DNA of 64,000 nt from Moorella sp. Hama-1 (lineage in GTDB: Bacteria; Bacillota; DSM-521; Neomoorellales; Neomoorellaceae). The stretch covers positions 1,980,501-2,044,500 of the forward strand of contig NZ_AP024620.1 of assembly GCF_023734095.1 (NCBI RefSeq). Direction: 5' to 3'. The notes beneath the pieces were generated by a model. It had not been told where the DNA came from. It did not search any database and saw only the letters and a list, made by a program, of their open reading frames with translations. The translations under genes and the position numbers were made by a program. Position 1 is the first letter of the stretch, and the number at the start of each line of letters is the position of its first letter. This document shows positions 1 to 64,000 of this stretch, one piece after another.

Positions 1-14
1 AGGATCAGCAACAC

Positions 15-45
15 AGTAGCCCGGCGGCGCCATGGCCGGGCTACT
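15..45. terminator. Inverted repeat, terminator-like
   Basis: A 10-bp arm (AGTAGCCCGG) is followed after 11 bases by its perfect reverse complement (CCGGGCTACT). No clear T-run follows on either strand, so it may be a terminator for the gene to the left or just a stable hairpin. I recognise no gene between this repeat and position 244. Confidence 0.4.
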
Positions 46-244
46 GCTATGGCATAATTGGTGCTTGTTTCAAGTTCTTCCCCCATCAGCTTATCCCCCG
101 CCTTATTTATTTTATTATACCAGCTTCAGGGGGATAACAGCAATAGTTTACAGGTAACCGGGGTCCTGTGGTGATATATCCCTCGCCTCCGCCAAGTTTG
201 CAAGCCACCAAAGGCCAGAGCAGCCCCAAAGACGCTAAAATAGC

Positions 245-1576
245 TTAACTTACAGGTGCCGGGCCGGCAGGTCGGCTCCCCCCGCGCCGGACGATCCGGG
301 GTTGGGGTGGGTAGAGATCCCGGGAGACGATCTCCGGTTCCCCGGCCTGATCGCCCTGGTAGATAACCCGTACCACCCGGGTGCGCCAGCCTGGTTTGCC
401 AGCCTGTTCTACTTCCACCCTCTCCGGGGGCCAGGAAGGTACCCACTCGATTTCCTCCGGCGGCGGCAGTGTTTCCGTTACCTGGCTGGTTACCTCGGCG
501 CGGGGGGCTTCGTCGGCGGCATAAAAGGCCATGGTCAGTTTACCGGTTTCCACAGTGGTTTTTAACCAATACCAGAAGGAAGTATCATTGCGCAGTTTCA
601 GATCGATAAGACCGTAGGCCACGGTGGCATCCCGGCCAGGGGGAACATAGCTGATAGCCAGGCCGTGGGGTTGGCGTTCCACGATGGTCAACCCGGCCAG
701 GAGGGCGGCATTGTAAAGGGTTGAAGATACCTGGCAGACACCGCCCCCGGTACCGGGAACAAAATTGCTCTCCTCGATAACCAGGGCGTCCCGGTAACCT
801 CGTTCTGCCGTCCGCGGCCCGACTACCCGGTTAAAAGAGAATGTCGCCCCTGGGGGCAACCAGAGGCCATCCAGGGCACCTGCGGCCAAGCGGATGTTAT
901 GACTGCGGGCTCCTTCGGCCGGATTGAACAGGGTAGTAAAGGCAGCTACCTGGCGAGTAATCCGGCGGGCGGCCAGGGCCGCCGTAGTCAGGCCGGGCTC
1001 AAGGTGGTTTAAGGGAACATCAAGGGTTTGTCCCGGGGCAGCATTTTCCAGCAGGGTCTGAAAAGCCCCGATATCTAGTTGCCACCCGGTTTCTGCCGGT
1101 ACCAGGTGGGGTCGCCCACCGGTGTCGATCTCCAGCCGGGCGTCCCGGGGTTCCTGGCGCCAGGTACTACCCAGGCGCTGCAGCTCCGCCTGTAGGCGCT
1201 CCTGGTCCAGCCGGGTCACTGGTACCACCCGACGGTTCCGGGGCGCCAGCAGGGCCAGGCGGTCAGTTAGCCTCCCTTGGCGGCCCAGGGTATAAGCCAT
1301 ATCCAAGGTGGCGGCAGGATCAACTTTCAGGCCCAGGGCGCCCGGGGTGGTGCTCAGGAGCTGCCCGCCCAGGCGCAGGGTGATCGGCCGGTTTTCTAGG
1401 TCCCTCGCCAGGTCGGTTACTACTCTTCGGGCCCTTTCCAGCTCCATCCCGCCCACCGGGCGGCCGCCGATGTTTATCCCTGGTAAAATACGGCTTTTAA
1501 AACAAAAACTTGCCAGGGTCAGACCAGCCAGCCCCAGCAAGAAGAACAGCAGAACCCCTAGCTTCCACCTGGCCAT
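245..1576 (-). CDS. VanW family protein with peptidoglycan-binding-type domain
   Basis: Surface-anchored protein of the VanW family (related to YoaR), probably acting at the cell wall; the biochemical role of VanW proteins is not settled. The N-terminus has one membrane segment (about residues 6-26), followed by a repeat region typical of the PG_binding_4 domain. The VanW core lies in the middle, with LPPGATFSFNRVVGPRT and the GGGVCQVSSTLYNAALLAG segment characteristic of the family. A basic, proline-rich tail follows a G5-like beta segment. A TTG lies 18 bases upstream in frame, but I chose the ATG at 1576 because GGGAAGTGAG sits just before it. It follows the terminator after the DUF1292 gene, so it is probably transcribed separately from the alaS operon. 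Confidence 0.88.
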   Translation of the reverse strand: MARWKLGVLLFFLLGLAGLTLASFCFKSRILPGINIGGRPVGGMELERARRVVTDLARDLENRPITLRLGGQLLSTTPGALGLKVDPAATLDMAYTLGRQGRLTDRLALLAPRNRRVVPVTRLDQERLQAELQRLGSTWRQEPRDARLEIDTGGRPHLVPAETGWQLDIGAFQTLLENAAPGQTLDVPLNHLEPGLTTAALAARRITRQVAAFTTLFNPAEGARSHNIRLAAGALDGLWLPPGATFSFNRVVGPRTAERGYRDALVIEESNFVPGTGGGVCQVSSTLYNAALLAGLTIVERQPHGLAISYVPPGRDATVAYGLIDLKLRNDTSFWYWLKTTVETGKLTMAFYAADEAPRAEVTSQVTETLPPPEEIEWVPSWPPERVEVEQAGKPGWRTRVVRVIYQGDQAGEPEIVSRDLYPPQPRIVRRGGSRPAGPAPVS

Positions 1577-1651
1577 GGGCTCACTTCCCGCCAAAACTCT
1601 CTAAATTATAATATGCCCTGGCGAGGTTGGAGATACAAAATAAATATAGGT

Positions 1652-1679
1652 AAAGCCCGCCAGTTCCCCGGCGGGCTTT
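1652..1679 (-). terminator. Terminator after DUF1292 gene
   Basis: Perfect 10-bp stem AAAGCCCGCC/GGCGGGCTTT with an 8-base loop, lying 3 bases after the stop of the DUF1292 gene. The stem ends in A and T runs, so it could work in both directions. It closes the alaS-ireB-ruvX-DUF1292 transcription unit. Confidence 0.75.
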
Positions 1680-1682
1680 TGC

Positions 1683-1955
1683 TTACTCTTCCTCATCGGT
1701 TTCGGCAACGGCGTCTTCCCAGGCCTGGGTGACCCGCTGCCACTCGTCCTCATCCTCGATCTCATAAAGGATCTCGTTCCCGTCTTCGTCCAGGCCAATC
1801 TTCAAAACAATGGCCTCGCCTTCGTTGTCGGCGCCTTCCGCCGGCAAGAGGATGGCATACTCGTCATTCTCGATATTCAGGATGTCGACGACGATAAACT
1901 CGTGTTCCTGGCCTTCATCATCCGTTAGGATAATGGTGTTCTCCTCATCGGCCAT
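1683..1955 (-). CDS. DUF1292 family protein (YrzB-like)
   Basis: Small (90 aa), very acidic protein of the DUF1292 family, widespread in Firmicutes and normally encoded just after ruvX, as here. No biochemical function is established. The sequence has the family pattern: a short N-terminal strand (IILTDDEGQEHEF), a central DEYAILLPAE segment and a glutamate-rich C-terminus. The start has a good ribosome site (AAGGGGTGAGG). It lies 30 bases downstream of ruvX and is the last gene of the alaS operon before the terminator. The family call is firm; the role is unknown. Confidence 0.9.
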   Translation of the reverse strand: MADEENTIILTDDEGQEHEFIVVDILNIENDEYAILLPAEGADNEGEAIVLKIGLDEDGNEILYEIEDEDEWQRVTQAWEDAVAETDEEE

Positions 1956-1985
1956 GACCTCACCCCTTTTTCCAGGATGGGGTTA

Positions 1986-2408
1986 TCATACCTCATTTTG
2001 CCCCAGCCGGTCAAGGTATCCCTGCAAAATGTATGTGGCCGCCACCTGATCAATAACCTGTCGCCGGCGCTTCCGGGAAAGGTCAGCTTCCAACAGGATG
2101 CGGCCGGCGGCTACCGTCGTCAAACGCTCGTCATAAAAGTGCACCGGTAACCCCAGCTCAGATGCTAAAAGCCCGGCAAAGGTACGCACTGCCTCGGCCT
2201 GGGGGCCCAGGCTGCCGTTCATATTCCGGGGCAGGCCTACTACCAGTTCCTCTACGCCGTGGCGCTGTATCAATTCTTTCAGGGCCGCCAGGTCGGCAGC
2301 CTGGTTGCGTCGACGGATGGTAGTCAAGCCCTGGGCTGTCCAGCCCAGGGGGTCGCTCAGGGCCACCCCAATGGTTTTACTGCCTACATCCAGGCCCATG
2401 ATGCGCAT
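1986..2408 (-). CDS. ruvX: RuvX/YqgF Holliday junction resolvase-like protein
   Basis: Member of the YqgF/RuvX RNase H-like nuclease family, proposed to act in Holliday junction resolution or 16S rRNA 5'-end maturation. The 140-aa product has the first acidic motif GLDVGSKTIGVALSD at its N-terminus, VVGLPRNMNGS in the middle and YDERLTT late in the protein, all diagnostic. The frame stays open 150 bases upstream, but the true start is the ATG at 2408. It has AAGGTGA at proper distance and overlaps the stop of the upstream aldo/keto reductase gene by one base (TAATG), indicating translational coupling. The alaS-ireB-ruvX order is typical of Firmicutes. Confidence 0.95.
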   Translation of the reverse strand: MRIMGLDVGSKTIGVALSDPLGWTAQGLTTIRRRNQAADLAALKELIQRHGVEELVVGLPRNMNGSLGPQAEAVRTFAGLLASELGLPVHFYDERLTTVAAGRILLEADLSRKRRRQVIDQVAATYILQGYLDRLGQNEV

Positions 2409-3355
2409 TAAATCACCTTGATACAAAAGTCGCGGCAGACCCCGGCACAATAGCCGCAGAGGATACACCTTTCCGCATCGACCACTGAGCGCCCAGCGAC
2501 GAGCTTTAAAGCCCCCTGGGGACACCTCTGGACACAGCTGCCGCACCCCTGGCACCACTCTTCTATTAGTAACCGCCTTTGCCGGCCCTGCAGCTGGCGC
2601 AGGACTGCCTCCGGGGGTTCCAAACCGCTAAACCAGGCAATATTAGCCTCGACCTCGGCCGGGGACTGCATGCCGACGGCTACGGCGTCGATAACTGGTG
2701 TCGCCAGGACGAAGGTCAGGGCGGTCCGGGCCGCGCCGGCCAGGTGACCGCCCCCCAGGGCCTTCATGGCATAAATCCCTTTACCGTTGCTATGAGCCAG
2801 GGTTATGGCCGCCAGCATATCCTCCCGGCTACCGTCGAGAATCCCCAGCCCAGCCTGGTTATAGAGGGGGTGGATAACATCAATCTCCGGCATGGTGGCG
2901 GCTACCCGCACGGCCTCCACGGCGTGGGAAGAGATCCCCACCGCCCGGACCAGGCCACGCTCCCGGGCCTCCAGGAGGTAGTCCAGGGCCGGCCGGTGCC
3001 CGGCCAGGGTCAGGGCCGTCTCCTGTTCATGAAGCAGAAAGATATCGATTACTTCCCGGTCCGTTTCCCGCCGCGCCTCTTCCAGGCTCCGGGCCATGCC
3101 CTCTGCTGTGTAGTCGTAGGATTTAGTCGCCAGCACCACTTCCCCGGGCCAGCCCTTAAGGGCGGCCCGGATATAGGGATAATTGGCATAGCACTGAGCC
3201 GTGTCAATAAAATTGACGCCCAGTTCTAGAGCCCGGCGGATGAGCCCCGCCCCCGCGGTAACACTGAGGCCCGCCTGGAGCGGGCCTATGGTCAGGGAAC
3301 CGAAACAGAGGCGGGATACCCGGATCCCGCTGGCTCCCAGGGTGGTATAAAGCAA
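2408..3355 (-). CDS. Aldo/keto reductase fused to a 2[4Fe-4S] ferredoxin domain
   Basis: Oxidoreductase of 315 aa. Residues 1-260 form an aldo/keto reductase barrel: LGASGIRVSRLCFGSL at the start, LGVNFIDTAQCYANYP around the active-site Asp/Tyr, and HPLYNQAG. The C-terminal 50 residues carry two clusters of cysteines (CQGCGSCVQRCP and CILCGYCAGVC) typical of a bacterial ferredoxin with two 4Fe-4S clusters. Such fusions are common in anaerobes; the substrate is unknown. The start is a TTG with AGGAAGG just upstream, and the gene begins right after the stop of the preceding small gene. It sits inside the alaS operon between ireB and ruvX. Confidence 0.92.
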   Translation of the reverse strand: MLYTTLGASGIRVSRLCFGSLTIGPLQAGLSVTAGAGLIRRALELGVNFIDTAQCYANYPYIRAALKGWPGEVVLATKSYDYTAEGMARSLEEARRETDREVIDIFLLHEQETALTLAGHRPALDYLLEARERGLVRAVGISSHAVEAVRVAATMPEIDVIHPLYNQAGLGILDGSREDMLAAITLAHSNGKGIYAMKALGGGHLAGAARTALTFVLATPVIDAVAVGMQSPAEVEANIAWFSGLEPPEAVLRQLQGRQRRLLIEEWCQGCGSCVQRCPQGALKLVAGRSVVDAERCILCGYCAGVCRDFCIKVI

Positions 3356-3661
3356 TTAACCTTCCTGCTTTCTAACCTCGGCCAGCTTTTTCTCCCAGTA
3401 GGCCAGCTTCTCCTCGGTCCGGTTCAGGATCCGCTGGTCCTGATCGGTAAAGAACCCTCCCTCAGCCCGGGCCCGGGCCTCCTCCAGGTGGGAACGCATG
3501 GCTGCCAGGCTGCGCTGGTAGAGTTCCAGGGCATAACCGGCCCTTTCCCGTTCATGCCCCCAGCCCCCCTGCCAGTCTCTGATGGCGGCCTTGAGAAGGT
3601 CAAAGAACTTATCGCCTTCCGTGTAGAGGTTAACCGTCAGGTCCACATCCGATAGGGCCAT
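3356..3661 (-). CDS. Hypothetical protein, 101 aa, helical
   Basis: I do not recognise a family. The product is charged and predicted mostly alpha-helical, with long amphipathic stretches (residues 40-100) that could form a coiled coil. There are no membrane segments or cysteines. The ATG has a strong site (AAGGAGG), and the gene sits between ireB and the aldo/keto reductase with intergenic gaps of 17 and 0 bases, so it is certainly co-transcribed. A role in the operon cannot be inferred from the sequence. Confidence 0.75.
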   Translation of the reverse strand: MALSDVDLTVNLYTEGDKFFDLLKAAIRDWQGGWGHERERAGYALELYQRSLAAMRSHLEEARARAEGGFFTDQDQRILNRTEEKLAYWEKKLAEVRKQEG

Positions 3662-3678
3662 GGGTACCGGCCTCCTTT

Positions 3679-3930
3679 TTAAGTTAAATAGCTTTTGAGT
3701 AACTCCGCCAGAATCTCGTCGCGTTCCACCCGGCGAATCAGGTTACGAGCTCCCTTATAGCTGGTGATATACGCCGGGTCCCCGGATAGAAGATACCCTA
3801 TTAGCTGGTTAATGGGTTCGTATCCCTTCTCTTGTAAGGCCGCCTGGACATCGGCGAGGACGTCCCGCACCCTGACCTTCTCCTCTTTCTCTACCTTGAA
3901 CATCATGGTTTCCTGCATGTCCCCTGGCAT
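3679..3930 (-). CDS. ireB: IreB family regulatory phosphoprotein (UPF0297, YrzL)
   Basis: Small protein of the IreB/UPF0297 family. In Enterococcus faecalis IreB is a substrate of the IreK kinase and modulates cephalosporin resistance. The diagnostic central segment is present: [20 protein letters not shown], followed by [16 protein letters not shown] and [14 protein letters not shown]. An upstream in-frame ATG at 3975 would lie inside the end of alaS. The ATG at 3930 is chosen because AAGGAGGT precedes it by 6 bases, giving 83 aa, the usual family length. Its position directly after alaS is conserved in Firmicutes. Confidence 0.93.
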
Positions 3931-3952
3931 CTTCCTACCTCCTTGCGGCATT

Positions 3953-6604
<2,652 letters not shown>

Positions 6605-6623
6605 TCAACTCCTCGTCAAAACT

Positions 6624-6660
6624 AAACCTCGCCCCCGCCTCGGGGCGGTGAACGAGGTTT
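6624..6660 (-). promoter_or_regulatory. Hairpin in the alaS leader
   Basis: Within the short 5' leader of alaS, an 8-bp perfect outer stem (AAACCTCG/CGAGGTTT) encloses a second GC stem (CCGCC/GGCGG). It is followed by only a weak T-run on the minus strand. There is no T-box sequence, so if it regulates it is a different mechanism, for example attenuation or simple mRNA stabilisation. Confidence 0.45.
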
Positions 6661-6680
6661 CTCCCGCTGAATTTTTCTAC

Positions 6681-6709
6681 ATTATACCTGAAGCGGTGAA
6701 GCTTGTCAA
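6681..6709 (-). promoter_or_regulatory. Sigma-A promoter for the alaS operon
   Basis: On the minus strand TTGACA (6704-6709), a 17-bp spacer and TATAAT (6681-6686): a perfect match to the vegetative consensus. It overlaps the last codons of the upstream methyltransferase gene, which shows the alaS operon has its own start independent of that gene. Confidence 0.9.
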
Positions 6710-7584
6710 TGAAGGTTCACGCTCCAGGAAAGGTAAGCTACCGTCATTTCCCGGCGGGAGGGGTAACGGCCGTTGACGGTATTGGCCTGTACATGATTGA
6801 TGATGGCCCGGCGTACGGCCGGGGTCAATTCCAGGTGGGGATAAAAGAAGATCTCCATCTCTTCGATGGCCTGGTCCGGTTCCAGTTCCCTGGTACTCAC
6901 CTTATGCTCCAGTTCCAGGGAGGGGTTGTAGCCCCAGGCGTAAAGGAGATGGAAGATGTAAAGGACGTCGGCCGGTATGGGAGGCATTTCCCCGCCAATC
7001 AACTCATGCCAGAGTTCCCGGCGGCCACTAATCGCCTGGCGCACATGGCCGGCCAGAAAGCAGGCCCCTCGAGAAGCCGCCATCATCTTCTGCAGGGTAG
7101 CCGCATCCTTGATCCCCGGGCTCATCAGGGCCAGGACCAGGTCAAAGGCTTCCCGCCAGCCCTGTTTCTCCAGGTCCACCTCCTCCCAGGCCATCTGGAT
7201 CGGTTCCACATTATTGATTCCTTCGGCGGCCGCTTTTTCCTTCAAGATGGCCAGCATCTCCGCCGCCGGGTCCAGGGCCACCACCCGCCGCGCCCGGCGG
7301 GCCAGGGGCAGGGCGTAATTGCCGGTACCGCAGCCGATATCCAGGACCTCCAAATCCTTTTCCAGGCCGCCATGGTGGCCCAGCCAGTGAAGGATCCCGG
7401 CCACACGCTGTTTGCCCTCCTCGCTGCCGGTCTGGCGGGCAAAGTGCCCGGCACGCCGGTTCCAGTAGGCGATGCCGTCCCGCTCCGGCCGGCGCCTACC
7501 ATAAAGGGAGTTACGGTGCTCCTCCCGCCAGGCCTCCTCCCAAAAATCGGCCCGTTCAAACAAGGGTAATTCCATGTTTTCCAT
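6706..7584 (-). CDS. Class I SAM-dependent methyltransferase
   Basis: Predicted S-adenosylmethionine-dependent methyltransferase, 292 aa, target unknown. The Rossmann SAM-binding motif I is clear near residue 80 (VLDIGCGTGNYALPLA), followed by an acidic motif II (VVALDPAAEMLAILK). The C-terminal half is unlike well-known small families and may set substrate specificity. The ATG at 7584 has GAGGTGA upstream. The gene is a single cistron between the divergent DUF1638 gene and the alaS promoter. It is part of an accessory block that separates alaS from the Fe-S operon, with which it is usually contiguous in relatives. Confidence 0.85.
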   Translation of the reverse strand: MENMELPLFERADFWEEAWREEHRNSLYGRRRPERDGIAYWNRRAGHFARQTGSEEGKQRVAGILHWLGHHGGLEKDLEVLDIGCGTGNYALPLARRARRVVALDPAAEMLAILKEKAAAEGINNVEPIQMAWEEVDLEKQGWREAFDLVLALMSPGIKDAATLQKMMAASRGACFLAGHVRQAISGRRELWHELIGGEMPPIPADVLYIFHLLYAWGYNPSLELEHKVSTRELEPDQAIEEMEIFFYPHLELTPAVRRAIINHVQANTVNGRYPSRREMTVAYLSWSVNLH

Positions 7585-7758
7585 AAAAACATCACCTCAG
7601 CCTCTATTTTACCCTTTTAGCAGCATTTTGCTAGAGAGAAGTTGGTTAACCTGCCGGTTCCGTAGGTATCTGGCCTCACCCTTTTCCATCCGGCCGGCAT
7701 AGTTCACTCCAGTTCAATTGGGATCGGGTAAATTATTTTACATACTCCGGTGTTTGGC

Positions 7759-7769
7759 TGCTATATAAT
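7759..7769 (+). promoter_or_regulatory. Possible extended -10 promoter for DUF1638 gene
   Basis: TGCTATATAAT lies 41 bases before the DUF1638 start. It offers a TATAAT box or a TG-extended TATATA box. No good -35 hexamer sits at 17 bp. The rest of the 7585-7758 gap shows nothing I recognise. Confidence 0.4.
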
Positions 7770-7809
7770 CAAGCTATCCTAAAGAATTAAAGCTTGAGGA
7801 GGCACAACA

Positions 7810-8382
7810 ATGGCAGACCTTAAATTTATCTGTTGCAGCGTTCTGGCCGGAGAAATCAAGAAGGTTTTAAACGACCTGCATTTAAAAGCCGATCTTTCCT
7901 GTTTAACTCCCGGACTCCATGTCGACAACAGGAAGTTAGAGCAGAAGCTCGTGCCCGTTCTTGAAGATTGCTGCAGCAAAAATCCTGTTCTAATTTATGG
8001 CAGCCAATGTCACCCTGAGATGAAAACCTGGCAGCGGAAATACAATTTCCGCCAGCCAGAGGAACCCGACTGTATCGGCATTTTACTTGGCCAGGAACGA
8101 AGAGAACAGTTCAGCCAGGAAGCCAGGACTTTTTACCTGACCCCGGGTTGGTTGCAGCACTGGAAAGAAATTTTCGAGGAAAACCTGGGATGGGATAAAA
8201 CCGAAGCGCATCTCAATTTTGGCAGGTATGAAAGAATTTTATTCCTGGATAGCAGTATAAGTACAGTCGACGAGGAAAAATTACTTGAGTTTTTTGATTA
8301 CACGGGCGTACCAATTGAAATTCGCCCGGTGGATTTAAGCCACATCACCAGTTCAATTAAGAAGCTGATCCAGCAACCATAA
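7810..8382 (+). CDS. DUF1638 domain-containing protein
   Basis: Member of the DUF1638 family (190 aa), cytoplasmic proteins of unknown biochemistry often encoded near corrinoid or methylamine/methanol methyltransferase genes in anaerobes and archaea. Family features visible are an N-terminal ICCSVLAGEI strand, the VLIYGSQCHPEM segment around residue 60, and the FYLTPGWLQHWKEIF motif. Conserved cysteines and histidines (Cys8-Cys9, Cys54-Cys55, CHP) suggest metal or cofactor binding. The ribosome site is GAGGAGG. It is one of the few plus-strand genes and stands alone, ended by a strong terminator. No corrinoid methyltransferase gene is next to it in this window. Confidence 0.87.
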   Translation: MADLKFICCSVLAGEIKKVLNDLHLKADLSCLTPGLHVDNRKLEQKLVPVLEDCCSKNPVLIYGSQCHPEMKTWQRKYNFRQPEEPDCIGILLGQERREQFSQEARTFYLTPGWLQHWKEIFEENLGWDKTEAHLNFGRYERILFLDSSISTVDEEKLLEFFDYTGVPIEIRPVDLSHITSSIKKLIQQP

Positions 8383-8423
8383 TCATTCGAGTTCACGCCA
8401 ATACCTGTAATTAATCAAGTAAT

Positions 8424-8472
8424 AAAAAGAGGGATAGACCCGGCGGCGGAATATCGCAGGGTCTATCCTTTT
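8424..8472. terminator. Bidirectional terminator between DUF1638 and DsrE genes
   Basis: Long stem AAAAAGA-GGGATAGACCC paired with GGGTCTATCC-TTTTTC. A and T runs on both sides make it usable for the plus-strand DUF1638 gene and for the minus-strand DsrE gene that ends at 8501. Confidence 0.88.
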
Positions 8473-8500
8473 TCCTGGTACAGGGAACTTAACTTACAGG

Positions 8501-8854
8501 TTAAATTGCAATAACCTTATAATCGTCCTGCAAGTAATGGGTGAAGGGTTCTCCCATGTATTTTACTTCTAAACCAAGGCTGGCCAGGGACGCGGAAACA
8601 CCGTAGCTATCAGCGCAGGCTTTGCAGGCCATCACCTTTACGCCTGCTTCCTGGAGCTTTTTCAGGTAATCCTGCAAATCAGCGTCGTTAACCAGGAGTC
8701 TGGCGGAAGGGCCCCAGACGATCAAAGTGACATCCTGCCACCACTCCCTGACTCTGGCATTAAGGGTATACATAAATACCATTTTCTCGGCGACTTCTCT
8801 GTCCCCGCTTGTCCAGAGGACAACTAGCTTGCCGGCTGCGTTACCTGCGGTCAT
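8501..8854 (-). CDS. DsrE family protein
   Basis: Small DsrE/DsrF-like protein (117 aa). Family members handle sulfur or act as sulfur-relay partners. The N-terminal strand LVVLWTSGDREVAEKMVFMYT and the later segment VTLIVWGPSARLL fit the fold. A CKAC pair (around residues 76-79, in VMACKACADSYGV) is the likely reactive cysteine site. It overlaps the upstream gene by 4 bases (ATGA) and is therefore translationally coupled to the flavin-type split-barrel protein. The function of the pair is not known; a redox or sulfur role is an inference. Confidence 0.85.
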   Translation of the reverse strand: MTAGNAAGKLVVLWTSGDREVAEKMVFMYTLNARVREWWQDVTLIVWGPSARLLVNDADLQDYLKKLQEAGVKVMACKACADSYGVSASLASLGLEVKYMGEPFTHYLQDDYKVIAI

Positions 8855-9177
8855 AGTAAGACGTCAACGCTTTCCACGGTCAGGAGTACCTCATCACCCT
8901 CGGCCCGCGCTTTACCGCTTAAACGGTACCCCTTTTTACCGGCAACAACGGCCACCTGCATGACCCCGGTTGCAGCCAGATTCTGGCGGGTTTTTTCCAT
9001 TTTATAAACCCCGAAAACCAGGGTGTCGTCTCCCCGCACCTCCTTAACTTTGCCTACGACTATGAGGTGGGGTTGACCGTTGGCGGACAGAGTAGTGATA
9101 GGTATAAAAGCCGACTGGGCAATCACCTCTTTAATTTCCGGCGTCAAGGTTCCCGCTGCGCAACTACTACAACTCAT
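8851..9177 (-). CDS. Pyridoxamine 5'-phosphate oxidase-like split-barrel protein
   Basis: Protein of 108 aa with the FMN-binding split beta-barrel pattern of the pyridoxamine phosphate oxidase-related family: FIPITTLSANGQPHLIVVGKV near residue 25, then GVYKMEKTRQNLAATG. The N-terminus MSCSSCAAG carries two extra cysteines. Too small for true PdxH; probably a flavin-binding redox protein. GGAGGAGG precedes the start. It is the first gene of a two-gene unit with the DsrE-like protein, and the Crp/Fnr regulator gene ends 110 bases upstream, which hints at control by that regulator. I saw no clear operator in between, although a TATAAT box lies in the gap. Confidence 0.8.
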   Translation of the reverse strand: MSCSSCAAGTLTPEIKEVIAQSAFIPITTLSANGQPHLIVVGKVKEVRGDDTLVFGVYKMEKTRQNLAATGVMQVAVVAGKKGYRLSGKARAEGDEVLLTVESVDVLL

Positions 9178-9287
9178 TTTAAAAAACCTCCTCCTGGTGA
9201 TTTGTCATTATACTATCACCCCCGTGTAAAGAGATCTGTCAATTTTTTAACATGGCCACCGGGCGATTGCATATTCATGGATAACTG

Positions 9288-9971
9288 CTAAGCAAAGAAC
9301 CTGTCAATACAGGGATCGCTTTTTAATACATAGTGTTTACCCTGGCGATCGATAACGCCTGCTTCTGTTAATTGTTGCAGTACCTGAACTGTCATCACCC
9401 GGGAAGCGCCCACCATGTCGGCCAGCTCCTGCTGGGTTATTTCCAGTTCGATGAGCGTTCCGTCGGGAACCTTCCGCCCGTAATCGGCCGCCAGGCGTAT
9501 TAATAAACGTAGCAGTTTTTCCTTGGTAGAGGTGCCTGAGGTTTCGGCGACGTGCTCTAAGGTTTTATAAAGCTTTTGACCCAAATAACTGATAATTTTT
9601 ACGGCCAGACCCGGGTTTTTCTGAATCAGGGTTTCAAATTGATGCCTGTTGAAACAGCATAATCCTGTTTCTTCCAGGGCTATAGCGCTAAAGAGGTACT
9701 CCTGGTCATGGAATAGGGCTGTTTCGCCCAGTACTTCGCCTGGGCCAATAATATCCAGGATTATCTCTTTCCCCCCGTCGGTAACCCGCACCAGCTTTAG
9801 CTTGCCTGTTTTCACCAGAAATAAGGTACCGGCATTGTCTCCCTGGTGAAATAAAAAAGTGTTCTTAGCCAGCCGTTTTTTCGTGGCACTCAAACATACG
9901 CTGGTAAATTCGGTCCTGTCCAATCCTTGAAATAGCGGTAGCTCCTGTAAACAAAGAATACAACGTTTCAC
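9288..9971 (-). CDS. Crp/Fnr family transcriptional regulator
   Basis: Transcription regulator of 227 aa. An N-terminal cyclic-nucleotide-binding-type barrel (LFHQGDNAGTLFLVKTGKLK, then GPGEVLGETALF) is followed by a dimerisation helix and a C-terminal winged helix-turn-helix (ITQQELADMVGASRVMT). The effector is unknown. The N-terminus has a CILC pair, and Cys27 and others are present, but the spacing does not match the four-cysteine Fe-S site of FNR. GTG start with GGGAGAGG upstream. It precedes the split-barrel/DsrE pair in the same direction, so these may be its targets or co-regulated genes. Confidence 0.9.
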   Translation of the reverse strand: MKRCILCLQELPLFQGLDRTEFTSVCLSATKKRLAKNTFLFHQGDNAGTLFLVKTGKLKLVRVTDGGKEIILDIIGPGEVLGETALFHDQEYLFSAIALEETGLCCFNRHQFETLIQKNPGLAVKIISYLGQKLYKTLEHVAETSGTSTKEKLLRLLIRLAADYGRKVPDGTLIELEITQQELADMVGASRVMTVQVLQQLTEAGVIDRQGKHYVLKSDPCIDRFFA

Positions 9972-10036
9972 TGCTTACCTCTCCCTTTTGAATCTTGATC
10001 TTCCGGGAAAAAGCAGTTGCCACCCTGACATACCAG

Positions 10037-10049
10037 TAGAATTATTCTA
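10037..10049. promoter_or_regulatory. Palindrome upstream of the Crp/Fnr gene
   Basis: Perfect 13-bp palindrome TAGAATTATTCTA, 66 bases before the GTG start of the Crp/Fnr gene, in an AT-rich stretch. It could be an operator for self-regulation. The arms do not match the E. coli CRP or FNR sites, so this is only a candidate. Confidence 0.3.
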
Positions 10050-10242
10050 ACATAATAATAAACTCGCCAGAAGCATGCTGGGTGTAAAAGAATCCCTACT
10101 TTCGCCTTAAAATAAACCTCTATTAAAAAAACGGCAACATAGTGCCGGTGAATGTACTCACCGGTGTACCACTCCCAAGGGCAAAAACAGGTTGTCGCCG
10201 GGCGGGACGGTCTATAAGGGGCGGGCTAAAATACGCAGGGTT

Positions 10243-10274
10243 AAAAAACTCAGGCCCCTCGCAATTGAGGGGCC
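10243..10274 (-). terminator. Terminator after the YgeY-type hydrolase gene
   Basis: On the minus strand an 8-bp stem GGCCCCTC/GAGGGGCC with a 6-base loop is followed by TGAG and then six Ts, starting 11 bases after the stop of the hydrolase gene. A typical intrinsic terminator. Confidence 0.88.
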
Positions 10275-10285
10275 ATGCTTTTGGT

Positions 10286-11491
10286 TTATCTGGCCAGCAT
10301 TTCCCTTAAAACCGTGGGGAAGTAGGCGTAGAACTCGGTGGAACGGACGACGTCTTCGATTGGTACCTGGTCGAGGACGCTGTGGGCGTAGACCTCGTCG
10401 CCGGGGCCGAAACCGATGGCGGGAATGCCGGCTTTACCCATCCAGTAAATGCCGTTGGTGCTGAAGACCCATTTCCCCACCCCGGTGGGCTGGCCGAAAA
10501 CCCGCTGGTAGGTCTGCAGGCCGGCCTGCACCAGCAGGTGGTCTTCGGGCAGGGCCCAGGCCGGGAAGTACTTGTCAACTTTGAAGACAAAGCCGGTGTA
10601 GCTGGGTTCGTCAAACTCCAGGACCTCAACCGTACCGCCGTGGGGTTCAGCCACCTTACGCACCTGTTCGACGGCCATCTCCTGGGTTTCGCCGAAGGTT
10701 AGGCGCCGGTCCAGGTAGATAAAGCACTCATCGGGCAGGGCGTTGATGGAAGGCGTCTTGCAGTGAATGTCGGTGACGGCAATGGACCCCTTACCCAGGA
10801 AGGGGTCATCGATAAAGTCGGCCCCCATCTGGCTGATGCCCTTGATAATCTCGGCCATCTTGTAAACGGCATTGATCCCGCGCTCCGGGGCGCTGGCGTG
10901 GCAGGTGCGGCCCTTGGTGGTAACCTTCATCTCTACCCGGCCGCGGTGACCGCGATAGATATTCATCTTCGTGGGTTCACCGATAACGACAAAGTCCGGT
11001 TTAATCTTATCGGTGACCACCAGGGAATTGGGGGCCACACCGTCGCAGATCTCTTCGATATTGCCGAAGTAGTAAAGGGTGTAATCATCGGCCAAGCCCA
11101 GGTCCTTGATGATCTTCAGGCCGTAAACCATGCCCGGGGTGGAATTCTTCTCATCCCCGGCCCCCAGGCCGTAAAAAATCCCGTTCTCTTCCTTGCCTTT
11201 GTAGGGATCCCACTGCCACTGGTCGGAATCGGCGATATCCACGGTATCAATATGGCTGTCGTAGAGAAGCACCCTGGGGCCGTTGCCGATCCGGCCGACG
11301 ATATTGCCCATGCTATCTAGGAAGACGTCGTCGAAACCCAGTTTCTGCATCTCCTGGCCGATTCTCTCGGCCACCGCCTTGATGTCGCCGTTGGGACTGG
11401 GGATGGCCACTATATCCTTCAGGAACTGGATTATGTCCCCCCGGTACCTGGCTACCTCGGATTTAATCTGGGCAATGACAGCATCGCTCAT
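10286..11491 (-). CDS. YgeY-type M20 family metallohydrolase
   Basis: Zinc-dependent M20 peptidase/deacylase family protein of about 400 aa. It is closest in pattern to YgeY, the selenium metabolism-linked hydrolase also associated with purine or carbamoyl-amino-acid breakdown. Visible M20 motifs are DSHIDTVD (metal His/Asp), GLGAGDEKNSTPGM (bridging Asp) and FGNIEEICDG (general-base Glu-Glu). The dimerisation domain begins near HRGRVEMKVTTKGRTCHAS. GTG at 11497 and ATG at 11491 are both possible; ATG is chosen because AGGGGG is better spaced from it. No xanthine dehydrogenase or carbamoyltransferase genes flank it here, so the substrate is open. Confidence 0.87.
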   Translation of the reverse strand: MSDAVIAQIKSEVARYRGDIIQFLKDIVAIPSPNGDIKAVAERIGQEMQKLGFDDVFLDSMGNIVGRIGNGPRVLLYDSHIDTVDIADSDQWQWDPYKGKEENGIFYGLGAGDEKNSTPGMVYGLKIIKDLGLADDYTLYYFGNIEEICDGVAPNSLVVTDKIKPDFVVIGEPTKMNIYRGHRGRVEMKVTTKGRTCHASAPERGINAVYKMAEIIKGISQMGADFIDDPFLGKGSIAVTDIHCKTPSINALPDECFIYLDRRLTFGETQEMAVEQVRKVAEPHGGTVEVLEFDEPSYTGFVFKVDKYFPAWALPEDHLLVQAGLQTYQRVFGQPTGVGKWVFSTNGIYWMGKAGIPAIGFGPGDEVYAHSVLDQVPIEDVVRSTEFYAYFPTVLREMLAR

Positions 11492-11605
11492 CCGCACTTT
11501 CCCCCCTGGTTTCCTTGATTAAACTTACTTTGACTGTCAACTCCCTTTTTAACCTATATTTAAATTCCACATCCCTGGCAAAATTCCTGCTAACTGCCTA
11601 AAAAT

Positions 11606-12643
11606 TTAACTACTAACCAGGCGCGCCCAGATGAATTTAACTATAATATAGCCAATGGCCGTCAGAGGTATAGCCAGGATAAGACCGGCTACCCCCCATA
11701 GTTCCCCGCCAGCCAAAAGGGCAAAGATGATTACCAGGGGATGGAGGCCGACGCTGGCCCCCAGGATGCGGGGGGCCAGGAAGCTGCCCTCGATCTGCTG
11801 GACCACCAGCATGACTACCAGGGCCAGGATGGCCGCCTTTTTCGACACCAGCAGGGAGAGGGCCAGGACGGGCACAGTACCGATCAGGGGGCCAAAGTAG
11901 GGGATCAAATCGGCCAGGCCGACGACTATCCCCAGGATAACGGCATATTCGGAGCCCACCAGGGCCAGGCCCACTCCCGTCAAGATGCCGACGATCAGGG
12001 ATACCAGCAGGTGCCCGCGGATAAAACCGGTCAGTACCTGGTCGATCTCCGCCCACAGGCCCAGAACGTCCTCCTTGATCTGTATAGGCAGCAGGTGACT
12101 GGCCGCGCGGCCGATCTGCTCGCTATCCCGCAACAGGTAGTAGGCCAGAACCGGTGCCAGGAGAAAACTGGCCAGCCCGGTTAAAAGATCAACCAGAGCC
12201 TGGACGGCGTGGCGGGCCCCCTGCTGGAGGGCACTGCTGACATTAACTATTGATTCATCCACCAGCTGGCGCAGGCCGGCAGGCAAAGCCACCTGGTGGT
12301 AGCGCCGGTAAAAACCCTGGACCAGGCCCTCGATTTCGGCCGTGAAACCGGGCAGCTGGGCGATAAATTCATTTAACTCCCGCACCAGTTGCGGTAAGAC
12401 AAAGAAGAATACCGGCAAGGATAGGGCCATTATGAAGAGGTAAAGGGTCAGGATAGCCCGGGGGCGCGGCCAACCCCGTTTCTCCAGGGTCGACACGGCC
12501 GGTTTCAGCAGGTAAGCCAGCAAAGCCGCCAGGACAAAGGGCGTCAGTACCGGGCGGACCCGATAGAGAAAAAACAAAGCCCCGGCCAGGAAGAGGCCGG
12601 CCCCGGCCAGGCGCCAGATACGCAGGGTCCGTGATGGCGTCAT
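11606..12643 (-). CDS. AI-2E family transporter (PerM/YrrI-like membrane protein)
   Basis: Polytopic membrane protein of 345 aa in the AI-2E transporter family. Some members export autoinducer-2 or exchange Na+ and H+, but most have no proven substrate. Hydrophobic segments run throughout: two N-terminal ones (residues 14-45), one at about 60-82, and a block of four or five between 205 and 335. The usual central soluble region lies near residues 85-150. VLIIFALLAGGELWGVAGL-type residues near the C-terminus are family-typical. It follows a tiny basic protein gene by 9 bases with no obvious ribosome site of its own. It is the last gene of the rrf2-nifS-nifU-mnmA run, as in related Firmicutes. 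Confidence 0.9.
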   Translation of the reverse strand: MTPSRTLRIWRLAGAGLFLAGALFFLYRVRPVLTPFVLAALLAYLLKPAVSTLEKRGWPRPRAILTLYLFIMALSLPVFFFVLPQLVRELNEFIAQLPGFTAEIEGLVQGFYRRYHQVALPAGLRQLVDESIVNVSSALQQGARHAVQALVDLLTGLASFLLAPVLAYYLLRDSEQIGRAASHLLPIQIKEDVLGLWAEIDQVLTGFIRGHLLVSLIVGILTGVGLALVGSEYAVILGIVVGLADLIPYFGPLIGTVPVLALSLLVSKKAAILALVVMLVVQQIEGSFLAPRILGASVGLHPLVIIFALLAGGELWGVAGLILAIPLTAIGYIIVKFIWARLVSS

Positions 12644-12652
12644 GGTAATTGC

Positions 12653-12820
12653 TTAAGGGTGACGGCGCCGGATTACGCCCCGGGGTCGTACCGGAACGCG
12701 TACCTCTGCCGGCGAGTTGACTACCGGTTCCGCCGGTTCTGCCCGGTAACGGCTGATGCTGCCGACAATGGCCCCGACCACGCCGCCTGCTAAAAAACCG
12801 CGCCAAAAACCCAGGGCCAT
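12653..12820 (-). CDS. Small YtxH-like protein, 55 aa
   Basis: Short gene. ATG at 12820 has GGGGAG upstream, and the frame is open for 55 codons. The first 20 residues (ALGFWRGFLAGGVVGAIVGS) form a glycine-rich membrane segment like the N-terminus of YtxH/gas-vesicle-type proteins. The remainder is arginine- and proline-rich, likely cytoplasmic. It starts 2 bases after the stop of the zinc-ribbon gene and ends 9 bases before the AI-2E family gene, so it is a member of this operon. Function unknown. Confidence 0.65.
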   Translation of the reverse strand: MALGFWRGFLAGGVVGAIVGSISRYRAEPAEPVVNSPAEVRVPVRPRGVIRRRHP

Positions 12821-12822
12821 CC

Positions 12823-12981
12823 CTAACTCCCCTGCCCTTCCAGGCTCAGCAGGCTGCCATCCTCAGCGACACTAAAAACCTCCCGGCGATTATTAAACTC
12901 AACAAAACAGTCCCAGCAGTAGTACTGGTCGGTGCCGATTTTGCCAATTGCTTTACTCCCGCAGTGGGGGCAGTTGTTCAT
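12823..12981 (-). CDS. Small zinc-ribbon protein, 52 aa
   Basis: Short gene with ATG at 12981 and AGGAGG eight bases upstream. The N-terminal half holds two cysteine pairs (CPHC at residues 4-7 and CWDC at about 25-28), giving a classic zinc ribbon. The C-terminal half (NRREVFSVAEDGSLLSLEGQ) is a short beta-rich tail. It lies between the PRC-barrel gene and the YtxH-like gene in the Fe-S/thiouridine operon. It might bind RNA, DNA or a protein partner; nothing more can be said. Confidence 0.7.
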   Translation of the reverse strand: MNNCPHCGSKAIGKIGTDQYYCWDCFVEFNNRREVFSVAEDGSLLSLEGQGS

Positions 12982-13005
12982 AATCTTCTCCCTCCTAAAA
13001 TAGAG

Positions 13006-13464
13006 TTACGTTATAATCGCCGTGTCTTCGCCCCAATTGACCTGGCCGGTCAGGGGGAGTTCTTTGCGGCCGTCGAGGAGGTCATTAACCAGGCCGGTAG
13101 AGATCTCCAGGGCCTTGACCTGGCCGGAGGGTAGTTCTACCACCAGATCCTCGACGATACCCAGTTCCTGGCCTTCTGAATTTATAAGGCGCAGGCCTTT
13201 TAGTTTCTGCCAGCGCCTGGTCCCGGGTGGGGGGTCATGGATAACAGCCCCATGGTCGCCGACGGTAAAGGCATCGGGACCCCAGGTCTCCAGCTGGCTG
13301 AAGTCAACTAGCCGGGGCTGCCGCAGCCAGCCGCCGTCGGCCAGGAGGACGGCCCTCAGGTTCCCGCTGCTTTCGTCATAATAAAGGTCTTGAATCCGGC
13401 CCAGTTCTTCCCCCCGGTCCCGGCTGATAACCGGCAGACCTACCAGTTCCCTCCCCTTGGGCAT
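13006..13464 (-). CDS. PRC-barrel domain protein
   Basis: Cytoplasmic protein of 152 aa with two PRC-barrel repeats. The first is residues 1-75 (GRELVGLPVISRDRGEELGRI, DLYYDESSGNLRAVLL) and the second is residues 88-150 (KGLRLINSEGQELGIVEDL, SGQVKALEISTG). PRC barrels occur in RimM and in photosynthetic H subunits; this type is frequent in sporeforming Firmicutes with no assigned job. The true start is the ATG at 13464 with GGAGGT seven bases upstream; the longer open frame upstream overlaps mnmA. It follows mnmA by 67 bases. Confidence 0.88.
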   Translation of the reverse strand: MPKGRELVGLPVISRDRGEELGRIQDLYYDESSGNLRAVLLADGGWLRQPRLVDFSQLETWGPDAFTVGDHGAVIHDPPPGTRRWQKLKGLRLINSEGQELGIVEDLVVELPSGQVKALEISTGLVNDLLDGRKELPLTGQVNWGEDTAIIT

Positions 13465-13531
13465 AATTAAACCTCCATAAAAAAGATAGCCTTCCCTAGT
13501 ATAACCGGGGAAGGTTAAGGCCATGCGTGGA

Positions 13532-14641
13532 CTATATTTGTGAAGTGTTTTCAATGGTTCCCCCGCCCACCACCAGGTCGTCCTGGTAGTAGACCACGGC
13601 CTGGCCTGGAGTGATGGCCCGCTGGGGTTCGTCAAACTCCAGCCTGGTCCGGCCTTCTGGCTGGGGATACAGGGTGGCCGCCGCTTCCGGAGCGCGGTAG
13701 CGGATTTTCGCCTGCACCCGGGCTCCCGCCGGCGGTTCGACCCAGAGGATATAGTTATTATCCCGGGCGTAAAGGACCCGTTGCGCCAGTTCTTCCTTAG
13801 CGCCGACGATAACGGCATTGCGTTCCGGGTCCAGGGCGACTACAAAACAGGGTTTGCCCAGGGCCAGGCCCAGGCCTTTACGCTGGCCGATGGTGTAGAA
13901 GGGCAGTCCCCGGTGCTGGCCCAGGACCCGGCCTGCTGTGTCCAGGATGGGACCGGGCCTGATGGCTGAGCCAGCGCGCTGCTGCAGGTAGTCGCGGTAA
14001 TCCCCCTGGGTGACGAAGCAGATCTCCTGGGACTCGGCCTTCCGGGCCACCGGCAGGCCGTAGCGGGCAGCTATTTCCCGCACCTCGGTTTTTAAATAAT
14101 CGCCCAGGGGCAGCAGGGTATGGGCGAGTTGCTCCTGGGTAAAGGTGTAAAGGGCATAGCTCTGGTCTTTACTGTCATCCCGGCCCCTGGCCAGCAGGTA
14201 ACGCTCTTTTTCTTGATCATACCAGCGCCGGGCGTAATGGCCGGTGGCAATATAGTCCATCCCCAGGGCCCGGGCCTTAGCCAGGAGGGCGCCGAATTTG
14301 ATGCGCCGGTTACAGGCGATACAGGGGTTGGGTGTTTCTCCTTCCAGGTAGGAAGCGACAAAATAATCGATGACCTCATGTTCAAAGAGGTCGCGAAAGT
14401 TAAGGACATAATAGGGTATATCCAGGATGTTGGCCACCCGGCGGGCATCGTCGACGGCCAAGAGGCTGCAACAGCCGCTTTCCCCCGGCGGTGGTGGTGC
14501 ATCCTCAGGCCAGAGGGCCAGGGTGACTCCAATTACCTCGTAACCGGCTTCCTTTAGTAAAACGGCGGCCGTGGAGCTATCCACGCCGCCGCTCATGGCC
14601 ACCATTACCTTTTCCTTGCGGGACGCTGTGGTCACCCCCAT
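13532..14641 (-). CDS. mnmA: tRNA-specific 2-thiouridylase
   Basis: Catalyses 2-thiolation of U34 in tRNA-Lys, -Glu and -Gln using sulfur passed from a cysteine desulfurase. The 369-aa protein has the PP-loop ATP motif (MSGGVDSSTAAVLL), the first catalytic cysteine in NPCIACNRRIKFG, the TGHYAR motif, and the second cysteine in ESQEICFV. It ends with the two C-terminal beta domains. It follows nifS and nifU, which supply sulfur and Fe-S clusters, and precedes the PRC-barrel gene. A diverged copy of the dispersed repeat (14642-14705) lies directly upstream. Confidence 0.97.
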   Translation of the reverse strand: MGVTTASRKEKVMVAMSGGVDSSTAAVLLKEAGYEVIGVTLALWPEDAPPPPGESGCCSLLAVDDARRVANILDIPYYVLNFRDLFEHEVIDYFVASYLEGETPNPCIACNRRIKFGALLAKARALGMDYIATGHYARRWYDQEKERYLLARGRDDSKDQSYALYTFTQEQLAHTLLPLGDYLKTEVREIAARYGLPVARKAESQEICFVTQGDYRDYLQQRAGSAIRPGPILDTAGRVLGQHRGLPFYTIGQRKGLGLALGKPCFVVALDPERNAVIVGAKEELAQRVLYARDNNYILWVEPPAGARVQAKIRYRAPEAAATLYPQPEGRTRLEFDEPQRAITPGQAVVYYQDDLVVGGGTIENTSQI

Positions 14642-14705
14642 AATATAGAAGTGAGAAGTGGGAGGTTGGAAGTTAGAGCTGGTAGAAACCGGCAGCTGTC
14701 GGTTT
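14642..14705. repeat. Diverged copy of the dispersed intergenic repeat, upstream of mnmA
   Basis: Purine-rich tract on the plus strand (GAAGTGAGAAGTGGGAGG-like), followed by an imperfect hairpin (AGAAACCGGC...GTCGGTTTCT). This is the same layout as the fuller copies upstream of nifU, the MBL gene and yajC. The hairpin could also terminate nifU transcripts. Confidence 0.6.
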
Positions 14706-14799
14706 CTAATTGAAGTCTACCTCTTTATTTACTATTCTCGTGTGAGTACCGGGCATAAGTATCCTGGTATGGATCGTTACCCGGTAAGCAAGGCCCGGC

Positions 14800-15177
14800 T
14801 TAAGAAGCCTTTTGTTGCCTGGCCTGGTAATCTTTGATGGCTGCATGCAGGGCATCGGCGGCCAGGTTGGAACAGTGCATCTTCTGGGGCGGCAGCCCAT
14901 CCAGGGCTTCGGCTACGGCAGCGTTGCTGATCTTCAGGGCTTCATCCAGGGTCTTGCCCTTGACCATCTCGGTCACCATGCTGCTGGTGGCGATGGCGGC
15001 GCCGCAGCCAAAGGTTTTAAACTTGACGTCCTTGATGATCCCATCGTCGACTTTAATATAAAGGCGCATAATGTCGCCGCAGACCGGGTTGCCGACCTGG
15101 CCGACGCCGTCAGGGTTTTCAATTTCGCCGACGTTGCGGGGATTGGTGAAGTGGTCCATAACCTTTTCTGTATACAC
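14800..15177 (-). CDS. nifU: Iron-sulfur cluster assembly scaffold NifU/IscU
   Basis: Scaffold on which new Fe-S clusters are built with sulfur from NifS. A single U-type domain of about 125 aa has the three ligand cysteines in NPVCGD, FGCGAAIA and MHCSNLA, and the N-terminal pattern EKVMDHFTNPRNVG. The frame begins with a GTG at 15186, but that codon touches the GGAGGA ribosome site. The GTG at 15177 (nine bases from GGAGGA) gives the usual family N-terminus, so I prefer it. It lies downstream of nifS, separated by repeat copies, and upstream of mnmA. Confidence 0.95.
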   Translation of the reverse strand: MYTEKVMDHFTNPRNVGEIENPDGVGQVGNPVCGDIMRLYIKVDDGIIKDVKFKTFGCGAAIATSSMVTEMVKGKTLDEALKISNAAVAEALDGLPPQKMHCSNLAADALHAAIKDYQARQQKAS

Positions 15178-15186
15178 CTTGCTCAC

Positions 15187-15345
15187 TCCTCCGAAATAAG
15201 ATGTGTGAGGTGGGAGGTGAGAGGTGGGAGGCTTGTCGAAACTGGCTGCGCCAGTTTCAGATTAAAGCCAGCCCACCTCGCATTTCTCCCGTTCGCTGGT
15301 GGAGTTTGCCCCTATGAGGGGCTCCTCCGAAATGATATGTGTGAG
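15187..15345. repeat. Dispersed intergenic repeat, copy 1 (upstream of nifU)
   Basis: Starts at CTCCTCCGAAATAAGATG beside the nifU start. It continues through a GAGGTGGGAGGTGAGAGG tract, a perfect hairpin (GAAACTGGC TGC GCCAGTTTC, 15238-15258), a TTTCTCCCGTTCGCTGG block and a CCCCTATGAGGGGCTCC hairpin, then begins a second partial copy (from about 15324). On the transcribed minus strand it supplies the GGAGGA ribosome site of nifU, preceded by a CCUCC-rich tract able to pair with it. The rest of the gap to nifS (15346-15446) shows only further repeat-like debris. Confidence 0.8.
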
Positions 15346-15446
15346 GTTGGTGGAGACATACCGCCATGTACGGTTCCTCACCCTTCTAACAACACCGCCG
15401 CCGAAGCTTTCAGCTTCACGTAAAGTATTACTGCACCCGCCGGCTC

Positions 15447-16625
15447 CTACTGGTTACTGCCGGCCTGGTTGTATAAAGGCGACATGGAACGCAGGCGCGC
15501 CACTATCTCCGGCATAACCTCCAGGACGTAATCGATATCCTCTTCCGTATTGTCGCGGCCCAGGGTCATGCGCACCGAACCGTGGGCGACCTCGTGGGGG
15601 AGCCCCATGGCCAGGAGGACATGGGAGGGATCCAGGGAGCCGGAGGTACAGGCTGAGCCGCTGGAGGCGCAAATGCCCTTCATATCCAGGCTCAAGAGTA
15701 AGGATTCGCCCTCAACATAGAGAAAGCTGAAATTGGCATTGGTGGCCACCCGCTGCCGGGGATCGCCGTTTAACTGGACATCCTCAATGCGACTCAGGAT
15801 ACCGTCAATCAGCTTGTCCCGGAGACCCTGCAGGCGTTCCATCTCGCCCTTCAGTTCCTGACCAGCCAGTTCAGCAGCCCGGCCGAAGCCGACGATGCCG
15901 GGCATGTTCTCCGTCCCCGGCCGGCGTTTACGCTCCTGGGCGCCGCCGTAAAGGATGGGGTTGATCCTGGTCCCTTTGCGGATATAAAGGCAGCCAATCC
16001 CCTTGGGACCATAAATCTTATGCCCTGAAACCGACAGCAGGTCAACGCCCAGTTCGTCGACATTAACCGGTATTTTGCCTGCACTCTGGACGGCATCGGA
16101 ATGGAAGATAATCCCCCGTTCCCGGGCCAGCTGACCTATCGCCTTGATAGGCTGGATGGTACCAACTTCATTATTGACGTGCATAACGCTGATTAGGATG
16201 GTTTCATCGGTAATAGCCTTTTCCACGTCCTCGACCCGTACCAGGCCTTCCGGGGTCACCGGCAGGAAGGTCACTTTGAAGCCGTGGCGCAGCAGGTACT
16301 GGGCTGTATGCAAAACGGCGTGGTGCTCAATGCTGGAGGTGATAATATGGCGGCCCTTCTTCTCATTGGCCGCGGCCGTGCCGATGAGGGCCAGGTTGTC
16401 GGCCTCGGTCCCACCGCTGGTAAAAAAGATCTCCTCCGGTCGGGCACCGATCAGGTTGGCTACTTTTTCCCGGGCCTCGTCCAGGGCTTTCTTCGCCTCG
16501 CGGCCGTAGCTGTAAATGGTGGAAGGATTGCCAAAGGCCTCATCCTTTAAAAAGGGTAACATAGCCTCCAGGACTTCCGGCCTGACCGGCGTTGTAGCAC
16601 TATGATCAAGATATACCCTGCGCAT
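15447..16625 (-). CDS. nifS: Cysteine desulfurase NifS/IscS
   Basis: PLP enzyme that converts cysteine to alanine and delivers persulfide sulfur to NifU and MnmA. Of 392 aa, the N-terminus RRVYLDHSATTPVRPEVLEAM, the PLP lysine in SVSGHKIYGPKG, and the catalytic cysteine loop CASSGSACTSGSLDPSHVL are all visible. The ATG at 16625 (AAGGGTGG upstream) is preferred to the GTG nine bases earlier. It lies 18 bases downstream of the rrf2 regulator gene, in an operon controlled from the promoter at 17137-17165. Confidence 0.97.
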   Translation of the reverse strand: MRRVYLDHSATTPVRPEVLEAMLPFLKDEAFGNPSTIYSYGREAKKALDEAREKVANLIGARPEEIFFTSGGTEADNLALIGTAAANEKKGRHIITSSIEHHAVLHTAQYLLRHGFKVTFLPVTPEGLVRVEDVEKAITDETILISVMHVNNEVGTIQPIKAIGQLARERGIIFHSDAVQSAGKIPVNVDELGVDLLSVSGHKIYGPKGIGCLYIRKGTRINPILYGGAQERKRRPGTENMPGIVGFGRAAELAGQELKGEMERLQGLRDKLIDGILSRIEDVQLNGDPRQRVATNANFSFLYVEGESLLLSLDMKGICASSGSACTSGSLDPSHVLLAMGLPHEVAHGSVRMTLGRDNTEEDIDYVLEVMPEIVARLRSMSPLYNQAGSNQ

Positions 16626-16643
16626 CGCGTCCACCCTTTTCCG

Positions 16644-17096
16644 TCAGATGTAATACATATAGTATTTACTGTTTTGATGCATTTGACTGGCCTTGGCTAC
16701 CATATCCGCCAGGGTAAAACTATCCAGAACATCGCTGATACTGTCCCGGACCTTTTCCCAGATACCCCTGGTGACACAGGTCTCGGCCCGTTCACAACTC
16801 TCACCCTCGCCGACGTTCAGGCAGTCTACCGGGGCAATAGGGCCCTCCAAAACCCGGATGATATCACCCACGGTAATCTCCTCGGGCTCCCGGCTGAGGA
16901 TATATCCCCCCTGGGCGCCGCGTACGCTCTTGACCAGCCCGGCTTTACGCAAAGCGGCAATTAATTGTTCCAGGTAGTGCTCGGAAATATCCTGCCGCTC
17001 GGCCACGCTTTTAATGGGTATAGGACCCTCGCCGTAGTGCTGGGCCAGGTCAAACATGGCCCGGAGGCCATACTCACCTCGAGTCGAGAGTTTCAC
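16644..17096 (-). CDS. Rrf2 family regulator (IscR-like)
   Basis: Transcription regulator of 150 aa heading the Fe-S operon. The N-terminal winged helix (KLSTRGEYGLRAMFDLAQHY; ISEHYLEQLIAALRKAGLV; GAQGGYIL) is typical Rrf2. Three cysteines (in DCLNVGEGESCERAETC, around residues 91-106) resemble the Fe-S ligands of IscR and suggest cluster sensing. The true start is GTG at 17096 with GGAGGT upstream; the open frame extends 69 bases further without a ribosome site. It probably represses its own operon when Fe-S clusters are plentiful, by analogy with IscR. Confidence 0.93.
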   Translation of the reverse strand: MKLSTRGEYGLRAMFDLAQHYGEGPIPIKSVAERQDISEHYLEQLIAALRKAGLVKSVRGAQGGYILSREPEEITVGDIIRVLEGPIAPVDCLNVGEGESCERAETCVTRGIWEKVRDSISDVLDSFTLADMVAKASQMHQNSKYYMYYI

Positions 17097-17136
17097 CCTA
17101 CCACCTCCAATCCCTACTGATTTCCTCGGTAATAAT

Positions 17137-17165
17137 ATCTTAGCAACCAACTCGGGAAATGTCAA
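17137..17165 (-). promoter_or_regulatory. Promoter for the rrf2-nifS-nifU operon
   Basis: Minus-strand TTGACA (17160-17165), a 17-bp spacer and TAAGAT (17137-17142), 40 bases upstream of the rrf2 start. The AT-rich stretch around the -10 box would be the natural site for an Rrf2 operator, though I cannot define one. Confidence 0.8.
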
Positions 17166-17361
17166 CGCTAAAGTTGACTTTTTTACTCCGTTTTCTAACT
17201 TATCCTGGAACGCGGGAATTTATACCCCGGTCGACTGCCGACAAGAAATCTGGACTACCGGTCGGGAGGGATGGCCGGAGACATTCCCGTGCTTGCCGTG
17301 GTGACATAAAAAACTGGTCACTGGGATAAACCGTGCCTCTAAGGAAGGGGGTTCATATAAT

Positions 17362-17393
17362 AAAAAGCCCCGGGAACCAGATGTCCCCGGGGC
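17362..17393 (-). terminator. Terminator after the Mrp ATPase operon
   Basis: Minus-strand GCCCCGGGG...CCCGGGGC stem followed directly by five Ts, about 165 bases after the stop of the Mrp gene. The stretch from 17394 to 17557 holds a second, T-less hairpin (CCGCTGCCACC/GGTGGCGG, about 17511-17536) and no convincing gene. Nothing is recognised between 17166 and 17361. Confidence 0.82.
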
Positions 17394-17557
17394 AGAAAAA
17401 TATTCCCACCGCTGCTAATCACCGCCTGACCTGAAGGTGGATTAACGACGACTTTATCTGAACCGCACGGATTAACGTTGCCCTGTTACCTGTTGAGCAT
17501 CGGCCGGCAGGACCGCTGCCACCTTCCGGTGGCGGTGCCGTCTAATGCCAGAAAAAC

Positions 17558-18400
17558 TTACTGCTGCCCGGCCGTTATCTTTTGCACCAATTCCCTGGCC
17601 CGGGCCAGCAAGGGCCCGTGGTACTCCTCGACCCGGCCATTATCGCTCAGGGCTGTCAGCTCCGGATCCAGGGGCAGGGTACCCAGCAGGGGGATACTGG
17701 CTTCAGCCGCCGCTGCTTCGGCGCGGCTAGGGCCAAAGATATAGATCTCCCGGCCGCAGCCAGGGCAGCGGGCAAAGCTCATATTCTCCACCAGGCCCAG
17801 GATCCTGACGTTCATAATGGTAGCCATTTTGACGGCCTTACGGACCACCATGTGGGCCAGTTCCTGGGGTGAGCTGACGATGACCAGGCCGTCCAGGGGC
17901 AGGGACTGAAGGACCGTCAGGGGGGCGTCGCCGGTTCCCGGCGGCAGATCTACCAGCAGGTAATCCAGGTCGCCCCAGATAACGTCGGTCCAGAACTGCT
18001 TCACAGCCCCGCCGATCAAGGGACCGCGCCAGATAACCGGGTCGTCTTCATGGGGCAGCAGAAGGTTCAGGGACATGATCCTGGTGCCTCCATCGCTCTC
18101 CGGGGCAATCATCCCATTGGCCGTACCCTCGGGTGGGCGGTGCAGGCCAAAGATACGGGGAATGCTGGGCCCAGTAATATCCGCGTCCAGGATACCCACC
18201 CGGTAGCCTTCCTCTTTTAAAGCCAGCGCCAGTAGGGCCGTGACGGAGGATTTACCGACTCCGCCCTTGCCGCTCATGACGCCGATAACATGCTTGATAT
18301 GGGTAAGTTCGTGGGGCGGGACCCGGCCCGGCTTTTTAACTTCACAAGTACTGGATTCACAGGTTTCCGGGTTACAGGTCTCGCAGGCTTCGTTGGCCAA
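17558..18400 (-). CDS. Mrp/NBP35 family Fe-S carrier ATPase
   Basis: P-loop ATPase of the Mrp/ApbC/NBP35 family (280 aa) that carries and transfers 4Fe-4S clusters. The deviant Walker A motif GKGGVGKSS is near residue 44, with DADITGPSIPR and LLVDLPPGTGD following. The bridging CPGC pair (FARCPGCG, about residue 216) is the cluster site. The first 20 residues hold four further cysteines (Cys6, 9, 14, 19) like the N-terminal ferredoxin-like part of eukaryotic Nbp35. TTG start with GAGGTGAG upstream. It is downstream of the DUF134 gene and close to the Fe-S operon. Confidence 0.94.
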   Translation of the reverse strand: MANEACETCNPETCESSTCEVKKPGRVPPHELTHIKHVIGVMSGKGGVGKSSVTALLALALKEEGYRVGILDADITGPSIPRIFGLHRPPEGTANGMIAPESDGGTRIMSLNLLLPHEDDPVIWRGPLIGGAVKQFWTDVIWGDLDYLLVDLPPGTGDAPLTVLQSLPLDGLVIVSSPQELAHMVVRKAVKMATIMNVRILGLVENMSFARCPGCGREIYIFGPSRAEAAAAEASIPLLGTLPLDPELTALSDNGRVEEYHGPLLARARELVQKITAGQQ

Positions 18401-18469
18401 GATCTCTCACCTCGTTAATATGATGACCCTACTATTATGCTCCTCTTGCGGTCATATGTCAACAAATAT

Positions 18470-19000
18470 TTATTGCGGGGACTTCCGGGATGTCTCCCTG
18501 GCGTCCGGTTCTTCAGGCAGTCCTTCGTCCGGGGAGACTGTAGTCGTATCAATCCCGCCGTAAGGACCGTGCCCGTGACGGTGGCAGCGACCCCGGCCCG
18601 GGCCGGCTCCCCGGCCGGCTAATTCCCTACTCCCGCAGCGGGGACAGGCCTCCTCCCCCTGCTCCTGTTCCCATTCATGGCCGCAATGACGGCAGCGTAC
18701 CCTTTGGCCCACCAGGCGGTAGCACCCGCCCTCCACCCGGATGGCTTTGCCGTTAACCAGGGCGTCGGCAACTTTATCCCGGGCGGCGTTTAAAATCCGT
18801 ACAAAGGTCGGCCGGGAAACGCCCATGCGGACGGCACAATCTTCCTGTTCCAAACCCTCTTTATCCTTCAGGCGGATGGCTTCCAGTTCCTCCACCGCCA
18901 GGACAACCTCTTCCAGGTCCCGCAGGGGTATGGCTGCCGGTTTAAAATAGGTAACCCCCGGCAGAAACTCTACCCGCCGGCAAATGGGTGGCCGCGGCAT
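18470..19000 (-). CDS. DUF134 family HTH protein with zinc ribbon
   Basis: DNA-binding-like protein of 176 aa. Residues 1-95 form the DUF134 domain with a sigma-4-like helix-turn-helix ([34 protein letters not shown]). A zinc ribbon follows ([21 protein letters not shown]). The tail is rich in glycine, histidine and arginine ([15 protein letters not shown]), suggesting metal binding. DUF134 proteins often neighbour Mrp-type ATPases and dinitrogenase iron-molybdenum cofactor-like proteins, as here. It is probably a regulator, with targets unknown. GGGGGA precedes the ATG. Confidence 0.9.
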
Positions 19001-19035
19001 TTCTATCCCCCATTTCTGCAGCGAAATTTACTCTT

Positions 19036-19064
19036 ATAATAACCTGTTTGCTGAACTTATGCAA
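19036..19064 (-). promoter_or_regulatory. Probable promoter for the DUF134-mrp operon
   Basis: Minus-strand TTGCAT (19059-19064), a 17-bp spacer and TATTAT (19036-19041), 36 bases upstream of the DUF134 start. The -10 is good and the -35 weak. Confidence 0.55.
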
Positions 19065-19233
19065 CAAAAACCCCCTTGAAAGGGTATGTGCCACTCCAGA
19101 TGGCAGCTCTACGTTGAGCGGGGCCAGGGGATAGTGACCTAGACCAGGCCTGCTATTTGCTACCCGGAAAGAAAATGTTAAAATGGAGGCAAAATCCCGT
19201 TCTTTAATTCTCTAGCGTATCGAGGTGCCGCTG

Positions 19234-20559
19234 ATGGATCTCTTCGAACAGGCCGCCGCAGAAAAACAAAAGGAGCAGGCCCCCCTGGCCGTGCGTATGC
19301 GTCCCCGTACCCTGGATGAGTTCGTCGGCCAGGAAAAAATAATCGGCCCCGGCACCCTGCTGCGCCGGGCCATCGAGGGCGACAGCCTGACCTCCATTAT
19401 TCTCTGGGGGCCGCCCGGGAGCGGCAAAACCACCCTGGCCCGGATCATCGCCCAGATGACCAGGTCCCACTTTGAAGCCCTTAACGCTGTTTTAGACGGC
19501 ATCAGCGATATCCGGCGGGTGATCGCCGCCTCCCGGGAGCGGGAGAAATACTACCAGCAAAAGACAGTTATCTTCGTCGACGAGATCCATCGCTGGGCCA
19601 AAAACATCCAGGACGCCCTCCTGCCCTGTGTCGAGGAGGGATTGCTGACCCTCATCGGCGCCACCATCGAAAATCCCATGTTTACCGTCAACGCCGCCAT
19701 TCGTTCCCGGTCCCGCATCTTTCGCCTGGAGGCTTTAACTGATAAGGATATCCTTGTCCTCCTGCAACGGGCCCTGGCGGACCGGGAACGGGGCCTGGGC
19801 AAATTCAACGTCCAGGCCGACCCGGAGGCCCTGGAGCACCTGGCCCGGGTGGCCAACGGCGATGCCCGGGTAGCTTTAAACGCCCTGGAGTTCGCCGCCC
19901 TGACCACGCCCCCGGATGCATCCGGCCGGCGTCACCTGACCGTGGCGGTGGCGGAAGAGGCTATCCAGCAGCGGGCCGTCCTCTACGACCGCGACGGGGA
20001 CCAGCACTACGACTGCGTCTCGGCCTGGATCAAGAGTATGCGCGGTTCTGACCCTGACGCCGCCCTGTATTGGCTGGCGCGGATGATCTATGCTGGCGAG
20101 GACCCGGCTTTCCTGGCCCGGCGGCTGATGATTCATGCCGCCGAAGACGTCGGCCTGGCCGATCCCCAGGCCTTGGTGGTGACCAGCGCCGCCGCCCAGG
20201 CCGTCGAACGGGTAGGCCTGCCGGAGGGCAGGATCATCCTGGCCGAAGCTACCCTCTACATCGCCTTGGCCCCCAAGAGCAACTCCGTCATCAAGGCCAT
20301 TGACGCCGCCCTGGCGGCGGTGGCCAAAGAGGCCGCCCCGCCCGTACCGGTACACCTGCGGGACGCCAATTACCGCGGCGCGGCCGCCCTGGGCCACGGC
20401 AAGGGCTATAAGTACCCCCACGACTACCCCGGGGGCTGGGTGGAGCAGCAGTACCTGCCGGACAACCTGCGGGGCAAGATCTTTTATCACCCCAGGGACT
20501 ACGGCCGGGAGGGGCAACTAAAAACCGCCTGGCAGCAGCGCACCGGGCGGCGGAAATAG
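19234..20559 (+). CDS. rarA: Replication-associated recombination protein A (RarA/MgsA)
   Basis: AAA+ ATPase acting at stalled replication forks. The protein is about 441 aa, with Walker A GPPGSGKTT, Walker B VIFVDEIHR, sensor GATIENPMF, and the C-terminal tetramerisation region with AEDVGLADPQAL, YIALAPKSNSVI and YKYPHDYPGG. The start is placed at ATG 19234, with GAGGT seven bases upstream; a GTG nine bases earlier is also in frame. After Walker B most RarA proteins read HRFNKAQQDAL; here it is HRWAKNIQDALL, a small departure. It is transcribed alone on the plus strand, against its neighbours. Confidence 0.96.
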   Translation: MDLFEQAAAEKQKEQAPLAVRMRPRTLDEFVGQEKIIGPGTLLRRAIEGDSLTSIILWGPPGSGKTTLARIIAQMTRSHFEALNAVLDGISDIRRVIAASREREKYYQQKTVIFVDEIHRWAKNIQDALLPCVEEGLLTLIGATIENPMFTVNAAIRSRSRIFRLEALTDKDILVLLQRALADRERGLGKFNVQADPEALEHLARVANGDARVALNALEFAALTTPPDASGRRHLTVAVAEEAIQQRAVLYDRDGDQHYDCVSAWIKSMRGSDPDAALYWLARMIYAGEDPAFLARRLMIHAAEDVGLADPQALVVTSAAAQAVERVGLPEGRIILAEATLYIALAPKSNSVIKAIDAALAAVAKEAAPPVPVHLRDANYRGAAALGHGKGYKYPHDYPGGWVEQQYLPDNLRGKIFYHPRDYGREGQLKTAWQQRTGRRK

Positions 20560-20603
20560 GCGCACACAGGTAGGCGAACAAGGCGCAGCCATGGCCGCTC
20601 CCC

Positions 20604-20785
20604 TTAAGTCCTTAACGCCGGCAGGCTGCCCAGGCGTTCTAACAGTTCGGCCAGGCGTTCACCGTCCCGGCCCTGGTCCAGGAAAAACCAGTCTGGGCGA
20701 ATCCCCACAATTGGTTGGTATTCGCCTCGGAGCCATGCTCGCAATCTTTTGTCTATTATTGGTTTCTCTCCATGAGATTCCTGCA
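20604..20785 (-). pseudogene. Unidentified C-terminal gene remnant
   Basis: A minus-strand frame of about 60 codons reads like a protein tail (motifs LRAWLRGEYQPIVGIRPDWF and LDQGRDGERLAELLERLG, ending LPALRT). A stop codon lies just upstream, and there is no start or ribosome site. The parent family is not recognised. It sits between rarA and ydcF at the edge of the decayed island and is probably what is left of a gene. Confidence 0.35.
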
Positions 20786-20812
20786 GTCTTTACCTAAAAA
20801 ATACGCCGTAAA

Positions 20813-20831
20813 ACCCGGCTTTAGCCGGGGG
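20813..20831 (-). terminator. Terminator after ydcF-type gene
   Basis: Minus-strand CCCGGCTAAAGCCGGG palindrome followed by TTTTACGG, 5 bases beyond the stop of the YdcF family gene. A short intrinsic terminator. Confidence 0.7.
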
Positions 20832-20835
20832 TGAA

Positions 20836-21396
20836 TCAGGTAAAGGTTCTGGCGATATTGGCCAGTACCTCGCGTAATACAAGGGGCGGCCTGAACATGG
20901 CCGTTTGATGAACTCCGGCGCCATCGGCCTCTATTCCCAAACGTTCGGCTTCCCTGATGGCCCGCAGCAGGTGATAATCATGGGTGACAATAATGGCCCT
21001 CCGCCAACCATTTTGGCGCATAATTTTGTGCGCCTCCGCTAGATTGTCCCTGGTGTTACGGGATCTGGTCTCCGCATACACTGCCCCGGCCGGAACACCG
21101 GCGGCGAGAAGTACGTTTCTGGCTGCAGCACCTTCCGGTACAGGGTTTAAACTGCCGGCCCCGCCCGTCGTAATTATGGCCCGGGCATAGCCATTCTGGT
21201 AAAGCTCTTGCGCCAGGGAGACACGTTCCAGCAGGGCCGGGCTGGGGCCACCGCTCCAAACGGCCGCTCCCAGTACGATCAGGACATCGGCAGGCCGGGG
21301 CTCGCTGGTACGCCCATACCATTCGATATACCCGTACATAAGGCCCGTTATGATAATAATGGCCGCCGCAGCAGCGATGATTGCCTTTTTAATCAT
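20836..21396 (-). CDS. YdcF/SanA family protein (DUF218)
   Basis: Membrane-anchored protein of 186 aa in the YdcF/ElyC/SanA family, thought to affect envelope or peptidoglycan metabolism. One N-terminal membrane helix (residues 5-23) is followed by the DUF218 Rossmann-like domain: ADVLIVLGAAVWSGGPSPAL, AIITTGGAGSL, ETRSRNTRDNLAEA and AIIVTHDYHLLRA. The start overlaps by 8 bases the end of an upstream reading frame in the decayed island. Complete and apparently functional. Confidence 0.9.
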   Translation of the reverse strand: MIKKAIIAAAAAIIIITGLMYGYIEWYGRTSEPRPADVLIVLGAAVWSGGPSPALLERVSLAQELYQNGYARAIITTGGAGSLNPVPEGAAARNVLLAAGVPAGAVYAETRSRNTRDNLAEAHKIMRQNGWRRAIIVTHDYHLLRAIREAERLGIEADGAGVHQTAMFRPPLVLREVLANIARTFT

Positions 21397-21739
21397 TGCG
21401 CCTGCAGTCCTTTGATCCGTTTACCAAATCCATGCCCTCACGCCAGATCCGGGCTTCCTCAACCTGCGCGATAATCTCCTTTAGCATCGTACCAGCCTCC
21501 CATAAGCGTAATCGCCGGGACCTGCCCGGCCGCCGCGGGCAGACCGCCGGCCCGGCCGAGGGCCAGGGCGGCGAAGCCGGCTTTATCGACGCCTGATTAT
21601 CATTTTTCTGCGGCCCGGCGATCTGGTTATTACTCTGCGGCGGTATTATCTGGTCTTGGATTTGCTGGTTGGTGATGGGGGTTTGGGTGTCGATTTTTTC
21701 TGGTGGTCTGTAATTAGTCGGGCCTAAAAGCTCTACCAT
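21389..21739 (-). pseudogene. Broken reading frame in decayed island
   Basis: An open frame of 116 codons, but the coding character changes part way. The first 48 residues are Gln/Pro/Asn-rich (RPPEKIDTQTPITNQQIQ). After about position 21600 the neighbouring frame reads much more like protein (GVDKAGFAALALGRAGGL, ending ITLMGGWYDAKGDYRAG), which suggests a frameshift. A smaller alternative gene of 32 codons (ATG at 21487, GGGAGG upstream) could be translated and coupled to ydcF. I cannot assign a family. Composition and neighbours suggest a phage- or cell-wall-related remnant. Confidence 0.4.
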
Positions 21740-21768
21740 TTTAATCTCGCCATCGTTTTAATTCGCCA

Positions 21769-22092
21769 CTATTCCAAATTTCCCTGCCTATTTCCAATGG
21801 TACCTGATTGATCCATCCAAAAATGCGCCAGGCTTACGGTAAGTAAATAAAAACCGCCTGGGTTACCACGACGGCTGACGGCCATGCCAGCGGACTTAAA
21901 GTTCATCCCTGCGTCCCGGCAGTGGGCGCCGGGTATGGCGAGGCTGCGGCCCGCAACCACCCGGCCGTCCCGCTCGATTATGTAGTTGTAGCCCACGTCG
22001 CGCCAGCCTAAAGAAAGGTGGTAGCGCCGCACCTGCTCTGCGTCCTTCTCCTCGGCGCCGGTGTGGTGGATGATGATGTACTCGACTTTCAC
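21769..22092 (-). pseudogene. N-acetylmuramoyl-L-alanine amidase, truncated
   Basis: The first 75 residues match the PGRP/amidase type 2 fold: YIIIHHTGAEEKDAEQVRRY (zinc His), WRDVGYNYIIERDGRVV, PGAHCRDAGMNFKSAGMAV. After that the expected C-terminal half, with the second zinc histidine and the catalytic GHR segment, is missing. The frame continues with unrelated residues to a stop at 107 aa. It probably came from a phage lysin or sporulation-type amidase. It is the neighbour of other broken genes and is very likely non-functional. Confidence 0.75.
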
Positions 22093-22117
22093 TCCTGCGA
22101 ACCTCCTTTATTTACAT

Positions 22118-23866
22118 TTAAGCCCCGCCCGGTTTTCCCCCGGCGGGGCCGGCCAGTTTTCCACCTGCCTCCCGCCGAACATATTTACGCAGATCCTCCA
22201 CGAACCGCCGCTCGCTTTCTTTTAATCCAGGAGGTATGGCTTTAACCCTTTCGTCACGTTCAATAAGTAACGGCTGGTAAAGATGCCTATCGAAATAAAT
22301 ATTGGGTAATTCCCTGGTCTCTTGCTCATAAATACGTTGGCCTTCATCGATAAGTTGTTTCACGGCAGCAATAAGCTGCTTTTCCGACCGCGGTATCTTT
22401 ACTGTATAGTTCTTAAAGTTTGGATGGCATACGTCAAGAAAGTCATAGGTCATATTTCTGGTTTCCCAGCGTTCCTGGTAAACCCGATAATACTTTTCTA
22501 TATACTTGCGTAGGATAGATAGTACTGCCTCTTGTAATAAAGGTAGCTGCTCAAAAGACTGCGGCTTAACCACCGTTTCGTTTGCCAGCAGCTTGTAAAG
22601 ACGGGGCTCGGCAAATTCAAGCAATTGCCTGGGCGTCTCCGGTCGTAAAATAAGGTTAGAGAAACCCTTTTGCTCCTTAAATTTCAGTAGCTCGAGATAA
22701 ACGGCCTGCCAATCTACCAAGTTCAGGCTGGCGGGGGGAATCACCTGCTCCTGACCGGCCCGCATAGATAGGGTGGCAACGCCGCCCACCTGGCTGCGAA
22801 TGGCATCTAGCTTGAGGGTCATATCCACTGTAACCTTAGCGGCAAGATCAGGGGCCAGCAGTAGCCAGCACTCTTCTGTGAAGCTTCTTCCTTCCGGCAG
22901 CTCTGGCACCAATAACTCCTTAGTCAGGAAGTTCCGGTTGGGCCGGATAGCTAAAGGTAATTCAATATGCCCCTCAGTTTCCACACCCTCCCGCTCAAGG
23001 TACGCGCGGAACTGGGTCATATAATTGGCCCGGACGGCGAAAATGTTTAACGTCTCCAGTAACCTGATGGGCCGGGGATGCTCACCGTCCAGGGCCGAGC
23101 TGCGTTTCAGGCTGAAATCCCGGCCGCGCAGCCGCACTCCCCGGCCGAAAAGCTGGATAATCTGCGATCCTTCGCTACGACCAATGTTCAGGAGACCCAT
23201 GTTAGAGACCCGTTCGTAGGGGATATTGGAAGCATCCATCTCTACCATATGCTGTTCAGAGAGTCCTTCATTAGGTGTAATTAACAGAATATTATCCAAT
23301 GGCCTGCGGTTATAATGCAGAAATTGATAGTAGTTAATATGCATAATCAGGGTCTTACCGCTGCCGGTGTCCATCCAAAAGGCGACTTTATTTAAGTCGT
23401 CCTCAGTAAAAAGAGGGTCAGGTTGCTCTCCCGGGGCTTTAGCGGTATTGCGGGTCACAACAAAGGCGTTCAACTGGTGCAGGAGCTCGTCCAGATGATT
23501 AAAACGCCAGTCCAGGAATATTTCGGTATACAACAAGGCTAAATATTGAAAATATCTTAACGTAACCGCTTTAATCCGGCCCTGATTGACGGCTGCAAGA
23601 TGCTTACGAATGTTTTCGTCGTACAGCTTTAGTTTCTCTAAAGGGATCCGGAGCTTATCGCCGCGGCCCACCAGGTGGTGATAAATAAAACTCCGGCCTT
23701 CAGGATCGAACCCTTCCCCGGTGTCCTTCAGATCGGTTAACATATCTTTATTGCTATTATAGCCAAAGAGGCTATTTAGCCAGGCTAATAGGATCAGGCG
23801 TTCTTCCAGCTTGATATAGGTGGAACCATTATTTGCGGTCTGTGAGCTACGACTTCTACGGGGCAA
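22118..23866 (-). pseudogene. Type III restriction-type DEAD/DEAH helicase with internal deletion
   Basis: In-frame product of 582 aa. Residues 1-212 are the N-terminal part of a Res-type helicase, with Walker A in FWMDTGSGKTLIM (about 165-175) and motif Ia in LLITPNEGLSEQH. At about residue 215-222 it jumps directly to the late motifs (LLNIGRSEGSQIIQLFGRGV), so motifs II (DEAH box), III and IV are gone, roughly 300-400 residues less than relatives. The C-terminal region and the TTG start with GGAGGTG are intact. The reading frame remains open, so the deletion was in frame or is recent. ATPase activity is not expected. Its partner methyltransferase is also only a fragment. Confidence 0.8.
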
Positions 23867-23869
23867 AGG

Positions 23870-24145
23870 TCACACACCTCCAAACATCCGGCTCTTAAAA
23901 AGAGGATCTAGAGAACGGGCTCCCGGAATGAAGCTGTCGCCGTTGACAAAAACTTCATCAGCTCCTTCAGTGAGCTTCAGATCGGCCACGAAATCCTTAT
24001 CCCGCTCATAATCCTCTTGGCCCCAACCTTCTGTGTCCCGCCAGATGATGGCTACCCGTCTATGGTCAAGGACGCCACGATAAACCAGATAGCGGCGGCC
24101 GCCGTCCTGGTATACTCGCCGGTTGGTAACATGTAGTCCCAGCAG
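23870..24145 (-). pseudogene. C-terminal fragment of a type III DNA methyltransferase (Mod)
   Basis: About 90 codons with residues typical of the end of a type III Mod protein: [69 protein letters not shown]. It ends 3 bases before the start of the helicase gene, as in intact mod-res pairs. All catalytic motifs (DPPY and FxGxG) are missing because the sequence switches at about 24145 to a piece of another gene. Confidence 0.75.
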
Positions 24146-24296
24146 CCAGGTTGGAGGGCCCGCCGCCGACCAGGTCGGTGATGGGCTCAAAGGACCCGGG
24201 CGGCCGGAACTCCAAGGTCGTTCCCAGGGCGTCCCCCACCGCCAGGCCGAGAAGGCTGCCGCGGTAGAGCGATGAACAGGCTCTAGCATGTCCCTT
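24146..24296 (-). pseudogene. N-terminal fragment of an ADP-ribosylglycohydrolase
   Basis: In the frame one base off the methyltransferase remnant, about 45 codons read [37 protein letters not shown]: the unmistakable start of an ADP-ribosylglycohydrolase (DraG-like) protein. The metal-binding WTDDT motif that should follow is lost, replaced by the methyltransferase tail. No start codon or ribosome site remains in frame. This is a deletion scar joining two unrelated genes. Confidence 0.7.
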
Positions 24297-24437
24297 TTAA
24301 AAATCTCGCCTTTTCTGGTTTAGTTAAAAAAGCTGATCAGGTACGCATGTTATCTTGGGGTTCTATTGCTATAAAATATATATGGCTCCGGTTACATAAC
24401 GCGCATTATCAGATGGCTGGTAGGGCAAAATAAAGGC

Positions 24438-24463
24438 TGGTATAATATAGGCAATAGCCTATA
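24438..24463 (+). promoter_or_regulatory. hicBA promoter and operator
   Basis: An extended -10 box (TGG-TATAAT, 24438-24446) is immediately followed by a perfect inverted repeat TATAGGC-AATA-GCCTATA (24446-24463) that covers the expected transcription start, 20 bases before hicB. A palindrome here is what is expected for HicB autorepression. The preceding gap (24297-24437) holds only AT-rich sequence. Confidence 0.7.
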
Positions 24464-24482
24464 GAGATAGGGGGCATGGATA

Positions 24483-24701
24483 ATGCGTAAATTTACGGTT
24501 ATCCTTATTCCTGAAGATGATGGCCGCTGGACGGCCGAAGTACCTACACTCCCGGGTTGCGTTACCTGGGGTAATACCCAACAGCAAGCGTTGGAGCGAA
24601 TTAAAGAAGCCATTGAACTTTACTTAGAGGTCCTTATCAATGACGGCAAACCCATTCCCGAAGATCGAAGTGTTTCCACCTGGATTGAGGTGGCCATATG
24701 A
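24483..24701 (+). CDS. hicB: HicB family antitoxin
   Basis: Antitoxin of a type II toxin-antitoxin pair; it binds and blocks HicA and usually represses the operon. The 72-aa product shows the HicB partial RNase H-like fold: FTVILIPEDDGRWTAEVPTLPGCVTWG, then TQQQALERIKEAIELYLE. There is no C-terminal DNA-binding extension of the ribbon or HTH type in this short form, so operator binding would need the N-terminal fold or the toxin complex. It overlaps hicA by 4 bases. Antitoxin-first order. Confidence 0.93.
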   Translation: MRKFTVILIPEDDGRWTAEVPTLPGCVTWGNTQQQALERIKEAIELYLEVLINDGKPIPEDRSVSTWIEVAI

Positions 24702-24928
24702 GCAATCTGCCTCATATCACTGGTCCAGAGTTAATCCGCGCCTTGCAACATTTAGGTTTTCACGTTATCCGCAGGAAGGGAAGCCACAGTTTTCTTCGCC
24801 ATACGGAAGATCCCACTCGTGTGGCTATTGTTGCCACCCATAAAGGTGAAACAATCCCGCCTGGCACCCTGACCGCTATTCTTCGCACCGCGAAAATAAC
24901 TGTTGAGGAACTACGTAAGTACATATAA
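24698..24928 (+). CDS. hicA: HicA family toxin (mRNA interferase)
   Basis: RNA-cleaving toxin of 76 aa with a double-stranded-RNA-binding-like fold. The family core is clear: GPELIRALQHLGFHVIRRKG followed by SHSFLRH, containing the catalytic histidine, then VAIVATHKGETIPPGTL and ILRTAKITVEEL. ATGA overlap with hicB gives coupled translation. Both genes are complete, unlike everything to their left in the island. Confidence 0.94.
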   Translation: MSNLPHITGPELIRALQHLGFHVIRRKGSHSFLRHTEDPTRVAIVATHKGETIPPGTLTAILRTAKITVEELRKYI

Positions 24929-25176
24929 CCCGCTAACCCGCCGCGTCGATAACCCACGTCTTCACTTATCCCTTACCAGAGGCCTCTCCAATACCCTTTG
25001 TAGATGCCCAGCACCCCAGCGGGGCTTAGAACTATCCCCTCTCGTCTCGTGAAAGGCATGGTTGGTATAAAGGTAATCCCCGGGTGGTTTGGCTAAAAGA
25101 GCTAAATAGGTGCATATGCTGTCTATTTGTTCTGCTGCTAGTAAATTCTATAAGGTGGTCAACGAATCCTTTTCTC

Positions 25177-25216
25177 AAAAAGCCCCCGGGCACCAATTAT
25201 TCGGTGCCCGGGGGCT
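25177..25216 (-). terminator. Terminator after the csoR-trxA operon
   Basis: A 14-bp perfect stem AGCCCCCGGGCACC/GGTGCCCGGGGGCT with T-run on the minus strand, 12 bases past the stop of the thioredoxin gene. The gap from hicA to this terminator (24929-25176) contains no recognisable gene. Confidence 0.93.
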
Positions 25217-25228
25217 GATTATCTTGGT

Positions 25229-25558
25229 CTATATGTTTTTCTCCAGCATCTGGGCGAGTTTCTCCTTGGTCTGGAAGCCCACTGTACGGGCCGCAACCTC
25301 GCCCCCTTTAAAGAGGAGCAGGGTCGGGATGCTCATAATCCCATAGTCAGCGGGGATCCTGGGGTACTCGTCGACATTGAGTTTGGCCACTTTCAACCTG
25401 TCGCCATATTCGCCGGCCAGCTCGTCCACAATGGGGGCAATCATCCGGCAGGGACCGCACCAGGTGGCCCAGAAATCAACCAGGACCGGGGTGGTGGCGT
25501 TCAGCACTTCCTCCTCAAAGTTGGCATCCGTCAGGGTAATAATGTTGGGTGCTGCCAT
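25229..25558 (-). CDS. trxA: Thioredoxin
   Basis: Small redox protein (109 aa) that reduces protein disulfides. It has the canonical active site WCGPC (in DFWATWCGPCRMIAPIV), the KLNVDEYP strand and the cis-proline SIPTLLLFKGGE. It is co-transcribed with csoR (31-base gap). That is unusual for a housekeeping thioredoxin and suggests that it is induced under copper stress. Confidence 0.97.
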   Translation of the reverse strand: MAAPNIITLTDANFEEEVLNATTPVLVDFWATWCGPCRMIAPIVDELAGEYGDRLKVAKLNVDEYPRIPADYGIMSIPTLLLFKGGEVAARTVGFQTKEKLAQMLEKNI

Positions 25559-25588
25559 GATAATCTTCTCCCCTCGGGTTTTTAAGGT

Positions 25589-25885
25589 TTAACCGATGAA
25601 GCGGTTTAAAACATCAATAAGTTCGCTGATGATTTCTTTATCTGCCTGATTGACAATTGCCGTGCGGACACAACCCCGGACATGAGCCTCAAAGATCATG
25701 CTGCCCACCTTTTTTAGGGCCGCCCGGACGGCCGCAATCTGGATCAGGATATCAACGCAGTACTTGTCCTCTTCGATCATGCGGTGGATGCCCTTGACCT
25801 GGCCCTCAATCTTGCGCAGGCGCAGCAGTAAATCATCCCGCTGGGGTGCATAGGAACTCTCTTCGCCAGGTACCCTGCTCAACAT
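25589..25885 (-). CDS. csoR: CsoR family copper-sensing repressor
   Basis: All-helical metal-responsive repressor of 98 aa. The metal ligands of the CsoR type are in place: Cys in EEDKYCVDIL, His and Cys in EAHVRGCVR. This C-H-C set is that of Cu(I) sensors rather than of the FrmR or RcnR branches. It begins after a short N-terminal extension (MLSRVPGEESSYAPQ). A probable operator overlaps its promoter (25907-25923), so the csoR-trxA operon is likely autoregulated. No copper ATPase gene is in the window. Confidence 0.92.
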   Translation of the reverse strand: MLSRVPGEESSYAPQRDDLLLRLRKIEGQVKGIHRMIEEDKYCVDILIQIAAVRAALKKVGSMIFEAHVRGCVRTAIVNQADKEIISELIDVLNRFIG

Positions 25886-25906
25886 CTCCGCCCCCTTTCC
25901 CGGGAT

Positions 25907-25947
25907 ATACCCCTATCCAGTATAATGTATTTCCAGGTCCGGGGCAA
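25907..25947 (-). promoter_or_regulatory. csoR promoter with CsoR-type operator
   Basis: Minus-strand TTGCCC (25942-25947), a 17-bp spacer and TATACT (25919-25924). Overlapping the -10 and the start is ATACTGGATAGGGGTAT (25907-25923), an imperfect palindrome with ATAC/GTAT ends and a GGGG tract, as in known CsoR operators. Confidence 0.7.
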
Positions 25948-25950
25948 CTA

Positions 25951-26670
25951 CTATCGATCAGCGCCTATAATTGATCCTATTACCAGGTTGGCCAGGATCA
26001 GGCCGGCCACGGCAGGAACAAAGATCATACTGCCCGGGGGCTGCCTCTCTCCCGGCCCTAAGCCCGATAGCGGCCTGGTCGACCATGGAGGCTCTTTCGA
26101 GTAGACCACCGTCAGTCCCCTTTCTATCCCCCGCGCCCTGAGGCCCCGGCGGACCCGGCGGGCCAGGGGGCAGCCCCGGGTGGCACTGATATCGGCCACC
26201 CGCAGCAGGGTGGGGTCCAGGCGATTACCGGCGCCCATGCTGCTGACAACCGGCCGGCCGGCTTTAATGGCCGTGGCCAGGAGGTCAATCTTGGCCCCCA
26301 GGCTGTCGATGGCGTCTACCAGGAAGTCCAGGTCGGGCCGAACAAAGTTAGAGCCCGTTGCCGGGCTGTAGGCTTCCTGCCGGGGGACGATGGTCGCCTC
26401 CGGGTTGATATCGTGGCAGCGTGCTGCCAGGACGGCCACTTTAGGTTGCCCCAGGGTAGACTGCAGGGCCGGCAGTTGGCGGTTCAGGTTGCTGGGCCGG
26501 ACGACATCCGGGTCCACCAGTTCCAGGTAGCCTACCCCGGCCCGGATCAGCCCCTCGACGGCGAAGGAACCGACGCCACCGGTGCCGATGACTGCTACCC
26601 GCGCTGTTGCCAGGCGCTCCCGGCCGGCAGAGCCGATAAGCATTTCCGTACGGGACCAGAAACTTTCCAC
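25951..26670 (-). CDS. tcdA: tRNA threonylcarbamoyladenosine dehydratase (TcdA/CsdL)
   Basis: E1-like enzyme of 239 aa that cyclises t6A at position 37 of ANN-decoding tRNAs. It has the ATP-binding Rossmann loop VAVIGTGGVGSFAVEGLIRAG, the DPDVVRPSNLNRQ motif (ATP contact Asn-Arg-Gln), and DFLVDAIDSLGAK. The C-terminal hydrophobic helix (AGLILANLVIGSIIG) is as in TcdA. GTG start. It lies downstream of the 6S RNA gene, with aspS beyond it, the same order as aspS-bsrA-yrvM in Bacillus subtilis. Confidence 0.94.
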   Translation of the reverse strand: MESFWSRTEMLIGSAGRERLATARVAVIGTGGVGSFAVEGLIRAGVGYLELVDPDVVRPSNLNRQLPALQSTLGQPKVAVLAARCHDINPEATIVPRQEAYSPATGSNFVRPDLDFLVDAIDSLGAKIDLLATAIKAGRPVVSSMGAGNRLDPTLLRVADISATRGCPLARRVRRGLRARGIERGLTVVYSKEPPWSTRPLSGLGPGERQPPGSMIFVPAVAGLILANLVIGSIIGADR

Positions 26671-26683
26671 GGGTCACCCCAAA

Positions 26684-26890
26684 ATAAAAACCCCACAAAT
26701 GCCGTGAATGCCGTGTTTTTTGAACCTGCTCTCAGCAGGTGGGTACCTCCACGGGCATTTTTTGCTTCCCCTGAAAACTGGGGCCTGCAAGCCATGACCG
26801 GATATCAGGTTCCCTAAGTTTTGGTGTTGGCTCAAAACTTCACGGCTCTTCACGAACATCGCAGGGTAAACTCTGTACTTTCCTTTGACA
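26684..26890 (-). ncRNA. ssrS: 6S RNA
   Basis: About 200 nt on the minus strand between aspS and tcdA, with its own promoter. The ends form the closing stem: GTGAAGAGCCGTG pairs with CACGGCATTCAC. Inside it, the 3' strand has the family-typical bubble with a small hairpin (CCCACCTGCTGAGAGCAGG then TTCAAAAA), facing GTTTTGAGCC on the 5' strand. An apical arm lies further in. The 3' end runs into GTGGGGTTTTTATTTT. 6S RNA binds the sigma-A RNA polymerase holoenzyme by imitating an open promoter. The identical position next to aspS and yrvM in Bacillus supports the call. Exact ends are estimates. Confidence 0.82.
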
Positions 26891-26896
26891 CCAATG

Positions 26897-26925
26897 ATGT
26901 TAACACAAACTTAAAGGTTTTGCAA
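26897..26925 (-). promoter_or_regulatory. Promoter for 6S RNA
   Basis: Minus-strand TTGCAA (26920-26925), a 17-bp spacer and TAACAT (26897-26902), placing transcription start near 26890. The remaining gap to aspS (26926-27028) shows nothing else. Confidence 0.7.
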
Positions 26926-27028
26926 GTACCCGGGCCCTTGCCGTTGCTGCCAATTTCCCCAGTTATACCTGGTTATGCACCCGGGGCCGGCGCCTGTTGC
27001 CCCGGATCCGGGATAGGTCGGAAAATTA

Positions 27029-28834
27029 TCACTTTCCGGCTTCGCCGGCCTGCCGGGCCGTAGTCCGCAGGTGCAGTTCCTGCAACTGCTCCGGGGCGAC
27101 CCGGGAAGGGGCGGCTGTCATCAGGCAGGTGCCACTCTGGGTTTTGGGGAAAGCGATACAGTCGCGAATGGTCTCCCGCCGGGACATAAGCATCAGCATC
27201 CGGTCCAGCCCGAAGGCGATGCCGCCGTGGGGCGGGGTACCATACTCAAAGGCATCCAGCAGGAAGCCGAATTTATCCCGAGCCGCCTCCGGGGTAAAGC
27301 CCAGGAGGTTAAACATCTTCTCCTGAATGTCCCGGCGATGAATCCGGATGCTACCCCCGCCCAGTTCCACGCCGTTTAACACCAGGTCGTAGGCCAGGGC
27401 CCGTACCCGCAGGGGGTCGCTCTCCAGCAGGGGCCAGTCTTCCTCCACGGGCATGGTAAAGGGGTGGTGTACGGCCACGTAGCGTTTCTCCTCCGGGCTG
27501 TACTCCAGGAGGGGAAACTCCGTCACCCAGGTAAAGGCCAATTGTTCCGGATCATAGAGGTGCAGGCGCCGGCCCAGCTCCAGGCGCAGGGCCCCCAGGG
27601 CTGTGGCGGCCGTCATTTCCGTATCGGCCACAAAGAGGAGGAGGTCGCCAGTTTTACCCCCCAGGCGGGCCACCAGGCTTTCCAACTCTGCAGCTGTCAA
27701 GAATTTAGCTATGGGGGAACGGACACCCTCGGCGGTCAGAGCCATCCAGGCCAGGCCTTTGGCGCCAAATACCGCGGCCTGCCCGGTCAGTTCATCCAGT
27801 TCCCGGCGGGAGTAGCCGGCGCAACCGGGAACGCGGATCCCCCGTACCACCCCGCCCCCGGCTACGGCGCCGGCGAAGACCTTAAAGCCGCAGCCGGCCA
27901 CCAGGTCCGAGACATCGACGATCTCCATCCCGAAGCGGATATCCGGCTTGTCGGAGCCGTAGCGGGCCATGGCCTCCCGGTAGGTCAACTGCGGCAGGGG
28001 CAGGTCCAGTTTTACCCCCAGGGTTTCCTGGAAAACGTAAGCCATGAGTTCCTCTACCAGCTGCAGGATATCCTCCCGCTGGATAAAGGACATCTCCATA
28101 TCCAGCTGAGTAAACTCCGGCTGGCGGTCGGCCCGCAGGTCCTCATCCCGGAAGCAGCGGACGATCTGGAAGTAGCGCTCCATCCCGGCCACCATGAGGA
28201 TCTGTTTGAAGAGCTGGGGCGACTGGGGCAGGGCGAAGAATTCGCCGGGCCGCAGCCGGCTGGGTACCAGGAAATCCCGGGCTCCTTCGGGGGTACTGCG
28301 GGTCAGCATGGGGGTTTCGATTTCCCAGAAGCCGTGGGCATCCAGGAAGTCGCGGATGGCCCTGGTGGTGCGGTAGCGCAGGTGCATTATTCTCTGCATC
28401 TCTGGCCGCCGCAAGTCCAGGTAGCGGTAACGTAAACGCAGGGTTTCATCTACATCTATATTGTCTTCGATATAAAAGGGCGGTGTCTTGGCCCGGTTTA
28501 ACAGGCGCAATTTCCGGGCCAGCACCTCGATCTCCCCGGTGGGCAGTTTGGGGTTGGCTGTCCCTTCGGGCCGGAGGCGCACCCGCCCCTGGACGGCTAT
28601 GACATACTCATTGCGAGCTTCTTCCGCTTTTTGAAAGGCCGGCCCGGCCTCCGGGTCGCAGACTACCTGCACCAGGCCGGAGCGATCCCGCAGGTCAATA
28701 AAAATCAGGCCGCCGTGATCCCGGCGCCGGTGGACCCAGCCCATCAACGTGACTTCCCTCCCGGCGTCAGCCGCCGTCAACTCACCGCAGCCATGGCTGC
28801 GGTGCAGTCCGGCTATACCTTCGACCACTACCAT
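27029..28834 (-). CDS. aspS: Aspartyl-tRNA synthetase
   Basis: Class II synthetase of 601 aa that charges tRNA-Asp (and possibly tRNA-Asn). It has the N-terminal OB fold ([21 protein letters not shown]), motif 2 in [19 protein letters not shown], the bacterial-specific GAD insertion domain, and motif 3 near [13 protein letters not shown]. The ATG at 28834 overlaps the end of hisS by 7 bases, so the two are translated together. Whether it is non-discriminating cannot be told from this sequence alone. Confidence 0.98.
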
Positions 28835-30099
28835 CCACTCTCCTTCTCTTTACGGCAATAATCAACTACTTCGGCCAGGGGTATCTCTTCCTGGCCGCCG
28901 GTGTCCAGGCGTCGTACAGAAGCCCGACCCCGGGCCAATTCCTCTTCGCCCAGGATTATCGCCAGCCGGGCCGGGTAGCGATTGGCGTACTTCATCTGGC
29001 TTTTCAGGCTGCGCTCCAGGTAATCTTTATCGGCCTGGATACCGGCAGCCCGCAGGTCGGCCAGCAAACGGACGGCCGCTGTATCGACCCCGGACCCGGC
29101 CGTAACCATCAGGACATCGATGCCTCCCTGCCGGGGCAGCTCCTGTCCCTGGGCCGCCAGGGCCAGGAGGACCCGTTCCAGGCCCAGGCCGAAGCCGATA
29201 CCGGGCACCGCTTTGCCGCCCAGGGCCGCCACCAGGCCGTCGTAACGCCCGCCGCCGCCAATGGAGCTCTGGGCGCCGATACCGCCGGCCATGATCTCAA
29301 AGGCCGTATTGGTGTAATAATCCAACCCCCGGACCAGGTGCTCGTCCAGGATAAAGGGGATGCCCAGGGCCTGCAAATATCCCTGCACCCGCTGGAAATG
29401 GCCGGCGCAGTCCGGGCACAGGGAAGCGGCCACCGTCGGCGCTCCGGCGACAATCTCCTGGCAGACCGGGCTCTTGCAGTCGAAAATACGCAGCGGGTTA
29501 CGCTCGAAGCGGCCCTGGCAGGTGGGGCAGAGTTCCCCCAGTTTGGGGCGCAGGTAGGCCTGGAGTACCTCCCGGTGGCGGGGCCGGCAGGTGGGACAGC
29601 CGACGCTGTTCAAATGCAGCTCCAGGTTCTCCAGGCCCAGGCGCCGGTAAAAGTCCATGGCCAGGGCCATCACCTCGGCATCCAGGGCCGGGTCCCGGGA
29701 ACCAAAGGCCTCCACCCCGAACTGGTGAAACTGGCGCAGCCGGCCGGCCTGGGGCCGGCCGTAGCGGAACATGGGCCCCAGGTAGAAGAGTTTAACGGGC
29801 AGGCCCCGGGCCTCCAGGCTGTGCTCTACGAAGGCGCGCACCACCGGCGCCGTACCTTCCGGCCGTAAAGTCAGGCTCCGCTCACCGCGGTCGGTAAAGG
29901 TATACATCTCCTTTTCGACGATATCGCTGGTATCGCCTACGCCGCGGTTAAAGAGCTCGGTATGTTCAAAGATGGGCGTGCGGATCTCCCGGTAACCATA
30001 CAGCCGGCTGACCTCCCGGGCCGTGGCCTCCAGGAGATACCAGCGGTCCATCTCCTCCGGCAGGATATCTTCCGTGCCCCGCGGGCGACTGGTTAACAT
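28828..30099 (-). CDS. hisS: Histidyl-tRNA synthetase
   Basis: Class II synthetase of 423 aa. It has the N-terminal [14 protein letters not shown], motif 2 ([18 protein letters not shown]), the histidine-specific [15 protein letters not shown] and GGGRYDGL motifs, and the C-terminal anticodon-binding domain. The start is the ATG at 30099 (GGAGG seven bases upstream) rather than the one 15 bases earlier. It forms an operon with aspS. I see no T-box leader in the 360 bases upstream. Confidence 0.98.
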
Positions 30100-30261
30100 G
30101 ACAGGCCTCCACAAATAAGATGTAGGATCCGCAAAGTAACGTAATCTAATATTGGGGGCTAAAGGTACAGCTCCGGGCTCCGGTTCTCGGCGAGCAAACT
30201 TAGCGCTCAGTTGCTTAAGCGGCGGGGTGGCTTGACATTATCTCATCAGAATAAAAGCAGC

Positions 30262-30304
30262 GGGGAGCGGAACTCTTCGTTCCTCAATTTACGTTCCGAT
30301 CCCC
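30262..30304 (-). terminator. Large stem-loop upstream of hisS, probable terminator
   Basis: On the minus strand a 12-bp stem with one mismatch (GGGGATCGGAAC/GTTCCGCTCCCC) and a 19-base loop, followed by GCTGCTTTTATT. It likely ends transcripts from the relA-dtd-MBL operon, which finishes at 30459. The rest of the 30100-30458 gap has a partial copy of the dispersed repeat (about 30420-30457) and no gene or recognisable riboswitch. Confidence 0.55.
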
Positions 30305-30458
30305 ATCCCGTTCACCGCCGCCTCGCTGTAGCTTCGCTGAGTTAGCTCTGCGCCTCGAACCAAGTCGCCCTCCGCCTGTAACCGCCAGCCCTCTACTCAA
30401 CCTGTATTTTCATATCTTCGTGGCGGGAGCGTCAGCCCCCATGAGGGGCTCCTCCCTA

Positions 30459-31082
30459 TTAATCAAAAAAGGGGTTATCCACCCGCTCGGCGCCGATGGT
30501 TGAAGCTGGTCCATGGCCGGGATAGACCACCAGGGCATCATCCAGGGTGAAGAGTTTTTCTTTAACGGCGTTAATCAACTGACCAAAGGAGCCCCCGGGG
30601 AAATCGGTCCGGCCGATAGAACCGGCAAACAGGGTATCCCCGGTAAAGACCAGCCCCTCCCCCTGCAGGCAAATCCCCCCCGGGGTGTGGCCCGGGGTAT
30701 GGATAACCTTCAAGGTAATGGTTTTACCAACGCTGATGGTGTCGTTCTCTTCCAGGAGGCGGTCGGCCGGGGGGCTTGTTTCTCGGAAACCCATAAGGGC
30801 CGAGAGGTTAGAGCCCGGGTCATTTAAATAGGGGGCATCCAATTTATGGATTAAAATGGCAGCATTGGTGGCCTTTTTAATAGTCCCGTTGGCGCCGATA
30901 TGGTCGCCGTGGCCGTGGGTGTTGATAATCTGCTTGATGGCCAGGCCGGCCTCCCGGGCCGCCGCCAGGATGCGTTCCCCCTCGGCGCCGGGGTCGATCA
31001 CAGCCCCCTCATTGGTTTCCGGGCAGCCGATAAGATAGCAGTTGGCTCCCAGGGGACCCACCACCAGGGTCTTAAGGAACAT
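30459..31082 (-). CDS. MBL-fold metallohydrolase (glyoxalase II-like)
   Basis: Zinc or iron hydrolase of 207 aa with the metallo-beta-lactamase fold. Metal ligands are in THGHGDHIG (about residue 55), HTPGHTPGG (about 130), FTGDTLFAGSIGRTD and YPGHGP. Length and motifs match the YcbL/glyoxalase II-like hydroxyacylglutathione hydrolase group; the natural substrate is unknown. It follows dtd, as in many Firmicutes. The ribosome site GGAGGAGG is provided by the adjacent dispersed repeat. Confidence 0.93.
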   Translation of the reverse strand: MFLKTLVVGPLGANCYLIGCPETNEGAVIDPGAEGERILAAAREAGLAIKQIINTHGHGDHIGANGTIKKATNAAILIHKLDAPYLNDPGSNLSALMGFRETSPPADRLLEENDTISVGKTITLKVIHTPGHTPGGICLQGEGLVFTGDTLFAGSIGRTDFPGGSFGQLINAVKEKLFTLDDALVVYPGHGPASTIGAERVDNPFFD

Positions 31083-31090
31083 ATGCTGGC

Positions 31091-31234
31091 CTCCTCCGAA
31101 ATAAGATGTGTGAGGTGGGAGGTGAGAGGTGGGAGGCTTGGCGAAAAACTGGCTGCGCCCGTTTCAGATTAAAGCTTGCTCGCCTCTCATTTCTTCCCTT
31201 CGTTGGTGGCGGCCCGCCACCATGGTCGGCTCCT
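31091..31234. repeat. Dispersed intergenic repeat, copy 2 (upstream of the MBL gene)
   Basis: Near-identical to copy 1 over CTCCTCCGAAATAAGATG, the GAGGTGGGAGGTGAGAGG tract, the hairpin (AACTGGCTGCGCCCGTT, one arm slightly diverged) and the TTCCCTTCGTTGGTGG block. It then ends with a hairpin built of GGCGGCCCGCCACC. It fills the whole gap between dtd and the MBL gene. Confidence 0.8.
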
Positions 31235-31239
31235 CTGTA

Positions 31240-31689
31240 TTAGAAAAGTCGTTGGCTGTCCAGGAGCATGGTTACCGGGCCGTCGTTTTCCAGGGTCACC
31301 AGCATGTCGGCCTGGAACTGGCCGGTGGCCACCTGGAGGCCACGGTCCATCAGGGCGGTGACGAACTGCCAGTAGAGCGCCAGGGCCTGTTCCGGCGGTG
31401 CCGCGGCGCTGAAACCGGGCCGGCGGCCCTTACGACAATCGCCGTACAGAGTAAACTGGGAAACAGCCAGGACTTCGCCGCCGGTGTCCCGGACGGAAAG
31501 GTTCATCTTGCCTTCGCCGTCGGCAAAGATACGCAGGTTGGCTACTTTGTCGGCTATATAGTTCACATCATCCGGCCCGTCCTCCTGCCCTACGCCGAGG
31601 AAAACCAGCAAACCGGGGCCAATGGCGGCTATTTCCGCCTCGTCTACGGTCACACGGGCGCTCTTGACCCGCTGGACTACCGCTCTCAT
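31240..31689 (-). CDS. dtd: D-aminoacyl-tRNA deacylase
   Basis: Removes D-amino acids (and glycine mischarged on tRNA-Ala) from tRNAs. The 149-aa protein has the hallmark catalytic-site motifs SQFTLYGD (about residue 78) and NDGPVTMLL (about 138), and the N-terminal [19 protein letters not shown] with AGGAGAGGT upstream. It is downstream of relA with a 246-base gap (31690-31935) in which I find no convincing gene. Confidence 0.97.
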
Positions 31690-31935
31690 GGTAATAACCT
31701 CTCCTGCAGTTTATCACAAATACACCCATAACTTCTAGCAAAAAACCTTCTCCTCGCTGCTTCTTTAACCCTCAATAGCATCTTGCCGCTTCTAGCAAGT
31801 GCTATTTCCTGCGTCAATGGCCAGTAAAGGGCTTCTACCCTCCAACGGGGGCCGGTGGCCTGGACATATCGAGGGCCTCCAGAGAGGCTTCTATTGACAG
31901 CCGCAATACAACTCACCTATATGGTCGCCCGGGGC

Positions 31936-34089
31936 TTACCCGGGCACCACCCTTTTAACCTCCGTCACATCCCGGATCCGGCGTACTTTATCCATGATGT
32001 ACTGGAGGTGCTCCAAGCTGCGGATTTCAATCTTCAGGTCCACCAGGGCCTGGTCGTTGCGGGTGGCCCGGGCATGGATAGAATTGATAATCGTCTTGGT
32101 ATCGGCCACTGCGGCCATGATGTCCAGGGCCAAGTTGGGCCGGTCCAGGGCCAGGGCTTCGATCTGTACCTGGTAGGTGGCCTCGGCGTCGTTGTCCCAG
32201 GCGACTTCGATGACCCGCTCCCCCTCCGTCTCCTGGTGGTGCTGGATGTTGGGGCAGTCGGCCCGGTGCACCGTGACCCCCCGGCCCCGGGTAATATAAC
32301 CGACAATGGCGTCGCCGGGCAGGGGGTTACAGCAGTGGGCCAGGCGGATATCCAAATTGTCGACGCCTTTGACCCGGACCCCGTGGGAGGGCCGGCCAAA
32401 GCCGCTCCAGGGCTTGAGGGTGTTCTTGACCACCTCGGCATCCGGCGGCTCTTCCTCCCCCTTTAGGCGTCCCAGGACCTGAAAGGGTGTAAGAACGCCG
32501 TCCCCTACGGTGACGTAAAGGTCCTCCACGGTGGCCAGGTTGAACTTGCGAGCTGCCTCCTGGAGGAGGGAGGGTTTCAGGATCTCTTCGGGATCAAAGC
32601 CCTGCTTCTGGCACTCCTTTTCCAGTAATTCCCGGCCCCGGGCCAGATTTTTCTCCCGTTCTTCCTTTTTAAACCACTGGCGGATGCGGTTTTTGGCCTG
32701 GGAGGTCTTGACCAGGTGCAACCAGTCCCGGCTGGGCCGGCTGCCCTTGGTGGTCAAGACTTCCACGATATCCCCGGTCTTTAACTGGTAATCCAGGGGG
32801 ACAATACGGCCGTTGACCCGGGCGCCGGTGCAGCGGTGGCCGACGTCTGTATGCACCCGGTAGGCAAAGTCAATGGGCACCGAACCGGCCGGCAGCTCAA
32901 CGACGTCCCCCTTGGGGGTAAAGACATAGACCCGGTCGGAAAAGAAATCAATCCGCAGGGATTCCATGAACTCCCGGGGGTCGCGCATCTCCCGCTGCCA
33001 GTCCAGGAGCTGGCGCAGCCAGGTCAACTTCTGCTCGAACTCCCGGTCTGAACCGCCGCCCCCCTCTTTATAGCGCCAGTGGGCGGCAATACCGTATTCG
33101 GCGGTGCGATGCATCTCCCAGGTCCGGATCTGGATCTCAAAGGGGTCGCCGTTGGGGCCGATGACTGTCGTATGCAGGGACTGGTACATATTGGGTTTGG
33201 GCATGGCCACATAATCCTTGAAACGCCCGGGGATGGGCTTCCAGAGGGCGTGGACCAGGCCCAGGACGGCATAGCAGTCCTTGACTGTATCAACGATGAC
33301 CCGCACGGCGATGAGGTCGTAGATCTCGCTCAGTTCCTTGCCCTGCTTGACCATCTTGTTGTAGATACTGTAAAAGTGTTTCGGCCGCCCCTGGATGTCG
33401 GCCTTGATGCCGGCTTCATCCATCTTTTGCCGCAGGATATCGACTACCTGCTGGATGTACTCTTCCCGTTCCCGGCGCTTCATATTGATACTGTTGACCA
33501 GCTCATAGTAGCGTTCCGGTTCCAGGTAACGCAGGGCCTGGTCCTCCAGTTCCCACTTCAGGCGAAAAATACCCAGGCGGTGGGCCAGGGGGGCGTAGAT
33601 CTCCAGGGTCTCCCGGGCAATCTCCTGCTGCTTTTCCACAGGGTGGTACTTCAGGGTCCGCATATTATGCAGGCGGTCGGCCAGTTTAATCAGAATGACC
33701 CGGATATCCTGGGCCATGGCCAGGAACATCTTGCGCAGGGTCTCCGCCTGCTGCTCTTCCTTGGTCTTATACTCCAGGCGGCTCAACTTGGTGACCCCGT
33801 CCACCAGCAGGGCCACCTCATCGCCGAAGAGTTGTTTGATGGTGTCCAGGCTGATGGGAGTGTCTTCAACTACATCGTGAAGGAGGGCGGCGGCGATGGT
33901 CACTACATCGAGCTGGAGTTCCGCCAGGATGGCCGCGACCTCCAGGGGATGGGTAATATAATCCTCCCCGGAACGCCGCTTCTGACCCCGGTGGGCCGTC
34001 GCCGCCAGGATGTAGGCATCCCGGACGAGCTCTAGGTTAGCCCCGGGCTGGTAGCCTTTAATCTGTTCTTCCAGTTCCTGCAGATTCAT
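31936..34089 (-). CDS. relA: Bifunctional (p)ppGpp synthetase/hydrolase RelA/SpoT
   Basis: Makes and degrades the stringent-response alarmone. The 717-aa protein has an HD hydrolase domain with intact ligands (HPLEVAAILAEL, LLHDVVEDT, KLADRLHNMRTL), a synthetase domain (KHFYSIYNKM, YDLIAVRVIVD, YQSLHTTVIGPNG), TGS (DRVYVFTPKGDVVELPAGS), a zinc-finger-like region (LAHCCNPLPGD) and a C-terminal ACT domain. The start overlaps the recJ end by 32 bases. Both activities are likely present. Confidence 0.98.
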   Translation of the reverse strand: MNLQELEEQIKGYQPGANLELVRDAYILAATAHRGQKRRSGEDYITHPLEVAAILAELQLDVVTIAAALLHDVVEDTPISLDTIKQLFGDEVALLVDGVTKLSRLEYKTKEEQQAETLRKMFLAMAQDIRVILIKLADRLHNMRTLKYHPVEKQQEIARETLEIYAPLAHRLGIFRLKWELEDQALRYLEPERYYELVNSINMKRREREEYIQQVVDILRQKMDEAGIKADIQGRPKHFYSIYNKMVKQGKELSEIYDLIAVRVIVDTVKDCYAVLGLVHALWKPIPGRFKDYVAMPKPNMYQSLHTTVIGPNGDPFEIQIRTWEMHRTAEYGIAAHWRYKEGGGGSDREFEQKLTWLRQLLDWQREMRDPREFMESLRIDFFSDRVYVFTPKGDVVELPAGSVPIDFAYRVHTDVGHRCTGARVNGRIVPLDYQLKTGDIVEVLTTKGSRPSRDWLHLVKTSQAKNRIRQWFKKEEREKNLARGRELLEKECQKQGFDPEEILKPSLLQEAARKFNLATVEDLYVTVGDGVLTPFQVLGRLKGEEEPPDAEVVKNTLKPWSGFGRPSHGVRVKGVDNLDIRLAHCCNPLPGDAIVGYITRGRGVTVHRADCPNIQHHQETEGERVIEVAWDNDAEATYQVQIEALALDRPNLALDIMAAVADTKTIINSIHARATRNDQALVDLKIEIRSLEHLQYIMDKVRRIRDVTEVKRVVPG

Positions 34090-36847
34090 CGAGATATCGC
34101 ACCTCCTTTCTCGGCAGTTGCCGCCGGAATTCCCGGGCCAGCTCCCTTTCGGCCTGCAACTGCTGGTAGCGCCTGGAGGCCATCAGGTCGCACCGGGCGG
34201 TTACTTTCAAGGGCCGGACCAGTAACCCCCGGTCCGTGGTGGTAACCCGGATTAGTCCCAGTTCTTCCAGGATAGCCAGGTAACATAATTGATGATAACC
34301 CTTATTATTAACTATGTAAAGATCGCCACCATTGTTAGCCCGGTGCCGCAACTGGCGGTAAAAAGCAGCCAGCTCCTGGCGTAAATCCGGAAGCGGCCTG
34401 TCCCCGGCCGGCAGGCAGATGGCCACCCGGGGTAGTGGCCCCCCGGACGGCAGGGCCAGTTCCACCTCCTCCTGGCTCCCGGGCTGGTAGGTAAAGACCA
34501 CCACATCGGCCGGGTAAAACCAGGCCGGGACCTCCCGCCGGGCCACCAGCAACGGCAGCCGGCCGGCCAGGGCCCCCTCCCGGGCCAGGACACACTGCTG
34601 GTAATCGCTATAGGTATCCACCGCCACCGGCCGTCCGGGCAGGGCTCCTGCCAGGCGGCTTACCAGCCCGGGGAACTGGCTCCTGGTAGTATAAATGAGG
34701 ATGCGCCGGCCCTTCTCCAGGCCGGCTGCCAAAGAAGGCAGCAATTCCGGCCATAGTTCCCAGGTCGCCGGATCAGCGACCGGCTGGAGCAACTGTCCCA
34801 GTGGCAGGTTCTCGGTCACCAGGGTCGAGGCCAGGAGTGCCTCACCCCCGGAGGGTTCCGCCGGCCAGAAAGGGCTGCAGGTGATTAGCCCCGCAGCCCG
34901 CTCCAGGACACCCTTGACCCCGGCCCGGCCCAGCCAGGGGCCCAGGGGTCGCCAGGTTTGCGCCAGGGGGAAGAGACGGCGGCAGCCGCTGTAGGCCTGG
35001 CGGACGGCGAGGGTCGTGGCCAGCACTACCCGGGCCCGCTGATCGGGGCCGGAGAATAAATCCTGCAGCTGCCGGCCCCAGGTCGGGGCTATCCCGCCTT
35101 CGCCTGTGGCGGCTACTAGGCTCCCTGCCCCGGTCGCGACGGTCGCATTATGTTGCGCCGGTTGCAGGTCCGCCAGCTTGAGCTGCAGTTCTTCCCGTTC
35201 CCGGTAGGTGTTGCGCTCCAGGAAAAAGGCCACATCCACCGGCCGGCCGGGGGCAAGGCCCGGCGGCAGGGAGAGGTTGAAACCAATGGCCCCCATCTCC
35301 CGTCCCTCTCCGGCTACGGTCATCTTCAAGTGGGCACCCTCTTTGCCGACCTGGCGGGCGGCCCTAATCAAGGCGCGGCGGGTGACCAGGATGGGCCGGG
35401 GGTTTCCTTCGCCAAAGGGGGCCAGCTGCTCCAGTTCTGCCAGGAGTTGCCAGTCGAGCTGGCTCAAGAGGACCTCCGCCTCGGCCCGGAGCACCGGCGG
35501 CTGCGGCTCGACCCCCTGACCTGCCAGGGCCGCGTTAAAGTCCGCCCGGAAGGCTGGAATCTCGCCGGCGGCGACCTCCAGGCCGGCTGCCTGGCTGTGA
35601 CCACCAAAGGCCAAAAGGTGCGAACGACACCGGGACAGCAGCTCATGCAGATTGACCCCCGGGATACTACGCCCCGAGCCCCGGCCCCGATCGCCGGCCA
35701 GGGCAATCAGGACCACCGGGCAGTGAAAGCGTTCCACCAGCCGGGCGGCGACAATGCCGATCACCCCCGGGTGCCAGTCCGGGGCTGCCAGGACCAGGCC
35801 CCTCTCCCCACGGGCCCGGGCCTCAGCGGCCATCCCCGTGGCCGCGGTCAGGACGCCTTCTTCCAGCAGCCTGCGGGTCTGGTTTTCTTTTTCCAGCCGC
35901 TGGGCCAGCTCCAGAGCCCGCTGGGGCGAGGGGGTCAGCAATAGCTCCAGACCCGGATCGGCGGCGCCCATCCGGCCGGCGGCATTTAACCTGGGAACCA
36001 GGCCGAAGGCCACCTGCCGGGCGCTCCAGCTCCCGGCAGGCAAACCGGCCACCTCAGCCAGGGCCCTGACCCCCGGCCGCTGCGCCGCTGCCAGTACCGG
36101 CAGGCCCAGCTGGACCAGGAGCCGGTTCTCCCCCTGCAGGGGTACAGCATCGGCAATGGTGCCCAGGGCTACCAGGTCCAGGGCCCAGCTGGCTGCCACC
36201 CCTTCCTCCAGGGGCAGGCCGAAGCAGATCGCCAGGGCCTGGGCGAGTTTAAAGGCCACCCCGGCACCGCAAAGGGGGGGTAAACCCGGCGCCAGGAGGG
36301 GATTAACCACCGCTGCTGCTGCCGGCAGTACCGGTCCCGGCCGGTGGTGGTCAGTTATGATTAAATCCAGGCCTTCCCGGCGGGCCACCTCCGCCTCTTC
36401 CAGGGAGGTAATCCCGCAATCAACGGTTACCAGCAGCTGGCAACCCTTCTCCCGGGCCCGGTCCAGACCGCTCCTTTTCAGGCCATAGCCGTCGGCCAGG
36501 CGGTCGGGCAGGTAATACCCGGCAGCAACCCCCAGCCGGCCCAGGGTCTCCAGCATAATGGCCGTAGCCGCCAGGCCGTCAACGTCGTAGTCACCGTGAA
36601 TAAGGATTTTTTCCCCGGCTGTTATAGCTTGGACCAACCTGTCCCTGGCGGCGGCCAGGCCGGGGATTTTTTCCGGCGGCAGGAGGTTGGCCGGATCAGG
36701 CTGCAAAAAAGCCCTGGCTGCCGCCGCTGTCGTCAGACCTCGGTTCAGCAACACCTGGGCTGTAATAGGCGCGATATGTAGTTCCCGGGCCAGGGCCAGC
36801 CTCTCGGGCAAACTGGCCGGCGGGATCTCCCAAGTGAACGCCGTCAA
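34058..36847 (-). CDS. recJ: Single-stranded-DNA-specific exonuclease RecJ
   Basis: 5'-3' ssDNA exonuclease of the DHH family, used in recombination and repair. The N-terminal half has the phosphoesterase motifs DYDVDGLAATAIM, VTVDCGITS and LIITDHHRPGP, then DHHA1 with FGGHSQAAGLEV. At 929 aa it is longer than E. coli RecJ (577 aa). The extra C-terminal 330 residues are a region common in Firmicute RecJ proteins. It starts at a TTG that overlaps the stop of the LapA-domain gene (TTGA). Confidence 0.96.
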   Translation of the reverse strand: MTAFTWEIPPASLPERLALARELHIAPITAQVLLNRGLTTAAAARAFLQPDPANLLPPEKIPGLAAARDRLVQAITAGEKILIHGDYDVDGLAATAIMLETLGRLGVAAGYYLPDRLADGYGLKRSGLDRAREKGCQLLVTVDCGITSLEEAEVARREGLDLIITDHHRPGPVLPAAAAVVNPLLAPGLPPLCGAGVAFKLAQALAICFGLPLEEGVAASWALDLVALGTIADAVPLQGENRLLVQLGLPVLAAAQRPGVRALAEVAGLPAGSWSARQVAFGLVPRLNAAGRMGAADPGLELLLTPSPQRALELAQRLEKENQTRRLLEEGVLTAATGMAAEARARGERGLVLAAPDWHPGVIGIVAARLVERFHCPVVLIALAGDRGRGSGRSIPGVNLHELLSRCRSHLLAFGGHSQAAGLEVAAGEIPAFRADFNAALAGQGVEPQPPVLRAEAEVLLSQLDWQLLAELEQLAPFGEGNPRPILVTRRALIRAARQVGKEGAHLKMTVAGEGREMGAIGFNLSLPPGLAPGRPVDVAFFLERNTYREREELQLKLADLQPAQHNATVATGAGSLVAATGEGGIAPTWGRQLQDLFSGPDQRARVVLATTLAVRQAYSGCRRLFPLAQTWRPLGPWLGRAGVKGVLERAAGLITCSPFWPAEPSGGEALLASTLVTENLPLGQLLQPVADPATWELWPELLPSLAAGLEKGRRILIYTTRSQFPGLVSRLAGALPGRPVAVDTYSDYQQCVLAREGALAGRLPLLVARREVPAWFYPADVVVFTYQPGSQEEVELALPSGGPLPRVAICLPAGDRPLPDLRQELAAFYRQLRHRANNGGDLYIVNNKGYHQLCYLAILEELGLIRVTTTDRGLLVRPLKVTARCDLMASRRYQQLQAERELAREFRRQLPRKEVRYLDESAGTGRTD

Positions 36848-37164
36848 AACTCCTGCTTCCTTCCCGTAGCTCCCGTCCCGGCCGTTCCCGGCGTCCCCTG
36901 TTCCAGGCGGGCCAAGTCACCGGCCAGGCGGTGGTTCTCATTTCTTAGCTGCCGTATCTCCCGGCTGACCCGCACCTGCCGGACCAAACCCAGTAAAAAA
37001 ACGACCAGGGCGCCAAAGGCTGCCGAACCCAGGATTACCAGGACCAGGGATATCCCTGGAAACTGCCAGGCCAGAAAGTTAATGTTGACTGCCACAGCGT
37101 TCTGGACGGCAAAGATAGCCACCAGCAGGGCAAAGAGAATGGCTAGGAGCGAATAGATCTGCAT
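36844..37164 (-). CDS. LapA domain (DUF1049) membrane protein
   Basis: 106-aa membrane protein with two transmembrane helices (residues 3-24 and 39-62) and a C-terminal cytoplasmic coiled-coil-like tail (REIRQLRNENHRLAGDLARL). This is the LapA/YciS-like family. In E. coli LapA takes part in lipopolysaccharide assembly; in Gram-positives the role is unknown. It is placed directly before recJ with a 4-base overlap. Confidence 0.88.
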   Translation of the reverse strand: MQIYSLLAILFALLVAIFAVQNAVAVNINFLAWQFPGISLVLVILGSAAFGALVVFLLGLVRQVRVSREIRQLRNENHRLAGDLARLEQGTPGTAGTGATGRKQEF

Positions 37165-37186
37165 ACCACATTCCTCCCGGAGATTG

Positions 37187-38131
37187 TTACCGCCATTCCT
37201 CCCTATATTTCGCTCTTGGGGGCTGTTTTTCCTTCTCCGGACATTCCCGGCACATCGTGCAGTCCCGGACGGAGGTGCAGGGCTCGGCGTGAATCAGGAT
37301 ATCGGTGTAAGGCAGGGAGGTCTTAATCTCGTCGCTGATATGCTCGCACAGGTCGTGGACGTAATCAATATGCTCGTAGCGGGGTACCACCAGGTGCAGG
37401 TCAATCTGGCGCTCGCGGCCGGACTTGCGGGTACGCAGCTTATGAAACTCGACGTATTCATCGGCATGGCGGGAGATGATCTCTTTAATAACCTGTTCTT
37501 CTTCTGCCGGCAGGCTCACATCCAGCAAGGGTAAGAGGGCCTCCCGGCTTAAATCGTAGGCGGTCTTGATGATCATGGCTGCCACTACCAGGGCCACCAC
37601 CGGGTCCAGCCAGTGGAAACCCGTAAACTGCAGCGCCAGCAGACCCAGCATGACCCCTACCGAGGTATAGACGTCAGTCCGCAGATGCCAGGCGTCGGCA
37701 TCCAGGGCGACGGATTCTGTTTCCCTGGCCACCCGGAACAGGAAATTGGAAACCAGGTAGTTAACCAGGCTTGCCCCGGCCATGACGGCTACCCCCGCCA
37801 GGGCGCCGGTCACGGCATGGCCCCCGGTCGTGAGCTTTTTCACGGCCTCGTAAATGATCCAGAGGGCTGCCACAAAAATTAGCAGAGCCTCGATGGTTCC
37901 CGAGATATTCTCTACCTTGCCGTGGCCGTACTGGTGCTCCTCATCGGCTGGTTTACTGGCGACACGGACGGAAAAGTAGGCAATTAAGGCCGCCACCAGG
38001 TCCAATCCGGAGTGGATGGCTTCCGACATGACGCTGACGGAATGGATCCCGTAACCTATCACCAGCTTACCCAACACCAGGGATATGTTGGAAATTATCG
38101 AGACCCTGGCGGCCCTTACCCTGGCATCCAT
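37187..38131 (-). CDS. Cation diffusion facilitator family transporter
   Basis: Divalent metal efflux protein of 314 aa. It has six transmembrane helices and the two metal-site motifs HSGLDL (helix II) and DADAWHLRTDVYTS (helix V), with EEHQYGHGKVE at the II-III loop. The C-terminal cytoplasmic domain holds dimer-site histidines (IDLHLVVPRYEHID). It also has an unusual cysteine-rich tail (CTSVRDCTMCRECPEK), which may add metal binding. The metal (Zn, Mn, Fe, Co or Ni) is not predictable here. A hairpin with a U-run sits between its promoter and start. Confidence 0.93.
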   Translation of the reverse strand: MDARVRAARVSIISNISLVLGKLVIGYGIHSVSVMSEAIHSGLDLVAALIAYFSVRVASKPADEEHQYGHGKVENISGTIEALLIFVAALWIIYEAVKKLTTGGHAVTGALAGVAVMAGASLVNYLVSNFLFRVARETESVALDADAWHLRTDVYTSVGVMLGLLALQFTGFHWLDPVVALVVAAMIIKTAYDLSREALLPLLDVSLPAEEEQVIKEIISRHADEYVEFHKLRTRKSGRERQIDLHLVVPRYEHIDYVHDLCEHISDEIKTSLPYTDILIHAEPCTSVRDCTMCRECPEKEKQPPRAKYREEWR

Positions 38132-38156
38132 GCGGACTTCCTCCCCCGGGTCAAAT

Positions 38157-38192
38157 TAAAAAATTGGACTTCATCCGGGATAGATGAAGTCC
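38157..38192 (-). promoter_or_regulatory. Intrinsic terminator/attenuator before the CDF transporter
   Basis: Minus strand: GGACTTCATC paired with GATGAAGTCC, then AATTTTTT. It lies only 24 bases before the CDF start and downstream of the promoter-like sequence at 38215-38243. It therefore either ends the upstream membrane-protein transcript or works as a conditional terminator for the transporter. Confidence 0.7.
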
Positions 38193-38214
38193 CTGCCCTT
38201 GAGGCCTTGAACTA

Positions 38215-38243
38215 ATTTTACACCCCTGGCCGCGGAAATGCAA
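38215..38243 (-). promoter_or_regulatory. Promoter for the CDF transporter
   Basis: Minus-strand TTGCAT (38238-38243), a 17-bp spacer and TAAAAT (38215-38220), between the end of the membrane-protein gene and the attenuator hairpin. The transcript would begin near 38208 and meet the hairpin within 20-50 nt. Confidence 0.55.
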
Positions 38244-38252
38244 GTAAAAGGC

Positions 38253-38729
38253 TTAAAAAAGGCCAAGCAGGCGCCCATTGAAAAGGATTCCCACTAAAAG
38301 CAGGGCTATTCCCCTTAAAATCAAGGGAAACAGTCCTATAACCGTGGCGGCTAACGGGTAGCGGCGGTGGAGATAGGCCGCGCCCAGGGCGCCCAGGGCA
38401 CCGCCCGTTGCCAATCCCCATAGGGGTCCCAGAAAAACCCCGGCCAGGAGGAGGGTGGCGCTGCTGGCCAGGAGCAACTGGCCCCCGGTGGTCAATGCCT
38501 GCCGGGAGGATTCCGGCCACCACCCGGCCAGGCGTTCACCGGCGGCAATTAGCAAAGCCCCGGCCACGGTGATTATAGCCACGTAAAGCGGCGTCAAGCC
38601 CGGAACCAGACCGGTAGAACCATAAAATACCCCCAGGCCCCAGAGGAGGAATAAACCCCGCCAGGGCCGTACTACCCCCGCCGCCAGGGCCAGGATAAAG
38701 GTCAAACCGCCCAGGAAGGAAATAGCCAT
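38253..38729 (-). CDS. Membrane protein (TIGR04086-like), unknown function
   Basis: Gly/Ala/Leu-rich protein of 158 aa with four to five predicted transmembrane helices. It resembles the TIGR04086/YrzE group commonly encoded near yajC-secDF in Firmicutes; this match is only by general character and position. An in-frame TTG at 38762 lies within the terminator hairpin after secF and is rejected. The ATG at 38729 has no ribosome site but is preceded 6 bases earlier by TATACT, so the mRNA could be leaderless. Located between secF and the CDF gene. Confidence 0.6.
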   Translation of the reverse strand: MAISFLGGLTFILALAAGVVRPWRGLFLLWGLGVFYGSTGLVPGLTPLYVAIITVAGALLIAAGERLAGWWPESSRQALTTGGQLLLASSATLLLAGVFLGPLWGLATGGALGALGAAYLHRRYPLAATVIGLFPLILRGIALLLVGILFNGRLLGLF

Positions 38730-38740
38730 ATTGTTAGTAT

Positions 38741-38770
38741 AAACTAAAGCTCCCGTTTTCAACCGGGAGC
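38741..38770 (-). terminator. Terminator after secDF
   Basis: Minus strand: GCTCCCG/CGGGAGC stem with an 8-base loop followed by TTTAGTTT, about 40 bases past the secF stop. Ends the secD-secF transcript. Confidence 0.75.
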
Positions 38771-38810
38771 CTGTTGGCGATACTAATTTTACCTTACAAT
38801 AAGCAGGTGC

Positions 38811-39764
38811 CTAATGGGGTGTCGCCTTGCGCGCTTTGCCTTTGGTTGCAGCTTCATTTTCCATTTTAACGGCCGTTTTAGAGATAGCAGCCTGGCGGTG
38901 GCGTTCTCGGGTTAAACGCCTTAAATCCACCCACAGGGGACTGGCATTAAAGATGGAGGAATAGCAACCACTAATGGTACCAATGAGCATAGCCAGGGCC
39001 AGGCCCTTGGTAGACTCGCCGCCCAGGACCAGCAGGGCCACCAGGGGGATAAGCACTGTTACTACGGTGTTGATGGAGCGACGCAAGGTCTGGTTGATGC
39101 TCTTATTGACTATCTCCTCAAAGGTTTCCCGTTTACGCAGGCGCAGGTTTTCGCGAACCCGGTCATAGATAACAATCGTATCGTGAACAGAATAACCGAT
39201 GATAGTCAGCAAGGCGGCTACGAAACCACTGTCTACCTCCCAGCGGAAGAAAGCAAAGAATCCCGTCACCACCAGTACGTCGTGGACCAACGCCAGGATG
39301 GCCGTCAAGCCGGAAAGAAAATCGCCGAAGCGGAGGGTGATATAAATAATCATCAACACCCAGGCCAGGGCCATGGCCTCAAGGGCTTTAATCTCCAATT
39401 CCCGCCCGATTACGGCGCCTACATGATCATTGCGGATAACTTCCATCTGTCCCAACTTGGATTGCAAAGCGCCGGTAACCTGTTTGACCTGGTTGTCATC
39501 AAGCTCCTTGCTGCGAATCAGGAATTCGTTGGCGCCTGATTCCTGGATTGAACTCTGGTTCAGGTTTAAGCTATCCATAACCTCCCGTACCTGGGCCGTA
39601 TTTACCGTCTGGTGAAATTTTACTTCTAAAATATTGCCGCCGGTAAAGTCAATCCCGTAATTTAAGAAGGGCCGGTGCAGGACCATAGCAATCAGTCCCG
39701 GGATAATGACCAGCAACGACAAAGCATACCACCATTTACGCTTGCCTATGAAATCAAAATACAT
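38811..39764 (-). CDS. secF: Protein translocase subunit SecF
   Basis: Inner-membrane subunit that, with SecD and YajC, uses the proton gradient to help the Sec channel finish export. Of 317 aa, it has the N-terminal FDFIGKRKWWYALSLLVI helix, the GIDFTGGNILEVKF motif, and the conserved membrane region with TIIGYSVHDTIVIYDRVREN and SINQTLRRSINT. The start overlaps the secD stop by one base (TAATG). Confidence 0.97.
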   Translation of the reverse strand: MYFDFIGKRKWWYALSLLVIIPGLIAMVLHRPFLNYGIDFTGGNILEVKFHQTVNTAQVREVMDSLNLNQSSIQESGANEFLIRSKELDDNQVKQVTGALQSKLGQMEVIRNDHVGAVIGRELEIKALEAMALAWVLMIIYITLRFGDFLSGLTAILALVHDVLVVTGFFAFFRWEVDSGFVAALLTIIGYSVHDTIVIYDRVRENLRLRKRETFEEIVNKSINQTLRRSINTVVTVLIPLVALLVLGGESTKGLALAMLIGTISGCYSSIFNASPLWVDLRRLTRERHRQAAISKTAVKMENEAATKGKARKATPH

Positions 39765-41053
39765 TAAGCCCCACCCCTTACCGTTGGCACTTGCTGGTCA
39801 GGCCCTTTTACCCCGTAAAAGCCATAACCCTGGAACCAGGGTACTTCGGCCACCAGGTGCAGTAAAAATCGCGTCAGAGTAACGGCTGTAAAGAAGCTGG
39901 CCAGGACACCCAAGCCCAGGTTGATAGCAAAACCCCGGACGGCGCCGCTGCCTAAATAATACAGGACTACCGCCGCCAGGATGGAGTTACTGTTGGTGTC
40001 GACAATAGTTACAAAGGCGTGCCGGAAGCCGGCGTCAATGGCCGCCCGCAGGGTTTTGCCGTTACGCAGCTCTTCCCGCAGGCGCTCATAGATCAAGATA
40101 TTGGCGTCAACGGCCATGCCTACTGAAAGCAAAATACCCGCTATGCCCGGTAAGGTTATGGTGGCCTTCAGTAGCCATAGAGCAGTCAAGATAATCAACG
40201 CATAAATAACCAGGGAAAATATAGCTACCACTCCTGGCAGGCGGTACATAGCCAGCATGAAGAGGGCAATAAGAACCATACTAACTATAATGGCATTTTT
40301 ACTCTTTGCCAGGGAATCGGCTCCCAGGGTTGGTCCCACGATCCGGTGTTCGATTAGTTGTACCGGTACCGGCAGGGCGCCGCCGCGGAGTAAAGCCGCC
40401 AGGTTGGCTGCCTCTTCAAAGTTGGCGAAACCGCCGGTGATACGGGCCGTTCCGTTGGGGATTGCTGTTTGCACCTGCGGGTTGGTCAATTGTTGTTGAT
40501 CGAGGTAAATGCCAATGGCCCGCCTGGGGTCGCCATAGGGATAACTATTAACCAACTTCTGGGTAACATCGGCAAACTTTTTGGTGCCTTCGGCATTGAA
40601 TTGCAGGGTGATCTCCGGTTCCCCGGTCGCCTGGTCGATGATGGCCTTGGCGTCTTTGAGGTCTTTACCGGTAACTACCACCTGGCCGTCGCTGGTCTTG
40701 AACTCCAGCTGGGCCGTCTTGCCGATCATCTTGATGGCTTCCTCCGGGTTGCTGACGCCGGCCAGCTCGATGATCAGGCGATCATTGCCTTCTTTTTGAA
40801 TTAACGGCTCGGCTATACCCAGCTGGTCGACCCGGTCCCGCATGACCCGTTCCAAGGCGGCCATATCTTCTGCGGTTACCGCATGGTCCGGCGTACTCTG
40901 GGCCTGGGCAACTACATGCACCCCACCTTTAAGGTCCAGGCCCAGTTTCATTGCGTTCATTAAAGGTTTAAAAGTGCCCAATCCCAGCGCCAGGATGGCG
41001 ATAAAAACGACGGCGAGCTTCAAAACGCCGCCTGCTCCTTTTCCCCCTGCCAA
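39764..41053 (-). CDS. secD: Protein translocase subunit SecD
   Basis: Partner of SecF. The 429-aa protein has the N-terminal helix, then LGLDLKGGVHVVAQA (D1 motif), the periplasmic domain with RVDQLGIAEPLIQKEG and AQLEFK, and the C-terminal RND-type membrane region (LPGIAGILLSVGMAVDANIL, YERLREELRNGKTL). TTG start with GGGAGG eight bases upstream. The promoter lies about 107 bases upstream, in a region framed by inverted copies of the dispersed repeat. Confidence 0.97.
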   Translation of the reverse strand: MAGGKGAGGVLKLAVVFIAILALGLGTFKPLMNAMKLGLDLKGGVHVVAQAQSTPDHAVTAEDMAALERVMRDRVDQLGIAEPLIQKEGNDRLIIELAGVSNPEEAIKMIGKTAQLEFKTSDGQVVVTGKDLKDAKAIIDQATGEPEITLQFNAEGTKKFADVTQKLVNSYPYGDPRRAIGIYLDQQQLTNPQVQTAIPNGTARITGGFANFEEAANLAALLRGGALPVPVQLIEHRIVGPTLGADSLAKSKNAIIVSMVLIALFMLAMYRLPGVVAIFSLVIYALIILTALWLLKATITLPGIAGILLSVGMAVDANILIYERLREELRNGKTLRAAIDAGFRHAFVTIVDTNSNSILAAVVLYYLGSGAVRGFAINLGLGVLASFFTAVTLTRFLLHLVAEVPWFQGYGFYGVKGPDQQVPTVRGGA

Positions 41054-41061
41054 AACTCTTG

Positions 41062-41110
41062 CCTCCCTTATGAGAAGTGAGATGTTAGAGGTTAGAGATG
41101 GGATACTTGC
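41062..41110. repeat. Diverged copy of the dispersed repeat (forward), upstream of secD
   Basis: Plus-strand purine-rich tract (GAGAAGTGAGATGTTAGAGG-like), followed by TTGCAGAAACCTCT. This is the same layout as copies 1-3 but without an intact hairpin. Confidence 0.5.
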
Positions 41111-41159
41111 AGAAACCTCTACCCCATAAAAATACCTTGCTTATAAGTGCGGACAATCT

Positions 41160-41188
41160 ATTATAACCCCGTGGACAATAACCGTCAA
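41160..41188 (-). promoter_or_regulatory. Promoter for secDF
   Basis: Minus-strand TTGACG (41183-41188), a 17-bp spacer and TATAAT (41160-41165). Strong sigma-A match between the HD-domain gene and secD, so secDF can be transcribed independently of queA-tgt-yajC. Confidence 0.85.
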
Positions 41189-41224
41189 TTGCTCTGAATC
41201 CCTCTGCTGCTAAATCTTTCAAAC

Positions 41225-41288
41225 CAGGAACTGGCTTGAGCCAGTTCCTACCAGCCTCTCACCGCCAACTTCCCACATCTCACCTCCA
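41225..41288. repeat. Inverted copy of the dispersed repeat, downstream of the HD gene
   Basis: A perfect hairpin (GGAACTGGCTTGAGCCAGTTCC) is followed by pyrimidine-rich CCTCTCACCGCCAACTTCCCACATCT, the reverse orientation of the forward copies. As a hairpin just past the HD-protein stop, it may also act as a terminator. Confidence 0.55.
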
Positions 41289-41954
41289 TTACAGCAGTCG
41301 TGAATCATTAACAACCAGGCCGAAATGGCAGTCCAAAAAGCCGGCGGCCCGGCGGCACATCATCATCCGGCTCAAAAAGATCTCGAAGTACTCCATGGGC
41401 GTGCTGATGGTCAGGTCGATGCTCAGCTCCAGGGTAATGGCCCGCCGGCCGGCATCAACCCGCAGGAAGGAATGCTGGACGGCGTAATTAACCCGGTCGT
41501 GGATATCAAAGTTGGTGATATCTTTATTCCGCACCCGGGAACGGTGGACATCGGATTTATCGGCCAGGATCAAGGCCGCCCCCACCGGGTTGACGGCCTG
41601 GCCGTATTCCTCCTCATGATTACCGATGGCCCCCATAATGGTAGCCCCTTCGACGGCAGGCATCCCCAGGCGGGTTAAAATATGATAAGCCAGCAGGGCC
41701 CCCGTCTGGCCGTGATCCTGCCGGCTGACCACATTACCGATATCATGTAAATACCCGGCGATGGCCGCCAGTTCCGCCGCCCGCTGGGGAAAGCCCAGGC
41801 GTTCCAGGACATTACGGCTGATGCTGGCCACCAAATTCAGGTGGCGGTGGCTATGTTCAGTAAAGCCCATAGCCCCCAGGTGCTCATTGCCCCGGGTAAT
41901 CAGGGCCTCCACTTCCGGGTCCCTTTTTACTTCCTCAAGGGTTACCAGGGACAA
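41289..41954 (-). CDS. HD domain phosphohydrolase
   Basis: Metal-dependent phosphohydrolase-like protein of 221 aa. The HD motif is YLHDIGNVVSRQDHGQTG (about residue 70), with an upstream histidine (HSHRHLNLV) and downstream IGNHEEE and LADKSD, completing the metal site. The target nucleotide or phosphate ester is unknown. TTG start with AGGAGGG upstream, right after the yajC stop. The gene neighbourhood (yajC-HD-secD) recurs in Moorella-like Firmicutes. Confidence 0.9.
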   Translation of the reverse strand: MSLVTLEEVKRDPEVEALITRGNEHLGAMGFTEHSHRHLNLVASISRNVLERLGFPQRAAELAAIAGYLHDIGNVVSRQDHGQTGALLAYHILTRLGMPAVEGATIMGAIGNHEEEYGQAVNPVGAALILADKSDVHRSRVRNKDITNFDIHDRVNYAVQHSFLRVDAGRRAITLELSIDLTISTPMEYFEIFLSRMMMCRRAAGFLDCHFGLVVNDSRLL

Positions 41955-41960
41955 TAGCCC

Positions 41961-42230
41961 TTAACCCTCCTGCCCCGGTACATAGGCCACCCCGGCTTTA
42001 TCAACCTCAACCTCGACCTTATCGGCTATCCGGACCATCATGGTATTATCCTTGATTTTAGTAATCCGCCCGTGCAGGCCGCCGGCCAGGACCACCCGGT
42101 CGTCAACCTTCAGGCTGGCCAGCATCGCCTGGCGCTGCTTCTGCTGCTTCTGTTGTGGCCGGATCATCAGGAAGTAAAGGATGCCCATAAAGATGAGCAG
42201 GTAAAAAATAGTGCCAGCCCACTGTTGCAT
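41961..42230 (-). CDS. yajC: Preprotein translocase subunit YajC
   Basis: Small single-span membrane protein (89 aa) of the SecDF-YajC complex. The N-terminal helix (GTIFYLLIFMGILYFLMIRPQQ) and the following KVDDRVVLAGGLHGRI, GRITKIKDNTMMVRIADKVE segment are typical. A GTG at 42245 is in frame, but it abuts the AAGGAG ribosome site; the ATG at 42230 gives the usual N-terminus. Confidence 0.95.
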   Translation of the reverse strand: MQQWAGTIFYLLIFMGILYFLMIRPQQKQQKQRQAMLASLKVDDRVVLAGGLHGRITKIKDNTMMVRIADKVEVEVDKAGVAYVPGQEG

Positions 42231-42244
42231 GAAACAAACCACCA

Positions 42245-42389
42245 CTCCTTCGAAATGAGATATTAGAAGTGGGAGGTGAGAGGTGGGAGGCTTGGCGAAA
42301 CTGGCCGCGCCAGTTTCAGACTAAAGCTTGCCGAACTCTCATTTCTCCCGTTCGCTGGCGGCGTATGCCGCCATAAGGGGCTCCTTCGT
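42245..42389. repeat. Dispersed intergenic repeat, copy 3 (upstream of yajC)
   Basis: Same order of blocks as copies 1 and 2: CTCCTTCGAAATGAGAT, GAAGTGGGAGGTGAGAGG, hairpin GAAACTGGC CGC GCCAGTTTC, TTTCTCCCGTTCGCTGG, then a hairpin with GGCGGCGTATGCCGCC and GGGGCTCC. It fills most of the gap between tgt and yajC and provides the AAGGAG before yajC. Confidence 0.8.
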
Positions 42390-42447
42390 AAAAATTGGTC
42401 AGTTCTGGTAGATCATTCGACGGTACCGGCCGGAATACCTGCCACCT

Positions 42448-44608
<2,161 letters not shown>

Positions 44609-44673
44609 CTTTTTTCTTCACCTATCTGCCTGGTAAACTAATAAGCTCCATTCTCCCGTCGGGTCGTCCTGAT

Positions 44674-44702
44674 ATATTATTGTGCGCCGCTTTACTGGTA
44701 AA
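44674..44702 (-). promoter_or_regulatory. Possible promoter for queA-tgt
   Basis: Minus-strand TTTACC (44697-44702), a 17-bp spacer and TAATAT (44674-44679), about 66 bases upstream of queA. No preQ1 riboswitch motif is visible in this gap (44609-44839), which otherwise holds only a small GGCTC/GAGCC hairpin. Confidence 0.45.
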
Positions 44703-44839
44703 ATATACCCTGCAGCACCTGCCCCCGGCTCCATGCCAGGCCATCCCGCACATGGTCTTTCTCGTAACCGTAAGGTCCCGATTCGAAGGGGAGGGCTCTC
44801 CTTGGAGCCGGCCAGGTTCTCCGACCACCAGGGCAGTCA

Positions 44840-46099
44840 TTATTTCTTCGCCATGTCCCGCCTTTTTTCCTCTATCTTCATGAAAAGATCCGGGATAATT
44901 TTGGGCGCGGCTATCCCCGGGGTTTGCCACTCTTTAGGGCCGGCCTCCGTTCGTGGCAGCAGGGCGGTCATCCTGGCCTGCCATTCCTCCCGCAGTCTCC
45001 GGGTCATTTCCACACCGTCGCGGCTGGCGGGTCTGGAACCCTGCCCCCGGCCCGGATTGCCCCCCTGACCACCCGGTTGCCGGTTTTCCGGCCCCTGAGC
45101 CTCCTTGTCTTTAAGCTCCGGTGGCCGGGCCTTCTGGTCCTGGTCCCGCCCCTGTCCGGCATTATCTTTCCCGGCTACCGCCGGTCCCTTCGCGGCCCCG
45201 TTCCCGGCGTCGGAGCCGTTCCCTCCCGGAAAGGATCCCTGGCCCAGGGCCGCCTTCAGGGTTGGTCCCAGAAGTTCCTCCCTCTTTAAGAGGTCAGGAT
45301 CCTTTTTTAACCTGGCAAAAGCATCGTCCCAATCAAAATTGACCTGCTGTAGAACCTTGGCTATACTCTCCTGCTGCAGGTCGCTAGCTTTCACCCTGGC
45401 TCCGGCTGCCAGGGCTTCGAGCATAATGCTGTACTTACCGGCCGAGAGCCCGGCGGCCTGGGCATGCTGGCGGATCTCCGGCTGCACCGTAGCCGTTTCT
45501 ACAGCAGCCTGAACTTTGGCCTGGTTAAAGACATTCCTGGCTTCCATGGTAAGCTTTTGTCCCAGGGCATCGCCAGCAGCCAGCTTCTCCTTTTCCGAGC
45601 CGGCCGGGACTACGGTGACCATCATGGCGCCGCTGCCGCCGGCCAGGTAATACCCCTGGCGCAGGGCCTCCAGGGCGAGGATCTTCATCGCCCTGGTCGC
45701 CTTTTCCCCCTGTAAGGCAATACCGGCCAGGAGTTTTTCGCCATCGCTATTTAAGCCCCGGGCGCTGATAACTATCTCCTGCTTATCGACGGCTATTTCG
45801 ACGCTGGGGTTGATATCCACATTAACATAATAGGCGACCACAGGCAAAGCGACAGGCGGCTGCACCGGACCTTGACCTCTCCGCACCAGGGCACCGGCCA
45901 GGACGAGCATCAGGATTACTGCCGCGGCGGTGACCAGGGGCCAAACCGGTCTTCTGGCTACCGGCGGCAGCATTATCTCTTCCCCTACTTCCGGCAGGGG
46001 TGCCGGCACTTTTAAAGTGCGCCACTCTCCCTGCGGCGTCAAAACTACTACCTGTTCCCCTTCCCTGGACATTACCAGGCCGCGTTCAGCGCCGTCCAT
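44840..46099 (-). CDS. Anti-sigma-I factor RsgI-like
   Basis: Transmembrane anti-sigma factor paired with SigI (about 419 aa). The N-terminal cytoplasmic RsgI_N domain (residues 1-45) binds SigI. One membrane helix follows (about 50-73: PLVTAAAVILMLVLAGALV), then the extracellular juxtamembrane domain opening with YYVNVDINPSVEIAVD. The INPS motif matches the conserved Asn-Pro where RsgI proteins of Bacillus and Clostridium self-cleave. The C-terminal half is low-complexity (Gly/Gln/Lys/Pro-rich, about 285-355) with no sugar-binding module. ATG 46099 has GGAGGGG upstream and overlaps the end of sigI by 14 bases. Confidence 0.88.
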   Translation of the reverse strand: MDGAERGLVMSREGEQVVVLTPQGEWRTLKVPAPLPEVGEEIMLPPVARRPVWPLVTAAAVILMLVLAGALVRRGQGPVQPPVALPVVAYYVNVDINPSVEIAVDKQEIVISARGLNSDGEKLLAGIALQGEKATRAMKILALEALRQGYYLAGGSGAMMVTVVPAGSEKEKLAAGDALGQKLTMEARNVFNQAKVQAAVETATVQPEIRQHAQAAGLSAGKYSIMLEALAAGARVKASDLQQESIAKVLQQVNFDWDDAFARLKKDPDLLKREELLGPTLKAALGQGSFPGGNGSDAGNGAAKGPAVAGKDNAGQGRDQDQKARPPELKDKEAQGPENRQPGGQGGNPGRGQGSRPASRDGVEMTRRLREEWQARMTALLPRTEAGPKEWQTPGIAAPKIIPDLFMKIEEKRRDMAKK

Positions 46100-46826
46100 C
46101 CTGACCACCCCTCCGGTCCTGGCCAATATAACCGGCCAGGTATTCGTAATTGCCCATGAGCATTACTACTGCGGCAATGATATATTTGCGATGGCGTTCC
46201 AGGGTTTTGCGGCTGGTCTCGACCTCTCTCTCCAGGGCTTTTAAGGGCAGGGCCTTCCTCTCAAGAAGATATTGCCTGAGAAGGGGGTTGGCCGCCACCA
46301 CCCGGGCGGCTGCCAGGGCCCGGTCCCGGGCATCCCGGTGCTGGGGACTGCACTTGACCAGATCCTTCAATGTAATACCATAGGAGGAAAGTTCTTCCTG
46401 GTAACGCTCGATCTCTTCCCGCCGGTCCGCCAGTTCGTCGATCATATTTATTTCATCCCGGGCTACGGGGTCGGCCGTAGCTGCCGTTTCTCCCTCCATG
46501 GCCTGGAGGGAGAGGACCTGGCGGTGACGCCCTTCCCGGCGAAAGTAATCAATCAGGCGCCGCCGGATGACCGTCTCGGCCAGGGTTAAAAAAGTGGCGC
46601 CGCCTTCCAAACTGTAGTTATCTATGGCCTCGTTAAAAGCCATTAAACCAATACTGGCTTCGTCGTCTTCACCCAACCGGATATAATGGCCTGTCGTTCT
46701 GGAAACTACTGCTAGGATAAAGGGGGTATAGCGCCGGATCAGTTCCTCCCTGGCCGCGGCATCCCCACCCCTGGCCTGGGCCAGGAGGTGGTTGGGGTCA
46801 GCTCCGGGCTGCAATTTGAGCTTCAC
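46086..46826 (-). CDS. sigI: RNA polymerase sigma factor SigI
   Basis: Alternative sigma factor of the SigI family, used in heat and cell-envelope stress, or polysaccharide sensing in clostridia. The 246-aa protein has region 2 (YTPFILAVVSRTTGHYIR, EASIGLMAFNEAIDNY, FLTLAETVIRRRLIDYFRRE) and a C-terminal region with the HTH ALPLKALEREVETSRKTLERH. The GTG at 46826 is very close to the GAGGTGA ribosome site; a TTG at 46814 is an alternative start. Forms a pair with the overlapping rsgI-like gene. Confidence 0.94.
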   Translation of the reverse strand: MKLKLQPGADPNHLLAQARGGDAAAREELIRRYTPFILAVVSRTTGHYIRLGEDDEASIGLMAFNEAIDNYSLEGGATFLTLAETVIRRRLIDYFRREGRHRQVLSLQAMEGETAATADPVARDEINMIDELADRREEIERYQEELSSYGITLKDLVKCSPQHRDARDRALAAARVVAANPLLRQYLLERKALPLKALEREVETSRKTLERHRKYIIAAVVMLMGNYEYLAGYIGQDRRGGQDGRR

Positions 46827-46874
46827 CTCACTATACTTTTTCGTATCAGTATCTTAATTTATGGCCGGCAGGAA

Positions 46875-47099
46875 TCAACGCCGGAAAAGCAGGTTTAATA
46901 CTATCGTCAGGATCAGGCTGAGCACCAAAGAGGTGACCAGGGGCAGGTAAAAGGTAAAGTTACCCTTCTGGATATAGATGTCCCCAGGCAGGCGGCCGAT
47001 GGCCAGGAGCTTGCCCAGTCCCAGGAGCAGCAGTCCCATGAAGGCCAGCAAAAGCCCCATTCCCAGGAGCATCCGGCCCAAAAAACTCCAGTCGCCCAC
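46875..47099 (-). CDS. DUF2905 family membrane protein
   Basis: Short (74 aa) hydrophobic protein of the DUF2905 family: two transmembrane helices (residues 7-31 and 50-72) linked by the family signature KLLAIGRLPGDIYIQKGNFTFYLP. Function unknown. GTG start with GGAGG eight bases upstream. Situated immediately after ruvB, the usual place for this family in Firmicutes. Confidence 0.9.
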   Translation of the reverse strand: MGDWSFLGRMLLGMGLLLAFMGLLLLGLGKLLAIGRLPGDIYIQKGNFTFYLPLVTSLVLSLILTIVLNLLFRR

Positions 47100-47114
47100 A
47101 AAAAGTTCCTCCCT

Positions 47115-48125
47115 TCAAAACAACCTGTCCTCCGGTTTAATCCCCAGGTGTTCATAGGCCCCCGGGGTGGCTACCCGGCCCCGGGGGGTGCGCTGGATAA
47201 AGCCCTTCTGGAGTAAAAAGGGCTCATAGACATCCTCGATGGTATCCGGCTCCTCGCTGATGGCCGCCGCCAGGGTCTCCAGGCCGGCCGGGCCGCCGTT
47301 AAATTTGCGGATCAGGGTTAACAGCAGGCGCCGGTCGGAGCTGTCCAGGCCGGCGGCGTCGACCTGCAGGAGCTCCAGGGCCTCCCGGGCCACCTCCGGA
47401 GTGATGACCCCTCCGGCCCGGATCTCGGCGAAATCCCGGACCCGTTTCAACAAACGGTTGGCTACCCTCGGCGTCCCCCGGGCGCGCCGGGCGATTTCCC
47501 GGGCCCCACCGGGCTCGATGGCCACTTTAAGGATTCCGGCCGCGCGGCGGATGATCTCTTCTAACTCGACCACCTGGTAAAACTCCAGACGGGAGTTGAT
47601 GCCGAAGCGGTCCCGCAGGGGGGAAGAAAGCAACCCGGCCCGGGTTGTCGCCCCCACCAGGGTAAAGGGAGGCAGGTCCAGGCGGATGGAGCGGGCACCC
47701 GGTCCTTTGCCCAGGATAATATCCAGGACGAAGTCTTCCATGGCCGGATAAAGGATCTCCTCTACCAGGCGGGGCAGGCGGTGAATTTCATCGATAAAGA
47801 GGACGTCATGGGGCTGGAGGTTGGTAAGGATGGCCGCCAGGTCCCCGGCCCTCTCCAGAGCCGGCCCCGAGGTAACCCGCAACTGGACCCCGAGTTCATT
47901 GGCGATTATCCCGGCCAGGGTCGTTTTGCCGAGCCCTGGAGGACCGTAGAGGAGGACGTGATCCAGGGCCTCGCCCCGTTCGCGGGCCGCCTGGATAAAA
48001 ATACCCAGGGTTTCCTTGACGTGTTCCTGGCCTATGTACTCGGCCAGGCGGCGCGGTCGCAGGCTTAAATCCAGTTCCTGGTCTTCATGGTGCTGGTTAC
48101 CGGCTACCAGTCTTTCCGTTACCAA
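47115..48125 (-). CDS. ruvB: Holliday junction branch migration helicase RuvB
   Basis: Hexameric AAA+ motor of branch migration. Of 336 aa: [19 protein letters not shown], Walker [13 protein letters not shown], Walker [11 protein letters not shown], sensor [18 protein letters not shown], and the C-terminal winged helix ([17 protein letters not shown]). TTG start directly after the ruvA stop, with GGGAGG upstream. Confidence 0.98.
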
Positions 48126-48734
48126 CTAAAAACCTCCCCCCTGGCCTAGAGTTTTGAGTATTGCCTGGAGAAGGGCCGCAGTCGTCGCTTCCGGCCCCAA
48201 TTCATGGCGCACCCGGGCCAGAACCGGGCCGATCTCTTCCCGGCTGTAGCCCAGGGCCGCCAAGGCGGCCAGGGCTTCATCATTATTCCCGCCTCCGGCC
48301 GGGCTGGCTGCCGTCACCGGCCCGGCCACCAGGCCCGACTTCATAACTGCATCCTTCAGTTCCAGGAGTAACCGCTGGGCCTTTTTGGCCCCGATGCCCG
48401 GCAGGGCGGTTAAAAAAGCGGTATCCCCGGCGGCAATGGCCCGGGACAGCTGGTCCGGGGTGGCCGCCCCCAGGATCTGGAGGGCGCCCCGGGGCCCGAT
48501 ACCATTCACCCCCCGCAGGAGGGTAAAAAGGCGCAATTCTTCGGGCCGGGTAAAGCCGTAGAGTTCCAGGGCGTCTTCCCTGACCACCAGCTGGGTATAG
48601 ACGGCCACTTCCGTCCCTGGCTCCGGCCAGGAGCGGCTGGTCACCGTGCGTACCAGCCAGCCGATACCCCCGGTCTCCAGAAGGATGCCCTCCGGCATTA
48701 CCTGGTGCAGCCGGCCCCGCAGGTATCCGATCAC
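48126..48734 (-). CDS. ruvA: Holliday junction DNA-binding protein RuvA
   Basis: Tetrameric platform that binds the four-way junction and loads RuvB. The 202-aa protein has the N-terminal OB fold ([20 protein letters not shown]), two helix-hairpin-helix motifs ([17 protein letters not shown] and [19 protein letters not shown]) and the C-terminal RuvB-binding domain ([16 protein letters not shown]). GTG start overlapping the ruvC stop (GTGA), with AGGAGG upstream. Confidence 0.98.
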
Positions 48735-49234
48735 CGGCCCGCCGCCTCCTGTTCCCTTTGCCGCCAGGGGGCAAAGCTGGCGTGGCAGATGGCTACCGCC
48801 AGGGCATCAGCCACGTCATCGGGCCGCGGTTTTTCCGGCAAAGCCAGCAAAGCCTGGACCATGCGCTGGACTTGCTCCTTGGGCGCCCGGCCAAAACCGG
48901 CCACGGCTTGCTTGACCTCCAGGGGGGTATACTCGGCCACAGGCAAACCGGCATGGGCTGCCGCCAGGAGGATTACCCCCCTGGCCTGGCCCACGGCCAG
49001 GGCTGTTTTGCTGTTTTTATTGAAAAAGAGTTCTTCGATTGCCAGGGTTGCCGGTTGGTGCCTGGTGATCAGCTCCCGGACACCGGTATAAATAGTTGCC
49101 AGCCGCCGGCAGGTTTCCTCCCCGGCCGGCGTCCGGATACAGCCGTAGGCCAGGGCCTGCAGGCGGCCGCCACCGGCCTCGACCAGGCCGTAACCGACAA
49201 TGGCCGTACCGGGGTCAATTCCCAGGATCAACAT
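48731..49234 (-). CDS. ruvC: Holliday junction resolvase RuvC
   Basis: Endonuclease that resolves Holliday junctions. Acidic catalytic residues are in [16 protein letters not shown] (Asp), [16 protein letters not shown] (Glu-Glu) and [15 protein letters not shown] (Asp-Asp). The first of two close ATGs touches the GGAGGT ribosome site, so the second (49234) is chosen, giving 167 aa. Head of ruvC-ruvA-ruvB-DUF2905. Confidence 0.98.
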
Positions 49235-49348
49235 GGGCATACCTCCGAAATAGGGGTCTGGTAAAAAAGGTTACCGCCGGACAAGCTATAGTTTAGCTCC
49301 TGGCAACTATTCGACATTCAGGAGAGCAGTTCCTTTTTTCCAACCAAA

Positions 49349-49373
49349 AGAAAAACCGGGTCGGTGACCCGGT
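49349..49373 (-). terminator. Terminator after bofC-like gene
   Basis: Minus strand: CCGGGTC-ACC-GACCCGG followed by TTTTTCTTTT, 20 bases past the stop of the BofC-like gene. Confidence 0.88.
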
Positions 49374-49391
49374 GGGAAATGGCCCCAATAA

Positions 49392-49946
49392 TCAACGGTA
49401 TTCATCCAGGCTGTCCAGGGCTTCGAGGAGCTCCTGCTCGGAGTTAAATACAGCCGCGCCACTCTGGATTTGAGCCTGCCAGTTGGGCGGCAGGGAGGCC
49501 AGCTTGAGACCGGTCACCCGCAACAACGGCCCCAGGCTACCGGCCGGACCCTGGTAAACAGCTATCAAACCGTCCTTTACAGCCAGGTGGCGTTTAGGGG
49601 CGCAGGCCGGGCACAGGCCGTCAACCTCCTGGGTGGCAACCAGGCGCCCGGTTTCCTGGGTCAGGCGCCAGCCTTCGGCTGCCGGAAACAGGGTGCTCAT
49701 TTCCTCCCTGCCGGCCCACTGCCACTTGACCCCCGCCGGCAAGGGCAGCGGGTAAGAGTGGCCACAGCCCCGGTAGTACTTTTCCAGCCGCGGCTCCAGC
49801 TGGACCCGGGGCTCGATAACCCCCGGGACCCGCAGTACCACCGGCTGGCGGCCGGAGTTCACCCTGGCCCCCTGGTAGGCAACCATTCCTCCCAGTAGAA
49901 AAATAACGAGGCCGATGACAATTAAACGCCGGCTATGAACTGGCAT
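49392..49946 (-). CDS. BofC-like protein, membrane-anchored
   Basis: Protein of 184 aa with an N-terminal membrane anchor or signal segment (residues 6-26). The C-terminal region (LIAVYQGPAGSLGPLLRVTG followed by a helical QSGAAVFNSEQELLEALDSLDEY) resembles the C-terminal domain of BofC, the forespore regulator of sigma-K checkpoint signalling in Bacillus. The middle holds three cysteines (YRGCGHSY, LCPACAP). Family assignment rests on the C-terminal half only. It lies next to yebC and ruvC, where BofC-domain genes often occur in Moorella-like bacteria. Confidence 0.75.
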   Translation of the reverse strand: MPVHSRRLIVIGLVIFLLGGMVAYQGARVNSGRQPVVLRVPGVIEPRVQLEPRLEKYYRGCGHSYPLPLPAGVKWQWAGREEMSTLFPAAEGWRLTQETGRLVATQEVDGLCPACAPKRHLAVKDGLIAVYQGPAGSLGPLLRVTGLKLASLPPNWQAQIQSGAAVFNSEQELLEALDSLDEYR

Positions 49947-50026
49947 AGTGGCACCTCCCGGTTAAAATTGCCACTAGCTAGCATTGCCGGCCGGCGTCAC
50001 TTTTATACCTACTATTGGCTACTTCT

Positions 50027-50785
50027 CTATATATCCAACTGGTCCATAATTGCAGCAGGAATATCGGCGTTGGTATATACTGCCTGGACGTCGTCGTGAT
50101 CCTCCAGTCGGTCTATCAGGCGCATAACCTTGCCGGCCATCTCCGGGTCGTCGATGGTGACCGTCGTTTGCGGTACCATCTCGACCTCGGCACTGGTAAT
50201 GGTGACGCCACTGGCCTGCAGGGCCTCCCGGACGGCTTCCAGGTCACCGGGCGCCGTTTTGATTTCCAGGATCTCGGCATCGCTGTCATCGACATCCTCG
50301 GCGCCGGCCTCAATGGCCTGAAGGATGACCTCTTCTCGCTTCTCCCCCGCCGGGAGCTCGGCCGTAATTATCCCCTTGGGGTTAAACATCCAGGCCACGC
50401 AGCCACTTTCACCCAGGTTGCCACCGCCGCGGGAGAAGATGTAGCGAATCTCCGATGCTGTGCGGTTGCGGTTATCGGTGGCAATGTTCAGCAGCATGGC
50501 CACGCCCCCGGGACCATAGCCTTCATAGGTCATTTCTTCATAATTGACCCCTTCCAGTTCGCCGGTCCCACGCATAATAGCCCGCTGGATATTTTCATTG
50601 GGCATATTAGCTTCCTTGGCCTTGGCTATGGCAGCCTTCAAGCGCATATTACCCTCAGGATCACCGCCTCCCATACGGGCGGCAATGATAATCTCCCGCC
50701 CGATCTTGGTAAAGAGGCGGCCCCGTTTTTCATCGACCTTGGCCTTGCGGTTTCTAATATTAACCCATTTGGAATGTCCGGACAT
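50027..50785 (-). CDS. yebC: YebC/PmpR family transcriptional/translational regulator
   Basis: Conserved 252-aa protein of the YebC family. Members act as transcription regulators or, as shown for related proteins, aid ribosomes on proline stretches. Signatures: MSGHSKWVNIRNRKAKVDEKR at the start, ARMGGGDPEGNMRLKAAI, AKEANMPNENIQRAI, and YEGYGPGGVAMLL. ATG with GAGAGAGGGG upstream. Confidence 0.96.
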   Translation of the reverse strand: MSGHSKWVNIRNRKAKVDEKRGRLFTKIGREIIIAARMGGGDPEGNMRLKAAIAKAKEANMPNENIQRAIMRGTGELEGVNYEEMTYEGYGPGGVAMLLNIATDNRNRTASEIRYIFSRGGGNLGESGCVAWMFNPKGIITAELPAGEKREEVILQAIEAGAEDVDDSDAEILEIKTAPGDLEAVREALQASGVTITSAEVEMVPQTTVTIDDPEMAGKVMRLIDRLEDHDDVQAVYTNADIPAAIMDQLDI

Positions 50786-50972
50786 CCCTTTGCCCCCCTC
50801 TCTCTCATAATTTAACTGACGTTAAAATTCTAGCATAGAGGGCCAACCAAAAGCAACACCAACCCAGAGCCCGGGAAAAACCCCAGGCTCATCCTTTAAA
50901 ACCTGAAGTAACTGGAGCCCTTTATGGGGGGATAACCAACCCCGTTGTAATATTTTACCTTTAAGTTTTATG

Positions 50973-51001
50973 TTAACTTATCTCCTGTTTTATGGTAAAA
51001 T
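50973..51001 (+). promoter_or_regulatory. Promoter for the riboswitch-CAP gene transcript
   Basis: TTAACT (50973-50978), a 17-bp spacer ending in TGG (extended -10) and TAAAAT (50996-51001). The predicted start is about 20 bases before the riboswitch. The stretch 50786-50972 shows no gene. Confidence 0.7.
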
Positions 51002-51027
51002 GGATAAAAACGTCGTGGCCACCTGTA

Positions 51028-51207
51028 AACGCCGAATTTCCTTGGCAGGAAAACGGGGGAACCAATCATTGGGGTTAATCCCGGTCCTTAGCAATAGTTC
51101 TATCTTGAGCAGGCTTTCCTTTAGGGGAAGCTCCAGCGAAGGAGAAATAGCTAGGGTCCGGGTAGGGCACTTCCGGCCCGCACCCGGCAGCTAACCCCGC
51201 AGGCGTT
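51028..51207 (+). promoter_or_regulatory. c-di-AMP riboswitch (ydaO/yuaA type)
   Basis: The leader of the CAP-domain gene carries the ydaO/yuaA consensus. The 5' strand ACGCC pairs with 3' GGCGT to close the structure. AAACGGGGGAACCA and GGGGTTAATCC follow at the 5' side. The 3' core is GGGTAGGGCACTTCCGGCC, then CCGCACCCGGCAGCTAACCC and CGCAGGCGTTGGAAGG, the most conserved part of the family. These riboswitches bind cyclic di-AMP and usually switch off cell-wall hydrolase and potassium/osmolyte transport genes. A GGAGG-rich stretch follows, so control could be on termination or on translation; no obvious terminator stem is seen. Confidence 0.88.
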
Positions 51208-51270
51208 GGAAGGAGGTGGATTTATTATTAGCAGGGCCAGGCGTAAAGCACAAAGAAGGAGGCTTTACCC

Positions 51271-52005
51271 GTGCGACATAAGTGGCTTACCGCCACCCTG
51301 AACCTGGTCTTTGCCGCTGCCCTGGTCGTTATGCCCCTGAGCGTGGCCCGGGCCGCCACACCCGTCAAGAATGCTCCCACAACTACTTATTCATATAACT
51401 TTAGCCAGTATACCTCACCCTACTGGCGCTGGCACTACCGCCAGGCTACCCCGAACCCCGGTAACGGACAAGCATCCCGGCCGGCGCCGCAACCAGTAAA
51501 CCCGAGCCAGCCGGCTCCCGCCCCGGTACCCGTGCAACAACCCGAGCCCGCTCCCCAGCCGCAGCCAGCCCCGGCACCCCCACCAGTACCCCAGCCTGCT
51601 CCAGCCGGTAACTACCAGCTAAGTGACTACGAGCAGCAGGTAGTAAATCTGGTCAACGCCGAACGGGCTAAGGCCGGCCTGAAACCCCTGGCAGCCGATC
51701 CCCAGCTGGGCCGGGCGGCCCGCCTCAAGGCCGAGGATATGCGCGACCACAATTATTTCAACCACACCTCACCCACCTATGGCTCCTTTGTCGACCTGCT
51801 CCATCAATCGGGCCTCAGCTTTCGCACAGCCGGGGAAAATATTGCCGCCGGCTACAGGACGCCGGCAGAGGTAGTGGCGGCCTGGATGAATAGCCCCGGT
51901 CATCGCAGTAATATCCTGAATGCCAACTTTACGGCCCTTGGTGTTGGCTATGCCGCCGGCGGCAGCTACGGCAGCTACTGGGCCCAGGAATTTATCGGCA
52001 ATTAA
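51271..52005 (+). CDS. Secreted CAP/SCP-domain protein (YkwD-like)
   Basis: Exported protein of 244 aa. It has a signal peptide (residues 1-28, cleavage after VARA), an aromatic-rich segment, a proline/alanine/glutamine-rich linker (about 70-112) that may cross the cell wall, and a C-terminal CAP domain (about 115-244). Domain motifs are VVNLVNAERAKAGLKPL, DMRDHNYFNHTSP, AGENIAAGYRTPAEVV and AWMNSPGHRSNIL, with the His/Glu set conserved. YkwD-type proteins occur on spores and cell walls of Firmicutes. Regulation by c-di-AMP through the upstream riboswitch fits a cell-wall role. GTG start, ribosome site GAAGGAGG. Confidence 0.93.
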   Translation: MRHKWLTATLNLVFAAALVVMPLSVARAATPVKNAPTTTYSYNFSQYTSPYWRWHYRQATPNPGNGQASRPAPQPVNPSQPAPAPVPVQQPEPAPQPQPAPAPPPVPQPAPAGNYQLSDYEQQVVNLVNAERAKAGLKPLAADPQLGRAARLKAEDMRDHNYFNHTSPTYGSFVDLLHQSGLSFRTAGENIAAGYRTPAEVVAAWMNSPGHRSNILNANFTALGVGYAAGGSYGSYWAQEFIGN

Positions 52006-52056
52006 GCCCCTTCCCCTCCGCCCCTCGGAAAAGGGAATTTGGCCTTGAGAAACAGC

Positions 52057-52082
52057 AACGACAGGCTTAAGCCTGCCGTTTT
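52057..52082. terminator. Bidirectional terminator between CAP gene and cysK
   Basis: AACGACAGGC-TTAA-GCCTGCCGTT with TTTT on the plus side and A-rich sequence on the other. It serves the plus-strand CAP gene and the minus-strand cysK, which ends at 52086. Confidence 0.85.
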
Positions 52083-52085
52083 CCG

Positions 52086-53006
<921 letters not shown>

Positions 53007-53028
53007 CTCGACTCCTCCTATAGTTAAG

Positions 53029-53045
53029 TATTTCTATCGGAATTA
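53029..53045. promoter_or_regulatory. Candidate Rrf2/CymR-type operator for cysK
   Basis: The imperfect palindrome TATTTCTATCGGAATTA lies just downstream of the predicted transcription start, between the promoter and the ribosome site. Its ATTCCGATAGAAAT core recalls operators of Rrf2 proteins that govern cysteine genes (CymR). Low certainty. Confidence 0.4.
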
Positions 53046-53050
53046 GTTAC

Positions 53051-53079
53051 ATAATAAACCCTGTACCGGATCTTGTCAA
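53051..53079 (-). promoter_or_regulatory. Promoter for cysK
   Basis: Minus-strand TTGACA (53074-53079), a 17-bp spacer and TATTAT (53051-53056), near-perfect sigma-A. The stretch 53080-53246 between this and the C1 cluster contains no gene, only two related CCGGA...GTAC motifs. Confidence 0.85.
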
Positions 53080-53246
53080 GTAAAACTCCGCTCCTTTGCC
53101 TATGGCTTTTGAAATCAGTAGCACAGGTAGGGTAATCTATTGTAAGGATAAAGAACGCCGGACAGTTTTTTTGTACGAACTATAGTTATCAATTGAAGCA
53201 AGTCCGGAAAGAACTGTACGAGGTAATAAAGGAATGGGGATTAAAG

Positions 53247-54071
53247 TCAGCAGCCACAGTTAGTCAGGGCCTTTATATCCTGGCAGGTAAGATTGCCATT
53301 ATGAAGGGCGGTAGCTACCAGGGCCCCGGATACTCCAGCCCCGGCCAGCCATTGTAAGTCATGATAACCGGACACCCCACCACCCACCAGGAGAGAACTT
53401 TCGTTGAAGGGAAAATCGGAGGTAACCAGGGTATCCAGGCATTCCCGGATAAGCTGGCGGTTAATGCCGGCTCCGGTACCTACTCGATGTAATTCCAGCA
53501 GGATAAATTGTTTAACTCCTAGCGACTGCAGCCGCCTCAAAGCTTGAGGAGGGCTAAGGTTGACCAGTTCAGGTGTCCTGCTGAGAGTACGCCCCTGCCT
53601 GCTGTCCAGGCTGACTACTATACGCCGGGAACCATAACGTTGAAGGATCTCCTCCAGATGGAAGAGTGAAAGTAACGTTTCCGTGCCGATTATTACTTGA
53701 TCCGCGCCTGTCTTTAAGACCTCCTCCACACTTATCCCATCCCTTACTCCCGCATCGACCATAAACGAAAGCTGTCCCGGCGGTCCCGGCATCTCCCGGT
53801 TCTCTTTTATTAGTTGGGCTAAAATTTTTAGATTGCCGGGCCGGGCCTCTCCAATGGATCCGCCGCCGGCTATGGCATCCAGATCGGCCAAATAAAATTC
53901 CCGCAGACCTAGCTGGCTAACAAACGCTGCCACCACCGAAGAAAGTTCGGCCGAGTTGGTTAAAATACTTTTTATAGGTTGATATTTTTCCCGTTCTCCT
54001 CTAAAGGCGTGTACTACCAACCCTGCCTTCATATCAATTACCGGTATCAGGCGAAAAGGTCTTGCATTCAC
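53247..54071 (-). CDS. HisA-related TIM-barrel protein (COG1411 type, H4MPT cluster)
   Basis: Protein of 274 aa related to phosphoribosylformimino-AICAR isomerase (HisA) but of the distinct group found in H4MPT-linked C1 clusters (ORF19 of Methylobacterium) and in methanogens. Features: RLIPVIDMKAGLVVHAFRGE, FYLADLDAIAGGGS, MVDAGVRDGISVEEV, ADQVIIGTETL, VVSLDSRQG, LLVGGGVSGYHDL. The C-terminus is CGC. The role is unproven; a step in methanofuran or H4MPT synthesis is inferred from the context. GTG start with GGAGGT upstream. It is the last gene of the cluster, 106 bases after the kinase-like gene. That gap has a GGGCC...GGCCC hairpin that may attenuate its expression. Confidence 0.85.
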   Translation of the reverse strand: MNARPFRLIPVIDMKAGLVVHAFRGEREKYQPIKSILTNSAELSSVVAAFVSQLGLREFYLADLDAIAGGGSIGEARPGNLKILAQLIKENREMPGPPGQLSFMVDAGVRDGISVEEVLKTGADQVIIGTETLLSLFHLEEILQRYGSRRIVVSLDSRQGRTLSRTPELVNLSPPQALRRLQSLGVKQFILLELHRVGTGAGINRQLIRECLDTLVTSDFPFNESSLLVGGGVSGYHDLQWLAGAGVSGALVATALHNGNLTCQDIKALTNCGC

Positions 54072-54177
54072 TTCCCATCGACCTCCATAAGGGGTATAAT
54101 CCGACCCATTTTAGCTCCGCCCTTCGGGGAATAAGGGCCAGGCTTTTACCAGCCTCAGGCCCTGTAAACGACGGTGG

Positions 54178-54831
54178 CTAAAGGTTTTTAAATGTAGTGG
54201 GGACATAATTGGGATATAAACTTCCCCGGGTTTGACCTGTCTCCAGAAGCTCGGTCAACCGTTCCGGATAAAGGCCATTGATAACCCATACCCGGAGATA
54301 AGGAGGCACTATTTTAGCAAAAAAGGCATCTACCACCGGTTCCTTGATTTCCAAACCAACATCCACACTCTTCAATAATACCAGTAAGCGAGCCCCTAAC
54401 CACCCGGCTATGTAGGCCGCAATGGAATCGGACGTTACGTCCCAGGAGCGGGGAAGCTCTGCCGGCGGCACACGTCCTATGAACCGGGAGCAGAGCAGTA
54501 TCACAGGATAAGAGAAGGCCGGCTCTGCTAATCGCCTGCCGGCTCCCTCTTCCCCTAGCTCTATTAACCTGCTGCCGGGTATAAATTCCCTTAACAGATA
54601 GCCGTATTGATCCATAGACGATACGGCCATAAAGTGACAACTAGCATCCCTAAGCCCTAATCTCTGCCCGTATTCCCGGACAACATCAGCAAAGGGACCC
54701 CCTCCGGGCACTATAACGATAGAATGAGCCAGAGCTAAACGAGCGATTTCCTCGCCCAGGCGGCGCAGCGCCCGGCCATTTTCGTGGTAGACCAGGCTGC
54801 CTCCGATCTTAACTACGGTTAGCGCCCGCAA
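54178..54831 (-). CDS. Amino acid kinase family protein (MfnE-like)
   Basis: Member of the aspartokinase-related group (COG2054) to which MfnE belongs. In methanogens MfnE phosphorylates [5-(aminomethyl)furan-3-yl]methyl phosphate to the diphosphate during methanofuran synthesis. The 217-aa product has the nucleotide loop VKIGGSLV, IVIVPGGGPFADVVREYG and SWDVTSDSIAAYIAGWLGA. Bacterial homologues (OrfY) sit in H4MPT clusters of methylotrophs. TTG start with GGGGGAGG upstream, 24 bases after the ORF6-like gene. Confidence 0.88.
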   Translation of the reverse strand: MRALTVVKIGGSLVYHENGRALRRLGEEIARLALAHSIVIVPGGGPFADVVREYGQRLGLRDASCHFMAVSSMDQYGYLLREFIPGSRLIELGEEGAGRRLAEPAFSYPVILLCSRFIGRVPPAELPRSWDVTSDSIAAYIAGWLGARLLVLLKSVDVGLEIKEPVVDAFFAKIVPPYLRVWVINGLYPERLTELLETGQTRGSLYPNYVPTTFKNL

Positions 54832-54855
54832 CCCTGCCTCCCCCTTTTTCCGGGT

Positions 54856-56109
54856 TTACAGTTCTAACCGGGAGGCCAAAAGTGAGGCCACCGCATAAGC
54901 AGTGAGGGCACACCTTTCCTTCCGGCGGTCACCTGTTAATTCTCCCTGGACGCCAGGTACTAGCTCCCACCATGGATAAACTTCCCATCCCAGGCGCTCC
55001 GCAACCTCTTCCAGGAGAAAAATCCCCGGGCCGGCCATAATCAAGCGCCGTGGCCAATCCCGCCCTTCCGGCGCCGAGCCCCCTCCTGTTTCTCGCCTTT
55101 CCGGCCGCCCCGGCTTAGAAGGTTCTTCTCCGCCAAAATGCCAGCCACCCCGCTCCTCCCCCTGCCCCCGGGGCTGCAAAGGCCCCGGTTCCCGGCAGCA
55201 GATGCCACCCGTTCCCCATTTACGGGAGAGTACTTGCCAGATGGCTTCCATTATTTGCTGGATCTGCTTCTCCCTAATATACCAGGCCAGGGCATAAATA
55301 CCTTCCCACCCCAGGACCTCGGGCTCAGAGGCCACCACCCTGGCCAGGCGCCGGGCGCAACCTTCAGGGGTCCGGGCACCGCCGTCCGGAACTGCTGCCA
55401 CATAATCATTCTCCTGGAGACATCCCAAAAGACGATAAACATCAGCCATAATCGCAAAATACTCGTTGGCCACGCGGCAGGGGCGGCCATGAATAAATAC
55501 GCTGCTTGCTATAGAATTAACAGGCGTCCGTAATATGCCGGTGTAGACGAGTTCTCCCCAGGTCAACCGCTCGGCGTCAGTTCGCCCGTAAACATCCACC
55601 TTGCCTTTAGCTAGCGGCAGTATATCCGTCGTGGTACTGCCCATATCCACCAGCAGGGCAGGAGTGACCGTAACCAGGGGGGAGCGAGATAAAGCGATGG
55701 CGCTGGCCAGCCAGTTGGCAGCAGCCACCTCCATTGGTCTTGCTTCCGCTTCAACGAGGCTGACGAAATCTCCATCTAAAGTCCAGACATAAACCGGTAT
55801 CCCGGTAAAAGCTTGCCGCGCTGCTGCCAGTATCGCGCCGACTCCCCGGGCCTTAGAGGGGAAAACGTCGCAGAGCTCGGCAGTCATGGTTAAACCCACC
55901 GCCCGGGGAGCAGGGTTTAAATCAAATCCCCGGCCTCGCTCCTTCAGCATCTCTAAAACCCCGTGTAAACCCCCGGGGTCGCGCCAGACCTCAAAATAAA
56001 CCGACTCCCCCCGGGCGCGGATAATCTGGTTGCGATTTACTTCCAGCCAGCAGGCCTTGGTATTGACCCCGCCGATGTCCAAGCCCATAACTACTGGCAA
56101 AAGGATCAC
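54856..56109 (-). CDS. H4MPT-linked C1-transfer protein, hydantoinase/ASKHA-like (ORF6/MfnF type)
   Basis: Member of the family annotated as H4MPT-linked C1 transfer pathway protein (ORF6 of Methylobacterium; MfnF in methanogens). MfnF couples aminomethylfuran diphosphate to tyramine. ASKHA-type signatures: VMGLDIGGVNTKACWLE and LLVDMGSTTTDILPL, plus AELCDVFPSKARGVGAIL. It is about 417 aa, longer than the usual 330-360, because of a low-complexity Gly/Arg/Glu/Pro insert at about residues 301-355. The start is uncertain: GTG at 56109 is close to its ribosome site, and a TTG three codons in or the ATG at codon 8 are alternatives. Upstream of the MfnE-like gene. Confidence 0.88.
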   Translation of the reverse strand: MILLPVVMGLDIGGVNTKACWLEVNRNQIIRARGESVYFEVWRDPGGLHGVLEMLKERGRGFDLNPAPRAVGLTMTAELCDVFPSKARGVGAILAAARQAFTGIPVYVWTLDGDFVSLVEAEARPMEVAAANWLASAIALSRSPLVTVTPALLVDMGSTTTDILPLAKGKVDVYGRTDAERLTWGELVYTGILRTPVNSIASSVFIHGRPCRVANEYFAIMADVYRLLGCLQENDYVAAVPDGGARTPEGCARRLARVVASEPEVLGWEGIYALAWYIREKQIQQIMEAIWQVLSRKWGTGGICCREPGPLQPRGQGEERGGWHFGGEEPSKPGRPERRETGGGSAPEGRDWPRRLIMAGPGIFLLEEVAERLGWEVYPWWELVPGVQGELTGDRRKERCALTAYAVASLLASRLEL

Positions 56110-56144
56110 CCCACCTTAAATAAATGGCCGGGAACAGTAAAACA

Positions 56145-57287
56145 CTAGAACATGTTTTTCCCCTCGCTAACCTGGTAAGTAAATTGCCCCGTAATCTGCG
56201 GTAATGGAGGTAGGCGGCGGTCGAGGCAGGTTGCCATAATATACTGGGCCAGATTAACATTGACTACCTCCCGCAGAGCTATATAGGCTACGGTAACCCG
56301 GGGATTTACCTCCATAATTACCGGCCCCCTTGAACTAAGCACCAGGTCTACGCCTACAAAGCCGGCTAGCCCCGGGATAACTTCACAGGCTTTCCGCGCT
56401 GTGTCCAGCGCTATCTGGGCCTGTTGATGCGGATAAGGTACTGTGACTCCCAAAAAGTTAAGGTTGTCGCTGGCAATCAACTGGCGATTAATGGTCAGGG
56501 GTAAAACCACGCCTTTTCCGGGTTGCCGGCCGTGGCCGGGCCCTTCTTTATTTTGCGGCGGTACCACGAGGCAGCTCACGCTTACCGGCTCCCCGGCTAC
56601 GTACTCCTGAACCAGAAACGAAGGATGGTCGGTGGTTGCGGCCACCCTCTTTAAAGCGATTTCCCATTGGCCCTGGTCCCTTACCAGGGTTATCCCCAGG
56701 CTCCCGGCGCCGTCCACCGGTTTTACCACTACCGGCCCGGGGAACCGGTTAACCGGAAAGGGATTCACCCCTCCATCTGCAACCCGGGAAAAAACTTTAC
56801 TTTTCGGGGTTAAAAGTCCTGCTTCCTGAAATAATTTTAGTGACCAGGCTTTATCAGCGGCTATAGTCACCGCCGTTGCCGCAGAGCCGAGCACGGGTTT
56901 CCCCTCGCCCTCGACCCTGGCCGTAAGCTGTGCCAGAAGCCCCCCCATCTCCGGGGCAATAATTACCGCCCCTTCACATTGCCGCAGGGCTGCGGCAAAA
57001 GCTCCCGCCCCTTGTTTTCTATTAAGGGTAAATCCGGGTTCCGGCTCTACCCGTTCGTTAGAATTCGCAGCGGTCACCGCTAAATGCACCCGGCTTGCAT
57101 AAGGGGCGCGATCAAACAACGATTGCAAGCGACTATCCAGAACGGTGAAAATCTCCAAGTCAGGAAGGCGAGAAAAATCATCAAGGACGGCGTTTAACAT
57201 CGAGAAACCCTTGCTGAAAAGGCTCCCACCCCTGTTCCTGACCATTGTTCCCCCGGCTGAATAGAACTCATAAACCAATAGGCGCAA
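56145..57287 (-). CDS. ATP-grasp ligase (MfnD/ORF17-like)
   Basis: ATP-grasp protein of about 380 aa. MfnD of methanogens joins glutamate to tyramine in methanofuran synthesis, and ORF17 is the counterpart in methylotroph clusters, where the side chain is polyglutamate. Visible: LLVYEFYSAGGTMVRNR at the start, ADKAWSLKLFQEAGLLTPKS, the ATP-lid strand PVVVKPVDGAGSLGI, FLVQEYVAGEPVSVSCLV, and the metal-binding GVDLVLSSRGPVIMEVNPR. I placed the start at TTG 57287 with GGAGGA seven bases upstream. The TTG at 57302 lies inside the ribosome site. The amino acid it ligates is inferred. Confidence 0.85.
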   Translation of the reverse strand: MRLLVYEFYSAGGTMVRNRGGSLFSKGFSMLNAVLDDFSRLPDLEIFTVLDSRLQSLFDRAPYASRVHLAVTAANSNERVEPEPGFTLNRKQGAGAFAAALRQCEGAVIIAPEMGGLLAQLTARVEGEGKPVLGSAATAVTIAADKAWSLKLFQEAGLLTPKSKVFSRVADGGVNPFPVNRFPGPVVVKPVDGAGSLGITLVRDQGQWEIALKRVAATTDHPSFLVQEYVAGEPVSVSCLVVPPQNKEGPGHGRQPGKGVVLPLTINRQLIASDNLNFLGVTVPYPHQQAQIALDTARKACEVIPGLAGFVGVDLVLSSRGPVIMEVNPRVTVAYIALREVVNVNLAQYIMATCLDRRLPPLPQITGQFTYQVSEGKNMF

Positions 57288-57309
57288 ACACCATTCCTCC
57301 AATTACCTT

Positions 57310-58083
57310 TTAAGGTAGCTTATATTCCCCTCCGGGTTCCCGGCTGGCAGCGATAAGTGCTCTAAGGCAGCTTACCCGCCCCGCGGTTACCCGGCCCCGG
57401 AGGCGGTCGCCGCCACAAGCTGCTGAACGTACTCCAATGAGGTCTGGCCCTAGTTGAGCGAGGGAAAAGAGGTGTTCGGGTTGCAGGGAGCCAGCGAGGC
57501 CGCAGAATAAACCCCGGCGATGGCAGTTGTCTATGAAACTGTGAATCTGTTCGCGGGAAAGAATCCGGGGCAGGGGGGTTCCATTTTTCTCCCAGGTATC
57601 CATCAGGCAGCCACTAGCCCCGCCTTCCTGTGCCATCTCGCCAAGCTGTTCTAAAGTCCATTTCTCAGAAGCCAGGGTATCGGCATAAGCCACAGCAACT
57701 ACCCGGGGCGGCGAGGGGTGACAGGAGGCCAGCCCCCGGGTAATTTCTTTCAAGGTCGTAACTATTTCCTCAGCCGGGGTAGAACCCGGGAAGGCAATTT
57801 TTAGATAGTCGGGCCCGCAAGCGGCGGCTCCCAAAGAAGCCAGGGCTGCAGCACAGGGCCTTCCCGGAAATTCTCCCAGGGCCACACTGGCCGGTTTTTT
57901 TCCTTTCAGATACTGGCAAATTGCCAGGATCACAGGCGGAGGTGGTGCACCTAAAGGCCCCTCCGCCGGATTTTTAATATCAACTATATCCGCTCCTCCC
58001 TGGCAGGCTGCTGCCGCCTCTTCGAGATTGATAACGCTTACCAGGAGGAGAGGGCTATGGTCCTGTCCCTTGTTTTTATCCAA
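57310..58083 (-). CDS. mfnB: (5-Formylfuran-3-yl)methyl phosphate synthase
   Basis: Makes the furan ring of methanofuran from two molecules of glyceraldehyde 3-phosphate. The 257-aa protein is a TIM barrel of the former DUF556 family (ORF7 of Methylobacterium). Active-site residues in view: LLVSVINLEEAAAACQGGAD, VDIKNPAEGPLGA (catalytic Lys), DYLKIAF, VAVAYADTL, CLMDTWEKNG and CGLAGSL. A longer frame exists, but the TTG at 58083 (AGGTGG seven bases upstream) gives the expected N-terminus and overlaps the stop of the CitG-like gene by 8 bases. It is the clearest proof that a methanofuran-type carrier is made. Confidence 0.93.
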   Translation of the reverse strand: MDKNKGQDHSPLLLVSVINLEEAAAACQGGADIVDIKNPAEGPLGAPPPPVILAICQYLKGKKPASVALGEFPGRPCAAALASLGAAACGPDYLKIAFPGSTPAEEIVTTLKEITRGLASCHPSPPRVVAVAYADTLASEKWTLEQLGEMAQEGGASGCLMDTWEKNGTPLPRILSREQIHSFIDNCHRRGLFCGLAGSLQPEHLFSLAQLGPDLIGVRSAACGGDRLRGRVTAGRVSCLRALIAASREPGGEYKLP

Positions 58084-59038
58084 GGATATCCACCTGCCTC
58101 CTCGCATCTGCTGACGATCGCATTTGTTGCCAAAACTCCGGTCCACCTTCCAGCAACAGCCAAAAAAGAGCGGCCGCCGTTATATCGGCGGTGGTGCCGG
58201 GATTTAGTTGTTTCCCCTGCCGCCGCAACCAGCTATCGAATTGAGCAATAGCTGCACGGCCGGCCGTTGTGAGCCATCCTCCCGCCTCCCATACCAGCCG
58301 GGCCCTCTCTTGCACCTCTGTGCTGGCCTTTTTCCCCGCCTTTCGCGCAATCAAGGTATCCGCGTAGGAGCTCAGCAGGTAAAGATGCGTTTGGGCTATA
58401 GCCTCTGGAAACCCCAGGCCCTGCTGCAAGCCCTGGATCAACGCCGGCCCACCGATTTCTAAAGTCAGCCGGAAGCCGGTAGCGTATTCCCTGGCGATCA
58501 GGTCCCAATCTGCTGCCAGGCGCATGGCTTCCAGCAAAGTAATATTGGGCTCTTCCCCCTGGTAGATATCGTGGTTTTCCACCCGCCCCATCCCCGCGGG
58601 TGCTGCTAAGCGGATAGCCTGGTATACCTCCCGGGCATCCTCTACAGTCAGGTTATTGAGAACCCTCTTTACCTCAGCCATTAGTTCCCTTTTACTGCTA
58701 CCCATTTTTGTAAAATGGCGATGAGCATCGCCTCCCGTCATCTGGCCCCAGGCTTTCGCTAGGGGTACCATCAGTAAGACCATCCCCAGGTTCGTGTTAG
58801 AGGCCACCGCCCGGCGGGTGGCGGTAATGGCCCGGAGCACAGTCCGACCTACACCTTGCCGGTGAACTCGTCCCAGGGGTTGCCCCAGGGCCAGGGCGCT
58901 CATGAAGAAATCTTCCAGGGAACAATCCGTAAAATCATGAAAACGATTGACGTTGCCTACCTTGGGTGCAGCCGCCTCGAGGATACAGGCCGCCTGGCCT
59001 GACCAGGCTATATCCCAGCGAAAATCCGGTTCAGGCAT
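58076..59038 (-). CDS. Triphosphoribosyl-dephospho-CoA synthase-like protein (CitG/ORF5 family)
   Basis: 320-aa helical protein related to CitG/MdcB. In H4MPT-linked clusters of methylotrophs (ORF5) and in methanogens, members of this family accompany H4MPT synthesis; the exact reaction is unproven, but a ribosyl-phosphate transfer is plausible. Motifs: ILEAAAPKVGNVNRFHDFTD, NTNLGMVLLMVPLAKAWG, VENHDIYQGEEPN and LNPGTTADITAAALFWLLL. ATG 59038 (GGAAGGGAG upstream) is preferred to the longer frame that overlaps the RimK gene. Confidence 0.9.
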   Translation of the reverse strand: MPEPDFRWDIAWSGQAACILEAAAPKVGNVNRFHDFTDCSLEDFFMSALALGQPLGRVHRQGVGRTVLRAITATRRAVASNTNLGMVLLMVPLAKAWGQMTGGDAHRHFTKMGSSKRELMAEVKRVLNNLTVEDAREVYQAIRLAAPAGMGRVENHDIYQGEEPNITLLEAMRLAADWDLIAREYATGFRLTLEIGGPALIQGLQQGLGFPEAIAQTHLYLLSSYADTLIARKAGKKASTEVQERARLVWEAGGWLTTAGRAAIAQFDSWLRRQGKQLNPGTTADITAAALFWLLLEGGPEFWQQMRSSADARRQVDILG

Positions 59039-59058
59039 AATCTCCCTTCCTTTAATCT

Positions 59059-60006
59059 TTAGCCTCGCTGGCTCTTGGAGTAGCCCTCCTTTTCTCTCCG
59101 CAGGCATTGAGCTACGGTATAGTGGGCAATAATCCCGGCGATGTCAACGGGAGCCACTGACTGCAGGCCGCTCCAGCCGGGTATGCCGTTGGCCTCCAGG
59201 ATGTACGGCCGGTCGCCGCTGAGCAAAATATCTACCCCCAGGCAGTCGGCCCCTAATACCGCGGCGGTTTTCAGGGCCAATTTTGCTAAAGCCGGGTCGG
59301 GGTTTACGTATTCAGGTACCGCCCCGCAGGCGATATTGGTTTTCCAGTTGTTACCACGACGGCGCATGGCGCCGATCACTTCCCGGCCGACTACTAAAAG
59401 GCGATAATCTTCATTGGCGTGGGGCAAAAATTGTTGCAGGTAATAAATATAGCGCCCCAACTCCAAAGCGCGAAAGACACGGTGGGCTACATCCAGGTCG
59501 TCTACCAGCACCATGCCCTGGCCCCGGGAACCGAAAAGGGGCTTTACTACCACGGCGCCAAACTCTTTTACCGCTGCCAGGGCCTGATCGAATTGTTCGG
59601 TCACCAGCGTCCGCGGCACCGGCAACCCCGCATCGGCCAGTATTGCCGAGGTATAAAACTTATCAACCGTCTTTTCCAGCACGGCGGGCCGGTTGATCAC
59701 GGTTAGACCCAGGTTTTCCAGGCGGTGGAGTACATCTACCCTGTAAATCACCTGTTCTAAAGAGCCTCCCGGCAGGGACCGAACCAGCAGGGCCTTAAGG
59801 GTTTCCAGTCCGGCCTGGTTCCCCGGCGGTGCTCCCACCGCCGGCGGCCCGGGAATATGCGCCGTCAGGCGCGTCGGGGGAATCAGGACCACCTCTGCCC
59901 CCAGATCCTGGAGAGCCGTAGTTAAAAGCTGAACGTGTGAAGACTGGGAGGTTCCTAAAATCCCGATACGAAGTATTTCTTTACGCAAACTCAACCCATC
60001 CTTCAT
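59059..60006 (-). CDS. RimK-type ATP-grasp ligase (MptN/ORF9-like)
   Basis: ATP-grasp of the RimK group, 315 aa. In Methanocaldococcus, MptN adds glutamate to tetrahydromethanopterin, and ORF9 plays this part in methylotroph clusters. Features: IGILGTSQSSHVQLL, the central TVDKFYTSAILADAGLPVPRT, VVVKPLFGSRGQGMVLVDD, and the metal/ADP motif GVDILLSGDRPYILEANG. The start is uncertain by a few codons (ATG 60006, or TTG at codon 5 with better spacing). It is 42 bases downstream of mch. Specificity (H4MPT or furan side chain) cannot be read from the sequence. Confidence 0.87.
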   Translation of the reverse strand: MKDGLSLRKEILRIGILGTSQSSHVQLLTTALQDLGAEVVLIPPTRLTAHIPGPPAVGAPPGNQAGLETLKALLVRSLPGGSLEQVIYRVDVLHRLENLGLTVINRPAVLEKTVDKFYTSAILADAGLPVPRTLVTEQFDQALAAVKEFGAVVVKPLFGSRGQGMVLVDDLDVAHRVFRALELGRYIYYLQQFLPHANEDYRLLVVGREVIGAMRRRGNNWKTNIACGAVPEYVNPDPALAKLALKTAAVLGADCLGVDILLSGDRPYILEANGIPGWSGLQSVAPVDIAGIIAHYTVAQCLRREKEGYSKSQRG

Positions 60007-60048
60007 GCTTGCCGCCAGTTAGGTCCACTGGCAGCAATCCCGGCTATT

Positions 60049-61026
60049 TCACACCGCCAGTCCAAAGGAGGAGGCCAGGATATCCGGGCGCACGGAACCG
60101 GCGTGAAAAGTGCGTCCGCTCTTTAAGTTGCTCAACCACACCTCAGCCGGGCTGAACAAAAAGGGATCGATACTATAAAAGTCGCCGTAACGCCGGAATA
60201 TTTCTCCAAAAGGCCGGCCGTAATCGCGGGAGGCCCGGGAAGGAACCCTGTCCACCAGGGAGGCCAGGTTAACGTCTTCATCCCGCAGGTTGTAGTAGAC
60301 CATAGAACCGTAAAGTACTGCGTCGTTGGTCCGGCCCAAGGCTGCCAGGTCATCGGCGGCCACCGGCGGAACAGGGCAGACACCCCAACCGCTGGTTATT
60401 AGCCCCAGATTATAACCCAGTTCCATCAGCTTATGGAGGCCTGTTTCTACCGCCCTGGCGGCGATCTGCACCGAGCCCGCGGGAGAGGCTGTAGGAGCTA
60501 CCAGGAGGTAAACATCGGCTGGATTGCGTTTACACTGGCGGGCAATATAACCCACCACCTCTGGAGGAGGGAGCTGGTTGCTTTCCAGGCAGACAATGGC
60601 CGGACCGGAGCAATCTTCATAATCCAGCTCTAAGAATAGATCCTCTCCTCGAGCCGCTGCCCGTCCGGGACCTGAACCCATGGCAAAATAGTTATTTTTT
60701 TTAATCGACCAACCGGCATATTGGGATGCCAGGCAGGCGCGTACCGGGTGATCGGTAGTAACTTCCACAGCAGGCCACCGCCAGTCGCCGAGATTAATCC
60801 AGCGCAGTTCCACCCTGGCCAGGCCTCCCAGGCAGATAGCAGCAAAAAGACGGCCTGCTTCCCAGCCGCCGGGGGCTTGAACGCCGCAATCAATCACCGT
60901 AGCCTTCTCCAGGGTATGGACTTCAACATTAAGCTGGCCCGGCCGGGCCAGTATCTCCCGGACCAGGGGCAAGGCCTGGAGATTGGGACTCAGATCCGGC
61001 GAGGCTTTTAATTTAGGGACGGGCAT
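60049..61026 (-). CDS. mch: Methenyl-tetrahydromethanopterin cyclohydrolase
   Basis: Interconverts 5,10-methenyl-H4MPT and 5-formyl-H4MPT. The 325-aa product has the Mch hallmarks: TVIDCGVQAPGGWEAGRLFA, ICLGGLARVEL, NNYFAMGSGPGRA, YLLVAPTASPAGSVQIAARA, ETGLHKLMELG, GRTNDAVLYGS and the C-terminal YGRPFGEIFRRYGDFYSID. This enzyme family has no folate-using members I know of, so the carrier is almost certainly H4MPT-like. The start overlaps the fhcC end by 19 bases, with AAGGGGGA upstream. Confidence 0.96.
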   Translation of the reverse strand: MPVPKLKASPDLSPNLQALPLVREILARPGQLNVEVHTLEKATVIDCGVQAPGGWEAGRLFAAICLGGLARVELRWINLGDWRWPAVEVTTDHPVRACLASQYAGWSIKKNNYFAMGSGPGRAAARGEDLFLELDYEDCSGPAIVCLESNQLPPPEVVGYIARQCKRNPADVYLLVAPTASPAGSVQIAARAVETGLHKLMELGYNLGLITSGWGVCPVPPVAADDLAALGRTNDAVLYGSMVYYNLRDEDVNLASLVDRVPSRASRDYGRPFGEIFRRYGDFYSIDPFLFSPAEVWLSNLKSGRTFHAGSVRPDILASSFGLAV

Positions 61027-61889
61027 ATCAGGATTTCCCCCTTTCCCCCTTCATTGAGATCCCCGCTGAAGCGCTGGAAATCACTGTCCCGGCAGGCAGG
61101 CGGCAGCTCAAAGCCTTCCCGTTCCAAAGAGTTATACATGACTTGCCAGAAAGGAGGCTTATAAGTACAGTCATAAACAAAGGTTGGCAGGAGTTCCACC
61201 GGGCGCCAGAGGATCAGGGTTCCCCTTCGCATCATGGCACCCACCCGCTGGCCGGCAGTGCCGCCAATAATAATCGTACCGGCCTTCATGGCGAAGCCCG
61301 CCAGGTCGCCGCAGTTGCCTTTTACAGCTATCAGACCCCGTCGCAGGCGGGCTCCTAACATTTGACCGGCATCTTCGTGAATGATTATCATCCCCCCGCG
61401 CATGCCGGCACTATAACCCCGGTAAGCGGCTCCGGCAAAATTCCCGGCCGAGCCCAGGACGATAATCTTGCCGCCGGACATTTGCGCCCCCAGCCAGTCG
61501 CCTGCATTGCCATGGATAACCAGGGAACCGCCCTGCATGTAGGCGCCGATATGCATTCCCGCCGGCCCCCGGATTTGCATCTCACCGCCGGTCATACCCT
61601 CTCCCAGACGTTTGAACCGGGAGAGATCCCCGGCCACTACTAAAGTAGCAAGCTCACTCCCGTCCTCCCCCGAAACAGCGGGAAGGTCGCCCGGCGATGC
61701 AACGCCATCTTCCCTGGATACTTCCACCTGGAAATAATCTTCTACTTTTTCCTCCCGGTTCCCGGCCCACAGGGGCAAAGAAGCGATTTCGCGGCTGCTT
61801 TTACCGGTCACATTTTCCGGTTTAAGGCTATCGGCTTCTATTGGTACACCGGGAGATCGTTTGAGGTGTAAAGTCACCCTGGTCCTCAT
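61008..61889 (-). CDS. fhcC: Formyltransferase/hydrolase or formylmethanofuran dehydrogenase subunit C
   Basis: Structural subunit (293 aa) with a right-handed beta helix similar to the C-terminal domain of glutamate synthase. Repeated G-x-x-G-x-x-x-G turns run from about residue 95 to 225: GPAGMHIGAYMQGGSLVIHG, GDWLGAQMSGGKIIVLG, AGNFAGAAYRGYSAGMRGG, GQMLGARLRRGLIAVKG, GDLAGFAMKAGTIIIGG. In bacteria FhcC scaffolds the Fhc complex; in archaea it is FwdC/FmdC. ATGA overlap with fhcD. Confidence 0.95.
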   Translation of the reverse strand: MRTRVTLHLKRSPGVPIEADSLKPENVTGKSSREIASLPLWAGNREEKVEDYFQVEVSREDGVASPGDLPAVSGEDGSELATLVVAGDLSRFKRLGEGMTGGEMQIRGPAGMHIGAYMQGGSLVIHGNAGDWLGAQMSGGKIIVLGSAGNFAGAAYRGYSAGMRGGMIIIHEDAGQMLGARLRRGLIAVKGNCGDLAGFAMKAGTIIIGGTAGQRVGAMMRRGTLILWRPVELLPTFVYDCTYKPPFWQVMYNSLEREGFELPPACRDSDFQRFSGDLNEGGKGEILICPSLN

Positions 61890-62806
61890 AATGTTCCCCC
61901 TTGCTTTAAGATCTGGTGCAGGTGAAAATGATGCTTACCCAGGCGGCCGCCATAGTTCCCAGCCGTGATCCGGCAAACCCCTTCCCTGCAGGCGACACGA
62001 ATGCCGGCCTCCATGGCTGCCGCAACTGCTGCCGGGGTTACCCCATCGATCACCACCTCCAGGACGGCATTGACTTCGGGGGGCAGAAGGGTGCTGGGGA
62101 CCAGGCCCCTGAGGGTAGGACAGAAAGATACATTGGTGGAAGCATTGAGAAATTTATACCGGGAGCCTACCTGGCTGCCGCTGCGTACTATCCCCCCCGG
62201 AAAAGGCAGGATGACGCCCCGCAAAGACCTAATGGCGGCGGCAGCAGCTTCGGCTGCTTCCAGGGCCGCCCCGGCCGTCCCGGCCAGGATAAGAAAATTC
62301 CCCCCGCCGACAGCCTTAACGACTGTAAAATCCTCCTGAACAAGGAATTCGCCTTCCATAACCGGAATTCGCCAGAAGCGTTTGCCGTCGATAACTTTAC
62401 TGGCCTGGTAACCGTCGCCGAAAAAGCGCAGTTTTTTGCCGATACTTAACTTGGCCGGAGATCCTTCCCCGTCTCCCGCCGCTGCAATCCGGCCGTCATA
62501 GCACGCTGTTGTGGGGGTTGTCATCACCGCCTGGCCGATACGGTTAATAAGTTGCTTTTCCATAGCGTCTTTGGAAGTAGTGAAAAAGAGGCAATCAATC
62601 CCCGGCCGGCCATCGGGGGTCGCAGGTGAGGGACCCTCAATGCCGGCTTCGACCCCGCACCCGATGACGGAGGTGGCAAAACCGGTAGCCGCCACAGCAG
62701 CCTCACGGGCCCATTTCTCATTGATAGCCGTAATGGTGACCCGTGTACCGTACATGGTGAAGGCCTCGGCAAAGGTATCCTCGATTTCTACCCCATTTAA
62801 GCGCAT
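61886..62806 (-). CDS. fhcD: Formylmethanofuran:H4MPT formyltransferase (Ftr/FhcD)
   Basis: Transfers the formyl group between methanofuran and H4MPT. The 306-aa protein begins with LNGVEIEDTFAEAFTMYGTR and continues with ARLAATGFATSVIG-like AATGFATSVIGCGVEAGIEG, RPGIDCLFFTTSKDAM, RIPVMEGEFLVQEDF, and the C-terminal GKHHFHLHQIL. It lies between fhcA and fhcC with overlaps of 10 and 4 bases, meaning stoichiometric complex production as in the Methylobacterium FhcABCD complex. Confidence 0.96.
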   Translation of the reverse strand: MRLNGVEIEDTFAEAFTMYGTRVTITAINEKWAREAAVAATGFATSVIGCGVEAGIEGPSPATPDGRPGIDCLFFTTSKDAMEKQLINRIGQAVMTTPTTACYDGRIAAAGDGEGSPAKLSIGKKLRFFGDGYQASKVIDGKRFWRIPVMEGEFLVQEDFTVVKAVGGGNFLILAGTAGAALEAAEAAAAAIRSLRGVILPFPGGIVRSGSQVGSRYKFLNASTNVSFCPTLRGLVPSTLLPPEVNAVLEVVIDGVTPAAVAAAMEAGIRVACREGVCRITAGNYGGRLGKHHFHLHQILKQGGTL

Positions 62807-64000
62807 GGGACCACCTCCGGGTTGGCTACATACTCGTCTTCCACGCCATAATTGGCCAGGGAAACAGTGTAGAATTCAGCGAAATCCCGCTGTAGTTCCA
62901 TCGGCAAGGTCGAGGGTGCGGGAGGGGCGACCATGAGGGTCCTGCCGGAGGCACCGGCCACGATCTGGCCTTCCCGGATGATAAGTTTACCGCCCTTAAG
63001 GACATATGCTGCCCTGGCGAACATGGCTTGCTTATCCCTCTGGGGACGATAAATGGCAATATCGGCGTCGGCGCCAGGACCAAGATGCCCCTTCCGGGTC
63101 AAGCCCAGGGCCCGGGCAGGGCCGGCGCGGGTAATGATGGCGATTTCCTCCAGGGTATACTCGCGGTTAAGTTCCGCCAGGCAGGTGTAGCGCTGCACCC
63201 GGGGATTGAGTTTCGCCAGCCATTCCCGGCGGTAATCAGCATCCATAAGCAGATGGATGATCTGGGGATAGGCTGTGAACGGCCCGGCATTGGGGTGGTC
63301 GGTGGTAAGGAAAATTTGCCACGGGTTAGTCACCAGCAAAAGCAGTTCCAGGCCGATGGCCCACTGCACGGCGTTGACCAGGACCTCAGGGCGGTAGTTC
63401 AGGGGAACAACTCCCGATCCGCTTTCCATCTCGATATCGCAGTTGCTCCATTTATTACCTGTTAACCGGTGCAGGTTAAACTGCATGGGGGCGTCGGCCG
63501 TCATGGTAGTAGCCGGTCCGAAGACAATCTGACCTGCATCGCAGGTAAATTCCGGGTGCTGGTTGAGATATTCCGCTACCTGGGGCGCTGCCGACCGGAT
63601 ACCGCCCTTTTTGGTAGCAGCGTAGGAGTGAAATTGCAAATGCGTGAAATGCACCCGGTGGCCGGACAAAAAACGCATCGTTTCCAGGGTGGTCCGGAAA
63701 TTACCCGCCTGGCCGAGATGGTTGGCATGCAGGTGCAGGGAGTGGGGCAGCCGGAGATCTTCCACTGCTTCTACCAGCACCTCTAAAATCCGACGCGGCG
63801 TAACGCCGAAGGGGGGTACGGGCGTATCCAGATCGACTTCGCCCCGGCCCCATTTCCAGTTTTCTACACCCCCGGGGTTGACTGCTTTAACGGCGTAGCC
63901 CTTGCTCGCGCGCAGCAGCCAGGCCACCAGGTCCCGCGTCTGTTCCCGCCGGCGCGGGGCATCGACGTCGCTAATAGTTTTCATCACCAGGTAGTTGTTG
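62797..64000 (-). CDS. fhcA: Formylmethanofuran hydrolase/dehydrogenase subunit A (FhcA/FwdA), partial
   Basis: C-terminal about 400 residues of an amidohydrolase-type subunit that interconverts formylmethanofuran and formate. The frame is open to the right edge, where the residues NNYLV precede the first in-frame GTG/ATG, so the real start lies outside. Motifs: PHSLHLHANHLGQAGNF (metal-site region), VHFTHLQFHSYAA, LTTDHPNAGPFTAYP (containing the metal-site Asp), and LGPGADADIAIYRP. About 130-160 residues, including the first metal-binding motif, are missing because of the window edge. Overlaps fhcD by 10 bases. Confidence 0.95.
   Translation of the reverse strand, partial: NNYLVMKTISDVDAPRRREQTRDLVAWLLRASKGYAVKAVNPGGVENWKWGRGEVDLDTPVPPFGVTPRRILEVLVEAVEDLRLPHSLHLHANHLGQAGNFRTTLETMRFLSGHRVHFTHLQFHSYAATKKGGIRSAAPQVAEYLNQHPEFTCDAGQIVFGPATTMTADAPMQFNLHRLTGNKWSNCDIEMESGSGVVPLNYRPEVLVNAVQWAIGLELLLLVTNPWQIFLTTDHPNAGPFTAYPQIIHLLMDADYRREWLAKLNPRVQRYTCLAELNREYTLEEIAIITRAGPARALGLTRKGHLGPGADADIAIYRPQRDKQAMFARAAYVLKGGKLIIREGQIVAGASGRTLMVAPPAPSTLPMELQRDFAEFYTVSLANYGVEDEYVANPEVVPCA

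What the first reader, a model, noticed from the sequence alone, without database searches (positions are those of the whole stretch)
15187..15345. Dispersed intergenic repeat that carries ribosome binding sites
Near-identical elements of about 145 bp sit at 15187-15345, 31091-31234 and 42245-42389, each directly upstream of a minus-strand gene (nifU, MBL hydrolase, yajC). Diverged copies lie at 14642-14705, 41062-41110 and 41225-41288 (inverted), with fragments near 30110 and 30420-30457. On the transcript each has a 9-bp hairpin, a CCUCC-rich tract, then UUAUUUCGGAGGA before the start codon. The tract is complementary to the GGAGG it precedes, so the element could hide the ribosome site. A repeat that brings its own translational switch would be a novel regulatory family.
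Basis: partly seen in the sequence, partly recalled or inferred. Interest (0 to 1): 0.6.

Follow-up and report, generated by a model that had tools for sequence, protein, structure and literature searches.

The report
Mobile elements targeting ribosome-binding sites
The repeats look like transposase-less mobile DNA elements that land inside the ribosome-binding site of genes and leave a fresh copy of that site beside the start codon; a related intact element carries an RNA guide that reads like that site.

Summary
Three near-identical ~146-bp repeats ("type B") lie before nifU, an MBL hydrolase and yajC. The two "fragments" near 30.1 and 30.4 kb are the ends of one ~350-bp element ("type A") before hisS. 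At least 50 A and 63 B copies were found in fetched parts of this Moorella-group genome. Relatives have empty sites holding only an ordinary Shine-Dalgarno sequence (SD), so these are insertions into the SD. Of 76 non-tandem right ends read, 57 are followed by a start codon and an ORF of at least 60 aa, against 21 of 98 other GGAGGAG sites. A same-genus genome holds nine copies of an IS110-family IS with the same ends; eight of nine sit before genes. In its clade a slot in the upstream noncoding RNA matches the host sequence left of the insertion (57 of 60 positions over 12 elements; shuffled mean 19). In this IS the slot reads GGAGG-AG, the SD. Best reading: A and B are non-autonomous satellites of a bridge-RNA-guided IS110 that targets SDs and rebuilds one at its right end. 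The proposed SD-hiding switch is not supported: SD accessibility equals shuffled controls and nothing covaries. No such recombinase was found in this genome.

The parts
15187..15332 (-). Type B element before nifU, both flanking SD copies included (left TTTCGGAGGA at 15323-15332, right one at 15187-15196)
   Evidence: empty site in relatives, e.g. G010 ..CCAGAAGGAGTGAGCA
15323..15356 (-). Remnant of an older type-B tail in tandem to the left of the nifU copy
   Evidence: profile positions 114-147
30106..30455 (-). Type A element (~350 bp, structured-RNA-like interior) before hisS; SD-like GGAGG at both ends
   Evidence: empty in all 9 relatives read (short gap with a GGAGG-like SD)
31092..31238 (-). 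Type B element before the MBL-fold hydrolase; two relatives carry a type A element at the same site
42246..42390 (-). Type B element before yajC; left and right SD both GAAGGAG
   Evidence: empty site in G010..TTTAGTAAGGAGTGGTGG..
41062..41117 (-). Old type-B tail before the gene at 39764-41053 (secD, recalled), shared with relative G004
41222..41286 (+). Inverted old type-B hairpin/tract remnant behind the gene at 41289-41954
14646..14723 (-). Old type-B hairpin/tract remnant before the gene at 13532-14641

Best explanation
Types A and B are non-autonomous mobile elements of an IS110-family (DEDD recombinase, bridge/seek-RNA-guided) lineage whose target is the Shine-Dalgarno sequence. A recombinase supplied in trans would join the element's circle junction (left donor ..TTTCGGAGG, core AG, right donor CCNNNCATG) to a host site GGAGG-AG chosen by a guide RNA reading GGAGG-AG. 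The product has the host's left half-site plus AG on the left. On the right it has the element's own TTTCGGAGG-AG, or in six copies a variant shared with the left, fused to the start codon. The gene therefore keeps an SD, which would explain why the elements tolerate life before genes such as hisS, yajC and nifU. Shown: insertion, SD as site, sense placement, shared ends with an IS110 element, guide/target match in the IS110 clade. Inferred: that this IS (or a lost sister) moved A and B, that the guide acts by pairing with DNA, and that translation is preserved.
For: Empty sites: yajC, nifU, hisS and dtd-MBL sites in same-genus genomes lack the element and hold a plain SD. Junctions: left ends in GGAG in 78 of 92 copies, right in 76 of 91 read; six exact non-consensus left=right matches vs 0.59 expected by shuffling. 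Placement: 57 of 76 single right ends precede a start and an ORF of at least 60 aa; controls 21 of 98 and 1089 of 8476. IS110: G001 has nine copies with a 100% identical recombinase (PF01548 and PF02371). Their left end is about 85% identical to type A over ~48 nt, their right end is ..GATTTCGGAGGAG, and flanks differ; eight of nine precede an ORF start. Guide: 57 of 60 positions match the host left target in 12 elements, shuffled mean 19.4, none of 20000 reaching it; in G001 the slot reads GGAGG-AG. Right-donor pattern .C...[CT]A[TC] in 85 of 92 A/B copies. Published precedent: mini-IS with 29/16-bp ends moved with RNA in trans (PMC11187229, passages); a 22-bp donor suffices with the RNA in trans (PMC11208160, passages).
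Against: No IS110 of this subgroup is in the window's genome (0 matches at E<=1e-60; its one PF01548 gene, lacks these ends). Of 11 genus genomes only G001 was seen to have the IS with these ends, while A and B are most abundant elsewhere. The right ends of IS and satellites share only ~11 nt. The guide lies on the 3' side of its predicted loop, the order reported for IS1111 rather than IS110, and donor guides were not resolved. Left=right SD matches in six copies are not expected from exchange at a 2-nt core. In the nine G001 copies the left target fits the guide exactly in four, with one mismatch in four and two in one. 19 of 76 single right ends have no start with an ORF of at least 60 aa after them.
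Confidence: 0.75

Rival explanations
1. A cis-regulatory RNA family: the element is a translational switch in which the CCUCC tract hides the SD, kept by selection upstream of its genes.
For: CCUCC tract and SD are complementary in most copies (helix 2 97.7% paired cells); placement before starts.
Against: SD accessibility no lower than in shuffled controls (0.24 vs 0.22, p=0.20; tract pairing 0.20); no pair changes on both sides; empty sites in close relatives and unrelated downstream genes; tandem arrays (15 of 91); type A lacks the tract but has the same placement.
Confidence: 0.08
2. MITE-like elements moved by an unrelated enzyme, for example a tyrosine or serine recombinase whose crossover core is the SD-like GGAGGAG, the IS110 in G001 having captured the same ends.
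For: Left and right SD variants match in six copies, as a longer shared core would give; no IS110 of the subgroup in the window's genome.
Against: All nine G001 IS110 copies end exactly at the shared ends with different flanks; the IS110 guide slot spells the SD; the right-donor pattern .C...CATG is shared by the IS110 clade and the satellites. No other enzyme was seen inside an element, though none was searched for directly.
Confidence: 0.12
3. Spread by homologous recombination or gene conversion between SD-flanked repeats, not by a recombinase.
For: Type A and type B seem to have been exchanged at the dtd-MBL site with a very similar left junction; shared 5' ends of A and B.
Against: Insertion at sites with only 5-7 nt of homology (the SD) in many unrelated genes.
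Confidence: 0.04

Closest known systems
IS110-family insertion sequences with bridge RNA (IS621; Durrant 2024, PMC11208160: abstract, passages, sections 4 and 12 read)
   Same: DEDD recombinase, no inverted repeats, noncoding RNA region upstream of the gene with a segment matching the left target, dinucleotide core, sequence-specific insertion
   Different: Target here is the Shine-Dalgarno sequence; core AG; guide on the 3' side of its loop; right donor end itself spells an SD; large satellite families without recombinase
seekRNA-guided IS1111/IS110 elements (PMC11187229: abstract and passages read)
   Same: RNA guide from the noncoding region; top-strand-first order as reported for IS1111; mini-IS with short ends move with RNA in trans
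   Different: Targets named in the passages read are REP, attC and other sites, not SDs; here the noncoding region is upstream
Coxiella QMITE1/QMITE2 and IS1111 (PMC5896051: abstract and passages read)
   Same: Small dispersed non-autonomous repeats linked with an IS110/IS1111-type IS
   Different: QMITE2 is a landing site for IS1111, found mainly in 3' untranslated and intergenic regions; the authors report none affecting the 5' end of genes of known function
SD-sequestering leader RNAs (riboswitches, RNA thermometers; recalled)
   Same: Structured RNA before the SD
   Different: No SD occlusion beyond controls, no covariation, no Rfam match

Membership tests
IS110 family (the G001 element) | DEDD recombinase with IS116/IS110/IS902 C-terminal domain | tested here: met
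   PF01548 E 8.6e-31 and PF02371 E 1.3e-20, both over cut-off
IS110 family (the G001 element) | Noncoding RNA region upstream of the gene with a segment matching the target | tested here: met
   57 of 60 guide/left-target matches over 12 elements; the RNA itself not seen
IS110 family (the G001 element) | RNA co-purifies with and guides the recombinase | not testable with these tools
   needs biochemistry
Non-autonomous derivatives of this IS110 group (types A and B) | Same ends: AG|.C...CATG-hairpin left, TTTC..GG-AG right | tested here: met
   85 of 92 left; TTTC before the right SD in 78 of 91
Non-autonomous derivatives of this IS110 group (types A and B) | Precise insertion with empty sites | tested here: met
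   four window sites
Non-autonomous derivatives of this IS110 group (types A and B) | Moved in trans by the recombinase | not testable with these tools
   no recombinase of the subgroup in the same genome
SD-sequestering riboregulator | SD less accessible because of the element | tested here: not met
   0.24 vs 0.22, p=0.20 in 31 leaders, in silico only
SD-sequestering riboregulator | Covariation in tract/SD and hairpin | tested here: inconclusive
   0 of 14 pairs with changes on both sides, columns too conserved
Any Rfam family, HEARO included | Match to its covariance model | tested here: not met
   no match at gathering in the window other than 6S and ydaO; none at E<=1 for the type A stretch

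The most novel reading that the evidence does not exclude
An RNA-guided parasite of translation start sites: a guide that copies the Shine-Dalgarno sequence opens nearly every gene start as a landing site, and the element's right end rebuilds the SD so that even essential genes tolerate it. Type A, which keeps a conserved ~250-nt structured RNA and matches in ten of eleven genus genomes, would be a guide-RNA-bearing satellite whose RNA works in trans with the recombinase.
Probability: 0.2. Interest if true: 0.85.

Novelty: new variant of a known kind. Interest (0 to 1): 0.66.

Why it matters
IS110 systems are being developed as programmable DNA editors. A natural member programmed to the Shine-Dalgarno sequence would show how a guided element can pick a functional motif shared by most genes and still be harmless, because its donor end restores the motif. 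It would also explain about a hundred repeat-bearing 5' leaders in one genome and warn against reading such repeats as regulators. No paper reporting an SD target turned up in searches, nor one on non-autonomous elements together with bridge RNA in one search (held open-access library only).

Tried and rejected
Rfam search of the window and of the type A stretch: no family. SD-sequestration test: no effect. Covariation: type A has 49 predicted pairs but only 5 with changes on both sides and a covariation term of -0.83; type B none. A guide inside type A was sought: longest match to the SD guide 6 nt (CGGAGG, 12 of 42 copies), little above shuffles. A first junction comparison with a loose pattern gave p=0.18; its pattern misread right ends, and the redone table is the one used. 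Guide test: 16 elements examined, 12 used; G167a, G167b, G089a and G113 were dropped because guide or left end was not found by the patterns. G196 and G024 carry two tandem left ends; for G196 I took the outer one, which fits the guide (4 of 5); the inner would give 1 of 5 by hand count and a total of 54 instead of 57, still above the shuffled maximum of 41. For G024 both fit equally. For G001 one copy of nine was used. In one element (G015) the host sequence fits exchange at AG only if the right core is the first AG, in satellites the last; I could not settle this. Literature searches without useful hits.

Full report
What is there. The three repeats are real: 15187-15332, 31092-31238 and 42246-42390 on the minus strand. 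NCBIfam names the downstream genes nifU, an MBL-fold protein without a model above cut-off, and yajC. The "fragments" near 30110 and 30420-30457 are the ends of one ~350-bp element before hisS (30106-30455), which I call type A; the 146-bp repeat is type B. The window lies in a 3.32-Mb, one-contig genome.

How many. BLAST gave 44 type-B matches from 40 scored of 143 candidates and 42 type-A matches from 40 scored of 162. Profile searches over 345 kb fetched around hits gave 63 B and 50 A copies. These are lower bounds from a selected tenth of the genome. Type A was found in 11 of 18 genomes of the family (10 of 11 of the genus). Type B matched 10 of 11 genus genomes at E<=0.001, most with short weak hits, and 9 of 22 at E<=1e-6 in the class sample; it is abundant only in the window's genome, G004 and G006.

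They are insertions into Shine-Dalgarno sequences. Orthologous intergenic regions were read in relatives. yajC: G010 has TTTAGTAAGGAGTGGTGG where the window has TTTACGAAGGAG, the element, then TTTCGAAGGAGTGGTGG. nifU: eight relatives are empty, e.g. CCAGAAGGAGTGAGCA in G010; G004 holds a type-B-like copy. hisS: all nine relatives read have only a short gap with a GGAGG-like SD. dtd-MBL: seven of nine relatives lack A or B, though G001 has other extra sequence there; G009 and G010 hold a type A element with a left junction very like that of the window's type B. In the own genome, 91 right ends were read: 15 run into another element, 76 are single, and 57 of these precede a start codon 2-14 nt on with an ORF of at least 60 aa; for GGAGGAG sites outside elements it is 21 of 98, for random positions 1089 of 8476. 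The left junction ends in GGAG in 78 of 92, preceded by varied bases; the right is TTTCGGAGGAG in most copies. So the right-hand SD is usually the element's own. In six copies a non-consensus SD is identical on both sides, against 0.59 by shuffling.

The autonomous relative. Type A's first ~50 nt matched several places in G001 at about 85%. There the sequence continues into a 1.7-kb IS whose 412-aa protein is an IS110-family recombinase; nine copies carry a 100% identical protein. Eight were aligned and the ninth read. All begin ..AGGAG|CCCCCCATGGGGGC and end GATTTCGGAGGAG, with unrelated flanks. Eight of nine stand directly before a start codon with an ORF of at least 98 aa; by eye their N-termini include phosphofructokinase, CobM and bactofilin types (recalled). 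Thus the IS itself sits in SDs.

The guide. Relatives of the recombinase (81% in G015; 54-57% in others) share a left end AG|.C...CATG, a hairpin, and ATGAAA. Between GCCCG and GACC in their upstream noncoding region lies a slot that equals the host sequence left of the insertion: CAAAT-AG, TAACC-AG, TATTT-AG, GAAGT-AG, AGAGT-AG, AGCCA-AG and so on. Over 12 elements 57 of 60 positions agree; shuffled pairings average 19.4 and none of 20000 exceeded 41 (dropped rows and one choice favourable to the test are told under Tried and rejected). In the G001 IS the slot reads GGAGG-AG: its programmed target is the SD. The slot is on the 3' side of the loop predicted for G001, the order that Siddiquee et al. 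report for IS1111 (PMC11187229), not that of IS621 (PMC11208160).

Satellites. Types A and B carry the same right-donor pattern (85 of 92) and left-donor TTTC..GG-AG, have no recombinase gene, and lie singly or in tandem. Published mini-IS experiments show that short ends suffice when the RNA and enzyme act in trans. I infer that A and B were moved by an IS110 recombinase of this kind. Against this, the window's genome has no such recombinase now, and the ends shared on the right are short.

The switch. In 31 type-B leaders the SD's mean unpaired probability is 0.24, against 0.22 with the upstream element shuffled (p=0.20); pairing with the CCUCC tract averages 0.20. No pair of the hairpin or the tract/SD helix shows changes on both sides among 35 copies. 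The switch is therefore unsupported, not disproved; effects on transcription or translation were not measured. Type A has a strongly conserved interior with 49 predicted pairs, but covariation is weak and no SD guide was found in it; its role is open.

Verdict. A dispersed family that carries ribosome-binding sites: yes. A translational switch: not shown. Better explained as SD-targeting, SD-restoring non-autonomous elements of the RNA-guided IS110 kind, a new variant of a known kind.

Noticed in passing
window 26686-26870 (-) and 51020-51220 (+): 6S RNA and a c-di-AMP (ydaO) riboswitch, both over Rfam gathering score.
   Followed up: no
own genome C1:261725, 527763, 1464025 (L167, L168, L053): Three copies share the first ~168 positions of type A and then a different, mutually similar structured-looking half.
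   Followed up: no
L202 upstream of the IS (reverse strand), also L208 and L158: G001 and G002 carry further sequences with the same ends or flanks and other RNA-like interiors (GGTATGTCCCGGAGCCGCG-like).
   Followed up: partly
L209-L213 (G009, G010): Mini-elements of about 80-170 bp with the same left and right ends, also near starts.
   Followed up: partly
L278, L279: Two left ends of the IS110 clade in tandem, suggesting satellites in other genera too.
   Followed up: no
L249-L255 (G001): A second IS110-type element (46% protein identity, seven copies) with different ends near TTAGGTTATTTTCGTGTTAA.
   Followed up: no
own genome, elements overall: 87 of 113 elements lie on + in the first half or - in the second half of the contig, as genes transcribed with replication would (origin assumed near position 1).
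   Followed up: no
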